This document shows, piece by piece, positions 1-64,000 of a stretch of DNA of 64,000 bases; the stretch's first letter is position 1; each line of letters opens with the position of its first letter. This DNA is from Flavimarina sp. Hel_I_48. GTDB lineage: Bacteria > Bacteroidota > Bacteroidia > Flavobacteriales > Flavobacteriaceae. The stretch lies in the NCBI RefSeq assembly GCF_000733945.1, contig NZ_JPOL01000002.1, forward strand, positions 1,985,001 through 2,049,000, in the 5' to 3' direction. The position numbers and the translations under genes are program-made. The notes below the pieces were generated by a model. It searched no databases and was not told the origin of the DNA. It saw only the letters and a program-made list of their open reading frames with translations.

Positions 1-336
1 CCATTGCATAAATCCCGGTTGAGGGAAAGGGGCTATAATCAGGTTACCGGTTTTGGGCAGGCGATCGCAGACCTACTTGAAATCCCACTGGAAGCTGATA
101 CGCTCCTAAGGACTAAAAAAACCAAAACACAGGTTTTTATGACACGTGTGTCACGCAGTAAAGAAGTTATAGGTTCCTTTGAAGTGGCAACTACAAAAAA
201 GCTCAGGGGAAAACATATTTTACTGGTAGATGACCTCATCACCACGGGCGGTACCATGGAAGGTTGTGCCATCGCATTACAGAAAATCCCGGATATAAAA
301 ATCAGTATCGCCGCGATGGCAATAGCGCATGGATGA
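1..336 (+). CDS. comF: ComF family phosphoribosyltransferase-like protein, C-terminal part
   Basis: This is the 3' end of a gene that begins upstream of the window, since the reading frame is open from base 1. About 111 residues are visible. They include the PRPP-binding loop LLVDDLITTGGT near visible residues 73-84, and the RERGYNQ stretch typical of ComF proteins. In competent bacteria ComF is a cytoplasmic protein that helps take single-stranded DNA across the inner membrane; in Bacteroidetes its role is mostly inferred from homology. The N-terminal zinc-binding part is outside the window. The next gene starts about 90 bases downstream on the same strand. The family assignment is firm; the function in this organism is not shown. 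Confidence 0.85.
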   Translation, partial: PLHKSRLRERGYNQVTGFGQAIADLLEIPLEADTLLRTKKTKTQVFMTRVSRSKEVIGSFEVATTKKLRGKHILLVDDLITTGGTMEGCAIALQKIPDIKISIAAMAIAHG

Positions 337-354
337 TCGCGTTAAAAGCTAAAG

Positions 355-362
355 TACTTTTG
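355..362 (+). promoter_or_regulatory. Bacteroidetes-type -7 box (TACTTTTG)
   Basis: The octamer fits the TAnnTTTG -7 element used by the Bacteroidetes primary sigma factor and lies about 60 bases before the lipoprotein start at 425. No clear TTTG -33 element is seen 18-20 bases upstream, so this is a candidate only. Confidence 0.35.
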
Positions 363-424
363 CATTTCCGCCGGAGGGCGAAAATTCACCAGTTTAACTA
401 AAATAGTTGTTACTTTGCGCCATT

Positions 425-2113
425 ATGCTTAAAAAAATCTCCTATTTCCTGGCAAGTCTGTTTTTGCTGCTACTCGTTGTGCGCTGCGCCAAGCGTGGTT
501 CTCCAGAAGGTGGGCCAAAAGATATGGACCCCCCGGTATTTGTAAGTGCAAATCCACCCAATTATTCCACAAATTTTGACGCTGAGGAGATCAGGATCAA
601 TTTCAACGAACTCATAAAACTTAAAGAGCTTCAGAAAAACCTAATCATTTCCCCACCTCTAAACCCACCTGCGCTCATTACCCCGTTAGGAGGAGCAGCG
701 CCGTATATAAGGATAAGTATAGAAGATACGTTGTTGCCCAATACGACTTATGTATTTAATTTTGGTAATAGTGTGGTGGACAATAATGAAAACAATCCTT
801 TCAGGTTTTTTAAATATGTAATGTCCACTGGCGACTATATTGATAGCCTGACCGTAAAAGGGGAAATCAGGGATGCTTTGCAACAACAGCCAGATGAATT
901 TGTGACCGTCATGCTTTACGAGATAGACAGCACGTACAACGACTCCATCATTTACAAGTCTGTGCCCCGCTACGTGACCAATACGCTTGATAGTACTACC
1001 TCGTTCGAGCTTACCAATGTACGCGCAGGCAAGTATAGACTTGCCGCCTTAAAGGATGAGGCCTCTAATTATACCTTTCAACCAGATAAGGACAAGATCG
1101 CCTTTTATGATCAGGTTATTGAAGTGCCAAAAGATACCAGCTACGTGCTCACCCTGTTTATGGAAGATCCGCCGTTAAAAGCTGGGAGGCCGGTACAGAC
1201 TAAACTGCAGCGTGTGGCATTTCCAATTGCCGGAAACAGAGACAGTATTTCAATTTCATTGATGAACGAAAAACCTTCAGGTTTTGAGTCGCTGGTTACC
1301 TTTAAAGAAGGGCAGGATTCACTGCGGTACTGGTACCGCCCAGAGCTTGAAAGAGACAGTCTCATTTTTGAAGTTGCTGCAGGTGCCAGTAAATTAGACA
1401 CTTTTTATTTGCGCAAAAGGCCGCTTCGCCCTGATTCGCTTGCTTTTAATGCGCTTTCCCGCGGAACGATTAAAATAGGGGATGCGTTTAAGATTGAAAC
1501 TACCATTCCCATAGTTTCCATAGACAGCAGCAAGATTTCGGTCATTAAATCAGATTCCTTAAATGTTGCTTTTAAGACCGGACTTTTTAAGGAAGAATCC
1601 TCTTTTCAGGTTAAGTTTAAGACGGAGGAATCGTCAAATTATCAAATCACCTTCTTGCCGGAAGCGTTAACCGATTTCTTCGGAACGACCAATGATACGC
1701 TATATTACGAAACCCAAACGAAGGTAATCGCAGACTATGGCGAATTAAAACTCACTTTACAGGAAGCAGAAAATTACCCTTATATCGTACAAATAGTAAC
1801 CGAAAAAGGGGAAATTATAGAAGAGCGCTATGCCCAGGAAGGTAAAAAAGTATTTAACTTCGGCCTTGTGGAACCAGGATCGTATTATGCCCGATTGATC
1901 CTGGATGCAAATGCCAACCGAAAATACGATACCGGTAACTACCTAAAGCAAATGCAACCGGAAACGATCATTTACTATCCTAAATTACTCGATTTACGTT
2001 CGGGCTGGTCTTTGAATGAAACCTTTATACTCAGCCAGGCCGTTGATGCGATACCGGTTAAGGAAGAGGTCAATCCAGAAGATGAAACGAATCCCTATCA
2101 GCCAGAAAATTAA
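425..2113 (+). CDS. Ig-like domain lipoprotein
   Basis: Predicted exported lipoprotein of 562 residues. The start at 425 is chosen because it gives a clean signal peptide (MLKKISYFLASLF...) ending in the lipobox-like VVRC with Cys at residue 21; a start at 407 would add six unlikely residues. Residues about 35-130 (DPPVFVSANPP onward) look like the bacterial Ig-like fold seen in many Bacteroidetes cell-surface lipoproteins. The rest is beta-rich with no catalytic motif that I recognise. Its 3' end overlaps by 44 bases with the convergent nitrilase-family gene. The exact role is unknown; an envelope structural or assembly function is the inference. Confidence 0.75.
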   Translation: MLKKISYFLASLFLLLLVVRCAKRGSPEGGPKDMDPPVFVSANPPNYSTNFDAEEIRINFNELIKLKELQKNLIISPPLNPPALITPLGGAAPYIRISIEDTLLPNTTYVFNFGNSVVDNNENNPFRFFKYVMSTGDYIDSLTVKGEIRDALQQQPDEFVTVMLYEIDSTYNDSIIYKSVPRYVTNTLDSTTSFELTNVRAGKYRLAALKDEASNYTFQPDKDKIAFYDQVIEVPKDTSYVLTLFMEDPPLKAGRPVQTKLQRVAFPIAGNRDSISISLMNEKPSGFESLVTFKEGQDSLRYWYRPELERDSLIFEVAAGASKLDTFYLRKRPLRPDSLAFNALSRGTIKIGDAFKIETTIPIVSIDSSKISVIKSDSLNVAFKTGLFKEESSFQVKFKTEESSNYQITFLPEALTDFFGTTNDTLYYETQTKVIADYGELKLTLQEAENYPYIVQIVTEKGEIIEERYAQEGKKVFNFGLVEPGSYYARLILDANANRKYDTGNYLKQMQPETIIYYPKLLDLRSGWSLNETFILSQAVDAIPVKEEVNPEDETNPYQPEN

Positions 2114-2843
2114 GTTTATGCCTGGTTTCTTGAAGATGCTCTTTTGTTAAAGTGGCGGTAACTGTGGTCTCTCTTTTTTCGGCGAAAGCCAGGGTTGCCC
2201 CCAGGCAGTCATAAATCCCGCTATGGCCATCGTATTCATTGTTGTTGTCATCTGTACCTACGCGGTTTATACCCACGCAATAACTCATGTTTTCTATCGC
2301 ACGTGCCTTTAGAAGTGTGTCCCAGGCAAAAACCCGTGTCTTTGGCCAGTTGGCCACATAAAGTAAAACATCATAATCTTGAGTATTCCTGGAAAAAACC
2401 GGAAATCTCAAGTCATAGCACACTTGCAGGGCAATTTTCCATCCTTTATAGGTTACGATTTTTGGTGTTTTACCTCGTGCATATACCTCATGTTCACCGG
2501 CCAGGGTAAAACGGTGTCGTTTATCATAATGATCTACCGTTCCCTCTGGCGTCACAAAATAAAACCGATTGTAATACGTCCCGTCATCTACCACCATCAG
2601 GCTTCCGGCAATGGCAGACTTAGTCTGTAGCGCCTGTTTTTTCATCCATTGCAGGGTATCGCCGCTATCTGCTATATTTTCGGGTTGCATGCTAAAACCG
2701 GTCGCAAACATTTCGGGCAGCACAATGAGATCAAGATCTTCATCCAGGCCTTCAATTATTTTATTGAAATGCGCTGTATTGGATTTAGGGTCGTGCCAGG
2801 CTAAATCTGCCTGTAAACCGGCAATTTTTAATGTTTTTTGCAT
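2070..2843 (-). CDS. Carbon-nitrogen hydrolase, omega-amidase-like (YafV type)
   Basis: A 257-residue cytoplasmic enzyme of the nitrilase superfamily. The Glu-Lys-Cys catalytic triad is visible as LPEMFATGF (Glu near residue 43), YDKRH (Lys) and QVCYDLRFP (Cys). The length and the C-terminal FLADRDSF segment match the YafV/Nit2-like omega-amidases, which hydrolyse alpha-ketoglutaramate and related alpha-keto acid amides. That substrate is inferred from the subfamily. The last 44 bases overlap the end of the convergent Ig-like lipoprotein gene. Because the terminal residues are family-typical, the overlap is probably real rather than a missed stop. Confidence 0.85.
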   Translation of the reverse strand: MQKTLKIAGLQADLAWHDPKSNTAHFNKIIEGLDEDLDLIVLPEMFATGFSMQPENIADSGDTLQWMKKQALQTKSAIAGSLMVVDDGTYYNRFYFVTPEGTVDHYDKRHRFTLAGEHEVYARGKTPKIVTYKGWKIALQVCYDLRFPVFSRNTQDYDVLLYVANWPKTRVFAWDTLLKARAIENMSYCVGINRVGTDDNNNEYDGHSGIYDCLGATLAFAEKRETTVTATLTKEHLQETRHKLNFLADRDSFHLLD

Positions 2844-2878
2844 GATTTAGAATAGGATTTTGAATATTGTAACCAAAT

Positions 2879-2906
2879 AAAAACCCCCTGCCTGGCAGGG
2901 GGTTTT
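2879..2906 (-). terminator. Rho-independent terminator after csp
   Basis: A near-perfect GC hairpin (ACCCCCTGCC / GGCAGGGGGT) followed on the minus strand by a T run. It lies between the end of the cold shock gene and the start of the nitrilase-family gene, so it should end the cold shock transcript and insulate the downstream gene. Confidence 0.75.
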
Positions 2907-2934
2907 GAAAAACTCTAAAAATACTTTATATATT

Positions 2935-3132
2935 TTAGTCGTGTAATACGCGTACTTGCGCAGCCACCATGCCTTTTCTTCCTTCTTCCTCGATGAATTC
3001 TACTTGGTCTCCTTCTTCTAATACTTCACCGTTAAGACCGGTTGCATGTACGAAGATATCTTTACCTGTATCATCATTGGTTATGAATCCGTAACCTTTG
3101 GACTCATTGAAAAATTTAACTGTACCTTTCAT
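2935..3132 (-). CDS. Cold shock protein (CspA family)
   Basis: A 65-residue single cold-shock domain (OB fold) that binds single-stranded RNA or DNA and acts as an RNA chaperone. The start at 3132 is chosen because MKGTVKFFNESKGYGFI is the classic N terminus. The longer frame upstream adds a hydrophobic stretch foreign to the family. The RNP1 motif KGYGFI is present and RNP2 appears as DIFVH. The gene has an AT-rich leader of about 90 bases before the upstream small membrane protein gene ends, and is followed by a strong terminator. Cold-induced leader folding is common in this family but cannot be judged here. Confidence 0.95.
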   Translation of the reverse strand: MKGTVKFFNESKGYGFITNDDTGKDIFVHATGLNGEVLEEGDQVEFIEEEGRKGMVAAQVRVLHD

Positions 3133-3219
3133 TGTAAAAATGTAAAAAATTAATATTGTGGTAAAGTTAAGGGAATTAATAAGATAAAAGTAATTCAAAA
3201 GTGATTTTATTTGCAAAAA

Positions 3220-3480
3220 TTACTTCTTTTTCCGTTTTTTTCCTTCAGAGAACTCCCTCATTTTGTTGATGTTGTCTTTGGTAAGCATGTAATCGTGAAC
3301 ATTTCTGTTCTTCCAGCGATGGTACAAAAACAGCGGCATAAGTACAAAGATAACAGCAAGGATGGTGACACCAATAAATCGGTCACCTAGGACGATATCA
3401 TCGCTATAATACCGAAAGTAAAAACCCACAAACAAGGTAATTACCAATAAAAAGAACAGGAATATGATTAATTTTTTCAT
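3220..3480 (-). CDS. Small two-helix membrane protein, unknown function
   Basis: An 86-residue protein. Two hydrophobic segments are visible, at about residues 3-23 and 36-54, followed by a polar and strongly basic tail ending GKKRKKK. This suggests an inner-membrane protein with a cytoplasmic basic tail. No family motif is recognised. It lies upstream of the cold shock gene on the same strand and downstream of the ClC/outer-membrane pair. Confidence 0.6.
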   Translation of the reverse strand: MKKLIIFLFFLLVITLFVGFYFRYYSDDIVLGDRFIGVTILAVIFVLMPLFLYHRWKNRNVHDYMLTKDNINKMREFSEGKKRKKK

Positions 3481-3521
3481 GATTTAAGGCTGTTTTCTGG
3501 TCAAAATTACCTGTTTTCTGG

Positions 3522-4190
3522 TTACCAGGGTTTATATTCTATCATAAATCCCAGGCCCAGAGTTTCTGTACTTTCATACGCACGCAGGTTTGTTTGTTCA
3601 AAATCCAGACTTTTAAAACCACCTTTTAAATCCATTGTCGTATAAGAGAGAAAAACGGATGCAGATAATTTTTCTGCATCATCTATATATCCCGAAAACC
3701 CCAGGGAAAAATCGATATAAGATTCAAAATCGTTGTCTTTCACGATTTCTTTATATACCAGATCCCTATTATTATCGCGCTTTAAAAATTCCCCGTGAAA
3801 TTTGAAATTACCAGCATAATAACGCGGCCAGAAAAACACCCAGAAATCTTCTTGTTTGGTCAATCTTATTTCTGCTCCTATTCCAAACAAGTTGGCGCTA
3901 TAATAGGTCCGTAATTCTTCTTTAACCCGCAAGGGTGCCGTATCTTCCTCAAAAACAATATTGTCATTCAATCGACCGCCACTATGTTTATAGCTGATTT
4001 TTGGAGTAATCCAAAAGGAAGATGCTGCAGAAAGGCCAATTTCAAAATCTGTAAAAAGATTGTCTTCGAAACCGGTATGCCTAAAGCCGGATAAGGAAGC
4101 AAAAACTGCCGGTCTGATTTCTTGTCCATAAACTGAAGCAAAGCCCCATAAAAACAAAAACAGACTGGTGACATGGCAGCTCCTGGACAT
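3522..4190 (-). CDS. Predicted outer-membrane beta-barrel protein
   Basis: Exported protein of 222 residues. The start at 4190 gives a signal peptide with a hydrophobic core (SLFLFLWGFASVYG) and cleavage near GQEI; the longer frame puts 15 polar residues in front of it. The mature part is made of alternating beta strands rich in aromatic residues and ends in an aromatic C terminus (EYKPW), typical of Bacteroidetes outer-membrane barrels. It starts four bases after the stop of the ClC channel gene, so the two are very likely co-transcribed. The transported ligand is unknown. Confidence 0.65.
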   Translation of the reverse strand: MSRSCHVTSLFLFLWGFASVYGQEIRPAVFASLSGFRHTGFEDNLFTDFEIGLSAASSFWITPKISYKHSGGRLNDNIVFEEDTAPLRVKEELRTYYSANLFGIGAEIRLTKQEDFWVFFWPRYYAGNFKFHGEFLKRDNNRDLVYKEIVKDNDFESYIDFSLGFSGYIDDAEKLSASVFLSYTTMDLKGGFKSLDFEQTNLRAYESTETLGLGFMIEYKPW

Positions 4191-4194
4191 AGTT

Positions 4195-5982
4195 CTATTT
4201 TCTGGAGAAACTAACCAATTTACGGCGGTAAACACTTAGTAATTTCGATTTAGATATAAACCCGTAATATTTGCCATCTTTGATTACCGGTAAGTTCCAG
4301 GCGGCACTCTCCTGAAATTTGCGCATTACGATTTTTGCGGTATCGGTTTCCAGATATATATATTCCGGGGCTGCGTGCATTAGATTTTTTATGAGCGTGG
4401 TGTCGTACAGAGTCGCGTCAAACATGATATCGCGAATGTCATCAAGGGTAATTACGCCCATAAGTTCGTTATCTGCATTAACCACGGGAAACAGGTTCCG
4501 GGCAGATTTTGCCACGGCATTACGCGCCATTTCGCCTAGGGTCATTTCTGGCCTCACGGCAATAAAATTGCGTTCTATCACGTCGTTGAGGTTGAGCAGG
4601 GTAAGCACCGCCTGGTCCTTGTCATGCGTAATGAGTTCGCCGCGCAGTCCCAGTTCCATCCCATAAACCGAATGCGGCAGGAAGTATTTATTTATTCCGT
4701 AGGCAATCGCTGCCGTGACCATAAGTGGGATAAAAAGGCCATAGCCACCGGTGATTTCGGCAATGAGAAATATGGCGGTAAGGGGCGCATGCAGCACGCC
4801 GGCCAAAAGGCCCGTCATTCCCACCAGCGTAAAATTGCTTTCTGAGACCTGATGTCCCAGACCTATATTATTGAGGATTTTTGCCAGGCAATTCCCCATG
4901 ACGCTCCCCATAAAAAGGGTAGTGGCAAAGATACCACCTACACCACCACCGGTAAACGTGATCGCGGTTGCAATGATTTTAAAAATTACGAGTCCGGCAA
5001 GCAGGGCAATTACCACCCACACATTTTCAAGATAATTACTAAAATAGGTTTCACCCAGCGCTTCAACGGCATTTCCCGCGAGCAGGCTGTTGATCATCTC
5101 AAAACCTTCCCCGTACAGCGGTGGGATAAAAAAGATCAACGTACCCAGGGCAAGTCCAGAAATGAGAAGCCGCATCAGGGTAGAATCCCACCGGTCAAAA
5201 TATTTTAAAACGGCAAAATAAGTGTTGCTAAAATAGACAGAAACCAGGCCAGCGACCAAACCCAGTATCATATAAAACGGAAAATCTGAGATCACAAAGG
5301 CATCTTTTAAGGTAAACGGAAGAATAGTTCCTGAACCAAAAAAGAAATAGGATGTGAGAATACCAGAAAGCGAAGCCAGCAGGAGTGGCATTAGGGATAA
5401 TAACGTAAGGTCCAGGCCAAACACCTCAACCGCAAATATGATTGCGGCAATGGGCGCCTTAAAAATACAGGACATCGCACCAGAAGCCGCACAGCCCAGC
5501 AGGAGCATACGATTGGCCTGGTTCATGTGAAAGATGCGGGACAGGTAGGAACTAAAAGCCGCGCCCGTAACCACCGTAGGGCTTTCGAGACCTACAGAAC
5601 CACCAAAACCAACTGTAATGGGAGCCGTAATGGCAGAGGCAAATATCTGATAGCGTTTTAGAATTCCCTGCCGCCTGGAAATCGCGGCCAGTGTGCTTGA
5701 TACACCGTGATTCACGGGCCGGCGTATAATAAATTTGACAATTCCCGTAGTAAGCACCAGACCTACCACCGGAAACACAAAATAAAAACCGTAATAATAA
5801 TTACCTACTATTTTACCCTGGAGTAAATCCTGAATAAGAAAAGTAAAGTTTTTTATAAGTACTGCTCCCAGCCCGGCACCCAGTCCGGTAATGATACTGA
5901 GGATGTAGATAAATGTTGTGCCTGAGATATTTTTGTACCTCCAGCTATGAAAACGGTGCAGCAGTGGCTTTTTACCCGGCAT
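4195..5982 (-). CDS. ClC family chloride channel or H+/Cl- exchanger with CBS pair
   Basis: A 595-residue inner-membrane protein. The first roughly 440 residues form the hydrophobic ClC core. The selectivity segment GGSVGLESP (residues 127-135) carries the gating glutamate E133, and a second pore motif GGGVGGIFA is visible further on. Residues about 450-590 form two CBS domains, which in this family bind adenine nucleotides and regulate transport. Presence of the gating glutamate allows either channel or exchanger behaviour, so the mechanism is not decided. The gene is followed after four bases by an outer-membrane protein gene. Confidence 0.9.
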   Translation of the reverse strand: MPGKKPLLHRFHSWRYKNISGTTFIYILSIITGLGAGLGAVLIKNFTFLIQDLLQGKIVGNYYYGFYFVFPVVGLVLTTGIVKFIIRRPVNHGVSSTLAAISRRQGILKRYQIFASAITAPITVGFGGSVGLESPTVVTGAAFSSYLSRIFHMNQANRMLLLGCAASGAMSCIFKAPIAAIIFAVEVFGLDLTLLSLMPLLLASLSGILTSYFFFGSGTILPFTLKDAFVISDFPFYMILGLVAGLVSVYFSNTYFAVLKYFDRWDSTLMRLLISGLALGTLIFFIPPLYGEGFEMINSLLAGNAVEALGETYFSNYLENVWVVIALLAGLVIFKIIATAITFTGGGVGGIFATTLFMGSVMGNCLAKILNNIGLGHQVSESNFTLVGMTGLLAGVLHAPLTAIFLIAEITGGYGLFIPLMVTAAIAYGINKYFLPHSVYGMELGLRGELITHDKDQAVLTLLNLNDVIERNFIAVRPEMTLGEMARNAVAKSARNLFPVVNADNELMGVITLDDIRDIMFDATLYDTTLIKNLMHAAPEYIYLETDTAKIVMRKFQESAAWNLPVIKDGKYYGFISKSKLLSVYRRKLVSFSRK

Positions 5983-6076
5983 GTGTTTAGTGATTTTGGC
6001 ACTTCAAAAGTAAAGGGTTCTGGCAGTTATTTTAAATAAAATTTCAATATCATTTAGAATAAAATAAAAAACAAAA

Positions 6077-6101
6077 AAAACCCGCATAAGCAGCGGGTTT
6101 T
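6077..6101 (-). terminator. Rho-independent terminator after the bacilliredoxin gene
   Basis: Hairpin AAAACCCGC / GCGGGTTTT with a seven-base loop, followed on the minus strand by a T-rich run. It lies just after the bacilliredoxin stop codon and upstream of the ClC gene. Confidence 0.7.
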
Positions 6102-6123
6102 CAATTCTATAGAAAACTAATTT

Positions 6124-6534
6124 TTAGCAATGCTCGTTAAAAGCATCTGCAAGATTTTCTGCGATCATCTCAGCGGGACGCCCTTCAATGTGGTGACGCT
6201 CTAACATGTGAACCAACTCACCATCTTTGAACAAAGCCATTGAAGGTGAAGAAGGAGGAAAAGGTACCATAAAACCACGGGCAAGATCTGTTGCCTCACG
6301 GTCTACTCCTGCAAAAACGGTGTATAAATTGTCTGGTGTCTTGGCATTTTGAAGCGCCATACGTGCGCCGGGACGCGCGTTTGCCGCTGCACAACCACAA
6401 ACCGAATTCACCACTACAAGGGAGGTGCCTTCTTTTTTCATGGCCGCTTCTACGTCTGCTGTTGTATGTAATTCGGTGAAGCCTACCTTCGTAAGGTCTT
6501 CCCGCATTGGTTTTACTAATTCTGCTGGATACAT
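6124..6534 (-). CDS. Bacilliredoxin, BrxA/BrxB (YphP/YqiW) family
   Basis: A 136-residue thioredoxin-fold protein. The start at 6534 (MYPAELVKPM) is the conserved family N terminus. The upstream in-frame extension is AT-rich non-coding sequence. The redox motif Cys-Gly-Cys is at residues 46-48 within NSVCGCAAANARPG, as in bacilliredoxins. These proteins remove bacillithiol from oxidised protein thiols in Firmicutes; many Bacteroidetes carry the same family, so a de-thiolation role in the cytoplasm is the inference. It stands alone, with its own terminator downstream and a candidate -7 box at 6558-6565 upstream. Confidence 0.9.
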   Translation of the reverse strand: MYPAELVKPMREDLTKVGFTELHTTADVEAAMKKEGTSLVVVNSVCGCAAANARPGARMALQNAKTPDNLYTVFAGVDREATDLARGFMVPFPPSSPSMALFKDGELVHMLERHHIEGRPAEMIAENLADAFNEHC

Positions 6535-6863
6535 AATATCGATGTTTTTAATTCGTGCAAAGTTACAAAATTCTAGTCGGTATCCACTTGGGATGCTTAC
6601 TTGCTTTTTCAAATAAACCGAATAGAATATCTTATAAAAAGATGCTATTTGAGAGTAATTAATCATCAAAAAATGTGCAAAACTGTTGATTTGGCTTAAA
6701 AATGTCCCGAAAACGTCTAAAAATTTGGCCCGTGGCAAGATAATTTCCAATTCTATCCATACTTCAGGACAAAGACTTTATTTTTGCAACTTATTTTCCG
6801 AAAAGGAATTACCACGGTGCCTACTACCCGTGTCAATCGTAGTGAAACTAATAAAGATAGAGC
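6535..6863. other. Intergenic region between divergent brx and terB-dnaJ genes
   Basis: No gene is seen. Two TAnnTTTG-type boxes are visible: TAACTTTG on the minus strand at 6558-6565 facing the bacilliredoxin gene, and TATTTTTG on the plus strand at 6779-6786 facing the TerB/DnaJ gene. Neither has an obvious TTTG partner at the usual distance. Confidence 0.4.
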
Positions 6864-7604
6864 ATGATTAAATGGCTGGGTGCCATCGCAGGATTTGCAT
6901 ACCGTGGGATCTTAGGGGCCATAGGAGGTTATCTTATAGGGTCGCTTATAGATAGTATGTTTTTTGGCAAGAAAACGAGTGGAAACGGGAGTACCATTTT
7001 TACCCAACAGGGGAAAACGGTCTCTCCGGGCGATTTTGAACTTAATTTATTGTCGCTTTGCTCAATTGTGATCAAAGCAGACGGGAGCGTAAGTCAGGGG
7101 GAACTTGATTATGTGCGCAGGTATTTTGTTCAATCTTATGGCAAAGAACGCGCAAATGCCACCTTTCGCACTTTTAATGATGTTATTAAAAACAGAGAAG
7201 TAAATGCACAGCGCATCTGCGAGTATTTGCAGCAGCGTACGCGTCGTGAAGTACGATTGCAGATCGTTCATTTTCTCTTTGGGATCGCACAGGCAGATGG
7301 TAGGGTTTCTGAAAAAGAAGTAGATCAGATTGCTCAGATCGCCGGTTATTTACGGCTGAGCCGTGGCGAATTTGAGAGCCTTAAGGCCATGTTTTTTGAA
7401 AGTGCAGAAAGTGCGTACACGATCCTTGAAATCGAAAAAACGGCAACTGATGCCGAGGTAAAAAAAGCCTACCGCGATATGGCAAAAAAATACCATCCAG
7501 ACAAATTGCAGCATATGGACGAGGCCTACCGCCAGGGCGCCGAAGAGAAGTTCAAAAACGTTCAGAAAGCATATGAAACCATTCAAAAAGAACGCGGACT
7601 TTAA
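6864..7604 (+). CDS. TerB and DnaJ domain protein (DjlA-like co-chaperone)
   Basis: A 246-residue protein. Residues 1-35 are a glycine-rich hydrophobic segment (GAIAGFAYRGILGAIGG) that probably inserts in or associates with the inner membrane. Residues about 55-165 form a helical TerB-like domain with the acidic KADGSVS and QADGRVS motifs. Residues about 180-246 are a J domain with the HPD motif at 211-213, needed to stimulate Hsp70 ATPase. The architecture is that of DjlA, a membrane-anchored DnaK partner. It is a single gene with no operon partners. Confidence 0.88.
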   Translation: MIKWLGAIAGFAYRGILGAIGGYLIGSLIDSMFFGKKTSGNGSTIFTQQGKTVSPGDFELNLLSLCSIVIKADGSVSQGELDYVRRYFVQSYGKERANATFRTFNDVIKNREVNAQRICEYLQQRTRREVRLQIVHFLFGIAQADGRVSEKEVDQIAQIAGYLRLSRGEFESLKAMFFESAESAYTILEIEKTATDAEVKKAYRDMAKKYHPDKLQHMDEAYRQGAEEKFKNVQKAYETIQKERGL

Positions 7605-7913
7605 ATTTGAGTTTACCATTGCGAGCTAATTTTAGCTTCTGTAGCCTATTTTACATCTGAAACTGTTGATTTATTGCGTTTTGCGGTCTAATTAAGAGCT
7701 ATTTTAGGGGTTAATTCAATTTATATACCGCCAAAAGAAATACAATATCCCGGCGTTTATGCGTTATCTATAGCGCAATTGAAAAGCACAAAACGCTTAG
7801 AATAAATTATGTATAATTTTAAATGGATTCAATCGCAATTAAATTCTTAATTTGCGCCCTCTAATTCATAAATTGATAGTTTGTGAAAAAGTCTACTCCA
7901 AATCACATCTTTA
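7605..7913. other. Intergenic region, no gene seen
   Basis: A 309-base AT-rich gap between two plus-strand genes. I see no conserved open reading frame and no strong hairpin terminator. It must contain the promoter of the large surface protein gene, but no convincing TTTG / TAnnTTTG pair stands out. Confidence 0.4.
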
Positions 7914-10900
7914 ATGCAAAATTATAATGTTGTAAATCAGCAGATAGGGGCTTTGAAAGTTGCTTTTACGGTACTGCTTTTTTTATGTACTACTTTAGGT
8001 TTTTCTCAGACCGTAAGTGTTGACAATTCACAAAGTGCGCCTAGTTTAGTAAATATGTTGCTCAACGATGCCTGTGCAGAGATTTCAAATATCTCTTCCT
8101 CTTCCATAGAAGCCACGGGTTCCTTCACTAATAATGGAGGTGCATTTCCCATAGCCGATGGGGTGATTATACGTACCGGTAATGCAGGACTTACAGCGGG
8201 TGGTTATACCGGGAATAATTTGGATAGCCAACTCAATAACGATACCGATCCCTTTTTGCAGCAACTTTTAGATGAATCAGGACGTGCTGCTGTAATAGAA
8301 GAGATTGCATTTCTGGAATTTGACTTTGTTCCGGTTTCTAATTTTTTGAGCTTTGACTTTCTTCTTGCTTCTAATGAATATGGCGATGAGCAATGTAACT
8401 CCAGTGATGTACTGGCCTTTATTCTTACAGATTTAGAGAATGGCACAGAGACAAACCTGGGCGTTATACCCGGTGGGACTACACCGGTCTCTGTTCAAAA
8501 CATAAAAGATGCCGCCTTTAATCCTACGTGTCCCTCTGTAAATGCTGATTTGTTCGCCAGTTATGAAGTAGATAACAATGAGTCTACCATCAATATGAAC
8601 GGGTATACTTCCGTACTTACAGCGTCCAGTTCTAATGTAGTCCCTGGCCGTAGGTATAAAATGCGTATCGTCATTGGCGATGCCAATGATACGCGATTTG
8701 ATTCTGCTATTTTTCTTTCTGCAGGAAGTTTTAATACAGGTATTAACCTGGGCGAAACTTTTAGTCTTTGCGGTGGGGACTCTACCGTGCTGGAGTCTGG
8801 CCTTGCTGGTGAAGGCTACACGTTTGAGTGGTTTAGGAACGGAGTGCTTCTGCCCGGGGAAATAGAAACAAACCTTACTATAGACCAGTCTGGCACATAT
8901 AAAGTGGAAGTTACCAGAGGCAATAGTTCATGTCTGCTTGAGGATGAAGTCGTGGTAAGCGATCTTCAGGTTACTGAACCCGTAGATGTGGGAGCTTGTT
9001 TCAGCAATAGTGGTAGTAGTCTTTTTGATCTTACCGAAAACAATGCAGAAACATTGGGAATTACCGGATTGGGTTATGAGATTTTATATTATGCTTCCCA
9101 GGAGGATTTAGATAATGGAATTGCCATCCCCACAAATGAAATAACCTCTTACGCCAGCGCGGGTAACCAAACTATTTTTATTAAACTCCGCAATATCGAA
9201 AACGGCAGTTTTTGTGATGCACAATACGATTTTGAGCTGAGTGTGGCAGATCCCATTGATGTAAACCCGCCAGCTCCCATAGAAATTTGTCTGCTTCCCG
9301 GGGAAAGTGGTAGTATTGACCTGAGTACGATCCTTCCTGTTTTCCCGAATGGTGAAGATCCAAATGGGTATGCTATTACCTACCACAATACGCTCAGTGA
9401 TGCAGAAAACGCGGTTAGCCCTATAGATACGACTGCGACCTATACCATTCCCCCTGGCATCGCTTCGCGTTCGGTATATATTCGGGTAGCACTTGTTGAT
9501 GAGCCAACATGCTACGTTGTGGTAACGCTTCTTATAGAAGTTGGCGATCTTCCCCCTGTTGATGTAAGGGAGGATGTGGTTACGTGTGGCAGCTATATAT
9601 TACCAGAAATTACCGATGGAACATACTATTTGCTTCCGGGTGGAGAAGGTACTGCGTTGAGTCCAGGAGATGAAATAAATACCCAATTCACACAGACCAT
9701 TTACATTTATAACGAATCTGCGGAGGGTTGTCCCAACGAAACTTCTAGCTTTACGGTTACCCTGCCAGATAAATTTGAATTGGATGACACGCGTGGTTGT
9801 GCCGGTGAATATGTTCTCCCTTTATTACCAGAAGGTGCAGGCGCTTTTTATACCGCGGCAGATGGTCCTAATGGCGGTGGTTCTGAATACGATTCTGAAC
9901 AATCAATAACTACGTCGCGAACTGTTTATTACTATGCAGAAGTTGACGGAAGTGTTTGTATAAATCAAGGGTATGATTTAACCATCGATCCCCTTCCAGC
10001 GCTAAGCAAACCAGAGGATGAAATCGTATGTGGATCCTATACATTGCCTGCTCTTGCAAATGGTGAATACAATACTCAGGCAGACGGTCAGGGAACGACT
10101 TTGCAAGCCGGCGATGTCATAACCACGAGTCAGACCATATATACCTATAGTGAGAATGCGCGTTGTAACGATGCCTCTGAGTTCAATATCTTTATAGTTC
10201 CTACTCTGGCATATTTTGAAGCAGCAAACAGTGATTTGCCCCATTGTGGTTCTTTCGATCTTCCTGAAATTGAGGTAGGTGCTTATTATACTGAAGCCAA
10301 CGGTCAGGGCATTGAGATTCCCAAAAACAACCCTCTTACCGTTTCACGACCCGTGTATTACTACGCGGAGGTTACGACAGGGGACAACTGCACCGAAGAC
10401 TTATCTTTTGATGTTGTAATCACTCCCATACCTAAAGTTGACAATCCTGTGGATGTATCAATTTGTGTAAATGACGCACCGTATATACTTCCCAAGACTA
10501 CAAATGGACAATATTTTACAGAATCTGACCGTGGCGGCACACAACTTCCGGCAGGAAGTGAAATCAATGCTACTCAGACGATTTATGTAAACAATGAGGT
10601 AGATGGTTGTACTAACGAAAATGAGTTCTCGGTCACGCTTCGGCCTAAACCACCCATAGATAATTTTGTCCCTGTCTACGCCTGTGATACCTATGAATTG
10701 CCTGTTTTGACAAATGGTGTGTATTATACTGAAGCAGGCGGACCTAATGGTACAGGGGAATTGCTAGAGGCAGGGACCGTATTTTCAGAAAATACAACGC
10801 TATGGATCTATAACGCTTATGATGACCTGTTAGGCTGTTTCAATGATAAATCTTTTGATATTACTATTTTAGGAGTTGAGGTAGGGGAATTTGAGGATGT

Positions 10901-12077
10901 GGTATCCTGTGATGCTTATGTTTTGCCAGAACTGGTCAATGGAAATTATTACACCGCTCCCCGCGGAAGAGGTACGCGCCTTAATGCTGGCGATCGTATT
11001 GTGGAAACGCAGCAGATCTATGTCTACTCCCGCAAAGGCACCCGGTTTATCTGTGAAGATTTTGATGACTTTACGGTGACTATTTCAGAAACGCCCCTTA
11101 TTGAACCCATAAATGATATAGAAGCGTGTGGTTCATTTACCCTTCCGGCATTAGATCAAACCGTTTTTGATATAGCATATTATCGCGCACCTAACGGTCA
11201 GGATCCTATCGCGTCTTCAGACCTTACGTTAGACCAGCCCGGTACGTATACCATTTATCGTTATGCTACCGCTAAAAACAATACAGATTGTTTTGACGAA
11301 GATCTCTTTCAGGTCACGATCTATCCGTTACTGGATTTCAGTGTTGAAGGTGGGACGGTATGTACAGATCCGGAAACCGGCGAGGTGCTTGAGAGCCTGA
11401 CCCTGGAATCTGGCCTAGATCCAGCTGAATTTGAGGTTACCTGGTCAATAAACAACGAAGTTGTATCTGTAGGGCCTACACATGAAGCCACCGCAGTAGG
11501 AACCTATACCGTTTCAACTACAAAGATAAATCCCGAAGTTGGGGCGGACTGTAACTATAACCCTACAACCGTAGAAGTTTTGGCCTCCAGTGAGCCCATT
11601 ATTGAAGCCGAAGTAAATCAGTCTTTTGCAGATGTTTCGATAATCACTGTCATTGTGGTAAGTGGCGATGGGGATTATGAATATCAAATTGACGGTGGTG
11701 AATTCCAGGCCAGTAATGAATTTTACGATGTTACTTCTGGTAAGCATGAGGTTACGGCAAGAGGTATTACGGGTAATTGTGCCGCAACAACGATCATCGT
11801 AAATGTGGTGAATTACCAAAAATTCTTTACGCCAAATGCTGACGGTATCAATGATACATGGAATATTGAATCACTAAGAGGTTATGCCGATGGACAGATC
11901 GAAATATTTGACCGTTATGGTAAACTGCTGAAAACCATATTCCCTGACGGAAACGGCTGGGACGGTACTTTCCGTGGAGAGAATATGCCTTCTGATGATT
12001 ATTGGTTCAAGGTTCGCTTTGTTGATGAAGAAGGGATGCCCGTGGAGTTTAAGGCACATTTCACCTTGAAAAGATAA
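7914..12077 (+). CDS. Choice-of-anchor L protein with type IX secretion (type B) sorting domain
   Basis: A giant secreted protein of 1387 residues. A signal peptide (LKVAFTVLLFLCTTLGFSQ) is followed by a choice-of-anchor L-like domain at about residues 35-270, with the motifs ADGVIIRTG and FLLASNEYGDEQC. An Ig-like segment then leads into about eight successive 75-90-residue units at about residues 540-1150. Each begins with Cys and LP (for example CGSYTLPALANGEY) and ends with TQTIYIYNE-type strands. The last 85 residues (FFTPNADGINDTW, then FDRYGKLLKTIF) are the gliding-motility-associated CHU_C/type B sorting domain that targets proteins to the type IX secretion system. An adhesion or matrix role at the cell surface is the inference. 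Confidence 0.9.
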   Translation: MQNYNVVNQQIGALKVAFTVLLFLCTTLGFSQTVSVDNSQSAPSLVNMLLNDACAEISNISSSSIEATGSFTNNGGAFPIADGVIIRTGNAGLTAGGYTGNNLDSQLNNDTDPFLQQLLDESGRAAVIEEIAFLEFDFVPVSNFLSFDFLLASNEYGDEQCNSSDVLAFILTDLENGTETNLGVIPGGTTPVSVQNIKDAAFNPTCPSVNADLFASYEVDNNESTINMNGYTSVLTASSSNVVPGRRYKMRIVIGDANDTRFDSAIFLSAGSFNTGINLGETFSLCGGDSTVLESGLAGEGYTFEWFRNGVLLPGEIETNLTIDQSGTYKVEVTRGNSSCLLEDEVVVSDLQVTEPVDVGACFSNSGSSLFDLTENNAETLGITGLGYEILYYASQEDLDNGIAIPTNEITSYASAGNQTIFIKLRNIENGSFCDAQYDFELSVADPIDVNPPAPIEICLLPGESGSIDLSTILPVFPNGEDPNGYAITYHNTLSDAENAVSPIDTTATYTIPPGIASRSVYIRVALVDEPTCYVVVTLLIEVGDLPPVDVREDVVTCGSYILPEITDGTYYLLPGGEGTALSPGDEINTQFTQTIYIYNESAEGCPNETSSFTVTLPDKFELDDTRGCAGEYVLPLLPEGAGAFYTAADGPNGGGSEYDSEQSITTSRTVYYYAEVDGSVCINQGYDLTIDPLPALSKPEDEIVCGSYTLPALANGEYNTQADGQGTTLQAGDVITTSQTIYTYSENARCNDASEFNIFIVPTLAYFEAANSDLPHCGSFDLPEIEVGAYYTEANGQGIEIPKNNPLTVSRPVYYYAEVTTGDNCTEDLSFDVVITPIPKVDNPVDVSICVNDAPYILPKTTNGQYFTESDRGGTQLPAGSEINATQTIYVNNEVDGCTNENEFSVTLRPKPPIDNFVPVYACDTYELPVLTNGVYYTEAGGPNGTGELLEAGTVFSENTTLWIYNAYDDLLGCFNDKSFDITILGVEVGEFEDVVSCDAYVLPELVNGNYYTAPRGRGTRLNAGDRIVETQQIYVYSRKGTRFICEDFDDFTVTISETPLIEPINDIEACGSFTLPALDQTVFDIAYYRAPNGQDPIASSDLTLDQPGTYTIYRYATAKNNTDCFDEDLFQVTIYPLLDFSVEGGTVCTDPETGEVLESLTLESGLDPAEFEVTWSINNEVVSVGPTHEATAVGTYTVSTTKINPEVGADCNYNPTTVEVLASSEPIIEAEVNQSFADVSIITVIVVSGDGDYEYQIDGGEFQASNEFYDVTSGKHEVTARGITGNCAATTIIVNVVNYQKFFTPNADGINDTWNIESLRGYADGQIEIFDRYGKLLKTIFPDGNGWDGTFRGENMPSDDYWFKVRFVDEEGMPVEFKAHFTLKR

Positions 12078-12110
12078 AAATTCGCTATTTAGCTTAAATA
12101 GCGAATTTTT
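12076..12110 (+). terminator. Rho-independent terminator after the giant surface protein gene
   Basis: A 16-base perfect stem AAAAATTCGCTATTTA / TAAATAGCGAATTTTT around a GCT loop, starting at the stop codon. Its symmetry means it could act on both strands. Confidence 0.75.
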
Positions 12111-12192
12111 AGGCACGATAATTTTAGGTTTAGTAACTTTATTATAAATAAAAACAGCGATTTAGATGGTAAACCGCTGTTTCTTTGTAAAA

Positions 12193-12957
12193 TTAGAGAT
12201 TCATTCCTCCCGAAACTTCAATGCGCTGGCCATTTACCCATCTAGCATCGTCAGAGCACAAAAAGGCCACTACGCCGCCTATGTCTTCGGGTTGACCCGC
12301 ACGGCCCAGAGCTGTCAGGTTTGCAATCATAGTATTGGTTTTCTCATCGTCTCTTACGTGACCGTTTCCAAAATCGGTTTCTATCGCTCCCGGTGCTATT
12401 ACATTAGCAGTAATTTTTCGGCTCCCCAGCTCTCTGGCAAGGTATCGTGTAAGCACTTCTAAAGCGCCTTTCATAGAAGCATAAGCAGAAGAACCAGGTA
12501 TGCTGAAACGCGCCAAACCTGATGAAATATTCACAATGCGACCCCCATCATTCATAAGAGGAAGTAATTTTTGGGTAAGAAAAAACACACCTTTGTAGTG
12601 TATATTGAGCATCTCATCAAACTGCTCTTCCGTGGTCTCCATGAAAGGAGTATATAAAGCTGTACCTGCATTATTGATTAGAAAATCAAAATTAGGATAG
12701 CCGGTTTCCTCCTTTAAATAATTTGTAAACGTGCTTATAAAAGTATCAAAACCGCCAATTTTTGATGTGTCCAACTGTAAAGCAATAGCTTTTTGCCCCA
12801 GGTCGTTAATCTGACTCGCTACCGCATCTGCTGCCTTTTTATTGGTATGATAGGTAAATATGATATCAGTCCCGTTTCTGGCCAGGCTAAGTGCCATATC
12901 TTTACCTAAACCGCGGCTTCCGCCGGTAATTATTGCAACTTTGTTTTTAGTTTCCAT
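12193..12957 (-). CDS. Short-chain dehydrogenase/reductase
   Basis: A 254-residue classical SDR with a Rossmann fold. The nucleotide-binding motif TGGSRGLG is at residues 11-18, NNAG at 95-98, and the catalytic Ser (145/146), Tyr159 and Lys163 occur in NISS and SAYASMK. The PGAIETDF segment follows. Thr/Ser after the glycine motif and the TYHTNKK stretch favour NADPH, but this is a weak inference. The substrate cannot be read from sequence. The gene lies alone, convergent with the giant surface protein gene and followed, after a gap, by the damaged AraC regulator. Confidence 0.88.
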   Translation of the reverse strand: METKNKVAIITGGSRGLGKDMALSLARNGTDIIFTYHTNKKAADAVASQINDLGQKAIALQLDTSKIGGFDTFISTFTNYLKEETGYPNFDFLINNAGTALYTPFMETTEEQFDEMLNIHYKGVFFLTQKLLPLMNDGGRIVNISSGLARFSIPGSSAYASMKGALEVLTRYLARELGSRKITANVIAPGAIETDFGNGHVRDDEKTNTMIANLTALGRAGQPEDIGGVVAFLCSDDARWVNGQRIEVSGGMNL

Positions 12958-13068
12958 TTGCTTTTTTTAAGATTAATAATAATGCAAATTTGAAGGGAAT
13001 TGAGCAACAACGTGTTACAAATATCAAAGACTTTGTTGTAAAATTCAAATTTTTACTGATGGCGTAAA

Positions 13069-14006
13069 TTAAGATCTGAATGTAACAGGAGAAAAACTGG
13101 TTTGTTTTTTAAAGAAATTAGAAAAATGTGCCACCTCTTCAAAGCCAAGGCTATAGGCTATTTCAGAAACGCTCCAATTGGTTTGTTTCAATAAGATTTT
13201 AGCTTCCTGGAGAATGCGGCGGGTAATAATTTCGGTTGTGGTGTTTCCTAAATTTTCTTTTAAAACTTTGTTGAGGTGATTTACGTGAATAGCCAGTCGC
13301 TCTGCATATTCTGTTGCAGAGCGCATGCTTAGCCGCTGGCCGGGAGATTCTATAGGGAATTGTCGCTCAAGTAATTCTATAAAAAGAGAGATAATACGTT
13401 TTGCTGCATTTTTACCCTCGTTCACCTTATGGCAGGGTTTCAATTTTTGACCATAATGTATAAGTTCTATTAAATACGTACGCAGCAAATCATATTTATA
13501 CTCATAATCTGAAATAATTTCATTTTTCATTTTTTCAAAAAGAAAAGCAATTTCTTCGGCCTGATCATCATTAATTTCAAATACCGGAATGCTGCCCGGC
13601 TGAAACAAAGGTAATTTGTCAAGCTGGAGTCCGCTTTTGTTTTTCCCTAAAAAGGTATCCGTGAAAATACAAAAAGTGCCCTGCTGATTTTCATCTAGCG
13701 GAACCCAGTGATAGGGTACCTTTGGGGTGGCAAAAAGAAGCGCATTATGCTCAATTTCAATAATTTTATCGGCGTATTCTGCCCTGTTTTTTCCGCGTAT
13801 CAGACTTATTTTATAATAAGCGCGGCGGTTATAGGGCATTTGGTTTTTTGTTTGCTTTCCCTTATGGTTTCCGCAATGTCAAAGAGGTTAAAATGCCCTA
13901 TTTCTTTATGAATTTCTGGAGGTAATATGTCGTTAATGTCCTTACCGGTAAAAGCAGCAGCTTCTTTGTAAAATTCTTCCAGAGTGGTATTTTTGATTTC
14001 CATCAT
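13069..14006 (-). pseudogene. AraC family transcriptional regulator, split by a frameshift
   Basis: Two overlapping frames together make one AraC-type regulator of about 311 residues. The 5' frame (13806-14006, 66 residues, starting at a doubled ATG) carries the first part of the sensor domain, ending near ETIRESKQKTK. The 3' frame (13069-13839, 256 residues) continues with MPYNRRAYYKISL, a conserved segment of the same cupin-like sensor domain. It then has the double helix-turn-helix at its C-terminal 100 residues (SVSEIAYSLGFEEVAHFSNF). The frames switch at a six-T run at 13844-13849, where one extra base would restore a single frame. A sequencing or assembly error, a real inactivating deletion, or -1 slippage on the A run are all possible. 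Confidence 0.8.
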
Positions 14007-14046
14007 GATTTAAGTTGTAAAATTCAAAGATAAGCTATGCCCTTTT

Positions 14047-15192
14047 TCATTTTAGTCCTAAAACAGATTTTATAAATTCTTTTTTAGGTAGGCTCCAGAT
14101 GATTTTAAAATCTTCTGCGATAGAGCTTTCCCCATCCAGAAACCTGAAAATACGGTCAGTGGGGTTGTTTTTGAACATGGCCTCAAAAATACGGCTACCC
14201 TGTTCGTTTTTGCGGTAAAGCACATCCAGAAAAATACGGTCGTACCACCGGTAGCGGTCATTAATTTTGAATTTTCTTAAGTCATTTTCCTGCTTTAAAA
14301 AAGCAACCAACTCTTCGGTGCGCTTTTGTGTGTAGGTGAAGGTGAAACCTGTACTGGCCCGCGTCCACCCGCCTGCCGTGCCTATGTTTATGACATGTTT
14401 TGAGTTCCTTTTTTCAAACGTGAAAACGGTCATAGGGATACAGCCCTGTTCTTTTTCAGTAATGGTATAATGGTCAATTTTATGCTGTTCTAGGTAGTTT
14501 TTGATACCATTTTCATAGGTTTCGTCAGGCAATAATTTTTCCGAAAAGAGCGTGTACTCTACCAGTGCTTCTGTAGGTGAAGTGGGCATTACATACATAA
14601 AACGCGTATTTCCCTCCTGCGGAATGCTAAAATCCATAAAAACGGCCGTTTCCGGATCAAAAACAGGTTTTGAGGTGGTTATAAACCAACCTATGAAATG
14701 CTGGTTCAAGATGATATCATTGTGCTGTTTCTTTAAAACCTCTGGGGGAAGAATGCTATTGAAGAGTTTTTTTGATGTGTAGGTCTGTGCTTTCGTATGT
14801 ACTCTAACGCCAGCCGCAGTTTCTTCAAAAGATTCAAAGGCTTCGGTTTTAAAAGATATCCGGTTATTTTTTTTGAGTTGCTCAAAGCAGTATGTATAAA
14901 AATCCAAACCTGTTATTTTGTTATAGCTATAAGGAGAAATCGGGATTTTAGCATCAAAATCGGTGGTTTTAAAGCCTATTTTATACCATTTTTTGCTTAT
15001 TATATTCTCCCAGCGACTCTTTCCCTGATGCCAGAAACACCAGGTGCGGTCGTTTTCTATTTTTTCCTTTCGGTCTAAAATGAGTATTTCCTTATCCTTA
15101 AAAAAGGGGTCCTCAGTAATTCTCAAGGCAAGCGTAAGACCTGAAAGTCCGGCACCCAGAATAATATAATCGTATGCTGTTTTTTTGATCAT
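14047..15192 (-). CDS. crtY: Lycopene beta-cyclase (CrtY type)
   Basis: A 381-residue flavoprotein-like cyclase. It converts the linear ends of lycopene to beta-rings and so leads to beta-carotene and zeaxanthin, the yellow pigments of many marine flavobacteria. The start at 15192 (MIKKTAYDYIILGAG) places the dinucleotide-binding GAGLSGL motif at the N terminus; the longer frame adds 15 unrelated residues. NDRTWCFW at about residues 45-55 and GTAGGWTRASTG further on are typical of bacterial CrtY. The other carotenoid genes are not in this window. The neighbouring AraC-type regulator on the same strand lies 40 bases downstream, but a functional link is unproven. Confidence 0.88.
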   Translation of the reverse strand: MIKKTAYDYIILGAGLSGLTLALRITEDPFFKDKEILILDRKEKIENDRTWCFWHQGKSRWENIISKKWYKIGFKTTDFDAKIPISPYSYNKITGLDFYTYCFEQLKKNNRISFKTEAFESFEETAAGVRVHTKAQTYTSKKLFNSILPPEVLKKQHNDIILNQHFIGWFITTSKPVFDPETAVFMDFSIPQEGNTRFMYVMPTSPTEALVEYTLFSEKLLPDETYENGIKNYLEQHKIDHYTITEKEQGCIPMTVFTFEKRNSKHVINIGTAGGWTRASTGFTFTYTQKRTEELVAFLKQENDLRKFKINDRYRWYDRIFLDVLYRKNEQGSRIFEAMFKNNPTDRIFRFLDGESSIAEDFKIIWSLPKKEFIKSVLGLK

Positions 15193-15336
15193 TATGCTTA
15201 AATAGAGGAGAACCCACTGATAATATGACACTGTCAAGTGGCTTTTTATGCATGAACGTTAAATTATGTAGTGTGACAAGATTGCCACCGTTCCTGTCAT
15301 AGCTTTGCTTTACCAAACTTAATCATAAAACCTAGT

Positions 15337-16113
15337 ATGAAAAAAATTATATTATCTGCCCTAAGCCTTTTGTGTTGCGCAACACTTTTTGCCCAGGAAG
15401 TTGAAGAACCCATTTTTACAGAACGGCCGGGCGCCAGCTTTGGTACGGGTGTGCTTCAAAAAGGTGTATTTCAGGTGGAAACCGGATCACAATATCAGGA
15501 ACTTAAATACGGCAACGTAAGGGAAAAATTTTGGACCTATAACAACACTTATTTGCGTTATGGATTGCTCGATAATTTTGAAGTACGTCTTTCATGGGAT
15601 GCGCAGGAAATTACAACAGAAGTATCTGGTGTGGAAATCAATGATAAAATGGCTGGTTTTACACCATTGATAGCAAGTTTTAAAGTAGGCATTGCACAAG
15701 AAAATGGAATTCTGCCACAAATGGCCGTTATAGGAAATCTCTTCCTTCCCTTCGCAGCCGGGAACGATTTTAAAAGCGATTATACAGGTGGTCAAATGCT
15801 ATTGACTTTTTCAAATACCTTAGATGCGGAGTCCAGTATCACGTATAACGTGGGTGTGCAATGGGACGGCGATGCTCCACAGCCATCGTATTCCTATACT
15901 TTATCTTATGGACGTACCATCATAGGCGATCTTTCTGGATTTGCAGAGGTTTACGGCTCACTGCCCGAAGGCGATCAAGGTGAAAATTCCTGGGATGCCG
16001 GTTTTTCCTATCTTATAAATCCAGACTTTCAGTTAGATTTAAGTACGGGTACCGGTTTTGATACAGATCAGGAATACTTTGTACAGGCGGGTGTAAGTTA
16101 TCGCTTCAACTGA
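15337..16113 (+). CDS. Outer-membrane transporter-like beta-barrel
   Basis: A 258-residue exported protein. The signal peptide MKKIILSALSLLCCATLFAQ is followed by EEPIFTERPGASFGTGVLQKG, a hallmark of a common Bacteroidetes family related to the MetA-pathway phenol degradation barrel proteins. The remainder is regularly alternating beta strands and the protein ends SYRFN with a terminal aromatic. Substrate unknown. A TAGCTTTG box at 15300-15307 is a possible -7 element 30 bases before the start. The gene diverges from the lycopene cyclase gene. Confidence 0.75.
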   Translation: MKKIILSALSLLCCATLFAQEVEEPIFTERPGASFGTGVLQKGVFQVETGSQYQELKYGNVREKFWTYNNTYLRYGLLDNFEVRLSWDAQEITTEVSGVEINDKMAGFTPLIASFKVGIAQENGILPQMAVIGNLFLPFAAGNDFKSDYTGGQMLLTFSNTLDAESSITYNVGVQWDGDAPQPSYSYTLSYGRTIIGDLSGFAEVYGSLPEGDQGENSWDAGFSYLINPDFQLDLSTGTGFDTDQEYFVQAGVSYRFN

Positions 16114-16141
16114 TTCTAAATTCGGTTTTTACAGCGGAGTT

Positions 16142-18592
16142 TTATTTCCATTCCTGCTCCAGTAGTTTGATAAAATAACCTCCCACCACGCTGCGCGCCT
16201 TAAAGCCGCGCTGTTTACCACTGGTTGTAAAGTGCCAGTCGCTCATGGGCACGCGATCAGGCGTTTCAATGGCGAATTTATAGACGGGGTGGGCCAGTTT
16301 TTTAAAGGTAACATCCTCATCTGAGAGCGTGGCCGTCCATAAGATCCAGTCAGATTTGGTATAATCCGCACGGTTATCCAGCGGGAGTCCATATTCATTC
16401 TGTTTAGTTAAATAAAAATCGATCTCCTTTTTGAAAACAGATTTCGGGAAAATATTGAGCTTTAAAAGTTTGTCCCAAACCAGATTGTATTTCTGGCTCC
16501 ATGTGTTTTTGTCATCATAGGTCAGGGCATAATGATCGCCGGCGTCTGCGAGTTTTGTCCATTCTTCCCCCATACTTCTGGCCATTTGGGTATATTTTTT
16601 AGCTTCCTCATCCTTCCCGGCCATTTTTGCCATATAGCCATAACCGCCCACACCCACGATCGCTTTTACCGCCAGGTTTGCATTACGCGCCAGATGACCG
16701 GAGAAATCGTCTGTTGAGAGTTGGTTTGCAGGATCAAGCCCCGCTTCTGAAAGGTAGTTTGCCCATTTGCTAAGGCTTTCCCAGTGTTTTTTGGCATAGT
16801 CAGCATTTCCATCTACTTTAGTAATTGCCGCACTAAGCACAACCATATTTCCGGCCTCTTCCACCGGCATATCTTCACCGTAGGTTTGTCCGGTTGCAAT
16901 GGGATAGGTGCCTAAATCGTGTGCCGGAAAAGGTTTTTTCCACTTTCCGCTTTCCGAATAATAGAAGATGCCGTTCATCATTCCCTTTAACAAATCAGGA
17001 TTATAAACAAGATAAAGTGGCGCGGAAGGATAGGTAATATCCACCGTATTTATGGAGCCATTGCTGTTATTTTCTTTGGAAAGAAAAAGGATTTCCCCTT
17101 GTGGACTCTTGGTCAGTTTATGCGCAGCGATACTCTGGCGGTAGCCTATTTCAAGCAATTCGGCGTACTTCTCGCCACCGGCTTTCACGCCATCCTCATA
17201 AAGTTTTTTATCAAAAGCCTGGCACTTTTTAATAATTTCTGCATATCCAGAATAGGCCAGTTCCATCTCGTTTTCGATAGTGTTTTTTCCGTTCAGGTTC
17301 CACCAGGGACGAAGTTGTTCCCCAAAATAATTGATGGAATAAACATCATCATAGGCCAGCATGATCAGATGTTCTTTGGCTTCTGAAAGTTTTTCCTTCG
17401 GAAACAGGGTATTGAGCATCAAATTCTTCCCAGAATCAACCGATTTTGAGGCATTTTCACTTGAAAATATCCCAGAAACTCCCGAAGCTTCGGTAATACT
17501 TTGGGTGGTTTTTGCTTCTTTCGGCGCAGCCAAGTACATGTAGCCCCAGTCTATACGAATATCATCCCCTTTTTTCTCTAAAATGGGCTGTGACTCGGTT
17601 CCTGATTTTAGGAAAGATAGGTTCGCCGTACTGCCAGAAGTTGCGGTCATCTCCTGACTTGCGGTATTAGAAGCGATACGGGAAGAAGCTCCCAAGTACA
17701 CTTGGACATCATGCGTTTTGTTATCATTAGGAGCCGTTTCTACCGAAATATAGGAAACCGGCCGTGCCATAAGATCCAGATCGTCCATAAGCAATGGCGA
17801 AGTAAAAGTGAGGGTTACATCTACACCGCCGCACGTCAAACTGTAGGTGGTTTGTGTGGCAGTAAAGTCCAGTCCTGTCTGTGTGGCGGCAGTGACCGTA
17901 TTTTTCATTGGTTCTTCATTTACGATCCCCGCATCAAGATAGCGGCCGCCAGCAGTGTTTTTTACATGAATAGCCAAAATATTTCCGGTAGCTTTAAGGT
18001 TTTTGCCTACGCTCTCGGGAATGGCAAAATAATCGAACTCACTGTTCCAACCTTCTTTTTCATAAATGGGGGCGCCATTGAGAAACACCTCGACATTATC
18101 ATCGTGGTGCAGTTTGAGGAAAAGCGAGTTAAAATGTGTTGAATCAAGGTCAAAACTGCGGCGGTACCAGAGGTCATCACTCTGCCACTGGGTTGCCACA
18201 TCGCCATTATCACCAAAGGGAGGAGAGGCCATTTTCCATCCAGAATCATCAAAATCTACCTTTTCCCAGCCATTTTTAGGCTGTTTTTCGGTGATTTTAA
18301 CGGCGTATTCCTGGTTTTCGGCAGTTGGCAAAACTTCTGTGTAGCTTTTGGTTTCATTTCCTAAAAAGCGGTATACTTTCCCATCAACCTCTATCATTCC
18401 TAGCAGGGACTGGTCTGTTCCCGTCCAGTGCGAAGTAGGTTGTGCGTTTATGGTATCGCCCAGGGACCAGATACTAAAATAGGGATCATGGGTTACCAGA
18501 GGATACGCCGGGGCCTGTCGTTGCTGGGCGTTTGCAGAAAATTGATAGACTAAACAGTATAAACAAAAAATCCAAAATAATAGTTTTTTCAT
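16142..18592 (-). CDS. Secreted glutaminase-family protein (DUF4965/DUF5127/DUF1793 type)
   Basis: An 816-residue exported protein. The start at 18592 gives a signal peptide (MKKLLFWIFCLYCLVYQFSANAQ). The opening PAYPLVTHDPYFSIWS and the later SINYFGEQLRPWW and GTYPIATGQTYGEDMP segments are typical of the fungal GtaA-like glutaminase family that is also common in Bacteroidetes. Residues about 95-230 (WYRRSFDLDSTHF, DNVEVFLNG, NILAIHVKN) look like an inserted jelly-roll carbohydrate-binding module, as in glycoside hydrolases. The C-terminal half is alpha-helical and ends in the family's WHFTTSGKQRGFKARSVVGG segment. Real substrate in bacteria is uncertain; it may be glycan- or amino-acid-related. 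Confidence 0.78.
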   Translation of the reverse strand: MKKLLFWIFCLYCLVYQFSANAQQRQAPAYPLVTHDPYFSIWSLGDTINAQPTSHWTGTDQSLLGMIEVDGKVYRFLGNETKSYTEVLPTAENQEYAVKITEKQPKNGWEKVDFDDSGWKMASPPFGDNGDVATQWQSDDLWYRRSFDLDSTHFNSLFLKLHHDDNVEVFLNGAPIYEKEGWNSEFDYFAIPESVGKNLKATGNILAIHVKNTAGGRYLDAGIVNEEPMKNTVTAATQTGLDFTATQTTYSLTCGGVDVTLTFTSPLLMDDLDLMARPVSYISVETAPNDNKTHDVQVYLGASSRIASNTASQEMTATSGSTANLSFLKSGTESQPILEKKGDDIRIDWGYMYLAAPKEAKTTQSITEASGVSGIFSSENASKSVDSGKNLMLNTLFPKEKLSEAKEHLIMLAYDDVYSINYFGEQLRPWWNLNGKNTIENEMELAYSGYAEIIKKCQAFDKKLYEDGVKAGGEKYAELLEIGYRQSIAAHKLTKSPQGEILFLSKENNSNGSINTVDITYPSAPLYLVYNPDLLKGMMNGIFYYSESGKWKKPFPAHDLGTYPIATGQTYGEDMPVEEAGNMVVLSAAITKVDGNADYAKKHWESLSKWANYLSEAGLDPANQLSTDDFSGHLARNANLAVKAIVGVGGYGYMAKMAGKDEEAKKYTQMARSMGEEWTKLADAGDHYALTYDDKNTWSQKYNLVWDKLLKLNIFPKSVFKKEIDFYLTKQNEYGLPLDNRADYTKSDWILWTATLSDEDVTFKKLAHPVYKFAIETPDRVPMSDWHFTTSGKQRGFKARSVVGGYFIKLLEQEWK

Positions 18593-18796
18593 CTGGTGCA
18601 TTTACATTATTGAAGTTGGCTAAAACGATTAAGTTATCAATTTTACAAAATTCTGGAGATATTTAGAGCATAATTGCATCCTATAAATCTTAAAAAACAA
18701 CCGAATATGTAATTGCACTTGTTTTTAACATCTTTAGGACACTAATTTCAAGCAGTGAGAATTATTTTTTACGCGTTTCGTTTAAAATTCCAATAG

Positions 18797-19267
18797 TCAT
18801 TGAAGAAGCTCCAGCAAGCGTGAAGACGTATAATATTCAAAAACACGTTGTTGTACATTAAAACTTTTGTCGAGAAGAAGTGTTGCGGGAAGACTAAAAG
18901 CTTTTCCCTCCCGTGATGCCAGTAACAAGGGGAGTTGGTGCACGCCATGGCGTTGGGTCTTGGCTTGTTCATTAGTAAAGGTCATACCATCAAAGTAAAT
19001 AGTATCCCTGCTTTCCACATTCATTTTTACCGAATAGTACGCGCTGTTGAATTTTGCAATAACCTCCTTTTTTGTGAATATCTCCCGCTTAATCTTTTTG
19101 CAGTACACGCACCAGTCTGCCTCAAAAAACAGGAACACAGGTTTTGGTTCTTTTTTTAGGGATGCTTCTAATTCAGACCAGGTTTGCCAATTGATTTTAT
19201 CTTTTTGTGCTGTCACAGGAGACATTCCGTAGTAGAAAAAAATGCTGAAAAGAAGGATATTTTTCAT
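18797..19267 (-). CDS. Exported thioredoxin-like protein
   Basis: A 156-residue periplasmic protein. Signal peptide about residues 1-20 (MKNILLFSIFFYYGMSPVTA). The thioredoxin fold shows the active site WCVYC with Cys53 and Cys56, and a cis-proline loop SLPATLLLD near residues 125-133. It starts nine bases after the stop of the TonB-dependent receptor gene, so the two should form one transcript. A role in reducing disulfides of exported or metal-binding proteins is the inference. Confidence 0.82.
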   Translation of the reverse strand: MKNILLFSIFFYYGMSPVTAQKDKINWQTWSELEASLKKEPKPVFLFFEADWCVYCKKIKREIFTKKEVIAKFNSAYYSVKMNVESRDTIYFDGMTFTNEQAKTQRHGVHQLPLLLASREGKAFSLPATLLLDKSFNVQQRVFEYYTSSRLLELLQ

Positions 19268-19276
19268 GAATTAAGC

Positions 19277-21640
19277 TTAAAAATCACCAAATTTTACCCC
19301 AAAAAATGCCGTTCTTGGGCGATTGGGACCATATATGTAATCTGAATCCCGAAGTGCGCCGCTATCAAAATCATTTTGATAACTATCAAATACATTCTGA
19401 ACGCCACCACTTAGTTCTACGTGCAAGGTTTCGGTCAGATCAAAATGATAGGTAAGCTTAGTTGTGAGGTCAAAAAAAGCTTCGGTATTCACAAGATCTA
19501 TAAAACCTGAAGCTGGATTGATTACATGCGGTACGATCATGGGGCCGGTGTAGCTTCCGGTAACGTCAAGGCCAACCGTTTCACTGACCTGCCAATTTGA
19601 ATTTAAAAAACCATATACATTGGGGGAGCGTTCAAAATCTTTCAGCAATACATCCTGTTCACCGGCAAAAATTTCGTCTGCCTCAAAAAGAAGCTGAGCT
19701 TCCTTATAAACCGACTGCTGAAACGTTGCACCAGCTCGAAAAAAAAGCTTTGAACTGGGCGATATACTTAATTCCAAATTCAATCCGGTAACCCGTGCGC
19801 CGGCGCCATTGCGTGATTCTTCAAGTATAGAACCTTTGGGCAGGGAAGCACCGGTACTTACGATCGTAAAAGGATCCTGTAAAGTCGTATGAAAGCCTTC
19901 CACAAGCAAATTGGTCTGGAGCTTATTATATTCTTTCGTAAAATTTAGGGAAGCGGTATACGCATTTGAAAATTCGCTCTTGAGGTTATCTGCAAGTATC
20001 ACAAAGCGCTGTTCGCCTCCCACAGATGAAATATGCAGTTCTTCATTAAAAGCCTGCGGAGCCCGAAATCCACGAGCATAACCTCCCCGGAACTGCAAGG
20101 CATCGGTAATATTGTACAAAAGCGTCAACCGCGGACTCAAGACTGTTTGCTTCACCTGAGATTGACGTTTAATATTTTGAACCGTGTAGAAACCGTTTAC
20201 ATCAACATGATCCAGTCTCGCGCCCACTAACGCGGTGAATTTTTCTGTGGGTTTCCACTCGTATTGACCATAAAGTCCGTACGTGTGTACTTTTTGATCT
20301 ACCACGCGGTTGTACCCCGGTATGGCGTCATCTGTATCGTTCAATTGAAATTCGACTCCCGTTGTAAGTATGTCGTCGTTTTTATAGGTGTGGGTGTATT
20401 TTGTTCCGGCTACAAAAGCAAGATCTTTAGTAGTGCCAAAGGCATTATTTGCCGCGGAAGAATCTGCCGCGGTTCGGCCTCCTCCCAGGCCACCATAATA
20501 ACTCCCGCGACCTGTATGCTGCACTGATGCATAAATATTAAGATCATTGGTATGGGCATCGTTGTAAAGCGCGTAATCAATACCTGTAAAAATCGTGTTG
20601 TGGTCAAGTTCTTCGGTAATATCAGTAAACTGCGGGGCAAATTCTAAATGGTCCCCGCCACGGCGGAATTCCCGAATTGCGGTAAAATCTACGCCTATCC
20701 TGCTATTGTCATTGGGGCGGTAGAAAGCCTTTGCGCCCAGCGAATTGTTGATGAGCTTTGTGATCTCGCTAAAACCATCGCTGTTTGCATCATACGCATT
20801 TCTGTCCCTGAACATACCATATAAGGTTACCCCACTTGTTAGGTCTTCACTTACGATAGAACCGTTGATATTCACGCTACGATCTGGTATTTTGCCGTCA
20901 ATAAAACCAAAATTAGAGTTCACTTCCCAGCTATCATTCACCGGTTCTTTGGTAATCACGTTAATGGTTCCCGCAATGGCATTAGAACCAAAAAGCGCCG
21001 AACCACCACTGCGCACGACTTCTACACGATCTATGATACTTACCGGAATTTGCTCCAGGCCATAAACACCGTTCAGGGCACTAAAAACCGGTTTGCTGTT
21101 GACTAAAATCTGCGTGTATTGCCCACCCAGCCCATTAAGGCGAACTTGTGTAAAACCGCAATTCTGGCAGTTTGTTTCCACCCGTACGCCAGGTTGATAA
21201 TTGAGCCCATCAGCAAGGGATATGGACTGGGTGGCCCTAAAAAGTTTTGGTGCGAGCACGTTAACGATCACGGGTGCTTTTTTCTTGCTTAAGCGGTTTC
21301 GGGTCGCGCTTATTACCACTTCTTCAAGACCGAGTAAATCTTCCACAAGGTCAAACTGCAAACGCCCATCGCCCAGCTCTTTCTGGTTCAGTTCTTTTTT
21401 AAGGCTCTTAAATCCTACCGCCTGTATAAGTAGGGTAAACTTTTCCTGAGATAGAGCTAATTCAAAATTACCCTCCTGATCTGCCGCAACACCCTGATCA
21501 CTACCTGAAATCTGAATGCTTGCAAAGGGAACTGCTTGCCCGCTATTGACAACCTGACCTTTTAAAATAGGTTGTTTTTGGCTAAAAACGCCTCCAAAAA
21601 CGCTAAAAGTCAGTATAAATAGGAGTTTTCTAAATTTCAT
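19277..21640 (-). CDS. TonB-dependent receptor (metal or siderophore type)
   Basis: A 787-residue outer-membrane receptor. The start at 21640 (MKFRKLLFILTFSVFGG) gives a clean signal peptide; three residues more are possible. Residues about 25-105 form a carboxypeptidase-D-regulatory-like domain (ILKGQVVNSGQAVPFASIQI). The plug domain follows (GLEEVVISATRNRLSKKKAPV as TonB box region, then GGSALFGSNAIAGTINVIT). The rest is the 22-strand barrel, ending TAFFGVKFGDF. The short-plug cysteine pair NCQNCGF is notable. It is divergent from a DtxR/MntR-type repressor with a palindromic operator between them, which points to a metal or metallophore substrate. Confidence 0.9.
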   Translation of the reverse strand: MKFRKLLFILTFSVFGGVFSQKQPILKGQVVNSGQAVPFASIQISGSDQGVAADQEGNFELALSQEKFTLLIQAVGFKSLKKELNQKELGDGRLQFDLVEDLLGLEEVVISATRNRLSKKKAPVIVNVLAPKLFRATQSISLADGLNYQPGVRVETNCQNCGFTQVRLNGLGGQYTQILVNSKPVFSALNGVYGLEQIPVSIIDRVEVVRSGGSALFGSNAIAGTINVITKEPVNDSWEVNSNFGFIDGKIPDRSVNINGSIVSEDLTSGVTLYGMFRDRNAYDANSDGFSEITKLINNSLGAKAFYRPNDNSRIGVDFTAIREFRRGGDHLEFAPQFTDITEELDHNTIFTGIDYALYNDAHTNDLNIYASVQHTGRGSYYGGLGGGRTAADSSAANNAFGTTKDLAFVAGTKYTHTYKNDDILTTGVEFQLNDTDDAIPGYNRVVDQKVHTYGLYGQYEWKPTEKFTALVGARLDHVDVNGFYTVQNIKRQSQVKQTVLSPRLTLLYNITDALQFRGGYARGFRAPQAFNEELHISSVGGEQRFVILADNLKSEFSNAYTASLNFTKEYNKLQTNLLVEGFHTTLQDPFTIVSTGASLPKGSILEESRNGAGARVTGLNLELSISPSSKLFFRAGATFQQSVYKEAQLLFEADEIFAGEQDVLLKDFERSPNVYGFLNSNWQVSETVGLDVTGSYTGPMIVPHVINPASGFIDLVNTEAFFDLTTKLTYHFDLTETLHVELSGGVQNVFDSYQNDFDSGALRDSDYIYGPNRPRTAFFGVKFGDF

Positions 21641-21662
21641 GCAGGACAAATTAAAAATAATA

Positions 21663-21678
21663 TTTAGGCAAACCTAAA
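21663..21678. promoter_or_regulatory. Perfect DtxR/MntR-like palindrome (operator candidate)
   Basis: TTTAGGCAAACCTAAA is a perfect six-base inverted repeat around a four-base spacer. It closely resembles the TTAGG/CCTAA half sites of the DtxR-IdeR-MntR family. It lies 22 bases upstream of the TonB receptor start and 50 bases upstream of the repressor start, so a bound repressor could control both directions. Confidence 0.7.
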
Positions 21679-21728
21679 AAATATATTTAAATATTTTAGC
21701 GTATTTTTACGGAATAATTAAAAATAGA

Positions 21729-22379
21729 ATGACGCTTTCCGAAGAAAATTATTTAAAATCCATTTATATCCTGCAAAAAGAGCACACTACGGGCGTGAGC
21801 ACGACCGCACTGGCGCAGCATCTGGAAACAAAACCAGCTTCCACCACAGAAATGATCAAAAAGCTGCATGAGAAAAAGTTGGTACGCTACAAACCGTATC
21901 AAGGGGTGCTGCTGAATGAAAACGGAGAGAAACTGGCCTTGAGCGTCATACGCAAACACCGGCTGTGGGAAACTTTTCTTGCAGAAAAATTGAATTTTAG
22001 CTGGGACGAGATTCACGATGTCGCAGAGCAATTAGAACATATTCATTCTGAAAAACTCGTGCGTGAACTTGATAGGTTTCTGGGCTATCCCAAGCAGGAT
22101 CCACACGGTGATCCCATACCTGATGCACAGGGAAAGATGCTGGCGATGGAAAAGAAGCGTATTTCCCAGTTAAAAAGTGGCGATCAGGGAAAATGTATAG
22201 GTGTGAATGACACCTCTTCTTCGTTTCTTCAATTTCTGGATAAGCAGCAGATAAAACTGGGAAGTGCCATTGAAATTTTGGGTATTGAAGAATTTGACCA
22301 GAGCATGACCGTCAAAGTGGATGGAAAAGAACTGCTCCTTTCTAAAATTGCCACAGAGAATATTTATGTTCGTTTTTAA
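21729..22379 (+). CDS. Metal-dependent transcriptional repressor, DtxR/MntR family
   Basis: A 216-residue cytoplasmic regulator. Residues about 1-65 form the winged helix (MTLSEENYLKSIYILQ, then TTALAQHLETKPASTTEMIKKL). Residues about 70-140 are the dimerisation and metal-binding domain with HRLWETFL, EQLEHIHSEKL and FLGYPKQDPHGDPIP, which supply the His/Glu/Asp ligands. A C-terminal FeoA/SH3-like domain fills residues about 145-216. In this family metal binding (Mn2+ or Fe2+) increases operator affinity. The neighbours Nramp and ZIP, 54 bases downstream, and the divergent TonB receptor suggest control of Mn/Fe uptake. The palindrome in the divergent gap is its likely target. Confidence 0.92.
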   Translation: MTLSEENYLKSIYILQKEHTTGVSTTALAQHLETKPASTTEMIKKLHEKKLVRYKPYQGVLLNENGEKLALSVIRKHRLWETFLAEKLNFSWDEIHDVAEQLEHIHSEKLVRELDRFLGYPKQDPHGDPIPDAQGKMLAMEKKRISQLKSGDQGKCIGVNDTSSSFLQFLDKQQIKLGSAIEILGIEEFDQSMTVKVDGKELLLSKIATENIYVRF

Positions 22380-22433
22380 AATATAGGTTGAAACAGCACA
22401 TTTTTTTTGCAATGATCCACATAATGTCATTTT

Positions 22434-24320
22434 TTGATGAGTAACGACAAATCCAGAAAATCACTGGGAGAAGTCCATGGTTCGGTTAATACCTCAGGGA
22501 AAAAGACGGGATGGAAACGTATTCTTTCCTTTCTGGGTCCGGCCTATCTGGTGAGCGTGGGATATATGGATCCCGGTAACTGGGCGACTGATATTGCGGG
22601 GGGCAGTGCCTTTGGCTATTCTTTGTTGTGGGTATTACTGATGTCAAATATAATGGCGCTCCTGCTACAAAGTCTTTGTAGCCGGCTGGGGATTGTGCGG
22701 GGAGTAGACCTGGCGCAGGCTTCACGGGAGATTTACCCGCGTTTTGTAAATTTTGTGCTGTGGATCCTTGCTGAAATCGCGATTGCAGCCTGTGACCTCG
22801 CCGAGGTAATTGGTATGGCCATAGGTCTTAACCTGCTTTTTGGGCTGCCCATCATATGGGGCGTGTGCATTACCGTTCTAGATAGTTTTTTGCTCCTTTT
22901 TCTGCTGAACAAAGGCATCAGGAAAATGGAAGCGTTTATCGTTTGCCTTATTTTTATAATTGCTGTTTCGTTCTTTCTGGAACTCTTTTTCTCTAAGCCA
23001 GACGTAAGCGAACTCATGGCTGGTTTTGTTCCCTCAATGCCCAGTAATGCGGCGTTGTATATTGCCATTGGGATCATAGGCGCCACGGTCATGCCGCATA
23101 ATTTGTACCTGCATTCTTCGCTTGTACAAACACGGGAAATTGAAAATAACCCGAAGGGAATAAAAAGGGCGCTTCGGCTTAATTTTTTGGATTCCGCGAT
23201 AGCGCTGAACCTTGCTTTTCTTGTTAATGCAGCCATTCTGATCCTTGCCGCGTCGGTATTTTTTAAAAACGGACTTTATGAAGTGGCAGATATTACTGAT
23301 GCGCATAAATTATTACAGGGATTGCTGGGCACGCAATGGGCCCCCATACTTTTTGCTGTCGCGCTGATCGCCGCTGGGCAAAGTTCTACCCTTACCGGTA
23401 CGCTCGCCGGTCAGGTCGTTATGGAAGGCTACCTTAATTTAAGGATTCAGCCCTGGGTACGCCGTCTGGCAACGCGGCTTATAGCAATTGTACCCGCGCT
23501 TATTACCGTGTTTTATTACGGCGAAAAAGGCCTTGGTGAACTCCTGGTGCTCAGTCAGGTGGTTTTGAGTTTACAGTTGGGCTTTGCCATGATTCCGCTT
23601 ATTCACTTCGTGAGCGATAAAAAAACCATGAAGGGCCATCACATCAAATGGCCCATGCGTATTTTATCGTGGATCATAACTGTGGTTATCGTAGGGCTAA
23701 ATGCCAAATTAGTCATTGACGAGGTCAAAGAATGGATCGCTTTGAGCGAAAACACACTTTACATTTATATGCTGGTGTTACCGTTCATACTGGGAGCCGT
23801 GCTACTGCTCATCTACATCACCGTAAAACCAATTTTAATAAAAGGGGCGATAGGACAGCGCGCTATGGTACCACACGTAGAAAAAGGCAGTTTGAACGAT
23901 ATTGCGAGCGTAGCAGGGTACTTTAACATTGGTATTGCGGTGGATTTTTCTACTGCAGACCGAAAGACGATTGCCGCAGCACTGCAAATGGGCGGATTAC
24001 AGGCAAAATATACGCTTATTCATAGCGTGGAAACACCGGGGGCATTGCTCTACGGAAAAGATATTAGAGATTTAGAAACCGAAAGCGATAAAAATGTGCT
24101 GGAATCTTATAGAAAAGAATTGGAAAAACAAGGCTACTCCATAAACGTTGCCTTAGGTTTTGGTTCTCCTAAAAAGAGTATTCCGCAGATTATAAACACG
24201 GGTTCCTTTGATCTGCTCGTACTGGGCGGTCACGGCCATACCTTATTTAAGGATATCGTTTTTGGAACAACGGTGGACACCGTTCGGCACCGCGTGAGTA
24301 TACCCGTATTTATTGCTTAA
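22434..24320 (+). CDS. mntH: Nramp divalent metal transporter with C-terminal universal stress domain
   Basis: A 628-residue fusion. Residues about 30-450 are the Nramp core, a proton-coupled Mn2+/Fe2+ importer of the inner membrane. The metal-site motif DPGNWATD (residues 46-53) is in helix 1 and MPHNLYLHS in helix 6. Residues about 480-628 form a universal stress protein domain with the ATP-binding signature GGHGHTLFKDIVFGTT near the C terminus. Classical MntH ends at about 410-420 residues, so the stress domain is an extra module that may sense nucleotide. Two adjacent ATGs (22434, 22437) are possible starts. It lies between the repressor and ZIP genes on one strand. Confidence 0.92.
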   Translation: MMSNDKSRKSLGEVHGSVNTSGKKTGWKRILSFLGPAYLVSVGYMDPGNWATDIAGGSAFGYSLLWVLLMSNIMALLLQSLCSRLGIVRGVDLAQASREIYPRFVNFVLWILAEIAIAACDLAEVIGMAIGLNLLFGLPIIWGVCITVLDSFLLLFLLNKGIRKMEAFIVCLIFIIAVSFFLELFFSKPDVSELMAGFVPSMPSNAALYIAIGIIGATVMPHNLYLHSSLVQTREIENNPKGIKRALRLNFLDSAIALNLAFLVNAAILILAASVFFKNGLYEVADITDAHKLLQGLLGTQWAPILFAVALIAAGQSSTLTGTLAGQVVMEGYLNLRIQPWVRRLATRLIAIVPALITVFYYGEKGLGELLVLSQVVLSLQLGFAMIPLIHFVSDKKTMKGHHIKWPMRILSWIITVVIVGLNAKLVIDEVKEWIALSENTLYIYMLVLPFILGAVLLLIYITVKPILIKGAIGQRAMVPHVEKGSLNDIASVAGYFNIGIAVDFSTADRKTIAAALQMGGLQAKYTLIHSVETPGALLYGKDIRDLETESDKNVLESYRKELEKQGYSINVALGFGSPKKSIPQIINTGSFDLLVLGGHGHTLFKDIVFGTTVDTVRHRVSIPVFIA

Positions 24321-24332
24321 AAACAGACCATT

Positions 24333-25154
24333 ATGAATGAAGTTATCACCTTTTTTGAAGAAATTGACCCTATCTGGGCCGCATTGTATGCCACGCTTTT
24401 TACCTGGGGCGTTACCGCGCTGGGGGCGAGCCTGGTCTTCTTTTTTAAAGATATGAACCGTGCACTTTTTGATGCCATGCTTGGTTTTACCGGCGGAGTT
24501 ATGGTGGCTGCAAGTTTTTGGAGTTTACTGGCCCCGGGAATAGAGATGAGTCCGGGGGAGGGTTTTGAAAAAGTGCTTCCCGCAGTGGTAGGATTTAGTA
24601 TGGGCGCTGCCTTTTTGTTTGGGCTGGATAAAATCTTACCGCACCTGCACGTCAATTTTAAGATGGAAGACAAAGAAGGGATCAAAACCCCCTGGCACCG
24701 CTCTATATTACTAACCCTGGCGATCACATTGCACAATATCCCTGAGGGGCTTGCGGTAGGCGTACTTTTTGGCGGCGTGGCTGCAGGTTTTGATGGAGCA
24801 AGCATAGGCGGGGCGGTAGCACTGGCGATCGGGATAGGATTACAGAACTTTCCGGAAGGTTTTGCGGTAGCGATGCCACTGCGCAGGCAGGGCCTAAGCC
24901 GATGGAAAAGTTTCAATTATGGCCAACTTTCGGCTATTGTGGAGCCCGTGGCGGCGGTTTTAGGGGCATGGGCGGTCCTTACCTTTCAGCCTATTTTACC
25001 GTATGCGCTCTGTTTTGCGGCTGGAGCGATGATTTTTGTTGTGATAGAAGAAGTAGTGCCCGAAGCGCAACAGGGAAAGCACACCGATTTATCAACACTG
25101 GGTTTTGTGGGCGGTTTTGTGCTAATGATGACTTTAGATGTAGGATTGGGGTAA
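24333..25154 (+). CDS. ZIP family metal transporter (ZupT-like)
   Basis: A 273-residue inner-membrane protein with about eight hydrophobic helices. The ZIP metal-site motifs are visible: HNIPEGLAVGVLF near residues 131-143 in helix 4, and NFPEGFAVAMPL in helix 5. The family imports Zn2+, Fe2+, Mn2+ or Co2+ down a gradient. It starts 12 bases after the Nramp gene stop and shares its promoter, so it should be part of the same metal regulon. The histidine-rich cytosolic loop of some ZIPs is short here (HLHVNFK). Confidence 0.9.
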   Translation: MNEVITFFEEIDPIWAALYATLFTWGVTALGASLVFFFKDMNRALFDAMLGFTGGVMVAASFWSLLAPGIEMSPGEGFEKVLPAVVGFSMGAAFLFGLDKILPHLHVNFKMEDKEGIKTPWHRSILLTLAITLHNIPEGLAVGVLFGGVAAGFDGASIGGAVALAIGIGLQNFPEGFAVAMPLRRQGLSRWKSFNYGQLSAIVEPVAAVLGAWAVLTFQPILPYALCFAAGAMIFVVIEEVVPEAQQGKHTDLSTLGFVGGFVLMMTLDVGLG

Positions 25155-25205
25155 TACTTGATTTTTCGGTTTATGGTTAATTATTGAGCATTTTAATCTG
25201 GTTTT
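25155..25205. other. Short gap between ZIP gene and repeat array
   Basis: Fifty-one bases with no clear terminator hairpin. Transcription from the metal operon may therefore run into the repeat array. Confidence 0.4.
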
Positions 25206-26533
25206 GGGCGTTTCCCTGCGGGTCGGGCTTTACGCTGCAATCTTTTTGCTTGTTCCTCACAAAAAGGATTTTCACTGCAATCCCTAACGCATAAGTAAGT
25301 GGATTTTGAATGTGATTTGTAGCCTAAAACGGATAGTTTTGAGTTGTTTTTGGGCGTTTCCCTGCGGGTCGGGGGTTGCGTTGCAATCTTTTTGCTCGTG
25401 CCTCGCAAAAAGGATTTACACTGCAATCCCTAACGCATAAGTAAGTGGGTTTTACGGCGGATTTTGGAAGTGATTTATACCTTAAATAGGTTATTTTTTG
25501 AGTTTTATGGTCAATTTTTGGGGTGTTTTAGGCTGTTTTTTTGGCGTTTCCCTGCGGGTCGGGGGTTGCGTTGCAATCTTTTTGCTCGTGCCTTACAAAA
25601 AGGATTTTCACTGCAATCCCTAACGCATAAGGAAGTGGATTTTACGGCGAATTTCGGAAGTGATTTATACCTTAAATAGACAATTTTTTGAATTTTATGG
25701 TCAATTTTTGGGGTGTTTTGAGTTGTTTTTGGGCGTTTCCCTGCGGGTCGGGCTTTGCGTTGCAATCTTTTTGCTCGTTCCTTTCAAAAAGGATTTTCAC
25801 TTCAATCCCTAACGCATAATTGAGTGGATTTTTTGAAAGTGATTTTTTACCTTAAACCGTTTATTTTTTCGGTTTTATAGTCAGTTTTGGGGTGTTTTGA
25901 GTTGGTTTTGGGCGTTTCCCTGCGGGTCGGGCTTTGCGCTGCAATCTTTTTGCTCGTGCCTTACAAAAAGGATTTTCACTGCAATCCCTAACGCATAAGG
26001 AAGTGGATTTTTTGGATGTGATTTTTTATCTTAAATAGGTTATTTTTTGGGTTTTATGGTCAATTTTTTGGGTGTTTAGGCTGTTTTTTGGGCGTTACCC
26101 TGCGGGTCGGGCTTTGCGTTGCAATCTTTTTGCTCGTTCCTTGCAAAAAGGATTTTCACTTCAATCCCTAACGCATAAGTAATTGGATTTTTTGGATGTG
26201 ATTTTTTATCTTAAATAGGTTATTTTTTGGGTTTTATGGTCAATTTTTTGGGTGTTTAGGCTGTTTTTTGGGCGTTACCCTGCGGGTCGGGCTTTGCGTT
26301 GCAATCTTTTTGCTCGTGCCTCACAAAAAGGATTTTCACTTCAATCCCTAACGCATAAGGAAGTGGATTTTTTGAAAGTGATTTTTTACCTTAAACCGTT
26401 TATTTTTTCGGTTTTATAGTTAGTTTTGGGTTGTTTTGAGTTGGTTTTGGGCGTTACACTGCGGGTCGGGCTTTACATTGCAATCTTTTTGCTTGTTCCT
26501 CACAAAAAGGATTTCCGCTGCAATCCCTAACGC
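25206..26533. repeat. Eight-unit tandem array of a 146-190-base non-coding repeat
   Basis: Each unit begins with a conserved block of about 85 bases (GGGCGTTTCCCTGCGGGTCG at its start, CAATCCCTAACGC at its end). A T/G-rich spacer (on the plus strand) follows. Unit starts are near 25206, 25352, 25542, 25731, 25910, 26090, 26270 and 26449, giving periods of about 146, 190, 189, 179, 180, 180 and 179. On the minus strand the block contains a hairpin TTTTTG / CAAAAA flanked by ATC / GAT. Unit ends GCGTT and AACGC are complementary. Open frames across it encode only repeat-derived peptides (QRKARPAGKRPK) and are not called as genes. Units 6 and 7 are almost identical, suggesting recent duplication. 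Confidence 0.9.
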
Positions 26534-26658
26534 GGTTTCCATAGATTTTTAGGAACATAGCTTATAAGAAATTTTCTACTGAAAAGGACAATGTGGTTTA
26601 AGTAGCTTTAAAACCATTTCTGGATCAAAAATGAGAACGAATTTATATTTTATGCTTC

Positions 26659-26805
26659 TCAATGGCAGCCGCAATCATCTTTTCCGCAGGCTTTAGTGTC
26701 TGATTTTCCGCCTAAAAAGGCAGGTTTCCAGATAAATTTGGTCACCAGATAGCCCACGGCTACTAGAAATATAGCGAGTACGAGTATATTTTGAAGAAGT
26801 TCCAT
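26659..26805 (-). CDS. FeoB-associated Cys-rich membrane protein
   Basis: A 48-residue peptide. One transmembrane helix (residues about 3-24) is followed by a short tail with the Cys motif KACGKDDCGCH. This matches the small proteins found after feoB in many bacteria, thought to help ferrous iron transport. The start is either 26805 (used here) or 26811 (adding Met-Ile); both lie 5-11 bases after the feoB stop. The longer frame drawn upstream is a shadow of feoB. Confidence 0.85.
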   Translation of the reverse strand: MELLQNILVLAIFLVAVGYLVTKFIWKPAFLGGKSDTKACGKDDCGCH

Positions 26806-26816
26806 AATCATTGCTT

Positions 26817-28919
26817 TTATTTCAGGATTTGAAAGGCAGCCAGAGCTACAATATACGCAAATCCAGACATTATTACCAGTTGGAGGACGGGCCATTTCCA
26901 GGTGTTGGTTTCCCGTTTTACAATGGCCAGTGTGCTCATACATTGCATGGCAAAGGCATAAAAAAGTAATAGCGATACCCCGCTGGCCAGGTTAAAAAGT
27001 GGTCCGCCAAGAATGGGGTTTACCTCACCGGCCATTCGGCTTTTTATTGTTTTTTCATCATCTGCACCCACGCTGTAAATCGTGGCGAGCGTACCCACAA
27101 AAACCTCGCGGGCCGCAAAAGAGCTTACGATGGCAATGCCTATTTTCCAGTCATACCCTAAAGGTTGTACCAGCGGCTCGATACCTTTGCCCATATACCC
27201 TATGTAGCTATTTTCAAGCTTTTGCGCTGCAACAAGCTTATCAAATTCTTCAGTAGATACATCCTGACCAGCAGTTTGCTCCTGCACGATTTCTTCCGCC
27301 TGCGCAAAATCTGTTCCTGGTCCGTTAGAGGCGAGAACCCAAAGGATGATAGAAATCGCCAGAATAATTTTACCTGCACCAAAAACGAAAGATTTCGTTT
27401 TTTCGATCACATTATAGGCCACATTCTTGAATAGTGGCAATTTATAGTTGGGCATTTCAATGACAAAAAAGGTTCGGTTTTTAATATCCAATATTGCATT
27501 GAGCAGCCATGCCGAAGCAATGGCGGTACCAAAACCAAGCAGGTATAACGCCATGAGCGTAAGGCTCTGATAATTGAAAATATACAATACTTGTTTGTCT
27601 GGGATCACAAGTGAAATAATGATCAAATATACCGGTAAGCGTGCAGAACAGGTCGTAAATGGGGTGACCAGGATGGTGATAAGACGCTCTTTCCAACTTT
27701 CGATATTTCGGGTGGCCATTATTGCCGGGATCGCACACGCGGTACCCGAAACGAGGGGGACCACACTTTTTCCGCTAAGGCCAAAACGCCGCATGATTCG
27801 ATCCATTAAAAAGACGACGCGGCTCATATAACCGGTCTCTTCCAGAATGGAGATAAAAAAGAACAGAAAGGCGATTTGAGGTATGAAAATCACGATCCCT
27901 CCCAGACCGGGAATAATACCTTCGGCAAGGAGATTTGTAAATGCGCCCGCCGGCATGGTGGTTTTGATCCATTCTGCCATAGAGGCAAACGCAAGATCTA
28001 TGAGGTCCATGGGATAGGCAGACCAGTCGTAAATCGCCTGGAAAATGAGCAGTAAAATGGCAAAAAAGATCAAATACCCCCAGATTTTGTGCGTGAGCAC
28101 GCGATCTAGCCGGCTGCGCAGATCTTTTGCAGCGAGATGGTCAATGGTCAGGGTTTCTTTTAAAACACCATTTATAAATTGATACCTTACGATCGTTTCT
28201 TTTTGCTGTAAACGCTTCAGGTTACTTTTACTTTCTGTCTGAAAAGAGGCAATATTCTGAATTTCCTGTCGGTTGAGCTTTCCAAAATTGACATCCTGAG
28301 TGATGACCAACCATAATTTATAGAGATCCTGTTTAGGGAATGCTTTGCGCAACCTGTCAAAATAATCTGGAGCAATCACCGAAGCATTCACGCACGGTTC
28401 TACAGAAAGGGAGCGGTATTCGGTAATAAGTTCTTTGACATGGTCAAAACCAATATTCTTACGTGAACTTACGAGTGCAATTTTTGTATTTAGGCGTTCT
28501 TCAAGCGCTTCTACATCAAGAGTAATGGCTTTGCGCTTCATACGGTCTGCCATATTAATGACCAGAATAGTTGGGATTTTAAGGTCCTTGATCTGGGTAA
28601 AGAGCAAAAGGTTACGCTTAAGATTTTCGATATCGCTGATTACAACAGCAACATCTGGGTAATCTTTATCATTCTTATTGAGCAAAAGCTCAATGACCAG
28701 GTTTTCATCAAGCGAACTCGCGTTAAGGCTATACGTACCCGGGAGGTCAAGAATATGTGCCTTAACGCCCCGCGGCAATTTACAGACCCCTTCTTTCTTT
28801 TCTACCGTGATACCGGGGTAATTGCCCACTTTCTGATTGAGCCCGGTAAGACGGTTAAATACTGAAGTTTTCCCTGTATTGGGATTCCCTATAAGCGCGA
28901 CGTTGAGCTGTTTACTCAT
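26817..28919 (-). CDS. feoB: Ferrous iron transporter FeoB
   Basis: A 700-residue inner-membrane protein. The N-terminal GTPase shows G1 GNPNTGKTS (residues 11-19), G3 DLPGTY and G4 VINMAD. Residues about 270-700 hold the core membrane domain with two Gate regions (IPQIAFLFFFISILEETGYM and CSARLPVYLI). It drives Fe2+ uptake across the inner membrane. The start overlaps the end of feoA by eight bases, indicating translational coupling, and a small Cys-rich membrane protein follows. The nearby Nramp/ZIP/TonB locus makes this stretch an iron and manganese supply region. Confidence 0.96.
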   Translation of the reverse strand: MSKQLNVALIGNPNTGKTSVFNRLTGLNQKVGNYPGITVEKKEGVCKLPRGVKAHILDLPGTYSLNASSLDENLVIELLLNKNDKDYPDVAVVISDIENLKRNLLLFTQIKDLKIPTILVINMADRMKRKAITLDVEALEERLNTKIALVSSRKNIGFDHVKELITEYRSLSVEPCVNASVIAPDYFDRLRKAFPKQDLYKLWLVITQDVNFGKLNRQEIQNIASFQTESKSNLKRLQQKETIVRYQFINGVLKETLTIDHLAAKDLRSRLDRVLTHKIWGYLIFFAILLLIFQAIYDWSAYPMDLIDLAFASMAEWIKTTMPAGAFTNLLAEGIIPGLGGIVIFIPQIAFLFFFISILEETGYMSRVVFLMDRIMRRFGLSGKSVVPLVSGTACAIPAIMATRNIESWKERLITILVTPFTTCSARLPVYLIIISLVIPDKQVLYIFNYQSLTLMALYLLGFGTAIASAWLLNAILDIKNRTFFVIEMPNYKLPLFKNVAYNVIEKTKSFVFGAGKIILAISIILWVLASNGPGTDFAQAEEIVQEQTAGQDVSTEEFDKLVAAQKLENSYIGYMGKGIEPLVQPLGYDWKIGIAIVSSFAAREVFVGTLATIYSVGADDEKTIKSRMAGEVNPILGGPLFNLASGVSLLLFYAFAMQCMSTLAIVKRETNTWKWPVLQLVIMSGFAYIVALAAFQILK

Positions 28920-29148
28920 CCTTTATTTTTTCTACCTTGATATGTGCTGCGGTCTCGCGGCGTATGGCAAGATGGCTTCCATTTATATTAAGGTACATGG
29001 GGTCTTTAAATGGAGCAATTTGTACCAGTTCAACCTCATTGCCCGGCAGGCAGCCCATCTCCAGTAGTTTGAGTGGAACATCTTCTACCTCAAATTCCTT
29101 GATTATGGCTTTTTCACCGCGTTTTAAGTCTGCGAGAGTGATTATCAA
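28912..29148 (-). CDS. feoA: FeoA, SH3-like accessory protein of FeoB
   Basis: A 78-residue cytoplasmic SH3-like protein (MIITLADLKRGEKAIIKEF, then LLEMGCLPGNEVEL). FeoA supports FeoB-dependent ferrous iron transport. It is the first gene of the feoA-feoB-Cys-rich operon. A TACTTTTG -7 box on the minus strand lies 29 bases upstream. Confidence 0.95.
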   Translation of the reverse strand: MIITLADLKRGEKAIIKEFEVEDVPLKLLEMGCLPGNEVELVQIAPFKDPMYLNINGSHLAIRRETAAHIKVEKIKDE

Positions 29149-29154
29149 TGTTTA

Positions 29155-29171
29155 TTTAGATTGAATTTAAA
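29155..29171. promoter_or_regulatory. Imperfect palindrome in the feoA leader (possible metal-regulator site)
   Basis: TTTAGAT-TGA-ATTTAAA is a 7-3-7 inverted repeat with one mismatched pair. It sits between the candidate -7 box (29177-29184) and the feoA start codon. Its TTTAG half resembles the DtxR-like palindrome of the metal locus at 21663. Confidence 0.35.
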
Positions 29172-29176
29172 CAAGG

Positions 29177-29184
29177 CAAAAGTA
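29177..29184 (-). promoter_or_regulatory. Bacteroidetes-type -7 box for feoAB (TACTTTTG)
   Basis: On the minus strand TACTTTTG fits TAnnTTTG and lies 29 bases before the feoA ATG. No exact TTTG -33 element was confirmed. Confidence 0.45.
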
Positions 29185-29289
29185 AGGGAAATGAAGGTAT
29201 TCAGAAAGGAAATTAATGGAAAATCGCCCCTAAATCGTGAGTAGGAACGCTCATTTGGTTGAGAACTGCTCAAAACCACGCAAACCCGT

Positions 29290-29964
29290 TCAGCGTGCCT
29301 CAATTTTTTCAAGCGTTTCAATATCTTCCATTAGTTTCTCTATGGCTTCGGGATCTGTACCATCATAAAAACCACGTATTTGCTTTTTACTATCTATGAG
29401 CATAAAGTTTTCGGTATGTATCATATCGTATTTGCCGCCATCTCCAGCGGTTTTTACGGCAAGGTAACTTTTACGGGCAAGGTCGTAGATTTCTTTTTTA
29501 GGACCGGTGACCAAGTCCCATTTTGAATCTATCACCCCTTTTTCTTCCGCGTAGCGCTTGAGTTGGGCGACGGTATCCACCTCGGGGATTACCGTGTGGG
29601 ACAGCAATTTTACTTTATCGTCATTTTTTATTTTTTGCTGAATCTGTACCATGTGGTCTGTCATGATGGGGCAAATGGTCTGGCAGGTGGTAAAGAAAAA
29701 ATCTGCAACGTAAATTTTATCCTCATAATCCTCTTGCGTAATGGTGTCACCGTTCTGGTTTACCAGTTTAAAATCTGCGATACGATGAAATTTTTTTTCA
29801 AATTGCTTGCTGCTATCCACAAGCGTGGCATCAACCATAGTAGGCTGAAAAACGGGCAATGATGGTGGCGGCGAGAGTAGCGTGTAGATGATATAGAGGA
29901 TGATCGCCGAGAAAATGGCCAGGAAGATGGCAAACTTTTTATATTTAGCAAAAAAATGGAGCAT
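29290..29964 (-). CDS. SCO1/SenC family protein (copper chaperone-like)
   Basis: A 224-residue membrane-anchored periplasmic protein. One N-terminal helix spans residues about 10-30, followed by a thioredoxin-like SCO domain. The copper-binding Cys pair is in CQTIC (Cys94, Cys98) and the third ligand is the conserved His in MIHTENFMLID near residue 182. SCO proteins deliver copper to the CuA site of cytochrome oxidase or act as thiol reductases. No oxidase gene is next to it here. A TAATTTTG box on the minus strand at 30037-30044 is a plausible -7 element. Confidence 0.88.
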   Translation of the reverse strand: MLHFFAKYKKFAIFLAIFSAIILYIIYTLLSPPPSLPVFQPTMVDATLVDSSKQFEKKFHRIADFKLVNQNGDTITQEDYEDKIYVADFFFTTCQTICPIMTDHMVQIQQKIKNDDKVKLLSHTVIPEVDTVAQLKRYAEEKGVIDSKWDLVTGPKKEIYDLARKSYLAVKTAGDGGKYDMIHTENFMLIDSKKQIRGFYDGTDPEAIEKLMEDIETLEKIEAR

Positions 29965-30327
29965 AATACGGGTTATTTGATCAATTTTTGACCTTTACTG
30001 GGCAGATTTAGACCTTTTATAGGTCATTTTGCAGTACAAAATTACGATGCATGCCGTAACTAAAGGAATGCTTATTGCCAAAAGATTTTCAAATAGAGGC
30101 GAGGGTAGGGTTTTTCTTTTAGGTACCGTGTGAAAAGCGTACTTTTGTGCACTTTTTAGCAAGGTAGATATTGATGTTTTAGGTAATTAAAACGGCATCC
30201 TATTTGCTTACGAAGTTTGAACTAGTATAATAATCCTTCCGCAAAGCGGAAAAAAGACCGCCCTGGAGTCGGTTTTTGGCCTTTATAACAGGAAAATCAC
30301 CTGCAAAAGCGCCCTAAATTTAAGTTA
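29965..30327. other. Divergent intergenic region between SCO and rseP genes
   Basis: No gene is seen in these 363 bases. Two -7-like boxes face outward: TAATTTTG on the minus strand at 30037-30044 and TACTTTTG on the plus strand at 30140-30147. A weak hairpin ending in a T run (around 30254-30280) lies before rseP and may be an attenuator or the remnant of a terminator. Confidence 0.4.
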
Positions 30328-31662
30328 ATGGATCCATTTTTTGTAAAAGCCATACAATTTATTTTAAGTCTGTCCCTATTGATCGTTTTACACGAATTTG
30401 GACATTTTATCCCCGCCCGAATTTTCAAAATCAAGGTTGAAAAGTTTTTCCTCTTTTTTGATGTAAAATTTGCCCTTTTTAAGAAAAAAATAGGGGACAC
30501 GGTGTACGGTATCGGCTGGCTTCCGCTGGGAGGTTATGTAAAGATTGCCGGTATGATTGACGAAAGCATGGATACCGAGGCCATGGCCGAGGAGCCCAAA
30601 CCCTGGGAATTCCGCAGTAGGCCGGCATGGCAGCGACTTATTGTAATGATAGGCGGGGTAACGGTAAATATCGTACTTGCACTGGTTATCTACAGTTGCA
30701 TCATAGGATTTTATGGCGAGCCTTTTACCAGTAAAGAAGATTTAAAAAATGGCTTTGGATTTACTCCCACAATGGAGCAATATGGCTTTGAGCAGGGGGA
30801 CAAGATCGTATCAATAAACGGAGAACCTCTCAAGGATCAATTAGAGTTTCCCACGTATGTAATGATGCGGGACCTGGATGAAGTCACTGTTCTGCATGAA
30901 AATGGTTCAGAAGAAGTTCTTACCCCGCCAGAAGATCTTGCTATGGAATTGTTTAAAAAAGGGGAAATGTTTGGGGTTAATTTTCCCAGAACCCCTATAA
31001 AGCTGGATTCCGTTTTTGCATCTGCCAAAGAAGCGGGTGTGCTGGGTACTGATGAACTCGTAAGCCTCAACGGGGTGCCTTTAAAATATCAATCAGATTT
31101 TAAGTATGCACTTCAAGTGAACAGGGATTCTATTGCTAAGCTTGAAGTGTTGCGTGGTGGTAGTACCATGAGTTTTGACTTAAAGAAGAATGAAGACGGA
31201 ATGCTAGGTATAGGTTTTGGCTTTACTGATCCTCAAAACAGAATTCCCAAAAGACAGAAAGAGTTTTATGGTATAGGAACCAGTATAAGTAAAGGAGTTT
31301 CTTACGGGTACTGGAAACTTCACGATTATGTGGCACAGTTTAAATTTGTCTTCACGGCAAAAGGGGCCACTCAGGTGGGTGGTTTTGGAGCGATTGCAGG
31401 CCTTTTTCCAGACACCTGGGACTGGCTTACTTTTTGGGAAACTACCGCGTTTATATCCATCGCACTGGCGTTTATGAATATTTTGCCTATTCCTGCCTTA
31501 GATGGTGGTCACGTAATGTTCTTGCTTTATGAAATGATAACGGGCAGGACGCCAAGTGATAAGTTTTTAGAGTATGCTCAGATCATAGGTTTCTTCTTAA
31601 TTCTTGCGCTAGTGTTGTTTGCAAATGGAAACGATGTGTATCGCTGGCTGACAGGAAGTTAG
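30328..31662 (+). CDS. rseP: RseP-family site-2 (RIP) metalloprotease
   Basis: A 444-residue inner-membrane zinc protease. The HExxH motif is HEFGH at residues 22-26 in the first helix, and the second zinc ligand motif LDGGH lies in the C-terminal helix region. Two PDZ-like domains occupy the central periplasmic part (about residues 120-320). Such enzymes cut anti-sigma factors and remnant signal peptides within the membrane. In Bacteroidetes it probably controls envelope-stress ECF sigma factors. It stands alone before the tRNA-Asn gene. Confidence 0.93.
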   Translation: MDPFFVKAIQFILSLSLLIVLHEFGHFIPARIFKIKVEKFFLFFDVKFALFKKKIGDTVYGIGWLPLGGYVKIAGMIDESMDTEAMAEEPKPWEFRSRPAWQRLIVMIGGVTVNIVLALVIYSCIIGFYGEPFTSKEDLKNGFGFTPTMEQYGFEQGDKIVSINGEPLKDQLEFPTYVMMRDLDEVTVLHENGSEEVLTPPEDLAMELFKKGEMFGVNFPRTPIKLDSVFASAKEAGVLGTDELVSLNGVPLKYQSDFKYALQVNRDSIAKLEVLRGGSTMSFDLKKNEDGMLGIGFGFTDPQNRIPKRQKEFYGIGTSISKGVSYGYWKLHDYVAQFKFVFTAKGATQVGGFGAIAGLFPDTWDWLTFWETTAFISIALAFMNILPIPALDGGHVMFLLYEMITGRTPSDKFLEYAQIIGFFLILALVLFANGNDVYRWLTGS

Positions 31663-31727
31663 ATGAATGAAGGTTCTTTTAGCCGCAAGAATTTCAAAAA
31701 AAGCAGGTAAAGAATTTTGTTTTTTGT

Positions 31728-31757
31728 TTTGTCACTTTCAAAAATTGGGTATATTTG
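31728..31757 (+). promoter_or_regulatory. Promoter of tRNA-Asn (TTTG / TATATTTG)
   Basis: TTTG at 31728-31731 and TATATTTG at 31750-31757 are separated by 18 bases, matching the Bacteroidetes -33/-7 pattern. It lies about 100 bases before the tRNA. Confidence 0.65.
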
Positions 31758-31859
31758 CATCCGCTTAGAACAAAAAGCAACGTTCATACTTTAAGAAAAC
31801 ACCTTATTTCGATCAATAACCGGCATATTGGTTTGTAGTTATCAAAATTAAAAATATAT

Positions 31860-31933
31860 TCCTCCTTAGCTCAGTTGGTTAGAGCATTTGACTGTTAATC
31901 AAAGGGTCCTTGGTTCGAGCCCAAGAGGGGGAG
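31860..31933 (+). tRNA. tRNA-Asn (GTT)
   Basis: Complete cloverleaf of 74 bases. Acceptor TCCTCCT pairs with AGGGGGA. The D arm is GCTCAGTTGGTTAGAGC. The anticodon stem TTTGA/TCAAA encloses CTGTTAA with anticodon GTT at 31894-31896. The T arm is CTTGG-TTCGAGC-CCAAG. CCA is not encoded. Its 3' part serves as an integration site for the island that follows. Confidence 0.96.
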
Positions 31934-31937
31934 CAAA
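31907..31937 (+). repeat. Left attachment repeat (attL) in the tRNA-Asn 3' end
   Basis: Thirty-one bases from TCCTTGGTTCGAGCC through AGGGGGAGCAAA recur at 37063-37093 with one mismatch (C to A). The left copy is inside the intact tRNA, as is usual for tyrosine-recombinase-type integration. Confidence 0.85.
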
Positions 31938-31939
31938 TT

Positions 31940-31973
31940 AAGCCTGTAAGCATTTAGTTTACAGGCTTTTTTG
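31940..31973 (+). terminator. Rho-independent terminator after tRNA-Asn
   Basis: AGCCTGTAA / TTTACAGGCT hairpin followed by a T run, immediately after the tRNA. A degenerate look-alike follows the right attachment repeat at about 37096-37126. Confidence 0.7.
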
Positions 31974-32271
31974 TTTTATAATATTATATGCAGTTTATAA
32001 GTACGGCTTAAGAAGTGATATATCTCTATTTTATATGAGTCTTCTGCATTCAAGCTAAATTACAATAGAAAGTCATTCATTATCATCAAAGAGTTTAAAA
32101 GAGCTAATTTTGATAGAGATGCCTAAGCAAGACTTGACAATCTATTGTATGTTATAAATATGAGTAAAATTAAGGGTGTTATTGGGGATGTATTAATAAA
32201 TAATTACAGAGTGATTTGATAGTCGCTCTTTTTTTGTTTAGGTTAGCAGGTTAATTATCTTTTCTTAAATT
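31974..32271. other. Island leader region with short ORF and terminator
   Basis: AT-rich 300-base stretch before the defence-like operon. It holds a 19-residue ORF (ATG at 32160, stop at 32219, MSKIKGVIGDVLINNYRVI) whose end runs into a terminator hairpin. TTGACA (32134) and TATAAA (32153) lie upstream of it but are spaced only 13 bases apart, so promoter status is doubtful. No larger gene is seen. Confidence 0.45.
32208..32235 (+). terminator. Terminator-like hairpin just upstream of the methyltransferase gene
   Basis: AGAGTGA pairs with TCGCTCT (one G-T pair) around an eight-base loop and is followed by a run of seven to nine T. It ends 36 bases before the methyltransferase start, a position suited to attenuation or to blocking read-through from the tRNA. 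Confidence 0.65.
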
Positions 32272-33102
32272 TTGAGCTCTATCACAAACAAAAATATTGT
32301 TGCTAAACCTTTCCTGCGCTGGACAGGTTCAAAGTCGTGGTTAGTGAAAGATGGATTAGATAAATTTATTCCTAAAACATTTAAAAATTATCATGAACCT
32401 TTTTTGGGGGGTGGATCAGTCTTTTTCAGTTTTGAAGATAATCGAGCTGCCTACCTTTATGATTTAAACGAAGAGCTTATTAATACGTATCAGCAAATTA
32501 AAGACAATGTTGATTTGGTTATTAATTCGCTTAAAAGATTGAAGAACTCTGAAGATGAATACTATAGGATACGTAGTGCTAAAACAACAACCCCTCATAC
32601 AAGTGCTGCACGATTTATTTATTTAAACAGAACTTCTTTTAATGGTATTTATAGAGTGAACAGCAAGGGCCTTTATAATGTTCCTTATGGTAGAAGGAAA
32701 AATGTAGATATAATAACAGATTCAAATTTAAAAGCAGTGAGCTCAAGATTAAAAAATGTAGAGCTAATGTTTTCAGACTTCGAAGAGGTTTTAACTAAAA
32801 GTAAAAGAGGGGATTTGGTTTTTTTAGACCCCCCTTATACTGTAGCTCACGAGAATAATGGTTTCATTGCATACAACCAAAAGCTTTTTTCTTGGTCAGA
32901 TCAAGAAAGGCTTGCTATGGTTGTCAAAAAGCTTTCTGATATGGGGTGTTATTTTATATTAACGAATGCATCACATCCATCAATAGTTCAAACGTATTCT
33001 GGTTTAGGGGAAATCTATAAAGTATCGAGACACTCAAAGGTTGGAGGTAGAAACAAAACTCGAGGAGATTTTAATGAACTTATTATTACAAATATTATTT
33101 AA
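32272..33102 (+). CDS. Dam-type (D12 class) adenine-N6 DNA methyltransferase
   Basis: A 276-residue enzyme. The S-adenosylmethionine motif PFLRWTGSK is at residues 13-21, EPFLGGGSVFF at about 42-52, and the catalytic motif IV DPPY at 186-189. The order and length match the Dam/DpnM alpha-class methyltransferases that methylate adenine in short palindromes; the target sequence cannot be read from the protein. The start codon is TTG at 32272, since no ATG lies in frame ahead of the SAM motif. The stop TAA overlaps the next ATG by one base. Base composition is clearly more AT-rich than the chromosome around it. It is probably the self-marking arm of the island's system. Confidence 0.9.
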   Translation: MSSITNKNIVAKPFLRWTGSKSWLVKDGLDKFIPKTFKNYHEPFLGGGSVFFSFEDNRAAYLYDLNEELINTYQQIKDNVDLVINSLKRLKNSEDEYYRIRSAKTTTPHTSAARFIYLNRTSFNGIYRVNSKGLYNVPYGRRKNVDIITDSNLKAVSSRLKNVELMFSDFEEVLTKSKRGDLVFLDPPYTVAHENNGFIAYNQKLFSWSDQERLAMVVKKLSDMGCYFILTNASHPSIVQTYSGLGEIYKVSRHSKVGGRNKTRGDFNELIITNII

Positions 33103-34295
33103 TGAGCGATTACAAGTTGAGTATTGCTGTTGTTAGTGACTTACATTGTCATTCTAGTCGTGCCTCATCACGTGATAATAACACTTATTTGCTTTCGGAT
33201 AAGCTTCGGTTACCAAAAAGTGACCACCCTGTAGAAGCTCTTTTGGAGCTTATAGATGATGAAGGTATTACTTCTGACTTGACTTTATGTCCTGGGGATT
33301 TTACAGACCAACATAATATTCAGGGTTTTTTAAGTGGATGGGGATTTGCCTTGGAGATTCATAATAAGCTCGATTCTGACGATATAGTTGCTACTCTAGG
33401 CAATCATGATGTAGATAGTAGAAACAATGATACACTTTTTAGTTTTACTACAGCACGGAGCATAGGTCTGGATTTTCCGATTAAGGAAGAAACAAATAGT
33501 GACGAGTTTTGGAGCAAAGGCTTTACTTTTTTAGAACGACAGAGTTATCAATTATTAGTAATAAATACTTGCCACTATCATCAAAATATAGACTCAGCTG
33601 TTAAAGGTCAAATGGAGTTAAGTCAAATTGAAAAAATTAAAAAATATCTAAACAAGAATAATACAGATAAAATTAAAATAGCCTGTTGCCATCATCACCC
33701 TGTGCAGCACGCTAGATTAGGTCTCGGGGAAGCAGACTTTGTAATGAATGGTGAAGAGTTAGTACGATTACTTGGTGATTATAATTATGACTTAATCATA
33801 CATGGTCATAAACATGACGCATTACTTAGAGAACATGTTACTGAGTCAGGAAAAAAAATAACCATTTTTGGATCTGGAAGTTTTTCATCTACTTCTAATA
33901 TGTTACTTACTAGTAAAAGAAACAGTTTTCATTTTTTAAATATTAACAAAAATGCGGGAGATTTAGCCGCAATGGGAACCATAAAAACTTGGACTTACTT
34001 ACCTCAAAAAGGTTGGAATTTTCTTGATGATCCTAGTGGATTTAGCAGGTTGACTGGTTTTGGGAATCAAAAAAGTCCAAAAGATTTAGCTAAGGAAATT
34101 TATGATCTTATATTAAACGATTTGAAAACAGAGTGGAAGGATCTATTATCTATTAAGGGAGAGCTTTGTTTTTTAAATCAGAATCAACTTGAGGAAGTAA
34201 TAATAGAGTTGAAAAATTTTAATGTGCTAGTTACTCCTGCCCTCCCAAGTCAGCCGACTCAAGTTTTCAATTTAAACAAAATAAATAATGTCTGA
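33102..34295 (+). CDS. Calcineurin-like metallophosphoesterase
   Basis: A 397-residue protein with all five metal-site motifs of the calcineurin-like superfamily: SDLHCH (Asp13, His15), GDFTD (Asp66), GNHD (100-103), HHHP (197-200) and GHKH (235-238). Members are phosphodiesterases, phosphatases or Mre11/SbcD-type nucleases. Residues beyond about 280 form a C-terminal region of unknown fold (KTWTYLPQKGWNFLDD and a helical tail). It overlaps the methyltransferase by one base and the following ATPase by eight, so it is translationally coupled to both. A nuclease or nucleotide-hydrolysing effector role is the inference; the substrate is unknown. Confidence 0.88.
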   Translation: MSDYKLSIAVVSDLHCHSSRASSRDNNTYLLSDKLRLPKSDHPVEALLELIDDEGITSDLTLCPGDFTDQHNIQGFLSGWGFALEIHNKLDSDDIVATLGNHDVDSRNNDTLFSFTTARSIGLDFPIKEETNSDEFWSKGFTFLERQSYQLLVINTCHYHQNIDSAVKGQMELSQIEKIKKYLNKNNTDKIKIACCHHHPVQHARLGLGEADFVMNGEELVRLLGDYNYDLIIHGHKHDALLREHVTESGKKITIFGSGSFSSTSNMLLTSKRNSFHFLNINKNAGDLAAMGTIKTWTYLPQKGWNFLDDPSGFSRLTGFGNQKSPKDLAKEIYDLILNDLKTEWKDLLSIKGELCFLNQNQLEEVIIELKNFNVLVTPALPSQPTQVFNLNKINNV

Positions 34296-36075
34296 ATTTT
34301 ACTCTTCATATAACGCTAGGCATTTAGAGCCAAAGGAAGTAGCAAAGACATTTATTTGGTCAAAAAATTACGATGATTTAATTCAAAATAATCATTCCGT
34401 AATTTTGGGAGCTAGAGGTTGTGGAAAAACTACCCTAATGAAAATGCTGACCCTGCCAGCGCTTTATGCCTGGGAAAATGAGAAAGCGAAATCACTAAAG
34501 TCAGGTTTTGGTTTTTATGCGGTTTATATTTCAACAGATATTTACTGGAATGTTAAGAACTTAGCTTATCTAAAACAACTTGAAAAATTCGGAAGCTTTT
34601 CAGATAGGATCTCAAGATTTTCAGTTACGAGTAGTATATTTTTAGCTATATGTGAAACTTTTAAGAATATTATTGAGTATGAACTTAGCTCAGAAGGGGA
34701 ACAAAAAGAAATAGAGCTATCTTTAGAATTAGCTAAAATTTGGAAGCTAGAAATTAAAATACCACAACTCGATTTTGTTAAAGAAGCGATAAATATTAGA
34801 ATTGACACATTTAATCAGTTTATTCAAAATGCGCTGTTTAATTATAATTCGGAAGAAGAAATACATTATGATAGTTTATTATTTTTAAACTTAAATTACT
34901 CTAGTTCAGCCAATTTAGCATTTGAAATTTTTGAAAGAATTTATTCCGTCAGCGGGAAGAAATGGGCATTATGTTTTGATGAGCTTGAACTAGCTCCCGG
35001 CTGGTTGCAGGAAGACCTATTTAGATCTCTTAGAAGCACAAATCAAAAATTACTTTTTAAGCTTAGTGCTAGTCCTATTTTATCTATTAAGGAGCAGGAG
35101 CTTAGTGCTACATCTGGAAATGATTTGTCTTTGATTAGTATGTGGGATGCTCCAGATAATAATAGTTTTGCACGAGAATTAATACTTAATGAGTTAAATA
35201 AGAAATTAGGGGATAATTACAGTTTAGAAGAATTTTTTGGAACTAACGATGTCTACAATAGATCAAATAAGGATACTTATCAAGAAAACAGTAGATTCAT
35301 AAATTTGATGAGCGAACTTGCTCAAAAAGATATTTCATTCAATAATTTTTTAAGAAAGAATAGTCTCAATCCTTCAAAACCAACTCCTATATCTTCTAGT
35401 CAAAAAGACACACTTCACAGGAAAGTAAAATCTATAGTTTACTTTAGGAATTATTATATTAAAAATGTTTTTCTAGATGAAGATATAGATCAGCTTAAAG
35501 TTAATTTGCGTCCCAGAAAAAGCGATACGCTTTATTCTGGAATCGAAGTACTTTGTAAAATATGTGATGGAAACCCAAGGTGGTTAAAAGGAATACTTAA
35601 TTCTTTATTGGGTGGTGAACTAAAAATGAAGCCTTCAGAAGAAATGCAGTCATTGGTATTGCATACTGTGGCAAAGAGGTTTATGAATGTTATATCAAAC
35701 ATCCCAATTGATAATTTTAGTGGTACTACATTAGAAACCCTTATTTATAAAATTGGTAATAAATTTCAAGACGAAATTTTAGGTCCTAAGTTTTTACTTG
35801 ATCCCAAAGGTACTTTTAGGGTAGATGAATCTGAGGTTGCTGTTCCAAAAGAGATAGTGAATTTATTGGAAAAAGCGGCTTATCAAGGAGCTATCATACT
35901 TGTAGACAATAATGAGGATGCATTTGATTTTAGTGTTAGAGGGAAACGTTTTAGGCTTACCTACTTGTTAGCTCCAATTTTTAAGCTACCTCTAAGGACT
36001 TTTAATGAACTCAAGCTCAGCGAATGTTTTGTCAAAAACAATCTTTCAGGAGACCAAATGTCTATTTTTGATTAA
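34288..36075 (+). CDS. Large P-loop ATPase (ORC/Cdc6- or STAND-like)
   Basis: A 595-residue protein. Walker A is GARGCGKTT (residues 41-49) and Walker B is ALCFDELELAP with Asp231-Glu232. A long insertion (about residues 80-220) lies between them, and SASP at about residue 257 may be a sensor 1 position. After about residue 380 a winged-helix or helical extension follows (GNPRWLKGILNSLL). The layout recalls the ORC-CDC6-type AAA+ proteins that occur in bacterial defence clusters; I cannot confirm the subfamily. It overlaps the phosphoesterase gene by eight bases. It may sense invading DNA and control the phosphoesterase. Confidence 0.8.
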   Translation: MSEFYSSYNARHLEPKEVAKTFIWSKNYDDLIQNNHSVILGARGCGKTTLMKMLTLPALYAWENEKAKSLKSGFGFYAVYISTDIYWNVKNLAYLKQLEKFGSFSDRISRFSVTSSIFLAICETFKNIIEYELSSEGEQKEIELSLELAKIWKLEIKIPQLDFVKEAINIRIDTFNQFIQNALFNYNSEEEIHYDSLLFLNLNYSSSANLAFEIFERIYSVSGKKWALCFDELELAPGWLQEDLFRSLRSTNQKLLFKLSASPILSIKEQELSATSGNDLSLISMWDAPDNNSFARELILNELNKKLGDNYSLEEFFGTNDVYNRSNKDTYQENSRFINLMSELAQKDISFNNFLRKNSLNPSKPTPISSSQKDTLHRKVKSIVYFRNYYIKNVFLDEDIDQLKVNLRPRKSDTLYSGIEVLCKICDGNPRWLKGILNSLLGGELKMKPSEEMQSLVLHTVAKRFMNVISNIPIDNFSGTTLETLIYKIGNKFQDEILGPKFLLDPKGTFRVDESEVAVPKEIVNLLEKAAYQGAIILVDNNEDAFDFSVRGKRFRLTYLLAPIFKLPLRTFNELKLSECFVKNNLSGDQMSIFD

Positions 36076-36083
36076 ACGAACCT

Positions 36084-36995
36084 ATGGAAATTGACTACGC
36101 ACATCAAATAGATTTTGAAGACTTAACCTCAATAAATTTTGACATTGTAATAATTGCCAAAAATCACGAGGCAAGATGGGATTATTTGGTCAATTCGTTG
36201 TCAAAGAGTTTAAAATTAGGGAATTCACGAAATATAATATTAAGTTATGACCAGAATGATAATTTTAAGAAAAAACATTTTGAAGTATATAGCCCTCATA
36301 GTGACAATATAAAAGATCTTATTAAAATTTTAGAAAATGAATTTTCTAAAGTTAATAAAAAAGAGATAAAGGTTTTAGTAGATTACTCTTGTATGACTAA
36401 AACCTGGTACTATACTATAATGCTGTTTATAAAGCAAAGAAATTTAAATTTTGAGGAAATCAGCGTGTTTTTTTCCTATACTCCATCGCAATTTTCAAAA
36501 CCAAAAAAACCTAAGCATAATTTAAAAATAGAACCACTTCCGGGTAAATATCGAATTCCTAATGATAAACCCAAAGCATTAATAGTTTGCTTGGGCTATG
36601 AAGAAAAGAAGGCAGAGGGTATAATCGACTATTTAGATCCAAAAGAGACTATAATTATATATTCCAAACCTGCAATTGACGAAAATTTCGTAGAGCAAAT
36701 TGAGAGTAGTAATAAATCTCTAATATCTAAATTTAAAAGTGTTAATACTTTTGACATGTCAAATTTAAAGTCAATTGAAGAAATATTACAGTCGTTATTT
36801 TTAACACTTAATAAAGATTTTAGTGTAATTATAGCTCCTTTAGGACCAAAGCCCTTTACATTTGTTGCTATGTTATTGTCTTTGAAGTATGAAAATATTG
36901 ATATTTGGAGAGTTAGCTCTGGTAGCAATATAAATATTTACAAAAGAAAACCTATAGAAAATACGTTTATAATATCAAAAGTAGTTTTTAATTAA
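36084..36995 (+). CDS. Two-lobed Rossmann-like protein of unknown family
   Basis: A 303-residue protein that I do not recognise with confidence. It appears to contain two similar alpha/beta lobes. Lobe one opens FDIVIIAKNHEARWDYL (Glu29, Arg31) and lobe two opens PKALIVCLGYEEKKAEGI (Glu173, Lys176). Both show a hydrophobic strand, then a small-residue/aromatic-Glu-basic turn. VDYSCMTKTW (99-108) ends a strand in the way CARF-like ligand sensors do, and IIAPLGPKPFTF (249-260) may be the equivalent in lobe two. A ligand-binding or signalling role is possible. It follows the ATPase stop by eight bases and is the last gene of the operon. Confidence 0.7.
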   Translation: MEIDYAHQIDFEDLTSINFDIVIIAKNHEARWDYLVNSLSKSLKLGNSRNIILSYDQNDNFKKKHFEVYSPHSDNIKDLIKILENEFSKVNKKEIKVLVDYSCMTKTWYYTIMLFIKQRNLNFEEISVFFSYTPSQFSKPKKPKHNLKIEPLPGKYRIPNDKPKALIVCLGYEEKKAEGIIDYLDPKETIIIYSKPAIDENFVEQIESSNKSLISKFKSVNTFDMSNLKSIEEILQSLFLTLNKDFSVIIAPLGPKPFTFVAMLLSLKYENIDIWRVSSGSNINIYKRKPIENTFIISKVVFN

Positions 36996-37062
36996 AAGAT
37001 TTACAACTCGGTTGTTTAAAATTTGACAAATTTATAAAGGCTTAAATATAAACGATATAAAC
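36996..37062. other. Island right end, non-coding
   Basis: Sixty-seven AT-rich bases between the last operon gene and the right attachment repeat. No terminator hairpin or integrase remnant is seen. Confidence 0.5.
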
Positions 37063-37093
37063 TCCTTGGTTCGAGCCAAAGAGGGGGAGCAAA
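37063..37093 (+). repeat. Right attachment repeat (attR), truncated tRNA-Asn 3' end
   Basis: Matches 30 of 31 bases of 31907-31937 in direct orientation. The single change falls in the T stem, so this copy is not a functional tRNA part. It defines a 5156-base island. Confidence 0.85.
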
Positions 37094-37110
37094 GTAAGTC
37101 TAATCTTTAA

Positions 37111-37265
37111 TTAGGTTGGGCTTTTTTGTTTTAATAAATATATCTTATCTGTGTACTCACTAGTAGTACGAAACATTATTTTAATTCTACCGAGTGGATC
37201 ATGTTGCTTCCAAATATGACCATAATTAAGTACGCCAAACACACGGTTTTCATTTTCTAAAAACA
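37111..37265 (-). pseudogene. Possible gene remnant, unidentified
   Basis: A minus-strand open stretch of about 50 codons reads like protein (RVFGVLNYGHIWKQHDPLG, then IKIMFRTTSEYTDKIYLL) and ends with a stop at 37111. Its 5' part is replaced by the repeat copy at 37272-37378, so it has no start of its own. It could be the tail of a gene broken by the repeat, or chance. No family is recognised. Confidence 0.3.
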
Positions 37266-37271
37266 ATTCTT

Positions 37272-37378
37272 GCGTTAGGGATTGAAGTGAATTTGTTTGT
37301 CCCTCCGGGAGGAAGCCTTTTTTTTGAGGCACGAGCAAAAAGATTGCAACGTAAAGCTCGACCCGCAGGGAAACGCCC
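37272..37378 (-). repeat. Solitary inverted copy of the 25-kb array repeat
   Basis: Reads GCGTTAGGGATTGAAGTGAA through GGGAAACGCCC on the plus strand, the reverse orientation of the array units at 25206-26533. In place of the usual short hairpin arm it carries an extra GTCCCTCCGGGAGG palindromic block. It lies about 180 bases outside the right border of the tRNA-Asn island. Confidence 0.85.
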
Positions 37379-37506
37379 AAAACAAAAAAAGAATAAGAGA
37401 AACATCTACTGGATATGCTAATATTCCCTTCTTTAAAATAACCAGAAAGTTATCTCGGTTTAAAAAGCGTTATTCCACTAAAGTTTATTGATAATAAACT
37501 TAAATC
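37379..37506. other. Non-coding gap after the solitary repeat
   Basis: AT-rich sequence with no gene or strong hairpin seen before the DUF481-like gene stop. Confidence 0.4.
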
Positions 37507-38262
37507 CTAAAAACTCAAACCAATCCCCACTTGCAACTGTGAGGTGTATTCCATGGTGTTTAAAGGGGTTTTGCTGTCAAAGTAATAATCGTAGATCACA
37601 AAAACCTTGAACCATTCGTATAAAGGCACATCTAGCCGAAACTGCTCTAAAATACGATAATCTTGCAAGTCTCTGTATAATGGCTGGTAGTACACGGTAT
37701 TTGTTATAGAAAAGGTTTCGCTTATAGGGAAATAGGATAAGCTAAAGTATGTACTGTTTCTATGATTATAGTTGGTCGTACCCGCACGGTCGCTATATTC
37801 TACCTCGTACATATAACTATTGCCCGCATAGCCTGTAAAATGCTCCTTGTTCATCCATTTTATTCGGAGCCCTGCACCTATAAGATTGCGCTGTTCTACA
37901 ACCAGGAGCTGGTTGTACTGCCCTTGAACAAATGCTTCCAGGCGCAACAGGTCGTTCACTTTATAGTTGAACCGTGAATGTAGAAACCACGAATTCTGTA
38001 GGTTGCCTTCATCAGAATCTATTAATTTATAATTCCCCAGAAACAGGTAGATTTTCTTTAAATCCTTAGACTTGAGCTGGGTGGTAAGCGTTCCATTTAT
38101 TTGATTTACCGAGGTCCCATCATTATTGGTGTGGTTGAAGGCAAAATCAGCATTGAGCACAAAACGATTAGAATCGGTCTGGATGCGGCGCGTTTCTATA
38201 TTTACCAATTGAGCGTTTGCCCAACTGGGAAGTAGTACGAGAAGTAAGAGAATTTTCTGGAT
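37507..38262 (-). CDS. DUF481-like outer-membrane barrel protein without a canonical start codon
   Basis: A 251-codon frame from 38262. The mature part (VNIETRRIQTDSNRF onward) is a beta-barrel of the DUF481/YdiY type and ends with a terminal aromatic (GIGLSF). A good signal peptide is encoded upstream of the TTG at 38208: QKILLLLVLLPSWANAQ. Directly before it the codon is ATC (38260-38262), preceded by GTT and an in-frame TAG. An ATG mutated to ATC, a rare non-ATG start, or a sequencing error are possible. Starting at the TTG would remove export. Function of the family is unknown. Confidence 0.65.
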   Translation of the reverse strand: MQKILLLLVLLPSWANAQLVNIETRRIQTDSNRFVLNADFAFNHTNNDGTSVNQINGTLTTQLKSKDLKKIYLFLGNYKLIDSDEGNLQNSWFLHSRFNYKVNDLLRLEAFVQGQYNQLLVVEQRNLIGAGLRIKWMNKEHFTGYAGNSYMYEVEYSDRAGTTNYNHRNSTYFSLSYFPISETFSITNTVYYQPLYRDLQDYRILEQFRLDVPLYEWFKVFVIYDYYFDSKTPLNTMEYTSQLQVGIGLSF

Positions 38263-38448
38263 AACCTATAAATTTAGCCGGTAAATATAAGCACTGCGGC
38301 TATTTCTGAAAAAATTGTTTAATCCGCTACTTCGATGAAATACAATATTAAAGGTATCTATAAAAGTCAGATCAATTTTTTGAGAAAACCGAAAAGTACT
38401 TTAAGAGGTCATTCAACCCAGTAATTAGGTCGGCCATTTTGATTTTAT

Positions 38449-38456
38449 TACTTTTG
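38449..38456 (+). promoter_or_regulatory. Bacteroidetes-type -7 box (TACTTTTG)
   Basis: Fits TAnnTTTG and lies 21 bases before the TVP38-family gene start. No exact TTTG partner is visible at 18-20 bases upstream. Confidence 0.45.
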
Positions 38457-38476
38457 CCGACTTATAAATTAGTTCT

Positions 38477-39166
38477 ATGGCTCAACAGGAAGCGCCCAGT
38501 AAAAGTAAATTGCCACTCTATATATCCATAGGGCTGGTGGTCGCCATTGTCCTGAGCTACTTTTTTATTCCGTCAGTACATGAGTTTTTAAATGAAGCCT
38601 GGGATGTGCTTACCAGTGACGATAAAACAAGAATCAAAGAGTGGGTGTCTGATTTTGGTTGGTTAGGACCCCTGGTCATCATATTGGCAATGATACTCCA
38701 GATGTTCCTGCTCGTGATCCCTTCTGTGTTGCTTATGGTGGTGGCTATTTTAGCGTACGGCCCGTTGTGGGGAAGTCTCATCATATTAGCGGCGGTTTTT
38801 GCCGCCTCAAGCGTGGGTTATGTACTGGGTCTTTACTTTGGGCAATTCTTTGTAGATAAGATCCTGGGACGTAAAAGCGAACAGAAAATCGAGGATTTCC
38901 TGGATGATTATGGCTTCTGGGCCATCGCGATTACCCGTTTTAATCCTTTTTTATCTAACGACGCGATCAGTTTTGTGGCCGGCGTCCTGCGTATGGGATA
39001 TTGGAAATTTATCCTGGCCACAATGGTGGGAATCGTCCCGCTTACATTGTATATCGCCTTTATAGGACAAAGTATTGATCAGCTTAAAAGCGGACTCTTA
39101 TGGGGTTCCCTTGCGAGTCTTGTACTATTTGGCGCATATATTTATTGGGATAAAAAGCTGAGGTAG
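38477..39166 (+). CDS. TVP38/TMEM64 family (DedA-like) membrane protein
   Basis: A 229-residue inner-membrane protein with about six hydrophobic segments. The central SNARE-associated/VTT domain shows PSVLLMVVAILAYGPLWGS and the glycine-rich AASSVGYVLGLYFGQF, then ITRFNPFLSNDAISFVAGV, the family's substrate-site loop. Related DedA and TVP38 proteins are implicated in lipid translocation across membranes. It is a single gene. Confidence 0.85.
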   Translation: MAQQEAPSKSKLPLYISIGLVVAIVLSYFFIPSVHEFLNEAWDVLTSDDKTRIKEWVSDFGWLGPLVIILAMILQMFLLVIPSVLLMVVAILAYGPLWGSLIILAAVFAASSVGYVLGLYFGQFFVDKILGRKSEQKIEDFLDDYGFWAIAITRFNPFLSNDAISFVAGVLRMGYWKFILATMVGIVPLTLYIAFIGQSIDQLKSGLLWGSLASLVLFGAYIYWDKKLR

Positions 39167-39298
39167 GGAATCAATTCTATTTATTCTAAAGTTTTGCGGA
39201 AACTGTTTCTTCAATTATTTCTACAACATATTTTGATGTAGGTTTTTGCCGTTATAGACGTAAAACTCTTTGTATATTTCTGGCTCAAACCACTTCAC

Positions 39299-40618
39299 AT
39301 GACACAAAATCTACTCTCAAAAAACTATTTTCTTCTTTTCGTACTCAGCGCATTGCTCATTTTTCCGCTACGGGCTCAAAAATTGACCAAAAAGGAGCGA
39401 AAAATTGGCAATCAGGTCGAAAAAAACAATGCTGAAGCTATTCAGTTTTTAGAAAAAGTAGTCAATATTAACAGCGGTACGATGAATGCCGCGGGCGTCA
39501 AAGCTACCGGCGATGAATTTAGCGCAGCCTTTGACGCCATAGGTTTTAAAACCCAATGGATAGACATGCCTGCGGAAATGAACCGCGCCGGTCATCTTTT
39601 CGCCTCCATTGAAGGCGATAAGGGCAAGCGCCTGTTGCTTATAGGCCATCTGGATACCGTATTTGAGGAAGATAGTGATTTTCAGAAATTTGAACCGGTC
39701 AATGATAGTATTGCAAAAGGTCCCGGCGCCAATGATATGAAGGGCGGTGATGTAATCATTCTTTATGTTCTCAAAGCCTTGCGCGAAGCGGGACTTTTGA
39801 AGAATTCACAGATTATTGTCGCCTTGCACGGGGATGAAGAAAGTACCGGGAAACCGCTAAGCATCAGCAGAAAATCAATTATTGATGCCGCAAAACGGAG
39901 TGATATAGCGCTTGGTTTTGAAACTTCTACCGGTTATGATAATGCAACGGTGGCCCGCCGCGGTTCTTCAAACTGGAAGGTGGAAGTTACCGGAAAACGC
40001 GCCCATTCTTCCGGAATATTCAATGAGAAAACCGGCGCCGGGGCAAACTTTGAACTGGCGCGCATACTGCACCAGTTTTACACAGACGTTAAAGGGGAAG
40101 ATCTGCTAACTTTTAACCCGGGAATGATGCTGGGAGGGACCACGATTAATGTGGAAGAGGAAAAGAGCCGGGGCACCGTTTTCGGAAAAGGAAATGTGGT
40201 CGCGCAGACCGCTTTTGCAGACGGCGGACTTCGATTTATCTCTGAAGAACAAAAGGAAAGAGCACGTACAAAAATGAGGGAAATTGTTGCCAATAACCTA
40301 CCGCAAACCAGTGCTAAAGTCACTTTTCAAGACAGTTATCCCGCTATGGTACCCACAGAAGCGAATTATGCGCTGCTCAAGAAACTGGATCAGGTAAGCC
40401 GCGATTTGGGTCAACCCGCCGTTGAGGCCTATGATCCCGGAAAACGGGGCGCTGCAGATGTTTCTTTTATAGCGGAATATGTTGCCGCACTGGATGGCCT
40501 GGGAACCATGGGCGATGGTGCGCATACCCCTTCGGAAACCGTAAACCTCAACACTATTGAAGCGCTGACTAAACGTACCGCTATTCTTATCTATAGGTTG
40601 ATCAACGAAAAAAGATAG
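39299..40618 (+). CDS. M20 family zinc peptidase (carboxypeptidase G2-like)
   Basis: A 439-residue exported enzyme. Signal peptide about residues 8-27 (NYFLLFVLSALLIFPLRAQ). Metal-site motifs: LLLIGHLDTVF (His, Asp), GPGANDMKGG (bridging Asp), LHGDEESTG (catalytic Glu pair). A dimerisation insert sits at about residues 210-330, and GAADVSF and GDGAHTPSE close the active site. Members remove C-terminal glutamate or split dipeptides in the periplasm; the exact substrate is not determined. Confidence 0.9.
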   Translation: MTQNLLSKNYFLLFVLSALLIFPLRAQKLTKKERKIGNQVEKNNAEAIQFLEKVVNINSGTMNAAGVKATGDEFSAAFDAIGFKTQWIDMPAEMNRAGHLFASIEGDKGKRLLLIGHLDTVFEEDSDFQKFEPVNDSIAKGPGANDMKGGDVIILYVLKALREAGLLKNSQIIVALHGDEESTGKPLSISRKSIIDAAKRSDIALGFETSTGYDNATVARRGSSNWKVEVTGKRAHSSGIFNEKTGAGANFELARILHQFYTDVKGEDLLTFNPGMMLGGTTINVEEEKSRGTVFGKGNVVAQTAFADGGLRFISEEQKERARTKMREIVANNLPQTSAKVTFQDSYPAMVPTEANYALLKKLDQVSRDLGQPAVEAYDPGKRGAADVSFIAEYVAALDGLGTMGDGAHTPSETVNLNTIEALTKRTAILIYRLINEKR

Positions 40619-40620
40619 AA

Positions 40621-40652
40621 ATCCCCTCCCAGCCTCTCCAAAGGGGAGGGGT
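40621..40652. repeat. GC-rich intergenic hairpin repeat, copy 1
   Basis: CCCCTCC...CTCTCCAAAGGGGAGGGG forms a strong hairpin right after the M20 peptidase stop and may double as its terminator. An inverted relative occurs at 40785-40816. Confidence 0.6.
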
Positions 40653-40784
40653 TGAAAAACTTCGGTTTTAGGTTAATTAATTAGTGTTTTTAGTCTGTTT
40701 TGAGGGGTTTTTGGGTGATTTTAGGAATAATTTTTCAGCCTTTGACGGAAAAGATTCTGTAGGAATCTCACATCCTAATAAACA

Positions 40785-40816
40785 GCTCCCCTCCTTTGGA
40801 GGGGCCGGGGGAGGAC
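40785..40816. repeat. GC-rich intergenic hairpin repeat, copy 2 (inverted)
   Basis: CTCCCCTCCTTTGGAGGGG followed by CCGGGGGAGG. Its reverse complement resembles copy 1. It sits two bases before the permease gene stop and could act as that gene's terminator. Confidence 0.6.
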
Positions 40817-40817
40817 T

Positions 40818-42017
40818 TTATTCACCCAACTTCGGGGAAACCCTGCTGGCGGCTGCTTTAGAAGCCAGAATCCCTAAAGTGGAAATGGTAAGCAGCACCA
40901 CCACAATATTTACAAGGGTGAGTTGCATAGGGTAGGCGAGTTGGGGTGTGATCATTACAAGGTCAAACTGCAATTGTGCGGCTACCACCGCAATCCCGAT
41001 CAGCAGTCCAAAAAGACCACCAAAAAAGGTCATCATCGCTCCCTGAAGAAAGAAAACCTGCTTAATTTCCTTATAATTGGCTCCCAGGCTGTGCAGCGTT
41101 TTGATATTTTCCCTCTTATCAAGGATAATCATGATAATACTTCCCACGAGGTTAAAAAGCGCAATGATCAATACCAGCGTAAAAATGAGATAGACCGCCA
41201 GATTTTCGGTATTTAGCATCTTATAGAGCTTGTCGTTCAGCTGAATACGGGTTTTTACCTCTATAGTATCACCCAGTAATTTCTGCACTGCTGTGGCCGC
41301 TTCATCGGGATTTATATTTGGTTTCAGTTTTATTTCTAGCGAACTTAACTGGTCGGCCTCATAATTAAGCAGGCTACGCGCAAATTTTAATGAAGTGAAG
41401 ACATAGTTGTCGTCAAGGTCTTCATTGACCTGATACATTCCCGTAACCAGTACTTTTGAGGTGCTAAAAGCCTGGGAGGGATCTGTAATTTGACCCGTAC
41501 CTGGTTTAGGCACCATAATCTGCAAGAGATCATTAAAATTATTGATGCCCACAGATAAAACGCGATTGATGCCCACACCTATGACACTAACCGGCTCTTC
41601 CTGACTCACCCAACTGCCAAAAATCAGCGTACTGTCCACAGGGTTGACCTTTGGGTAATTGCCATCAACACCTTTGATGTAGGCCATGTGGTTTTTCCCT
41701 TTAAATTCTAAAAAAGCACGTTCTTCAATAATTTCAGAAAATTGCGCTACCGAAGCAAGATTTTCCAGTTTTTGGGCTTCCGCCGAAGAAAAAGAAAAGG
41801 TTTTTCCGCTTGCCGGAAGCACTTTGAGATCTGGATCAAAAACAGAAGAAAAAGAAAGACTGAATTCCTTGAGTCCGGAAAACCCGGAAAGCACTATAAA
41901 AAGCGCGGCAGAACCCGCTATAATGCTCAGTGCAGAAATAATCGTGATGATGTTTATAGCATTATTGCTGCTGCGCGAAAACAAGTACCTTTTTGCTATA
42001 AACTGGGGAAATTTCAA
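40818..42017 (-). CDS. LolC/LolE-like ABC transporter permease
   Basis: A 399-residue inner-membrane protein. One N-terminal helix (NAINIITIISALSIIAGSAALFIVL) is followed by a large MacB-like periplasmic domain (about residues 45-260). A C-terminal FtsX domain has three helices (LIFTLVLIIALFNLVGSI, MMTFFGGLFGLLIGIAVVA, LTLVNIVVVLLTISTLGI). The opening FIAKRYLFSR is typical of LolCE proteins, which extract lipoproteins from the inner membrane. The ATPase partner LolD is not adjacent. It begins 10 bases after the rbfA stop, so the two are probably co-transcribed. Confidence 0.85.
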   Translation of the reverse strand: MKFPQFIAKRYLFSRSSNNAINIITIISALSIIAGSAALFIVLSGFSGLKEFSLSFSSVFDPDLKVLPASGKTFSFSSAEAQKLENLASVAQFSEIIEERAFLEFKGKNHMAYIKGVDGNYPKVNPVDSTLIFGSWVSQEEPVSVIGVGINRVLSVGINNFNDLLQIMVPKPGTGQITDPSQAFSTSKVLVTGMYQVNEDLDDNYVFTSLKFARSLLNYEADQLSSLEIKLKPNINPDEAATAVQKLLGDTIEVKTRIQLNDKLYKMLNTENLAVYLIFTLVLIIALFNLVGSIIMIILDKRENIKTLHSLGANYKEIKQVFFLQGAMMTFFGGLFGLLIGIAVVAAQLQFDLVMITPQLAYPMQLTLVNIVVVLLTISTLGILASKAAASRVSPKLGE

Positions 42018-42027
42018 AAGCAGGAAT

Positions 42028-42420
42028 TTATGATTTTTTACGTCTGGGCAACAGTTCAGGATTTTCTATGGGGTCATTGCCGCCTTTTAGGGATTTATCG
42101 ATACCATCAATATATTCCAGCGAGTCGTCCAGAAAAAACTGAAGTTCTGGCATGCGTCGCAGCTGGTGTCGCGTACGCTGTGCGATCTCATGTTTTATAA
42201 AAGGCTTTAGTTGTTTAAGTTCGGCAAGTATTTCATTTCCACGCTTGTTTGGGAACACGCTCACGTAAACTTTTGCCTGTGACAAATCTGTCGTGGTGCT
42301 CACTTTACTTACGGAGATGATCATATCTTTTACGCCTGCTTCAAGCATCGCTTTTTGTAGCACATCTACAAGATCTTTTTGTAGCACACCGGCTACTTTT
42401 TTCTGTCTATTTGTTTCCAT
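42028..42420 (-). CDS. rbfA: Ribosome-binding factor A
   Basis: A 130-residue KH-fold protein (METNRQKKVAGVLQKDLVDVL, then DLSQAKVYVSVFPN, ELQFFLDDSLEYIDGID). RbfA binds the 30S subunit and helps late 16S rRNA maturation, and is important in cold. It lies upstream of the permease gene in the same direction. Confidence 0.93.
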   Translation of the reverse strand: METNRQKKVAGVLQKDLVDVLQKAMLEAGVKDMIISVSKVSTTTDLSQAKVYVSVFPNKRGNEILAELKQLKPFIKHEIAQRTRHQLRRMPELQFFLDDSLEYIDGIDKSLKGGNDPIENPELLPRRKKS

Positions 42421-42562
42421 AGTGCAAAAATACGGTTTTATTATGGAGGTTACTTCACAGGTTTGCCTTGCTGAAGGCTGAAAAATTATGCTTTCTTAAT
42501 TTTCTGCCAGAAAGATGCAAGTTGGGCAATTTTCAGTTAAATTCGATCAAAAAATTTAAACT

Positions 42563-42988
42563 GTGGAAAGAATAGACCATATAGGCATTGCCGTTAAAGA
42601 CCTGAAGAAAGCAAACCTGTTTTATAAAAAATTACTGGGGACTGCACATTACAAGATCGAATTTGTGGAAAGTGAGCATGTAAATACCTCATTTTTTAAA
42701 ATGGGCGAGAACAAAATAGAGCTTCTCGAGGCAACCTCAGACGACAGTCCCATTGCCAAATTTATTGCAAAATATGGAGAGGGCATGCACCATGTGGCCT
42801 ATGCCGTAGATGATATCAAAGGGGAGCTCAAGCGCCTAAAAGAAGAAGGTTTTGACCTTATCAATGAAACTCCTAAGCGGGGCGCAGACAATAAATGGGT
42901 TGCTTTTGTACATCCTAAAAGTGCTGGCGGCATACTCATGGAACTTTGCCAGGACGTGCTTACCCCAGACTTGCCAGAAAGGGATTAA
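42563..42988 (+). CDS. mce: Methylmalonyl-CoA epimerase
   Basis: A 141-residue VOC-fold enzyme. It interconverts (S)- and (R)-methylmalonyl-CoA in propionate or branched-chain catabolism. Metal ligands are visible as IDHIGIAV (His), HHVAYAV (His) and ILMELCQ (Glu). The start codon is GTG at 42563, as the frame has no ATG before DHIGIAV. It is a single gene here, without the mutase. Confidence 0.9.
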   Translation: MERIDHIGIAVKDLKKANLFYKKLLGTAHYKIEFVESEHVNTSFFKMGENKIELLEATSDDSPIAKFIAKYGEGMHHVAYAVDDIKGELKRLKEEGFDLINETPKRGADNKWVAFVHPKSAGGILMELCQDVLTPDLPERD

Positions 42989-43007
42989 AGAAGATAGGCG
43001 TGAATTA

Positions 43008-43039
43008 TTTGCAGCCTTAAAAAAATAGGCTTATTTTTG
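43008..43039 (+). promoter_or_regulatory. Promoter of tRNA-CAT (TTTG / TATTTTTG)
   Basis: TTTG at 43008-43011 and TATTTTTG at 43032-43039 are 20 bases apart, fitting the -33/-7 pattern, and lie 35 bases before the tRNA. Confidence 0.6.
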
Positions 43040-43073
43040 CGCCCGCAATGTTTGTTAATGATAAACATGTGCC

Positions 43074-43147
43074 GGTCCCATAGCTCAGCTGGTTAGAGCA
43101 TCTGACTCATAATCAGAGGGTCCTTGGTTCGAGCCCAAGTGGGACCA
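43074..43147 (+). tRNA. tRNA with anticodon CAT, probably elongator Met
   Basis: Complete cloverleaf. Acceptor GGTCCCA pairs with TGGGACC. The D arm is GCTCAGCTGGTTAGAGC. The anticodon stem TCTGA/TCAGA encloses CTCATAA with CAT at 43108-43110. The T arm is CTTGG-TTCGAGC-CCAAG. An Ile tRNA with lysidine cannot be excluded. A terminator hairpin follows at 43161-43195. Confidence 0.93.
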
Positions 43148-43160
43148 CATTTAACACTTG

Positions 43161-43195
43161 AAAACCCCTATAAACAGTACGTTTATAGGGGTTTT
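43161..43195 (+). terminator. Rho-independent terminator after tRNA-CAT
   Basis: AAAACCCCTATAAAC pairs with GTTTATAGGGGTTTT around a short loop and is followed by a T-rich stretch. Confidence 0.8.
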
Positions 43196-43457
43196 TGTTT
43201 TTTTCCTTTAACTCTTAAGAGTCTCTAGATTTCTTCGTTTTTTTTATTAATAGAGTTATTAAGTTTTAAAATTAGTAAAATCTATTTTAGAAGGTTTTAC
43301 AGTTTATATGCAATTATTAAAAGATACTACTATCAATTACTTTAATACGAAACGAGTACTTCCGCAATTTTAATAAGATGCTTAAGATTATATTCGTAGA
43401 ACATTAATAAAAGGAACTTTACTCTTATCTGGTTATTGCTTCTTTAAAACAAAGATT
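43196..43457. other. AT-rich gap between tRNA-CAT and the P1 peptidase gene
   Basis: No gene is seen. A perfect 12-base palindrome ACTCTTAAGAGT lies at 43211-43222. No copy of the tRNA 3' end is visible further on. Confidence 0.4.
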
Positions 43458-44618
43458 TTGAAAAACATTTTAACGATAATATTTCTTACCCTTTCAATTT
43501 CAATTTATTCTCAAGAACCAAGAGCACGAGATTTAGGAATTCAATTTGAGGGAACTACAGGAAAATTTAATGCAATAACTGATGTTGAAGGTGTTTCTGT
43601 GGGGCATTCAACCATTATTTCAGGAAGCGGAAAAAACGAATTAGAAAAAGGACCTATTCGAACTGGAGTAACCGCAATATTTCCAAGTGGAAAAAAGAAA
43701 AAACCTTTATATGCAAACTGGTATAGTTTAAATGGAAACGGAGAAATGACTGGAACGACTTGGATTACAGAATCCGGTTTTTTAGAAACACCTATAATGT
43801 TGACTAATACATTTAGCGTAGGAACAGTAAGACAAGCAACTTTGAAATGGATGGTGGATACAGTCTGGAGTGATGAAGATTGGTGGTGGGCATTTCCAGT
43901 TGTTGCAGAAACTTATGACGGATTTTTGAATGATATCTACGGATTTCAAGTGCAAGAAAAAAATGTTTTAGAAGCTATCGAAAATACCACCAACAAGGAA
44001 GTTGAAGAAGGTAATGTGGGTGGTGGAACTGGAATGATGAGTTTTGGATTCAAAAGCGGTATTGGAACGTCTTCTCGAATTTTAAAATTTCCAGATACGA
44101 CGTATACAGTTGGAGTTTTAGTGCAGTCAAATTTTGGCGATAAAAAACGATTTAGAATAGATGGCGTCCCAATTGGAAAGGAATTAAAAGACACATTGGA
44201 TATCGAATACAAAGAACAACCTGAATCAAGAAGGCAAAATGGAGATGGTTCTATAATAGTTATTGTCGCTACTGATGTGCCATTACTTCCTTATCAGTTA
44301 AAAAGAGTTTCGCAACGAGTACCAATTGGAATTGGAAAATTAGGAGGAATTGGAGCAAATGGTTCAGGAGACATTTTCATCTCTTTTTCTACCGCAAATC
44401 AAGGAGCGTACATTCGAGAGGGAAAGACTTCTGTAGTAACAATCTCAAACGATTGGATGAATGATGTGTTTGAAGCTACAATTCAAGCAGTAGAAGAAGA
44501 TGTAATTAATGCTATGGTTGCAGCCGAAACAATGGATGGGAATAATGGAAATAAAGTTTATGCATTACCACACGATAAGCTTATTGAAATAATGAAAAAA
44601 TATAATCGAATAAAATAA
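43458..44618 (+). CDS. P1 family peptidase (DmpA-like aminopeptidase)
   Basis: A 386-residue exported protein starting with TTG at 43458 and a signal peptide (MKNILTIIFLTLSISIYSQ). The fold is that of self-processing DmpA/BapA aminopeptidases. GKFNAITDVEGVSVGHST is the conserved opening, and GNVGGGTGMMSFGFKSGIGTSS holds the likely autocatalytic Gly-Ser/Thr site near residues 190-215, where the chain would be cut into two subunits. The gene is AT-rich (20 of 60 G+C in one sampled line) and flanked by 300-400 bases without genes, so it may be a recent arrival. Beta-peptide or D-amino-acid substrates are typical of the family, not shown here. Confidence 0.85.
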   Translation: MKNILTIIFLTLSISIYSQEPRARDLGIQFEGTTGKFNAITDVEGVSVGHSTIISGSGKNELEKGPIRTGVTAIFPSGKKKKPLYANWYSLNGNGEMTGTTWITESGFLETPIMLTNTFSVGTVRQATLKWMVDTVWSDEDWWWAFPVVAETYDGFLNDIYGFQVQEKNVLEAIENTTNKEVEEGNVGGGTGMMSFGFKSGIGTSSRILKFPDTTYTVGVLVQSNFGDKKRFRIDGVPIGKELKDTLDIEYKEQPESRRQNGDGSIIVIVATDVPLLPYQLKRVSQRVPIGIGKLGGIGANGSGDIFISFSTANQGAYIREGKTSVVTISNDWMNDVFEATIQAVEEDVINAMVAAETMDGNNGNKVYALPHDKLIEIMKKYNRIK

Positions 44619-45029
44619 AGGGGTGCCACAATTGCTATCAGTAATTTTTTGTTCTCGATTATTTCTAAAATCCTCGCGGATGTTTAGTCTTGTATGTACT
44701 TGCTAAGTTAAAGACTAACTTACGAAACTCCTTAACGCTGAGTCGTTGTAGATTTACAACAATACGATCACTCGAAGAAAACCTATAAAAATAAAGTCTA
44801 GCATACCATACTTGTCAAATAAATGAAAAAAACTCACAAAACAGGGATCAACGATTATAGTAAATCCTTAATAGGGAAGTTCGGGATTTGACAATAAGAA
44901 GATATAAATAAAAAGGCTCTACCTGCCAAAGCAAGTGAGCCCTTTTTATTTTTGTAAATTACCATTAGAAGCCTAAAGTGTTAATAGCTGGCATCTTAAT
45001 GGCCGCAAAGATCAATTTGAGATTAATCC
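44619..45029. other. AT-rich gap with possible remnants
   Basis: No clear gene in these 411 bases. A 22-residue ORF starts at the ATG at 44823 (MKKTHKTGINDYSKSLIGKF). A terminator-like hairpin lies at 44910-44948. The rest is unassigned. Confidence 0.4.
44910..44948 (-). terminator. Terminator hairpin near the FKBP gene
   Basis: AAAAAGGCTC and GAGCCCTTTTT pair around a loop of about 17 bases, with T runs on both strands. It is likely a terminator for the minus-strand FKBP gene, 80 bases away. Confidence 0.5.
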
Positions 45030-45758
45030 TTATTCTGAATCTTTAATATCTATTAATTCTACAGTAAACATAAGTGGTTCACCGGGACCAATTTTAGGGG
45101 CAGATCCTTGCTGACCATACGCAAGATCAGAAGGAATGTAGAATTCATATTTAGCACCTTCTTTCATTAACTGAAGACCTTCTGTCCAACCCTTGATTAC
45201 TTGATTCACACCAAAAGTAGCCGACTGGCCACGCTCGTAAGAACTGTCAAAAACAGAACCGTCTATTAACTTACCTTCGTAGTTCACTTCCACTTGATCT
45301 GTTGCTGATGGAGTGGCGCCGGTTCCTTCTTCAAGAACTTTGTATTGTAAACCACTATCTGTAGTTTGAACACCTTCTTTAGTTGCATTTTCTTTCAAGA
45401 AAGCTTCTTCTTTGCCTTTATTTTCTTCGGCTTTTGCTTGCTGTTCTTTTTGTTGTCTTTCGCGCAATTGTGTATCAAACTTTTGCATCACTTGCTGCAT
45501 TGCTGCTGGTGGGATATCCACGCTGTCAGTAAGTGCAGTGCGCACGCCCTGAACGTAGACATCTACATCAAAAAACTGTTCTGGGTTGTCCCCTAAAGCT
45601 TGTTTAAATTGTGCTCCTGTGTTAGCACCTATGATATAGGAAACAGAATCCTTGAACGTTTTTAAGTCGGCATCGCCGCTTGATTGCATTTTAGAATCAT
45701 TGCAATTCACTAAGGTAAGCGCTACGGGTAACGCTAAAAATAATTTATTAAATTTCAT
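45030..45758 (-). CDS. FKBP-type peptidyl-prolyl isomerase, lipoprotein
   Basis: A 242-residue exported protein. The signal peptide ends in a lipobox with Cys19 (ALTLVNC). Residues about 25-110 are a helical FKBP_N dimerisation domain (VSYIIGANTGAQFKQ), a Gln/Glu/Lys-rich linker follows, and residues about 130-240 form the FKBP catalytic domain (GSVFDSSYERGQSATFGV, YEFYIPSDLAYGQQG). It resembles FkpA/Mip: it speeds proline isomerisation of envelope proteins. Confidence 0.92.
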   Translation of the reverse strand: MKFNKLFLALPVALTLVNCNDSKMQSSGDADLKTFKDSVSYIIGANTGAQFKQALGDNPEQFFDVDVYVQGVRTALTDSVDIPPAAMQQVMQKFDTQLRERQQKEQQAKAEENKGKEEAFLKENATKEGVQTTDSGLQYKVLEEGTGATPSATDQVEVNYEGKLIDGSVFDSSYERGQSATFGVNQVIKGWTEGLQLMKEGAKYEFYIPSDLAYGQQGSAPKIGPGEPLMFTVELIDIKDSE

Positions 45759-45841
45759 TTTATATTTTTATGATTTTCACATGCAAATAACGGCATATTA
45801 AAACACCTATAAAAATCTTTTACAATCAATTGTAATTAGGA

Positions 45842-47206
45842 TTAGCTAACAAATGCACTATATCCTGTAATTGCCCGTCCTACAATAAGCGTATTGATCT
45901 CTTTAGTCCCTTCGTACGAGTAGATTGCTTCGGCATCAGCGACAAAGCGGGCCACATCATATTCAAGCAGGATCCCGTTGCCGCCCATTACTTCCCGTGC
46001 GCGACTTACAACGTCACGGGTGCGCATAGAGCAGAACACTTTAGCAAGGGAGGCATGCTCATCTTTGAGAATATCGCCATCCTGCATTTCTGAAAGCCGA
46101 AAGCAAAGTGTTTCCATAGCCGTAAGGTTTGCCACCATTTCCACGAGATGGTTTTGAATAAGCTGAAAACTGGCAATAGGCCTGCCAAACTGCTCCCTTT
46201 TCTTTGTGTATTTTAGTGCAGCTTCATAAGCGCCCCGAGCACAGCCCACCGCTTGCCAGGCAACGCCCGCGCGTGTCATGCGCAATACTTTTGCAGTGTC
46301 CTTAAAGGAGTTCGCATTCTGTAGGCGGTCTGTTTCCGGTACGCGGCAATCGGTTAAGGTGATGATGGCATTTTGCACGGTGCGCAACGCCATTTTATCT
46401 GGCATTTTTTCGGCTTTAAAGCCGGGATTTTCCTTGCGTACAATAAATCCTTTCACGCGGTCAGAATCCACATCGCGGGCCCAGATAACCGTCAGGTCAG
46501 AAAAAGTGGCGTTTCCTATCCATTTTTTCTGGCCATTAAGTACCCATTCCTCACCTTCTTTTTTACAGGTCGTGCCCATGCCGCCGGCCACGCCAGATCC
46601 CACTTCGGGTTCTGTAAGGCCAAAAGCACCAATTTTTTCAAACTTCTGCATCTTCGGAAGCCATTCCTGTTTTTGTTCCTCACTTCCACAGAGATAAATA
46701 GAACCCATGGCAAGCCCGCTATGTACTCCAAAAAAGGTAGAGATCGATACGTCAACCCGGGCAAGTTCCATCGCGAGAATCCCTTCCATCAGAAATGATT
46801 GATCAGGGCAGCCATATCCTTTATAGGCGATACCACAAACGTTGAGTTTTGCCATTTTAGGGATTATATGGTGCGGAAATTCTGCTTTGTTCCAGTATTC
46901 ATTTGCAATAGGCTTAACTTCTTCTTCCATGAAATTGCGCATTTTCATCTGTATTTCGCGCTGTTCTGGAGTTAATTTGAGTTCCAGATTATAAAAATCG
47001 CCGTCTATGGGAGGTAATTTATGCTGCCCTTTTTTTGACTGTGTCTTTAGCATTTTCATGAGTCCGCCCAGCTGACGATCGTCCAGGTTGCCTACTGCAG
47101 CCATCACCTCAGAAAGGTCTACCTTTTTGGAAAGTTTGGTCAGGGCATCAAGATCTACATGCTTGAGCAGATTTATGGTATTTTTTACTTTTGAAAATAG
47201 CGACAT
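45842..47206 (-). CDS. Acyl-CoA dehydrogenase (glutaryl-CoA-like)
   Basis: A 454-residue FAD enzyme. The N-terminal roughly 70 residues are a helical extension (DALTKLSKKVDLSEVMAAV) not found in short members. The usual domains follow: N-terminal helices, the beta domain with GLTEPEVGSGVAGG, and the C-terminal helices. The catalytic Glu is in YSYEGTKEIN near residue 433. The sequence KREQFGRPIASFQ and the general length suggest the glutaryl-CoA or short-chain group, but substrate cannot be fixed. It is a single gene between the FKBP and M23 peptidase genes. Confidence 0.85.
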   Translation of the reverse strand: MSLFSKVKNTINLLKHVDLDALTKLSKKVDLSEVMAAVGNLDDRQLGGLMKMLKTQSKKGQHKLPPIDGDFYNLELKLTPEQREIQMKMRNFMEEEVKPIANEYWNKAEFPHHIIPKMAKLNVCGIAYKGYGCPDQSFLMEGILAMELARVDVSISTFFGVHSGLAMGSIYLCGSEEQKQEWLPKMQKFEKIGAFGLTEPEVGSGVAGGMGTTCKKEGEEWVLNGQKKWIGNATFSDLTVIWARDVDSDRVKGFIVRKENPGFKAEKMPDKMALRTVQNAIITLTDCRVPETDRLQNANSFKDTAKVLRMTRAGVAWQAVGCARGAYEAALKYTKKREQFGRPIASFQLIQNHLVEMVANLTAMETLCFRLSEMQDGDILKDEHASLAKVFCSMRTRDVVSRAREVMGGNGILLEYDVARFVADAEAIYSYEGTKEINTLIVGRAITGYSAFVS

Positions 47207-47276
47207 CGATTGAATATTTTGAGATAAATTTTATTAAATATAGGCAGTTTTGAGAAACCCTTTGACCAAAACAATG

Positions 47277-48416
47277 TTAATTGGTCAGATCCCTCAATAG
47301 GCTCTGGTGAATATAGGCACTTTGATCTTGCCGAGTGCGTATATGATACCAGTCGGTTGTCTTTCCTAAAATTTTTAAAGTATCGTCCCGTTTGGCCTGT
47401 CCCAATTTTTCCGCTTTGGCGAAAGCAGAAGCCCTAATATTAGCAATGGAGGAAGTAACCACACAAAATTGCTTTGTAGTTTCATTTTTTGCTGAAGGCA
47501 CGGGGGCGATCCCTTCAAAAACGTATGGCAACGGATTAATAGCGCCACGCCCACGCCGATAAATACCAAAATGTAAATGCGGCGGCGTGGTACGCGCATT
47601 GCCGGTATTGCCTACGAGACCAAGCGTGTCACCTCTTTTTACACGCTGACCGGGTGAAGCAATAATGCTGTCCAGATGGGCGTAATAGAGCGAATTGCCA
47701 AAAATGCCAGAGCGCAACCACACTTGTTTGCCGCCCAGCCCGCGGTTGCCCGTAGAACTCACCCTGCCATCACAGGCGGCAAGAACCGGCGTACCACGAT
47801 CTGCAAAAATATCAAGCCCTTCATGGCTACGCCTGCCACCATCGCGGTTTGCCCCCCAGAAGCTCTGTATGGCCGCGTTCCCTTTTTCCGCTACGGGAAA
47901 ACTATAGAGCGGCGTGCGATAGAGGAGAAGGTTGAACGTGGTAGAAGCTTGAATTTCTGGCTGAACCACGAGTTTATAATCTCCGGTTTCTTTTACTGTA
48001 AACTGAATTTGATTTTCATTGGGCAGGTTTTCGAGTTCCAGTTTTAAAGGATTAAGAGAATCTCCTACGGAACGAAAAAGTGCCAAAAACACCTTATTTT
48101 TAACCGAATCTGCCTGAATTTCGGCAGAAAAGCGCTCTCCCTGCTGCAAATGCAAATTATATCCCGCAGCGGTAAAATTATTTTGCCAAAAATGACCAGA
48201 CTCCACGTAAGGCAGTTTTACTAAAACACTGTCTTTTTTTGCCAATTCAAACGCCCGTTCCCAGCGATCAGATTGTGTGGAGTCGTTTTCGAGTTCGCGT
48301 TTGTAGACTTCCCTGGCGGAAGGATTGGTAATAAAATCCTTCGCTTTGGTAATTTCCTTACATGCTAAAAAGGTCAGCATAAGAAAAAAAATAAAAAATA
48401 GATTTTTAAAATTCAA
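47277..48416 (-). CDS. M23 family peptidase lipoprotein with C-terminal SH3 domain
   Basis: A 379-residue exported protein. Signal peptide with lipobox Cys19 (LTFLAC). Residues about 55-185 are a beta-rich domain of unknown role. The LytM domain (about 185-310) keeps the zinc motifs HEGLDIFAD (His, Asp) and HLHFGIY (His). A bacterial SH3-like domain (about residues 315-379, SSIANIRASAF, DWYHIRT) closes the protein. Such enzymes cut peptidoglycan cross-links during growth. Confidence 0.88.
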   Translation of the reverse strand: MNFKNLFFIFFLMLTFLACKEITKAKDFITNPSAREVYKRELENDSTQSDRWERAFELAKKDSVLVKLPYVESGHFWQNNFTAAGYNLHLQQGERFSAEIQADSVKNKVFLALFRSVGDSLNPLKLELENLPNENQIQFTVKETGDYKLVVQPEIQASTTFNLLLYRTPLYSFPVAEKGNAAIQSFWGANRDGGRRSHEGLDIFADRGTPVLAACDGRVSSTGNRGLGGKQVWLRSGIFGNSLYYAHLDSIIASPGQRVKRGDTLGLVGNTGNARTTPPHLHFGIYRRGRGAINPLPYVFEGIAPVPSAKNETTKQFCVVTSSIANIRASAFAKAEKLGQAKRDDTLKILGKTTDWYHIRTRQDQSAYIHQSLLRDLTN

Positions 48417-48547
48417 GGCGGTTTTTCATCAAAAACTGCACGAATTATGCCAGTTCCTGGCTAAAATTAGGCGAATTAGGAGCCTTTTTTACCGGTTTTA
48501 ACGATTTGTTGACAGCCATTATAGTGCGAACCAGGTTATTTTTAAAC

Positions 48548-49039
48548 ATGGCAAAAGAATATGATGAAAAACCTATAAAAGTCCCGCGCTTCAACGAAGC
48601 GGGTGGTTTCTACACCACACCGCGGCGCTCTAAACTGATGAGCAAAATAAAGGGCAAAAATACAAAGCCAGAGTTACAACTGCGAAAGGCGCTGTGGGCG
48701 GCAGGTTTTCGGTATCGTGTGAACAGTAAATATTTGATCGGTAAACCGGATATTTCGATCAAAAAATACAAGACTGCAATTTTTATTGATGGGGAATTTT
48801 GGCATGGCTACGACTGGGAGAATAAAAAATTGAAGATCAAAAGCAACCGGGATTTCTGGATCCCAAAAATTGAACGCAACATGCAACGCGACCGGGAGGT
48901 CAATGCAAAACTTGAGGAAATGGGCTACACTGTTTTTAGATTTTGGGCTAAAGATTTAAAAGATGATCTTGAAGCCTGCGTCAATCAGGTCATTACACAT
49001 TTTGAGAAAAGCACCAGGCTTGTAAACGGTACAAAGTAG
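48548..49039 (+). CDS. vsr: Very-short-patch-repair-like endonuclease (Vsr family)
   Basis: A 163-residue nuclease. The start at 48548 (MAKEYDEKPIKVPRF) is chosen because the family core begins at TPRRSKLMSKIKGKNTKPEL. The longer frame adds 14 unlikely residues. Catalytic-site features are GKPDISIKKYKTAIFIDGEFWHGYDWE (Asp, His) with a C-terminal GYTVFRFWAKDL. Vsr nicks T-G mismatches made by deamination of 5-methylcytosine and normally sits beside a cytosine methyltransferase. None is adjacent here, so it is orphan. Confidence 0.82.
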   Translation: MAKEYDEKPIKVPRFNEAGGFYTTPRRSKLMSKIKGKNTKPELQLRKALWAAGFRYRVNSKYLIGKPDISIKKYKTAIFIDGEFWHGYDWENKKLKIKSNRDFWIPKIERNMQRDREVNAKLEEMGYTVFRFWAKDLKDDLEACVNQVITHFEKSTRLVNGTK

Positions 49040-49384
49040 ACTATAAATTGTCTTTTTTTACAAAATTTTTAATTTATATAATACACATTCTACACGCCAT
49101 AAAACCAGCTACAAGGCACTTACAAACCACCTTATTTCCTACTGTTGAAAAGTTCGCTCGCAGCCCATTGAGATTGACTTTTTGGGGAACTTTTCATTTT
49201 TTTTGAAAGTACAAAATATTAATAATCAATAAATTAAATAAATTTTTTGGTTAAGTAGGAATTGCCCTATGTTGAAAACTTTGTTGAAAACGAAAAGGCT
49301 TTTACCCTCTGATTGGTCTTATTTTTTTCCATATTTGTTAGTCCCAAATAACACCAAATTAACCACACGTAAACCCCTAAGACT
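49040..49384. other. nrdB upstream region with three TGTTGAAAA repeats
   Basis: No gene seen in 345 bases. The nonamer TGTTGAAAA occurs at 49143-49151, 49270-49278 and 49282-49290, the last two 12 bases apart. They could bind a replication-linked regulator; no NrdR box was recognised. Confidence 0.5.
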
Positions 49385-50371
49385 ATGAGTAATGCAGTAG
49401 AGCCCATTTTGCAGGAAAACAAAAACCGGTTTGTAATTTTCCCTATTCAACACCATGACATCTGGGAATGGTACAAAAAATCTGAAGCAAGTTTCTGGAC
49501 CGCAGAAGAAATTGACCTTCATCAGGACCTTACCGACTGGAAGAATAAACTTAATGCAGATGAGCGCTATTTTGTAAAGCATATTCTTGCTTTTTTTGCC
49601 GCTTCAGACGGTATCGTAAATGAAAATCTTGCCGAAAACTTCGTGAACGAAGTACAATATTCCGAAGCTAAGTTTTTCTACGGTTTCCAGATCATGATGG
49701 AAAATATTCATTCAGAAACGTATTCGCTACTTATTGATACGTACGTTAAAAACGATGAAGAAAAAGACGGTCTTTTTAATGCCATTGAAACTTTCCCGGC
49801 CATAAAGAAAAAGGCAGATTGGGCTTTAAAATGGATTGAAAGCCCCAGTTTTGCTGAGCGTTTGATCGCTTTTGCCGCTGTGGAAGGTATTTTCTTTTCT
49901 GGCGCATTTTGCTCTATTTTCTGGTTAAAGAAACGTGGTCTTATGCCTGGTCTTACCTTTTCTAATGAATTGATCTCAAGAGACGAAGGTGTACACTGTG
50001 ATTTTGCGGTTCATTTGCATAACCACCACCTGATCAATAAAGTACCTAAAGACCGCATTCGTGAAATTATAGTGGATGCGCTTAATATTGAGCGTGAATT
50101 CATTACGGAGTCACTTCCCAGCAGTCTTATAGGCATGAATTCTAAACTGATGACCCAGTACCTGGAATTCGTTACAGACAGGCTTCTTGTTGAGCTTGAA
50201 TGTGAGAAAGAATACAACGCGACAAATCCATTTGACTTTATGGATATGATTTCCCTGCAAGGAAAAACCAACTTCTTTGAAAAACGTGTAGGAGAGTATC
50301 AAAAAGCGGGTGTTGCCAGTGGTAGCGGTGGTCAGGAAGGTCAGAAAATCAGTTTTGATGCCGATTTTTAA
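49385..50371 (+). CDS. nrdB: Class I ribonucleotide reductase, beta subunit
   Basis: A 328-residue diiron protein that holds the tyrosyl radical for dNTP synthesis. Iron ligands and the radical tyrosine are visible in ENIHSETY (Glu106, His109, Tyr113), with [10 protein letters not shown] earlier and DEGVHCDFA later. It works with NrdA in the cytoplasm. The order is nrdB then nrdA with an inverted-repeat element between them. Confidence 0.96.
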
Positions 50372-50675
50372 GTTGAAAATTTGGATGAAAATGCCTTAAA
50401 ATTGACTGTTTTGGTTGAAAATAACTCAAATCCAGCATTTATTTTAAAGATTCTCGTTTTTAATTTAAAACTATAATGTCACTTCGAGTGTCCCGATTTT
50501 TATCGGGATGTATCGAGAAGTCTGCTGATAAAATTAAAATCTGATAAGAGATACTTGTCGATACGTTGTCTCCCCCGCTATCGCTATGGAAAACAACTAC
50601 TCGAAGTGACATCGACCTCCATAATTGTAGCATGCTTATACTATTTTAACCCCATAATCATTAAAACAAAAACCC
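50372..50675. other. nrdB-nrdA intergenic region
   Basis: A 304-base gap between co-directional subunit genes, long for an operon. Most of it is the inverted-repeat element at 50476-50612. Confidence 0.6.
50476..50612. repeat. Short inverted-repeat element between nrdB and nrdA
   Basis: Fourteen-base perfect inverted ends ATGTCACTTCGAGT and ACTCGAAGTGACAT enclose 109 bases, with an inner hairpin TCCCGAT / ATCGGGA near the left end. There is no coding potential. It resembles a miniature mobile or stem-loop element. Confidence 0.8.
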
Positions 50676-53273
50676 ATGTACGTACTTAAGAGAGACGGCC
50701 GCAAAGAGCCCGTAATGTTTGATAAAATCACCGCCCGCATAAGAAAGTTGTGCTATGGTCTAAACCCACTGGTAGACCCGGTTAAAATTTCAATGCGCGT
50801 TATTGAAGGGCTTTATGATGGTGTAACAACAAGTGAACTTGATAATCTTGCGGCAGAGGTTTCTGCGACCATGACTACTTCACATCCTGATTATGCAAAA
50901 CTTGCCGCGCGTATTTCGGTGTCCAACCTTCATAAAAACACAAAAAAGACCTTTAGCGAGGTCATGACAGACTTATATGAATACGTCAACCCACGTACGG
51001 GCAAAAAAGCCCCGCTGGTCGCAGACGATGTTTATAAAGTGATGATGGAAAATAAAGAAGAACTTGATTCTTCTATTATTTATAGTCGGGATTTTGGGTA
51101 CGATTACTTCGGGTTTAAAACTTTAGAGCGCTCTTATTTATTAAAATTAAACGGAGAAATCGCTGAACGGCCACAGCATATGTTGATGCGCGTTTCTTTG
51201 GGAATTCATTTGGATGATCTGGAATCTGTAAAGGAAACCTACGAATTGATGTCTAAAAAGTATTTTACCCACGCGACCCCCACGCTGTTTAATTCGGGTA
51301 CACCAAAACCGCAAATGTCTTCCTGTTTTCTTCTTGCCATGCAGGACGATAGTATTGACGGGATTTATGATACGCTAAAGCAAACCGCAAAAATCTCTCA
51401 AAGCGCGGGAGGAATTGGCCTTTCTATTCACAATATTCGCGCTACAGGTGCTTATATAGGTGGTACGAATGGAACTTCAAATGGTATCGTACCCATGTTG
51501 CGCGTGTACAATGACACCGCACGTTATGTAGATCAGGGCGGTGGTAAACGTAAAGGCTCTTTTGCTATGTACATAGAGCCATGGCATGCTGATATTATGG
51601 ATTTTCTTGATCTTAAGAAAAACCACGGTAAGGAAGAAATGCGCGCCCGCGATTTGTTTTATGCCATGTGGATTCCAGATTTGTTTATGAAACGTGTGGA
51701 AGAAAACAGCACCTGGACGCTTATGTGTCCCAATGAGTGCCCGAACCTTTTCAATATGCACAGTGAAGAGTTTGACGCCAAATATCTTGAATACGAAGAG
51801 GCTGGAAAAGGCCGAAAAACCATAAAAGCACGCGAACTTTGGGAAAAAATACTCGAATCTCAAATTGAGACCGGTACGCCATACATGTTGTATAAAGATG
51901 CGGCCAACCGTAAATCAAATCAGAAAAACCTGGGTACGATTCGATCTTCAAATCTTTGTACAGAGATTATGGAGTACACAAGTCCTGATGAGGTTGCAGT
52001 GTGTAACCTCGCTTCCATAGCGCTGCCCATGTTTGTAAAAGATGGCGGTTTCGACCATAAAGAACTGTATAAGATCACTAAGCGCGTGACCAAAAACCTG
52101 AACAGGGTAATTGACCGCAATTATTACCCCATTAAGGAGGCTGAAAATTCCAATATGCGCCACCGTCCCGTAGGTTTGGGAATCCAGGGACTTGCAGATA
52201 CGTTTATAAAATTACGTATGCCGTTTACCAGCGACGAGGCAAAGAAATTGAACGAAGAAATTTTTGAAACCCTTTACTTTGCTGCCGTTACCGCTTCTAT
52301 GGAAATGGCAAAAATAGAAGGCCCGTATTCAACTTTTGAAGGTTCGCCTATTTCGAAAGGGGAATTTCAGTATAACCTTTGGGGAATTACCGATGAAGAA
52401 CTGAGCGGAAGATGGGACTGGAAATCGCTTCGTAAAGAAGTGATGGAACATGGTGTTCGTAATTCACTACTTGTTGCGCCTATGCCTACCGCGTCCACTT
52501 CACAGATTCTAGGAAACAATGAAGCTTTTGAGCCTTACACGTCAAACATTTACACCCGTAGGGTTCTTTCTGGTGAATTTATCGTTGTAAACAAGCATTT
52601 ATTAGAAGATCTTGTGGCTTTAGACTTATGGGATGAAGATTTAAAACAAGCGGTAATGCGTTCTAATGGTTCCATTCAAAATATAGATATCATTCCAGAT
52701 AATCTTAAGGAACTGTACAAAACCGTATGGGAACTGAGCATGAAAGATATTATTGACATGTCTCGTCATAGAGGCTATTTCATTGATCAATCCCAATCGC
52801 TTAACCTATTTATGGAAAATGCCAATTATTCTAAATTGACCTCCATGCACTTTTACGCCTGGAAAAGCGGATTAAAGACAGGAATGTACTATTTACGTAC
52901 AAAATCTGCCGTAGATGCCATAAAATTCACTTTGAAAAAGGAAGAAAAGGCAGTACTTCCACAACCGGAAGAAAAAGTATCAATGCCAAATCCAGAGGAA
53001 CAATCCGTATTGCCGCAACCGGAAGTGCGATCAAATAGAATGGCTGCGCGTGCCGCGAGAACATTAGAATCTAGCGTTCCAAAACCTCCGCAGCAAGAGC
53101 TGTTTGTTGAAGAGCCTGAATTGGCTTATGAAACAGCATCCGTTGAAAAGCCGGCAGCAAAAGCCAATTCTGAAGTTGATACCACTCCCATGAGCGCCTC
53201 AGAAATGAAAGCGATTATCGCCCAGGCAAAAGAAGCTGAAGGTGATGACGACTGCTTAATGTGCGGTTCATAA
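50676..53273 (+). CDS. nrdA: Class I ribonucleotide reductase, alpha subunit
   Basis: An 865-residue catalytic subunit. Residues 1-90 are an ATP cone ([18 protein letters not shown]) for allosteric control. The barrel follows with [16 protein letters not shown] and [20 protein letters not shown]. The C-terminal tail (about residues 755-865) is long, low-complexity and ends DDCLMCGS, which supplies the cysteine pair that re-reduces the active site. It works with NrdB. Confidence 0.96.
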
Positions 53274-53299
53274 ACCGAAAGATCAGGTTTGTTTAAATA

Positions 53300-53337
53300 A
53301 AAAATGTCCCATGCATTTAAAACGTATGGGACATTTT
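53300..53337 (+). terminator. Rho-independent terminator after nrdA
   Basis: AAAAATGTCCCAT pairs with ATGGGACATTTTT around a loop of about 12 bases, ending in a T run. It could serve both strands, including the convergent receptor gene. Confidence 0.75.
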
Positions 53338-53407
53338 TATTGTCAAAATATTAGAATCTCAATTGTGATTCTAGATTTTTCAGTTTTTTATACTGTGCTG
53401 GTGAAAA

Positions 53408-55810
53408 TTAAAAACCAACCTTCACCGCAACGATAAAGTTACGTCCCGGAGCAGAAATCCCGCTAGAGTAGGGACGATACCGTTGATCAGTAATGTTTTC
53501 GAGTGCGGCGGTAAGCTGCCAGGTTTGATTCAGTTTGTATTGTGTAGCAAAATTAAGCGTGTACCAGCGTGGTGCATAAGGATCACCATCCGCATTGAGC
53601 GCGTAGAGATAGGAATTGCCCACTTGAGAAGGCGCCAGCTCATCAGCATTAAGTTGGCCATTATATTCCGCGAACGCGTCAAATTTTAAACGATCATTTT
53701 TCCAAACGAGATGTGTATTGCCAAAGAGGGGCGCGGCATGACGTAAAGGTGCGGTACTGCCATCATCTTCTTCCTGACTGCCCTCGATAATATTAATCTG
53801 TGAACTTAAATTCATGTTTTTATTGAACAGGATGTCTACGCCCGCTTCTAATCCTACAACCTTTGCAGAAGCCGCATTTTGAATGGCCTGCACGTTACTG
53901 GGTTCTCCCTGATAATCAATCAAGGTCTCACCGCCCAGATTAAAGTCGCGTCGTACCAGCGCATTGTCAAGATAGGTGTAAAACCCTGCGAGATCAACTT
54001 TTACTACTTCTTCAAAATTGAGGTTTAAGCCTATTTCATAGTTATAGGCATATTCTGCTTTAAGGTCAGGATTAGGCACCACAACCGAACCAGGTTCGCT
54101 GTCAAAAATTTTACCCACATCATCAATATTCGGTGCCCTGAAGGCGGTAGAAACATTAAAACGCCATCCCAAGATCTGACTTGCCTGCCAGTTTAAACCT
54201 AGCGAACCGGTAAGATTACCGGTATTGATATCTGCATTTGAAAATGGAAAATCATAAAAACGATCATCAAAAGTGGCATCTACCAGTACCTGATCGTACC
54301 GTAGGCCAGATTGCAGGTTCATGTTTTCCGCAAGATGGAATTGACCGCTTACATACGCTGCGGCAGATTGCCAGGTGGAGCCATCAGGATACCGTGAAGC
54401 ATCAGGAATGCTCGTGTTATCAAGAATATTTGTCTGTTTTCCGCTGGAGCTTACATCATTAAAAACATACTCCAGACCGTAAAAAAGCTGATGTTTGCCT
54501 AGTTCTTTAGTAAAATCAAGCGCTGCGGAATAGGCGTCAACCATCTCTTCGGTCTCAAAAAGTATATCATCGCCAAAGTTGCGATCGTGACGGCTTTCTT
54601 CAAAATTTTGAAAGGCAACGGTTAGTTTGGCTTTATCATAAAGCGGTCCGTAGCCTTTTTTATCTATTTGGAAATTAGAAAAAAACCAGTTTTGAGGACC
54701 ATAATACCATTCCGCGGAGCGTAACTGATCACCGCGCTTTCTGGTAAGGCGATCGTAACGGGAATAGTTTGAAGTGGTGCTGTAAATCACGCCGAGGTTG
54801 TATTCCCAGGTTTCATTAGGCATAAAACGCACTTTTTGCATCAGGTTGAGTTGGTCAAAACCGGTGGGCACCTGTACATTGGGGTTGTCGTTTATAACCT
54901 GAACATCTTCGCCATTGATGCGGTCTACATAATCTGGACGTAGATAGTCTGCCGGACCGTGCGCGCCCATGCGCAGATCATCGTAATCAGAATAGCTTGC
55001 GCTTGAAAAAAACGCCCACTTTTTTGTACCGAAATTAAAATCGACATGGCCGGTTTTTTCCTCATTTGCGGTAGAATATCGTGCTACGGCATTACCGCTT
55101 AAAAATTGATTATTTCCGGTGGAAAACTGAGGTTTTGTAGTATAAAAGTTTATCACTCCGCCTATCGCATCACTGCCATAAACCACAGAACCGGGGCCCA
55201 AAATCACCTCGGTATGATCTAAGGCAAAAGGATCAATATTGATGACATTCTGCAGATTGCCCGAACGAAAAATCGCGGTGTTCATACGTACTCCATCTAC
55301 GGTAAGGAGCAGGCGATTTGTTGAAAAGCCGCGTATCATGGGGCTGCCACCGCCCAGCTGACTTTTTTGCACATAAACCTCCCCGCTATTTGAAAGAAGG
55401 TCTGCCGCCGTTTGTGGATTCCTGAATGCGATCTGCTCTGGTGTAATCGTATTTATCTTATGGGAAACCACCTCTCTATCCTGTTCAAACTTAGCCACAG
55501 AAAGTATTACTTCCCCCAGTTGATTTTCATCAGAATCGAGTAAAATTTGACCATTTTTAGCCATTATTTGGGCTTTTGTGGTCGTTTTTGGGCGGTGTGA
55601 GATGTGCGTAATAAAAATGTTTTCGTTTTCCTCAAAGTCTGAAAGATCTACATTGCCCTGGAGATCGCTAACTGCTGAGGTGTTTTTTTCGGCATTAAAA
55701 AAAGCGGCATTGCTTATGGGTGTTTTGCTGTCACTATCTATTATTTGTACGGTCTGGGCCTGAACAAGTGATCCAATAAAAAAGAAGAAGAGTAGTAAGG
55801 TTTTGAACAT
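53408..55810 (-). CDS. TonB-dependent receptor
   Basis: An 800-residue outer-membrane receptor. The start at 55810 (MFKTLLLFFFFIGSLVQAQ) gives a normal signal peptide; the longer frame adds 27 residues of recO end. The plug domain (about residues 105-220) has LSNSGEVYVQKSQLGGGSPM and GPGSVVYGSDAIGGVINFY. The barrel ends NFIVAVKVGF. Its type resembles receptors for heme or siderophores, but the ligand is not determined. Only four bases separate it from recO upstream. Confidence 0.9.
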   Translation of the reverse strand: MFKTLLLFFFFIGSLVQAQTVQIIDSDSKTPISNAAFFNAEKNTSAVSDLQGNVDLSDFEENENIFITHISHRPKTTTKAQIMAKNGQILLDSDENQLGEVILSVAKFEQDREVVSHKINTITPEQIAFRNPQTAADLLSNSGEVYVQKSQLGGGSPMIRGFSTNRLLLTVDGVRMNTAIFRSGNLQNVINIDPFALDHTEVILGPGSVVYGSDAIGGVINFYTTKPQFSTGNNQFLSGNAVARYSTANEEKTGHVDFNFGTKKWAFFSSASYSDYDDLRMGAHGPADYLRPDYVDRINGEDVQVINDNPNVQVPTGFDQLNLMQKVRFMPNETWEYNLGVIYSTTSNYSRYDRLTRKRGDQLRSAEWYYGPQNWFFSNFQIDKKGYGPLYDKAKLTVAFQNFEESRHDRNFGDDILFETEEMVDAYSAALDFTKELGKHQLFYGLEYVFNDVSSSGKQTNILDNTSIPDASRYPDGSTWQSAAAYVSGQFHLAENMNLQSGLRYDQVLVDATFDDRFYDFPFSNADINTGNLTGSLGLNWQASQILGWRFNVSTAFRAPNIDDVGKIFDSEPGSVVVPNPDLKAEYAYNYEIGLNLNFEEVVKVDLAGFYTYLDNALVRRDFNLGGETLIDYQGEPSNVQAIQNAASAKVVGLEAGVDILFNKNMNLSSQINIIEGSQEEDDGSTAPLRHAAPLFGNTHLVWKNDRLKFDAFAEYNGQLNADELAPSQVGNSYLYALNADGDPYAPRWYTLNFATQYKLNQTWQLTAALENITDQRYRPYSSGISAPGRNFIVAVKVGF

Positions 55811-55814
55811 AAAG

Positions 55815-56531
55815 TTAGTTGAATAGGTTGGTAAGCACGCTAAGGGATTTAGGTTTTTTAAAACCCTGAATATGCAAATGATAATAATCAAGAAGCATGT
55901 CCATAAATGCCGCGCGGCTTTGCTGGTTGAGTTTTAAAGTATGTAAGGTGTCAAATTTAGTTTTTAGTAATTCCTTAAGCAAGGATAGATTTGCCGGTGA
56001 AATGCTATATACGTCAGGATGCGCTTCAAATTGCCCGGTCTGTAGATTGAACTGTTCTTTATCCATATGGGAACTATCAGGGTAAAAGCCCAGGTATTTT
56101 GTAAGTTCCAGAAGAAAGAGCAGATGAAAATTAGCAGCACGTTCTTGATGGTCCAGCCATAAAAAAGCATGTTCAAGAAAATGATAAAGGGGAAGGTTTT
56201 CTTCTTCTTCCATGACTGAACTGCGTATTATTTCAGATAGAAAGAGTACGATACTCGTTTTTGTAATATCAGTATGCAAACTTTGATAGGGGTGCAGGAC
56301 TTTAGCTTCGCGTATGCTCTCAAGCGTGCCTTTATTTTTATGGTTTGCAACAATCTCGAGTTGCATGGCTGGCTGAAACATGGCGGTGCGCAAATTTCCT
56401 TTTTTAGACTTTAAAATGCGCCTTAGAAGATAGGATTTGAGTCCGTCGCTACGTGTATAACATTTTGCGATCAAATCTGCCTCACCATATTTTAGGGCAG
56501 AAATGACGATGGCGGGAGTAGTAACCAGCAT
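55815..56531 (-). CDS. recO: DNA repair protein RecO
   Basis: A 238-residue cytoplasmic protein (MLVTTPAIVISALKYGEADLI at the N-terminal OB fold, helical bundle following). RecO with RecR loads RecA on SSB-coated DNA in recombinational repair. Its start overlaps the stop of the PorZ-like gene by one base and its end is four bases from the TonB receptor gene, forming one operon. Confidence 0.9.
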   Translation of the reverse strand: MLVTTPAIVISALKYGEADLIAKCYTRSDGLKSYLLRRILKSKKGNLRTAMFQPAMQLEIVANHKNKGTLESIREAKVLHPYQSLHTDITKTSIVLFLSEIIRSSVMEEEENLPLYHFLEHAFLWLDHQERAANFHLLFLLELTKYLGFYPDSSHMDKEQFNLQTGQFEAHPDVYSISPANLSLLKELLKTKFDTLHTLKLNQQSRAAFMDMLLDYYHLHIQGFKKPKSLSVLTNLFN

Positions 56532-58801
56532 TAGCGTATGATCATTATTTTTGCAATTTTCGTTTCAGAAGCATCGCTTGAGGTTACCAGAACCAGGTAA
56601 ACGCCCGTTGCTACTTTATGTTTTCCAAATGCAGTTGTATCCCATTGAATACTTCCCCCTTCTGAAACTTCTTCATAAACAAGATTTCCGGTGATGTCTG
56701 TGATTTTTACATTAGCGCGTTCGGTAAGGCCATCTATGGTCACCTGCCCTGTAAATTGTGGTTTTACGGGATTAGGGAAAGCGCGTACTGCCTCGAGATT
56801 GTCTGCTGCGGCAACTGCACTACCTGCATAAGAGACAAGCCCTTGTGGGGTGGCAAAAAACACTTCGCCACTCTCATCATCAATACTGATAGCACTTATT
56901 GTATTAGACGGTAATGGGGAATTTGAGGTGTTGAACTGCAGCAAAGTTTCCTGTCCATTTGACGAAAAATAAAAAACACCGTTGCTTAGCGTGCCCACCC
57001 ATTTATTATTAGACCCATCCACGGCTATACTCTGTATGGATTGCTCATTTAAAAGTTCTACCGGAATATCATTTTCAAGGATGACGATCGTACTGGTCTG
57101 TACCTCGGGGTTTTCAAAAACCTGGGCAGGGCCAAAGAGTAAGCGCAGACCGGCGGTGGTTCCTATCCACAACGTACCGCTGTTGTCTAAGGCGAGCGCA
57201 CGTATATCATCTGAGGGTAAATTAGCTTCTTCCTCGCCGGTAAGCTTAGCAAAGTTTTCATTTACGGGATTGTAAGCGATCAAACCCGCTTTGTCAGAAC
57301 CAAAATACACATTGCCCTGACGATCTGTTACCAGTTGAGTATAGAAAACTTCATCAAAATTTGGTACGATTTCCTTGATCGAAAAACCGGTTATGTCGTT
57401 CCCAGATTTTCTAGCAAGCGCATTTTCAACCAGTGTATTGGTCATCCACAAATTTCCGTTTGAATCAAAGGCCGCACCATTAATACGCACATCAGTTGGG
57501 TTTACGGGGAGATCGCTGAGACCGCTGTTTGTTTCATCAAAAAGCTGGGTAGCGATACCTTCATTAATCTCCAGCAATCCAGAATTAAAGGAGCTTAAAA
57601 AAACCTCTTCCGTATTCTCCGGATTTATAGTGATATTCACCATATTATTGGCATTGCGTGCATCCTGGTAAGAACTGTTTTCCCAGCCAGACTCTTGTCG
57701 CAAATGGCTAAAACCACGACGCTTCAATGGGTAGGGATTAAAAGAATTGCTATAATCGCCATAAACCACCCATAATTCACCGGGTATCGCTTCAATTGAA
57801 AAAGGATCGTTGCGCAACGGGCCATCTGGCAAAACCTGCATCAGATCCTGAGCGGCGGACAGGCTGGTCATCAACAAACCACTTTCAGAACTTCCTATAA
57901 AAAGCAAACCTTGCGTAGAAAAAGCGGTACTATAACTTCCCGGATACTGTTCATTTAATGCAATACTGGCGGTCTCTCTACCCGTACTGTCATAGGCATA
58001 AACCCTATTTGTAAGGGTGACCGTAAACCCGGTTCCGCCAGAAGTAAGCCGTAGCGGTCGGCTAGGATATTGGGAAAGTGTAGTGAAGGTGGTGCCATTG
58101 AGAACATTGAGCGTATTGTTTGCATCAACAGCATAAAGGCGGTCTGCGCTACTTACAATTCCCAGCCAGTTTCCATTAGAAATAGGTGACCAGTTCTGAA
58201 AGTCAATAAGATTTTCATCCTGTACAGAAGCACGTCTCAGCCCGCCCTCTTGAGTAGCAGCGTAGATAAAAGAACCGGAAATTGCCGTTTGACGTACGTG
58301 TAGCCTTCCGCCAGCGGCGCCAATAAAATAGGAATCATCAAACTCCAGCCGTTCAATATTATATAAAGAGATCCCAAAATCTGTACTTATATATAAGAGT
58401 CCATTATTTTCCAGAAAATGATTGATCTGTTTTTCGTTAGGGGGGATAGAATTTTTATTGACGATATCCACAACGGTAAGGACGTCCCCATTATCCTGAA
58501 CTACATCAAAAAGTCCAGAAGCGTAGCCCACGAAAAGTGCGCTGGCCTGATCGCTGTAATAAATTGCTGAAATGGTCTCACCAGAAAGCCCTTCAATCGT
58601 AGACAATGTTGAAAGTTCATCAGTAGTGGCATCATATGAAAAAACCGAATTCTGGGCCGCTGCATATACCCTCCCGTTGCCGTACGTTATATCATTGATG
58701 CTGGTGTATGAGAAATAACCCTTCCAGCTGTCAGAATAATCCTGTGCACTTGCACTAAGCACAGTGAGAAAGACAAAGGCCAGAAGTAATTTCTTTATCA
58801 T
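56531..58801 (-). CDS. porZ: PorZ-like beta-propeller protein of the type IX secretion system
   Basis: A 756-residue exported protein. After a signal peptide (MIKKLLLAFVFLTVLSASAQ) come many two-component-regulator-type propeller blades (for example GNLWMTNTLVEN, GTLWIGTTAGLRLL). The C terminus (about 680-756, FPNPVKPQFTGQVTI, ATGVYLVLV) is a type IX type A sorting domain. PorZ in Porphyromonas is a surface part of the machine that delivers cargo to the sortase. The assignment rests on this architecture and on its recO neighbour, which I associate with PorZ-like genes in the phylum. A -7 box (TACTTTTG, minus strand) is at 58829-58836. Confidence 0.82.
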   Translation of the reverse strand: MIKKLLLAFVFLTVLSASAQDYSDSWKGYFSYTSINDITYGNGRVYAAAQNSVFSYDATTDELSTLSTIEGLSGETISAIYYSDQASALFVGYASGLFDVVQDNGDVLTVVDIVNKNSIPPNEKQINHFLENNGLLYISTDFGISLYNIERLEFDDSYFIGAAGGRLHVRQTAISGSFIYAATQEGGLRRASVQDENLIDFQNWSPISNGNWLGIVSSADRLYAVDANNTLNVLNGTTFTTLSQYPSRPLRLTSGGTGFTVTLTNRVYAYDSTGRETASIALNEQYPGSYSTAFSTQGLLFIGSSESGLLMTSLSAAQDLMQVLPDGPLRNDPFSIEAIPGELWVVYGDYSNSFNPYPLKRRGFSHLRQESGWENSSYQDARNANNMVNITINPENTEEVFLSSFNSGLLEINEGIATQLFDETNSGLSDLPVNPTDVRINGAAFDSNGNLWMTNTLVENALARKSGNDITGFSIKEIVPNFDEVFYTQLVTDRQGNVYFGSDKAGLIAYNPVNENFAKLTGEEEANLPSDDIRALALDNSGTLWIGTTAGLRLLFGPAQVFENPEVQTSTIVILENDIPVELLNEQSIQSIAVDGSNNKWVGTLSNGVFYFSSNGQETLLQFNTSNSPLPSNTISAISIDDESGEVFFATPQGLVSYAGSAVAAADNLEAVRAFPNPVKPQFTGQVTIDGLTERANVKITDITGNLVYEEVSEGGSIQWDTTAFGKHKVATGVYLVLVTSSDASETKIAKIMIIR

Positions 58802-58828
58802 AGAGCTTAATATTGCTTACATAACGTT

Positions 58829-58836
58829 CAAAAGTA
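58829..58836 (-). promoter_or_regulatory. Bacteroidetes-type -7 box for porZ-recO-receptor operon
   Basis: TACTTTTG on the minus strand lies 28 bases before the porZ ATG. No well-spaced TTTG partner was found. Confidence 0.45.
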
Positions 58837-58851
58837 CGATTATTGTCAAAT

Positions 58852-58883
58852 AAAAAGGGTCTTCGTGCGGAAGACCCTTTTTT
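58852..58883 (-). terminator. Rho-independent terminator after gdhA
   Basis: AAAAAGGGTCTTC and GAAGACCCTTTTTT pair around a short loop. It separates gdhA from the porZ operon. Confidence 0.8.
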
Positions 58884-58909
58884 GGTATTTAATAGTTCTG
58901 AATAGCTTG

Positions 58910-60286
<1,377 letters not shown>

Positions 60287-60429
60287 TCAAATTATAATGT
60301 AAATATATATAATATTAAATTTTAGTAACTTAAAATTTTCATATTCTTAAAAAGATAGCATAATTTTAAAAATACCCTTTTACAAAAACATATATAATCA
60401 CCCTTTTTTAAAAAACCTTAAAACTTTGT

Positions 60430-60437
60430 TATATTTG
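60430..60437 (+). promoter_or_regulatory. Bacteroidetes-type -7 box (TATATTTG)
   Basis: Fits TAnnTTTG and lies 22 bases before the start of the 270-residue exported protein gene. Confidence 0.5.
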
Positions 60438-60459
60438 CAGGATATAGAAATCTAAATTA

Positions 60460-61272
60460 ATGAAAAATAAGCGTTTCATACTCTTTTTTCTGTTTTTTGT
60501 CGGTGTTTTTTCCCGTTCAGATGGTCAATTTATATTTGGTTTCTCTAATGAGATAGGCGTAGGTGCAGGTCCATTACTATTTCAATCTGATTTTGGACTT
60601 AGAAATAATATTAATACAAATATAAATAATGTGGGTTTAGGGGTTGCCTTAATGCATTATATGAACTTTGCCTATCGTTCTGATTGCAACTGCTATTCTC
60701 GAGATGTTTACTTTAACGACCATTTTAAGATACGCAATGAAATAGATTATCATTATACTAAATTGAGCCACGAAGGGCCAGAATCTAAAAAAGATAGTGA
60801 TAAAGGACGTGATCTGCGCGATCACAAAGGAACATCATCTGTAATTGAAATAGGTAGCCAGGTAGAATATTTCCCATTGAGTGTAAGGGATTTTCAGGCG
60901 GGGGCGTTTTTAATAGCTCCTTACATTTCCCTGGGTGTTCATTACGTAAGCTACCAGCCAGGATATTCTTCAATTCAGGATATACCCGGCATCCCGCCTG
61001 AAGATGCTTATTTTGATCGTTTTTTAGAAGGTACGGGCAAGTTAGGGGGCATTGATGACTCGGCTGGTCATACCACGGCAATTACCGGGAGTGTGGGTTT
61101 CAGGTTTAAAATAGGCATTCTAAGTGATCTTAATTTTGAATTACGTCATCACCGCTATTTTTCGAACTGGGTTGACGGACTCAATCCTGATGTAGCTGCT
61201 TATCCTCCCAATAAATATGATGACTCTATTGTATGGCTTCAGGTAGGATATATATATTATCTTAATTTTTAA
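60460..61272 (+). CDS. Exported protein, THC0290_0291-like family
   Basis: A 270-residue exported protein with signal peptide (MKNKRFILFFLFFVGVFSRSDG). The mature part is beta-rich, with FGFSNEIGVGAGPLLFQSD, RSDCNCYS and a terminal strand pattern ending YIYYLNF. This resembles a flavobacterial family for which I know no function; the name is from memory and not verified. It is a probable outer-membrane barrel. Confidence 0.6.
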   Translation: MKNKRFILFFLFFVGVFSRSDGQFIFGFSNEIGVGAGPLLFQSDFGLRNNINTNINNVGLGVALMHYMNFAYRSDCNCYSRDVYFNDHFKIRNEIDYHYTKLSHEGPESKKDSDKGRDLRDHKGTSSVIEIGSQVEYFPLSVRDFQAGAFLIAPYISLGVHYVSYQPGYSSIQDIPGIPPEDAYFDRFLEGTGKLGGIDDSAGHTTAITGSVGFRFKIGILSDLNFELRHHRYFSNWVDGLNPDVAAYPPNKYDDSIVWLQVGYIYYLNF

Positions 61273-61283
61273 AAAAAAAGCAC

Positions 61284-61322
61284 AAAAAAAGGGCTAAAAC
61301 CGACGGTTTTAGCCCTTTTTTT
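61284..61322. terminator. Bidirectional terminator between convergent genes
   Basis: AAAAAAAGGGCTAAAACCG pairs with CGGTTTTAGCCCTTTTTTT. It serves the exported protein gene and the convergent LysM gene. Confidence 0.85.
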
Positions 61323-61339
61323 ATAAAAATTGTAGAAAA

Positions 61340-61837
61340 TTAATCCAATTTAGGGATACGAAGTACCTGTCCTGGATAAATTTTATCTGGATCTTTGAGC
61401 ATGGGTTTGTTAGCTTCAAAGATTACAGGGTACTTCATGGCATTGTCATAATGTGCCTTTGCGATTTTACTCAGGCTATCTCCAGATTTTACGGTATAAA
61501 ATTGAGATTCTGGTTCTGTCTGATCTACGCTCATTTGATCGTCTACCTGTGCAATACCTTCCACATTACCGGTAACAAGCACTACTTTTTCTTTAGTACT
61601 TTGATCTTTGGCTTTGCCTTTTACGGTAGCGGTGTCTCCCATTATGCTGACGGAAAGATCTTCAACAGAGAGGCCCAGATCCCCTATTGTTTCTTCTAAT
61701 GCGGCAGCTGCTTTTTTGTTAGCTTCCTCTCTGGCGGCGACTTTTGCTGTAGCGTCTTCTTTAGCTTCCTGCTCATCGGTTTTGCCTATGCCGAATACTT
61801 TTGCACCAGCGTTTTTAATAAATGAAAATAATCCCAT
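61340..61837 (-). CDS. BON and LysM domain protein (Kbp/YgaU-like)
   Basis: A 165-residue protein. Residues about 45-110 form a BON domain (LSVEDLSVSIMGDTATVKG) and residues about 112-163 a LysM domain (YTVKSGDSLSKIAKAHY, LRIPKLD). It resembles Escherichia coli Kbp, a cytoplasmic K+-binding protein. It has no signal peptide, in agreement with that role. Confidence 0.85.
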   Translation of the reverse strand: MGLFSFIKNAGAKVFGIGKTDEQEAKEDATAKVAAREEANKKAAAALEETIGDLGLSVEDLSVSIMGDTATVKGKAKDQSTKEKVVLVTGNVEGIAQVDDQMSVDQTEPESQFYTVKSGDSLSKIAKAHYDNAMKYPVIFEANKPMLKDPDKIYPGQVLRIPKLD

Positions 61838-62024
61838 TGAATAATTTTTTTAGTTGTTTTCTTGAAAGATGAAAGTACGAAATAATGCGGGCTCTTCACA
61901 ATTACCCCTTTTAAATGTATCTTAATGTTTTAGGTCACACGCTTTACGATCGAAGCCGATTCTTCTATTCCTAACACATATTTTCCAATTTTTTCAATTC
62001 CAGGGCAGACTCCTAAAAAAGCAT

Positions 62025-62032
62025 TATTTTTG
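62025..62032 (+). promoter_or_regulatory. Bacteroidetes-type -7 box for gpsA (TATTTTTG)
   Basis: Fits TAnnTTTG and lies 27 bases before the gpsA ATG. Confidence 0.45.
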
Positions 62033-62059
62033 GCCTGAATCGATAATTTTTAGTTTGAA

Positions 62060-63049
62060 ATGGCAATTAAATTTGGTGTAATAGGAGGTGGGAGCTGGGC
62101 AACGGCAATTGTAAAAATGCTTTGTGAAAACCTGGATGAAGTAGGCTGGTATATGCGTAACACCTATGCGATAGAACATCTTAAAAAGGAAAAACACAAC
62201 CCAAATTATCTTAGTGCGGTAGAATTTGACATGGTCAAACTTAAGCTGAGCAATGATATTGATGAGATTGTAAATTATGCAGATTATCTCATTTTTGCCG
62301 TTCCATCCGCTTTTGTGAGCAAAGAACTGGAAAAGCTTACCGCTTCATTGAAAGACAAAGTGGTTTTTTCTGCCATTAAAGGAATCGTTCCCGAAAGCGG
62401 AAAAATCGTAGGCCAGCATTTTCATGATAAATACGATATTCCGTTTGAAAATATAGGGGTGCTCAGTGGTCCCTGCCATGCGGAAGAAGTTGCACTGGAG
62501 CGTCTTTCTTATCTTACCCTTGCCTGCACCAGCGAAGAACATGCAAGTGTGGTGGCGAGTCATGTTAGCAGCGATTATATCAAAACCAGCCTGAGCGATG
62601 ATACCATAGGCGTAGAATATGCCGCAATGCTGAAAAATATTTATGCCATTGCCGCAGGGATTGCCCATGGTCTCGGTTATGGCGATAATTTTCAAAGTGT
62701 GTTGATGAGCAACGCGATACGGGAGATGAAAAAATTCATCAAAAAAGTCCATAAAATGAAGCGGAATATCAATGATTCTGCCTATTTAGGGGATTTATTG
62801 GTTACCGGTTATTCTGTTTTTAGCCGAAACAGAATGTTTGGTAATATGATTGGGAAAGGATATACCGTACGTAGCGCCCAACTAGAAATGAGCATGGTTG
62901 CCGAAGGATATTATGCCGCCGAAAGTGCCTTTAAACTCAATCAGGATTTAGGTGCAAAAACTCCTATTATTGATGCGATTTATGAGATTTTATATAAAGG
63001 AAAAGAACCGAAAAAGGTGTTTTTAAAGCTAACGGATAAGCTGGATTAG
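62060..63049 (+). CDS. gpsA: NAD(P)-dependent glycerol-3-phosphate dehydrogenase
   Basis: A 329-residue cytoplasmic enzyme that reduces dihydroxyacetone phosphate to sn-glycerol-3-phosphate for phospholipid synthesis. N-terminal Rossmann motif GVIGGGSWATAI (residues 6-17), then FSAIKGI, GPCHAEEV, and AAMLKNIYAIAAG with the catalytic Lys. It stands alone. Confidence 0.93.
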   Translation: MAIKFGVIGGGSWATAIVKMLCENLDEVGWYMRNTYAIEHLKKEKHNPNYLSAVEFDMVKLKLSNDIDEIVNYADYLIFAVPSAFVSKELEKLTASLKDKVVFSAIKGIVPESGKIVGQHFHDKYDIPFENIGVLSGPCHAEEVALERLSYLTLACTSEEHASVVASHVSSDYIKTSLSDDTIGVEYAAMLKNIYAIAAGIAHGLGYGDNFQSVLMSNAIREMKKFIKKVHKMKRNINDSAYLGDLLVTGYSVFSRNRMFGNMIGKGYTVRSAQLEMSMVAEGYYAAESAFKLNQDLGAKTPIIDAIYEILYKGKEPKKVFLKLTDKLD

Positions 63050-63439
63050 AGCAACTATTTGGTATTTTAAAAAGTAGATTCTAATGCTTCAAATAGATTA
63101 ACTGTACTGAGAAGTTTGTCCAGACAAATTAAAAATCAAAAAAGATCGAATATAAAATCTTTGATCAAATCCCAATTTTTTAAAATAAGAAAATAGGTCA
63201 TTGAGAAGACTAATGTAATTAGAATCATCCTCTTTCTCTTTTATAAGTAAATCATAATTAGATTTTCGGAAAATAATTTAAACTGAATTCAAAAATCATG
63301 CTTCGAGTTTTTGAATGTTGTTTCATATTATTATATTAACAATTGCAATGGAGTATTTAATACTTTTTTTACAGGCAGACGTTCTAAAGGGTAGCTGCAA
63401 ACCATTATGCTGAGCCTTTCTTAAAGATTGTTATTGCAC
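63050..63439. other. AT-rich gap between gpsA and the toxin locus
   Basis: No gene is seen in 390 bases. A 14-base palindrome TTTGTC-CA-GACAAA lies at 63115-63128. No clear terminator is visible. Confidence 0.4.
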
Positions 63440-63625
63440 TTATTCTTCTTCATAAAGTTTGATTACAAAATTACCTTTGTTCTTGTCTTTTTCTTTAGAA
63501 GGATAATCTTTTAACGCCCACATCAAATCAAGGAAAGCATAAAAGCGATCCACGGGCTGGAGTTTTAAAAACTCTTCCTGTTGTATGCGGTTACTTTCTT
63601 CTTTTGTGCGGAAATTGATTTGCAT
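63440..63625 (-). CDS. Small hypothetical protein of the toxin locus
   Basis: A 61-residue hydrophilic protein (MQINFRTKEESNRIQQEEF, then DYPSKEKDKNKGNFVIKLY). It starts 10 bases after the ParE-type toxin stop and is likely co-transcribed. No family is recognised; its charge and length are compatible with an accessory or antitoxin-like role, which is only a guess. Confidence 0.55.
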   Translation of the reverse strand: MQINFRTKEESNRIQQEEFLKLQPVDRFYAFLDLMWALKDYPSKEKDKNKGNFVIKLYEEE

Positions 63626-63635
63626 AAAGTGCTTA

Positions 63636-63929
63636 TTAATACTTTAGGGGCTCCCTTTTTGTATGGCGTACGCGTATAATTCTGATTTCTTGTTCCGTAA
63701 CTTGATAGGCAACCCTTAAGCTATACTTTTCAAAAGCCCTGATATCTCCATTATTGTTACTGCGATACATATCCAGCGGATAAATTTCAGGGTTTTCTGC
63801 AAGTGCCTCAACCATTTCAAAAATAGAATCACGCACATTTATTGCAGACTCTGACGAAGTTTTTTTGATATAATTGTAATGTTCATTCAAATGAATTAAA
63901 GCTCCTTTTCGCCAGACCACTTTTACCAT
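63636..63929 (-). CDS. RelE/ParE-family toxin
   Basis: A 97-residue protein with the ParE pattern: KVVWRKGALIHLNEHYNYI at the start, ALAENPEIYP in the middle, and YSLRVAYQVTEQEIRIIRVRHTKREP at the end. ParE toxins inhibit gyrase, and RelE types cut mRNA; this resembles ParE more. It overlaps the end of the upstream antitoxin gene by seven bases. Confidence 0.85.
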   Translation of the reverse strand: MVKVVWRKGALIHLNEHYNYIKKTSSESAINVRDSIFEMVEALAENPEIYPLDMYRSNNNGDIRAFEKYSLRVAYQVTEQEIRIIRVRHTKREPLKY

Positions 63930-64000
63930 TTGCTGGCTATTTTTTTAGCCTCATCATGAGTATAAAACTCACCGCGTTCAATCTCGGATATGGCATCATT
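63923..64000 (-). CDS. Antitoxin, C-terminal part, cut by the window end
   Basis: The frame is open to the last base and gives 25 residues (NDAISEIERGEFYTHDEA then KKIASKW, stop at 63923-63925). It precedes the ParE-type toxin with a seven-base overlap, the usual antitoxin-first order. The N-terminal DNA-binding part lies outside the window. Confidence 0.75.
   Translation of the reverse strand, partial: NDAISEIERGEFYTHDEAKKIASKW

What the first reader, a model, noticed from the sequence alone, without database searches (positions are those of the whole stretch)
31907..37093. Candidate undescribed four-gene defence system in a tRNA-Asn island
The island contains only one compact operon: Dam-type adenine methyltransferase, calcineurin-like phosphoesterase, large P-loop ATPase and a two-lobed protein of unknown family. 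Junctions are -1, -8 and +8 bases, so all four look co-translated. A self-marking methyltransferase next to a phosphohydrolase and an ATPase recalls the logic of BREX (PglX methylase, PglZ phosphatase, BrxC ATPase), but with different families and a much smaller size. I see no restriction endonuclease, helicase or BREX gene. The AT-rich base use (16 of 60 G+C in one sampled ATPase line against 28 of 60 in the ZIP gene) fits horizontal arrival.
Basis: partly seen in the sequence, partly recalled or inferred. Interest (0 to 1): 0.92.

Follow-up and report, generated by a model that had tools for sequence, protein, structure and literature searches.

The report
Mobile methylase-phosphoesterase-ATPase-CARF immune operon
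A compact four-gene set that travels between bacteria combines a DNA-marking enzyme with a nucleotide-cutting enzyme, a molecular switch and a nucleotide sensor; it looks like an unnamed anti-virus system, but protection has not been tested.

Summary
A 5.16 kb AT-rich insertion (GC 0.31; flanks 0.405-0.423) sits at tRNA-Asn between 39-nt repeats (36/39 identical); a congener has the empty site; no integrase was found. Gene 1 is a Dam-type adenine methyltransferase. Gene 2 is a calcineurin-type phosphoesterase with a C-terminal wHTH, nearest by fold to Lmo2642, Rv0805, GpdQ and SMPDL3A phosphodiesterases. Gene 3 is an ORC/Cdc6-like ATPase. All 12 complete genome loci with a close gene 4 keep the four genes in order; three of four proteobacterial plasmids opened do too. 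The methylase is the exchangeable part: divergent in one locus, outside the operon in another, replaced in a third. In four carrier genomes SMODS, Csm1-type Cas10, DpnII and MutH families are 0 of 4 each; the operon methylase is the only Dam-family hit in three. So this is a conserved, mobile, immune-type operon with a nucleotide-sensor fold and a phosphodiesterase but no recognised cyclase or nuclease. BREX membership is not supported. Defence is untested. The families are catalogued; I found no paper describing the four-gene system, but likely source surveys were not readable.

The parts
31860..31934 (+). tRNA-Asn (GTT), integration site
   Evidence: ARAGORN; the 3' end is repeated at 37063; the tRNA end is present in 13 of 13 genomes of the genus, own genome included
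31907..31945 (+). left attachment-like direct repeat (tRNA 3' end)
   Evidence: family D2
32208..32229 (+). terminator-like hairpin with T-run between the island start and gene 1; possible leader control, seen only here
   Evidence: none within 100 nt upstream of gene 1 in the 16 other loci
32272..33102 (+). gene 1: Dam/D12-class N6-adenine DNA methyltransferase, TTG start
   Evidence: PF02086 1.1e-50, TIGR00571 2.8e-67, DpnM 2dpm 1.1e-56; DPPY in 17 of 17 operon MTases and the NG..R......NVP hairpin kept
33102..34295 (+). gene 2: calcineurin-like metallophosphoesterase with C-terminal wHTH (PF24408)
   Evidence: PF00149 9.6e-14, PF24408 2.7e-09; DxH, GD, GNHD, HHxP and GHxH residues invariant in 15 loci; model pLDDT 81.9, fold neighbours
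34288..36075 (+). gene 3: ORC-CDC6-like (STAND-class) P-loop ATPase
   Evidence: PF24389 1.6e-110; FDELE and GNPR invariant in 15 loci, Walker A GxRGCxKTT invariant
36084..36995 (+). gene 4: tandem-CARF / SAVED-like protein (CARF6), no fused effector
37063..37101 (+). right attachment-like direct repeat
   Evidence: empty site in G564

Best explanation
A mobile, methylation-gated immune operon. The Dam-type enzyme marks host adenines (probably GATC). The ORC/Cdc6-STAND ATPase is the NTP-driven switch, which with the phosphoesterase's wHTH engages DNA and fires on unmarked or abnormally replicating invader DNA. The phosphoesterase is the effector: by fold nearest to small-molecule, including cyclic-nucleotide, phosphodiesterases. 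The tandem-CARF protein is a nucleotide sensor that licenses or shuts off the ATPase-phosphoesterase pair. No recognised cyclase is encoded, so the ligand must come from host or phage nucleotide metabolism or from the phosphoesterase. Shown here: operon conservation, mobility, folds, intact catalytic motifs, and absence of the tested cyclase and nuclease families. Inferred: defence, DNA sensing, direction of signalling, effector identity and substrate.
For: Same four genes in the same order in 12 of 12 complete loci with a close fourth gene, in L043 and on 3 of 4 proteobacterial plasmids opened; junctions from -23 to +13 nt in the 17 four-gene loci compared, with start codons as picked. Identity matrices track: ATP-CARF r 0.973, MT-ATP 0.916 (0.952 without L029), host relatedness not controlled. 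The methylase is the part that is swapped (L029), outside the operon (L042) or replaced by another gene (L051), as expected for an exchangeable marking module. The operon MTase is the only Dam-family hit in 3 of 4 carrier genomes; DpnII and MutH 0 of 4. Mobile settings: tRNA insertion, plasmids, an element with recombinase and relaxase. Gene 2 fold nearest Lmo2642 22.0, Rv0805 21.5, GpdQ 21.0, SMPDL3A 20.6 (Z; substrates of the first two recalled). DS-8 and DS-9 metallophosphatase residues are needed for phage defence, in DS-8 together with a NACHT NTPase (PMC13092281, section 7 read); NCBIfam DS9_1 matches gene 2 at 1.5e-09, far below its cut-off. Of 60 invariant residues of gene 4, 23 fall in the 35 residues around the ends of strands 1 and 4 of its two lobes (p 2e-10; loops chosen after seeing the alignment).
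Confidence: 0.45

Rival explanations
1. Restriction-like system: the phosphoesterase acts as an Mre11/SbcD-type DNA nuclease loaded by the ORC/Cdc6-like ATPase on unmethylated sites; the CARF protein only tunes it.
Confidence: 0.25
2. Counter-defence cargo of mobile elements: the MTase shields incoming DNA from restriction, while the phosphoesterase and the tandem-CARF (ring-nuclease-like) protein destroy host cyclic-oligonucleotide alarms.
For: Found on plasmids (5 of 72,556 records) and mobile islands; phosphodiesterase fold; a viral SAVED protein with ring-nuclease activity is among the fold matches (9r8s, title only); no own cyclase.
Against: Gene 3 has no match in 50,697 phage records and gene 4 none in viral contigs; strict coupling to a large ATPase; the carriers tested have no SMODS or Csm1-type Cas10 to counter.
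Confidence: 0.12
3. Addiction module: loss of the MTase lets genes 2-4 harm the cell, so the operon mainly stabilises the island or plasmid that carries it.
For: Island without recognised integrase, plasmid location, MTase first in the operon.
Against: Divergent locus L042 keeps genes 2-4 without an MTase in the operon, although a Dam gene beside a DUF6996/6997 gene lies 3 kb away.
Confidence: 0.1
4. Housekeeping or mobile-element replication function, or unrelated neighbours.
For: ORC/Cdc6-like ATPases are also replication initiators (established knowledge).
Against: Patchy: gene 4 in 4 of 395 genomes sampled (one of them a weak partial match), gene 3 in 3 of 395 (E<=1e-8); absent from the same site in a congener; same order in two phyla.
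Confidence: 0.06

Closest known systems
DS-8 and DS-9 anti-phage metallophosphatase systems (PMC13092281)
   Same: Metallophosphatase of the SMPDL3A type; in DS-8 joined to a NACHT NTPase; catalytic residues needed for defence (section 7 read)
   Different: DS-8 is one protein and DS-9 pairs with a HAD phosphatase; CARF and SAVED do not occur in that paper's main text; gene 2 scores 37 bits against the DS9_1 cut-off of 420
CARF/SAVED effectors of type III CRISPR and CBASS (Can2, Csm6, Csa3, Cap5, CalpL)
   Same: Gene 4 has two CARF lobes in SAVED-like arrangement with conserved loops at the ligand positions
   Different: No fused effector; no SMODS cyclase or Csm1-type Cas10 found
BREX
   Same: Adenine methylation plus a hydrolase plus an ORC/Cdc6-STAND-class ATPase
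   Different: No BREX model among listed hits; a CARF-type sensor instead; about 5 kb
Type II restriction-modification (DpnII/Dam)
   Same: Dam-family MTase closest to DpnM among solved structures
   Different: No endonuclease profile in the island; DpnII and MutH families 0 of 4 carrier genomes
PADLOC CARF6 protein models
   Same: Gene 4 matches, 4.5e-101
   Different: A protein model only; the hits returned for the other three genes belong to other systems or none

Membership tests
BREX | PglX-type MTase, PglZ, BrxC/PglY present | tested here: not met
   No Brx/Pgl model among PADLOC hits listed for the four proteins (25 of 26 shown for gene 1)
Type II R-M | MTase paired with a restriction endonuclease in the locus | tested here: not met
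   No endonuclease profile for genes 2-4
Type II R-M | Partner endonuclease elsewhere in the genome | tested here: inconclusive
   DpnII and MutH 0 of 4 carrier genomes; other endonuclease families not searched
CARF6 / SAVED-like proteins | Profile match and CARF/SAVED fold | tested here: met
CARF6 / SAVED-like proteins | Binds a cyclic or linear oligonucleotide | not testable with these tools
   Needs a binding assay
CBASS / type III signalling | Cyclase (CD-NTase or Cas10) in the operon | tested here: not met
   No such profile for the four proteins
CBASS / type III signalling | Cyclase elsewhere in the genome | tested here: inconclusive
   SMODS PF18144 0 of 4 and Csm1-type TIGR02578 0 of 4 carrier genomes; other cyclase families not searched
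Dam family MTase | Family profile and catalytic DPPY | tested here: met
   TIGR00571 227 bits, cut-off 115; DPPY in 17 of 17 operon MTases
DS9_1 antiphage phosphoesterase | Score above curated cut-off | tested here: not met
   37.3 bits against 420
ORC-CDC6-like ATPase PF24389 | Pfam gathering score, Walker A and B | tested here: met
   371 bits, cut-off 27; motifs kept in 15 loci
Anti-phage defence system | Protects against phage or plasmid | not testable with these tools
   Needs plaque or transformation assays

The most novel reading that the evidence does not exclude
A self-contained immune system that joins DNA self-marking to nucleotide sensing: methylation status of DNA is read by an ORC/Cdc6-STAND switch and converted, without any classical cyclase, into a nucleotide signal made or removed by the phosphoesterase and read by a two-lobed CARF protein. 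That would be a third logic beside restriction and CBASS/type III signalling, with an exchangeable marking module.
Probability: 0.3. Interest if true: 0.9.

Novelty: new variant of a known kind. Interest (0 to 1): 0.72.

Why it matters
CARF and SAVED sensors are understood mainly as readers of messages made by Cas10 or CD-NTases. A conserved operon that carries such a sensor fold and a phosphodiesterase but no recognised synthase, and that couples them to a DNA methylase, asks where the ligand comes from and whether DNA marking can feed a nucleotide alarm. It is small enough to move as one 5 kb piece and test directly.

Tried and rejected
BREX kinship: no BREX model hit. Classical R-M with the endonuclease elsewhere: DpnII and MutH families 0 of 4 carriers; other endonuclease families not searched. 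Phage gene set: gene 3 has no match in the phage collection, gene 4 none in viral contigs. Presence in E. coli: none, but tested only with Pseudoalteromonas DNA by blastn, a weak test. Conserved attenuator upstream: the hairpin at 32208-32229 is seen only in the window; the one other hairpin within 400 nt upstream of gene 1 in the 16 other loci is 202-230 nt away in L043. GATC avoidance: none (13 found, 13.2 expected by Markov count in the island). A single-sequence scan of genome contigs with gene 4 found nothing; the alignment did. Foldseek's first five rows for gene 4 (fatty-acid synthase, KCC/NKCC transporters) have TM (query) of 0.25 or less and rmsd above 16, and were set aside for the CARF rows, which cover about one lobe (TM 0.28-0.34). 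Profile search of gene 4 in PDB sequences: only a helicase at E 0.15. Gene 2 in PDB sequences: one nucleotidase, 3ivd, 1.2e-4. Gene 3: none at E<=0.1. The top fold row for gene 2 (9a6c) is an integrative model and was not used. PF24389 over 196 genomes of the order rings in 16 at E<=0.001, 7 over the cut-off, but only 2 matches span the whole model. Papers that may discuss these families (10.1093/nar/gkaa635, 10.1093/nar/gkad879, 10.1128/JB.00365-20; recalled) are not held. A library search for CARF6, ORC-CDC6-like, wHTH-Calcineurin and calcineurin-CE gave three papers, one relevant, on BREX; the rows listed by searches show no four-gene system of this kind by title, and searches returned none. 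Other papers seen: passages only of PMC12839542, PMC7159879 and PMC4012209.
Full report
Observation. The window contains four same-strand genes at 32272-33102, 33102-34295, 34288-36075 and 36084-36995 with junctions of -1, -8 and +8 nt. They fill an insertion between tRNA-Asn (31860-31934) and a copy of its 3' end: direct repeat 31907-31945 / 37063-37101, 36 of 39 identical. GC is 0.311 inside and 0.423 / 0.405 outside. In congener G564 the tRNA-Asn end continues directly into sequence that matches the window's right flank 37063-37131 at 92.8% over 69 nt, which is the empty site; about 1.5 kb of extra sequence follows in G564. Of 13 genomes of the genus, own included, 13 have the tRNA end; a second copy occurs in three: the window's genome, G557 (13.2 kb apart) and G559 (51.5 kb apart). 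I did not read the site in the other single-copy congeners. The G557 and G559 elements begin with integrase-like proteins of 403 and 409 aa, 51% identical to each other (tyrosine-recombinase type by sequence, recalled). The window's island has no such gene and no tblastn trace of those two, so it is a cargo-only or trans-mobilised island.

Conservation. Of 18 genome loci found with the gene-4 alignment, 12 (L020-L031) carry all four genes in the same order. Five (L032-L036) have a more distant gene 4 without recognisable genes 1-3, beside what look like metabolic genes. One (L037) is cut by the contig end. G139 (L002) shows the same order too but has the same identities as L028 and was not counted. 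In a sample of 395 genomes of the window's phylum (Bacteroidota, inferred from relatives) gene 4 is found in 4 and gene 3 in 3 (E<=1e-8). Besides the own genome, G471 (L043) has all four genes beside a serine recombinase and a MobA-type relaxase; G318 (L042) has genes 2-4, with a Dam gene beside a DUF6996/6997 gene 3 kb away on the other strand; G292 has only a weak partial gene-4 match and no operon. Five of 72,556 plasmid records carry gene 3 (the same five with two other ATPase queries). Four were opened: Cupriavidus, Methylobacterium and one of two S. meliloti records have Dam, metallophosphoesterase, ATPase and CARF6 in order; Pseudoalteromonas has a 614-aa protein in the Dam position. 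That protein has no Pfam or PADLOC hit; its C-terminal stretch looks PD-(D/E)XK-like (motif recalled). In L029 the MTase is 35% identical to the window's while genes 2-4 are 42-44%, against 56-63% for the MTase in the other 11 close loci. Over 17 loci pairwise identities correlate: ATP-CARF r 0.973, MT-ATP 0.916, MT-CARF 0.842, MT-MPE 0.795, MPE with ATP and CARF 0.885; relatedness of the hosts was not controlled for. In the protein database, 39 contig lengths are shared between the 120 gene-4 homologues listed (of 215) and 119 of the 120 gene-2 homologues listed (of 246), consistent with co-location; of 67 listed gene-4 homologues on contigs of 8 kb or more, 27 share one.

What is missing. 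In four carrier genomes (G000, G139, G318, G471): SMODS 0 of 4, Csm1-type Cas10 0 of 4, DpnII 0 of 4, MutH 0 of 4; the same searches rang in 3, 7, 1 and 1 of 14 control genomes. The operon MTase is the only Dam-family hit in G000, G139 and G471; G318 has three hits, two over the cut-off, one of them the gene 3 kb from genes 2-4. Other cyclase and endonuclease families were not searched. Gene 3 has no match in 50,697 phage records, gene 4 none in viral contigs.

Neighbours. Of 84 flanking proteins of 110 aa or more within about 4.5 kb of the operon in L020-L031 (shorter ones and any with masked letters dropped), 83 were scanned, a 1640-aa one being left out. 33 PADLOC models matched at 1e-5 (25 shown), among them AbiEi, AbiEii, PD-T4-7 and TIR-like models. 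The control set of 38 other window proteins gave 2 models. I did not resolve how many distinct flanking proteins this is, so it is weak support for a defence setting.

Mechanism. The part list argues for a self-marking module (gene 1) that is exchangeable, and a core of switch, phosphodiesterase and nucleotide sensor (genes 2-4). A metallophosphatase joined to a NACHT NTPase already has experimental backing in defence: mutations in either part of DS-8 abolish protection, and its phosphatase domain is SMPDL3A-like (PMC13092281, section 7). My reading is that the ATPase and the wHTH of gene 2 engage DNA, methylation marks self, and the phosphoesterase changes a nucleotide pool that the CARF protein reads or limits. 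The order of these steps, and whether the nucleotide is messenger or target, are not shown. The chief rival is a restriction-like role with gene 2 as a nuclease.

Status. The families are known. The assembly is conserved and, as far as I could see, unnamed: the PADLOC and NCBIfam protein models returned name no such system, and ten paper searches listed none. Surveys likely to mention it could not be read, so prior computational description remains possible.

Noticed in passing
window 32160-32229: A 19-codon reading frame from ATG 32160 to a TGA ending at 32219 overlaps a terminator-like hairpin (32208-32229) just upstream of gene 1, like a leader attenuator; no hairpin at that distance in the 16 other loci.
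   Followed up: partly
window 48506-49039: One of the 38 other window proteins matches the PADLOC Vsr (type II nicking endonuclease) model, 1.4e-17; by its sequence it is probably this ORF.
   Followed up: no
L032, L033, L035, L036 near 8001; L034 3445-4389: Distant CARF6-like genes stand alone in Bacteroidales-type genomes, in L033-L036 followed by what looks like a dihydrolipoamide acyltransferase gene, and in L032, L033 and L035 preceded by what look like biotin carboxylase genes (names recalled), hinting at a housekeeping branch.
   Followed up: no
L051 4886-6730 (P0121): In Pseudoalteromonas a 614-aa protein with a PD-(D/E)XK-like C-terminal stretch (motif recalled) replaces the MTase upstream of genes 2-4; no Pfam or PADLOC hit.
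   Followed up: partly
L078 and L079/L080: The same tRNA-Asn site carries integrase-bearing elements of about 13 kb (G557) and about 51 kb with phage-tail-like genes by sequence (G559), so it is an integration hotspot of the genus.
   Followed up: partly
L049 11481-14953: The Methylobacterium plasmid has a second metallophosphoesterase gene beside a CHAT-domain gene next to the operon.
   Followed up: no
L042 2-1682: A Dam-family MTase gene adjoins a DUF6996/DUF6997 gene, possibly a separate restriction-modification pair, 3 kb from genes 2-4.
   Followed up: no
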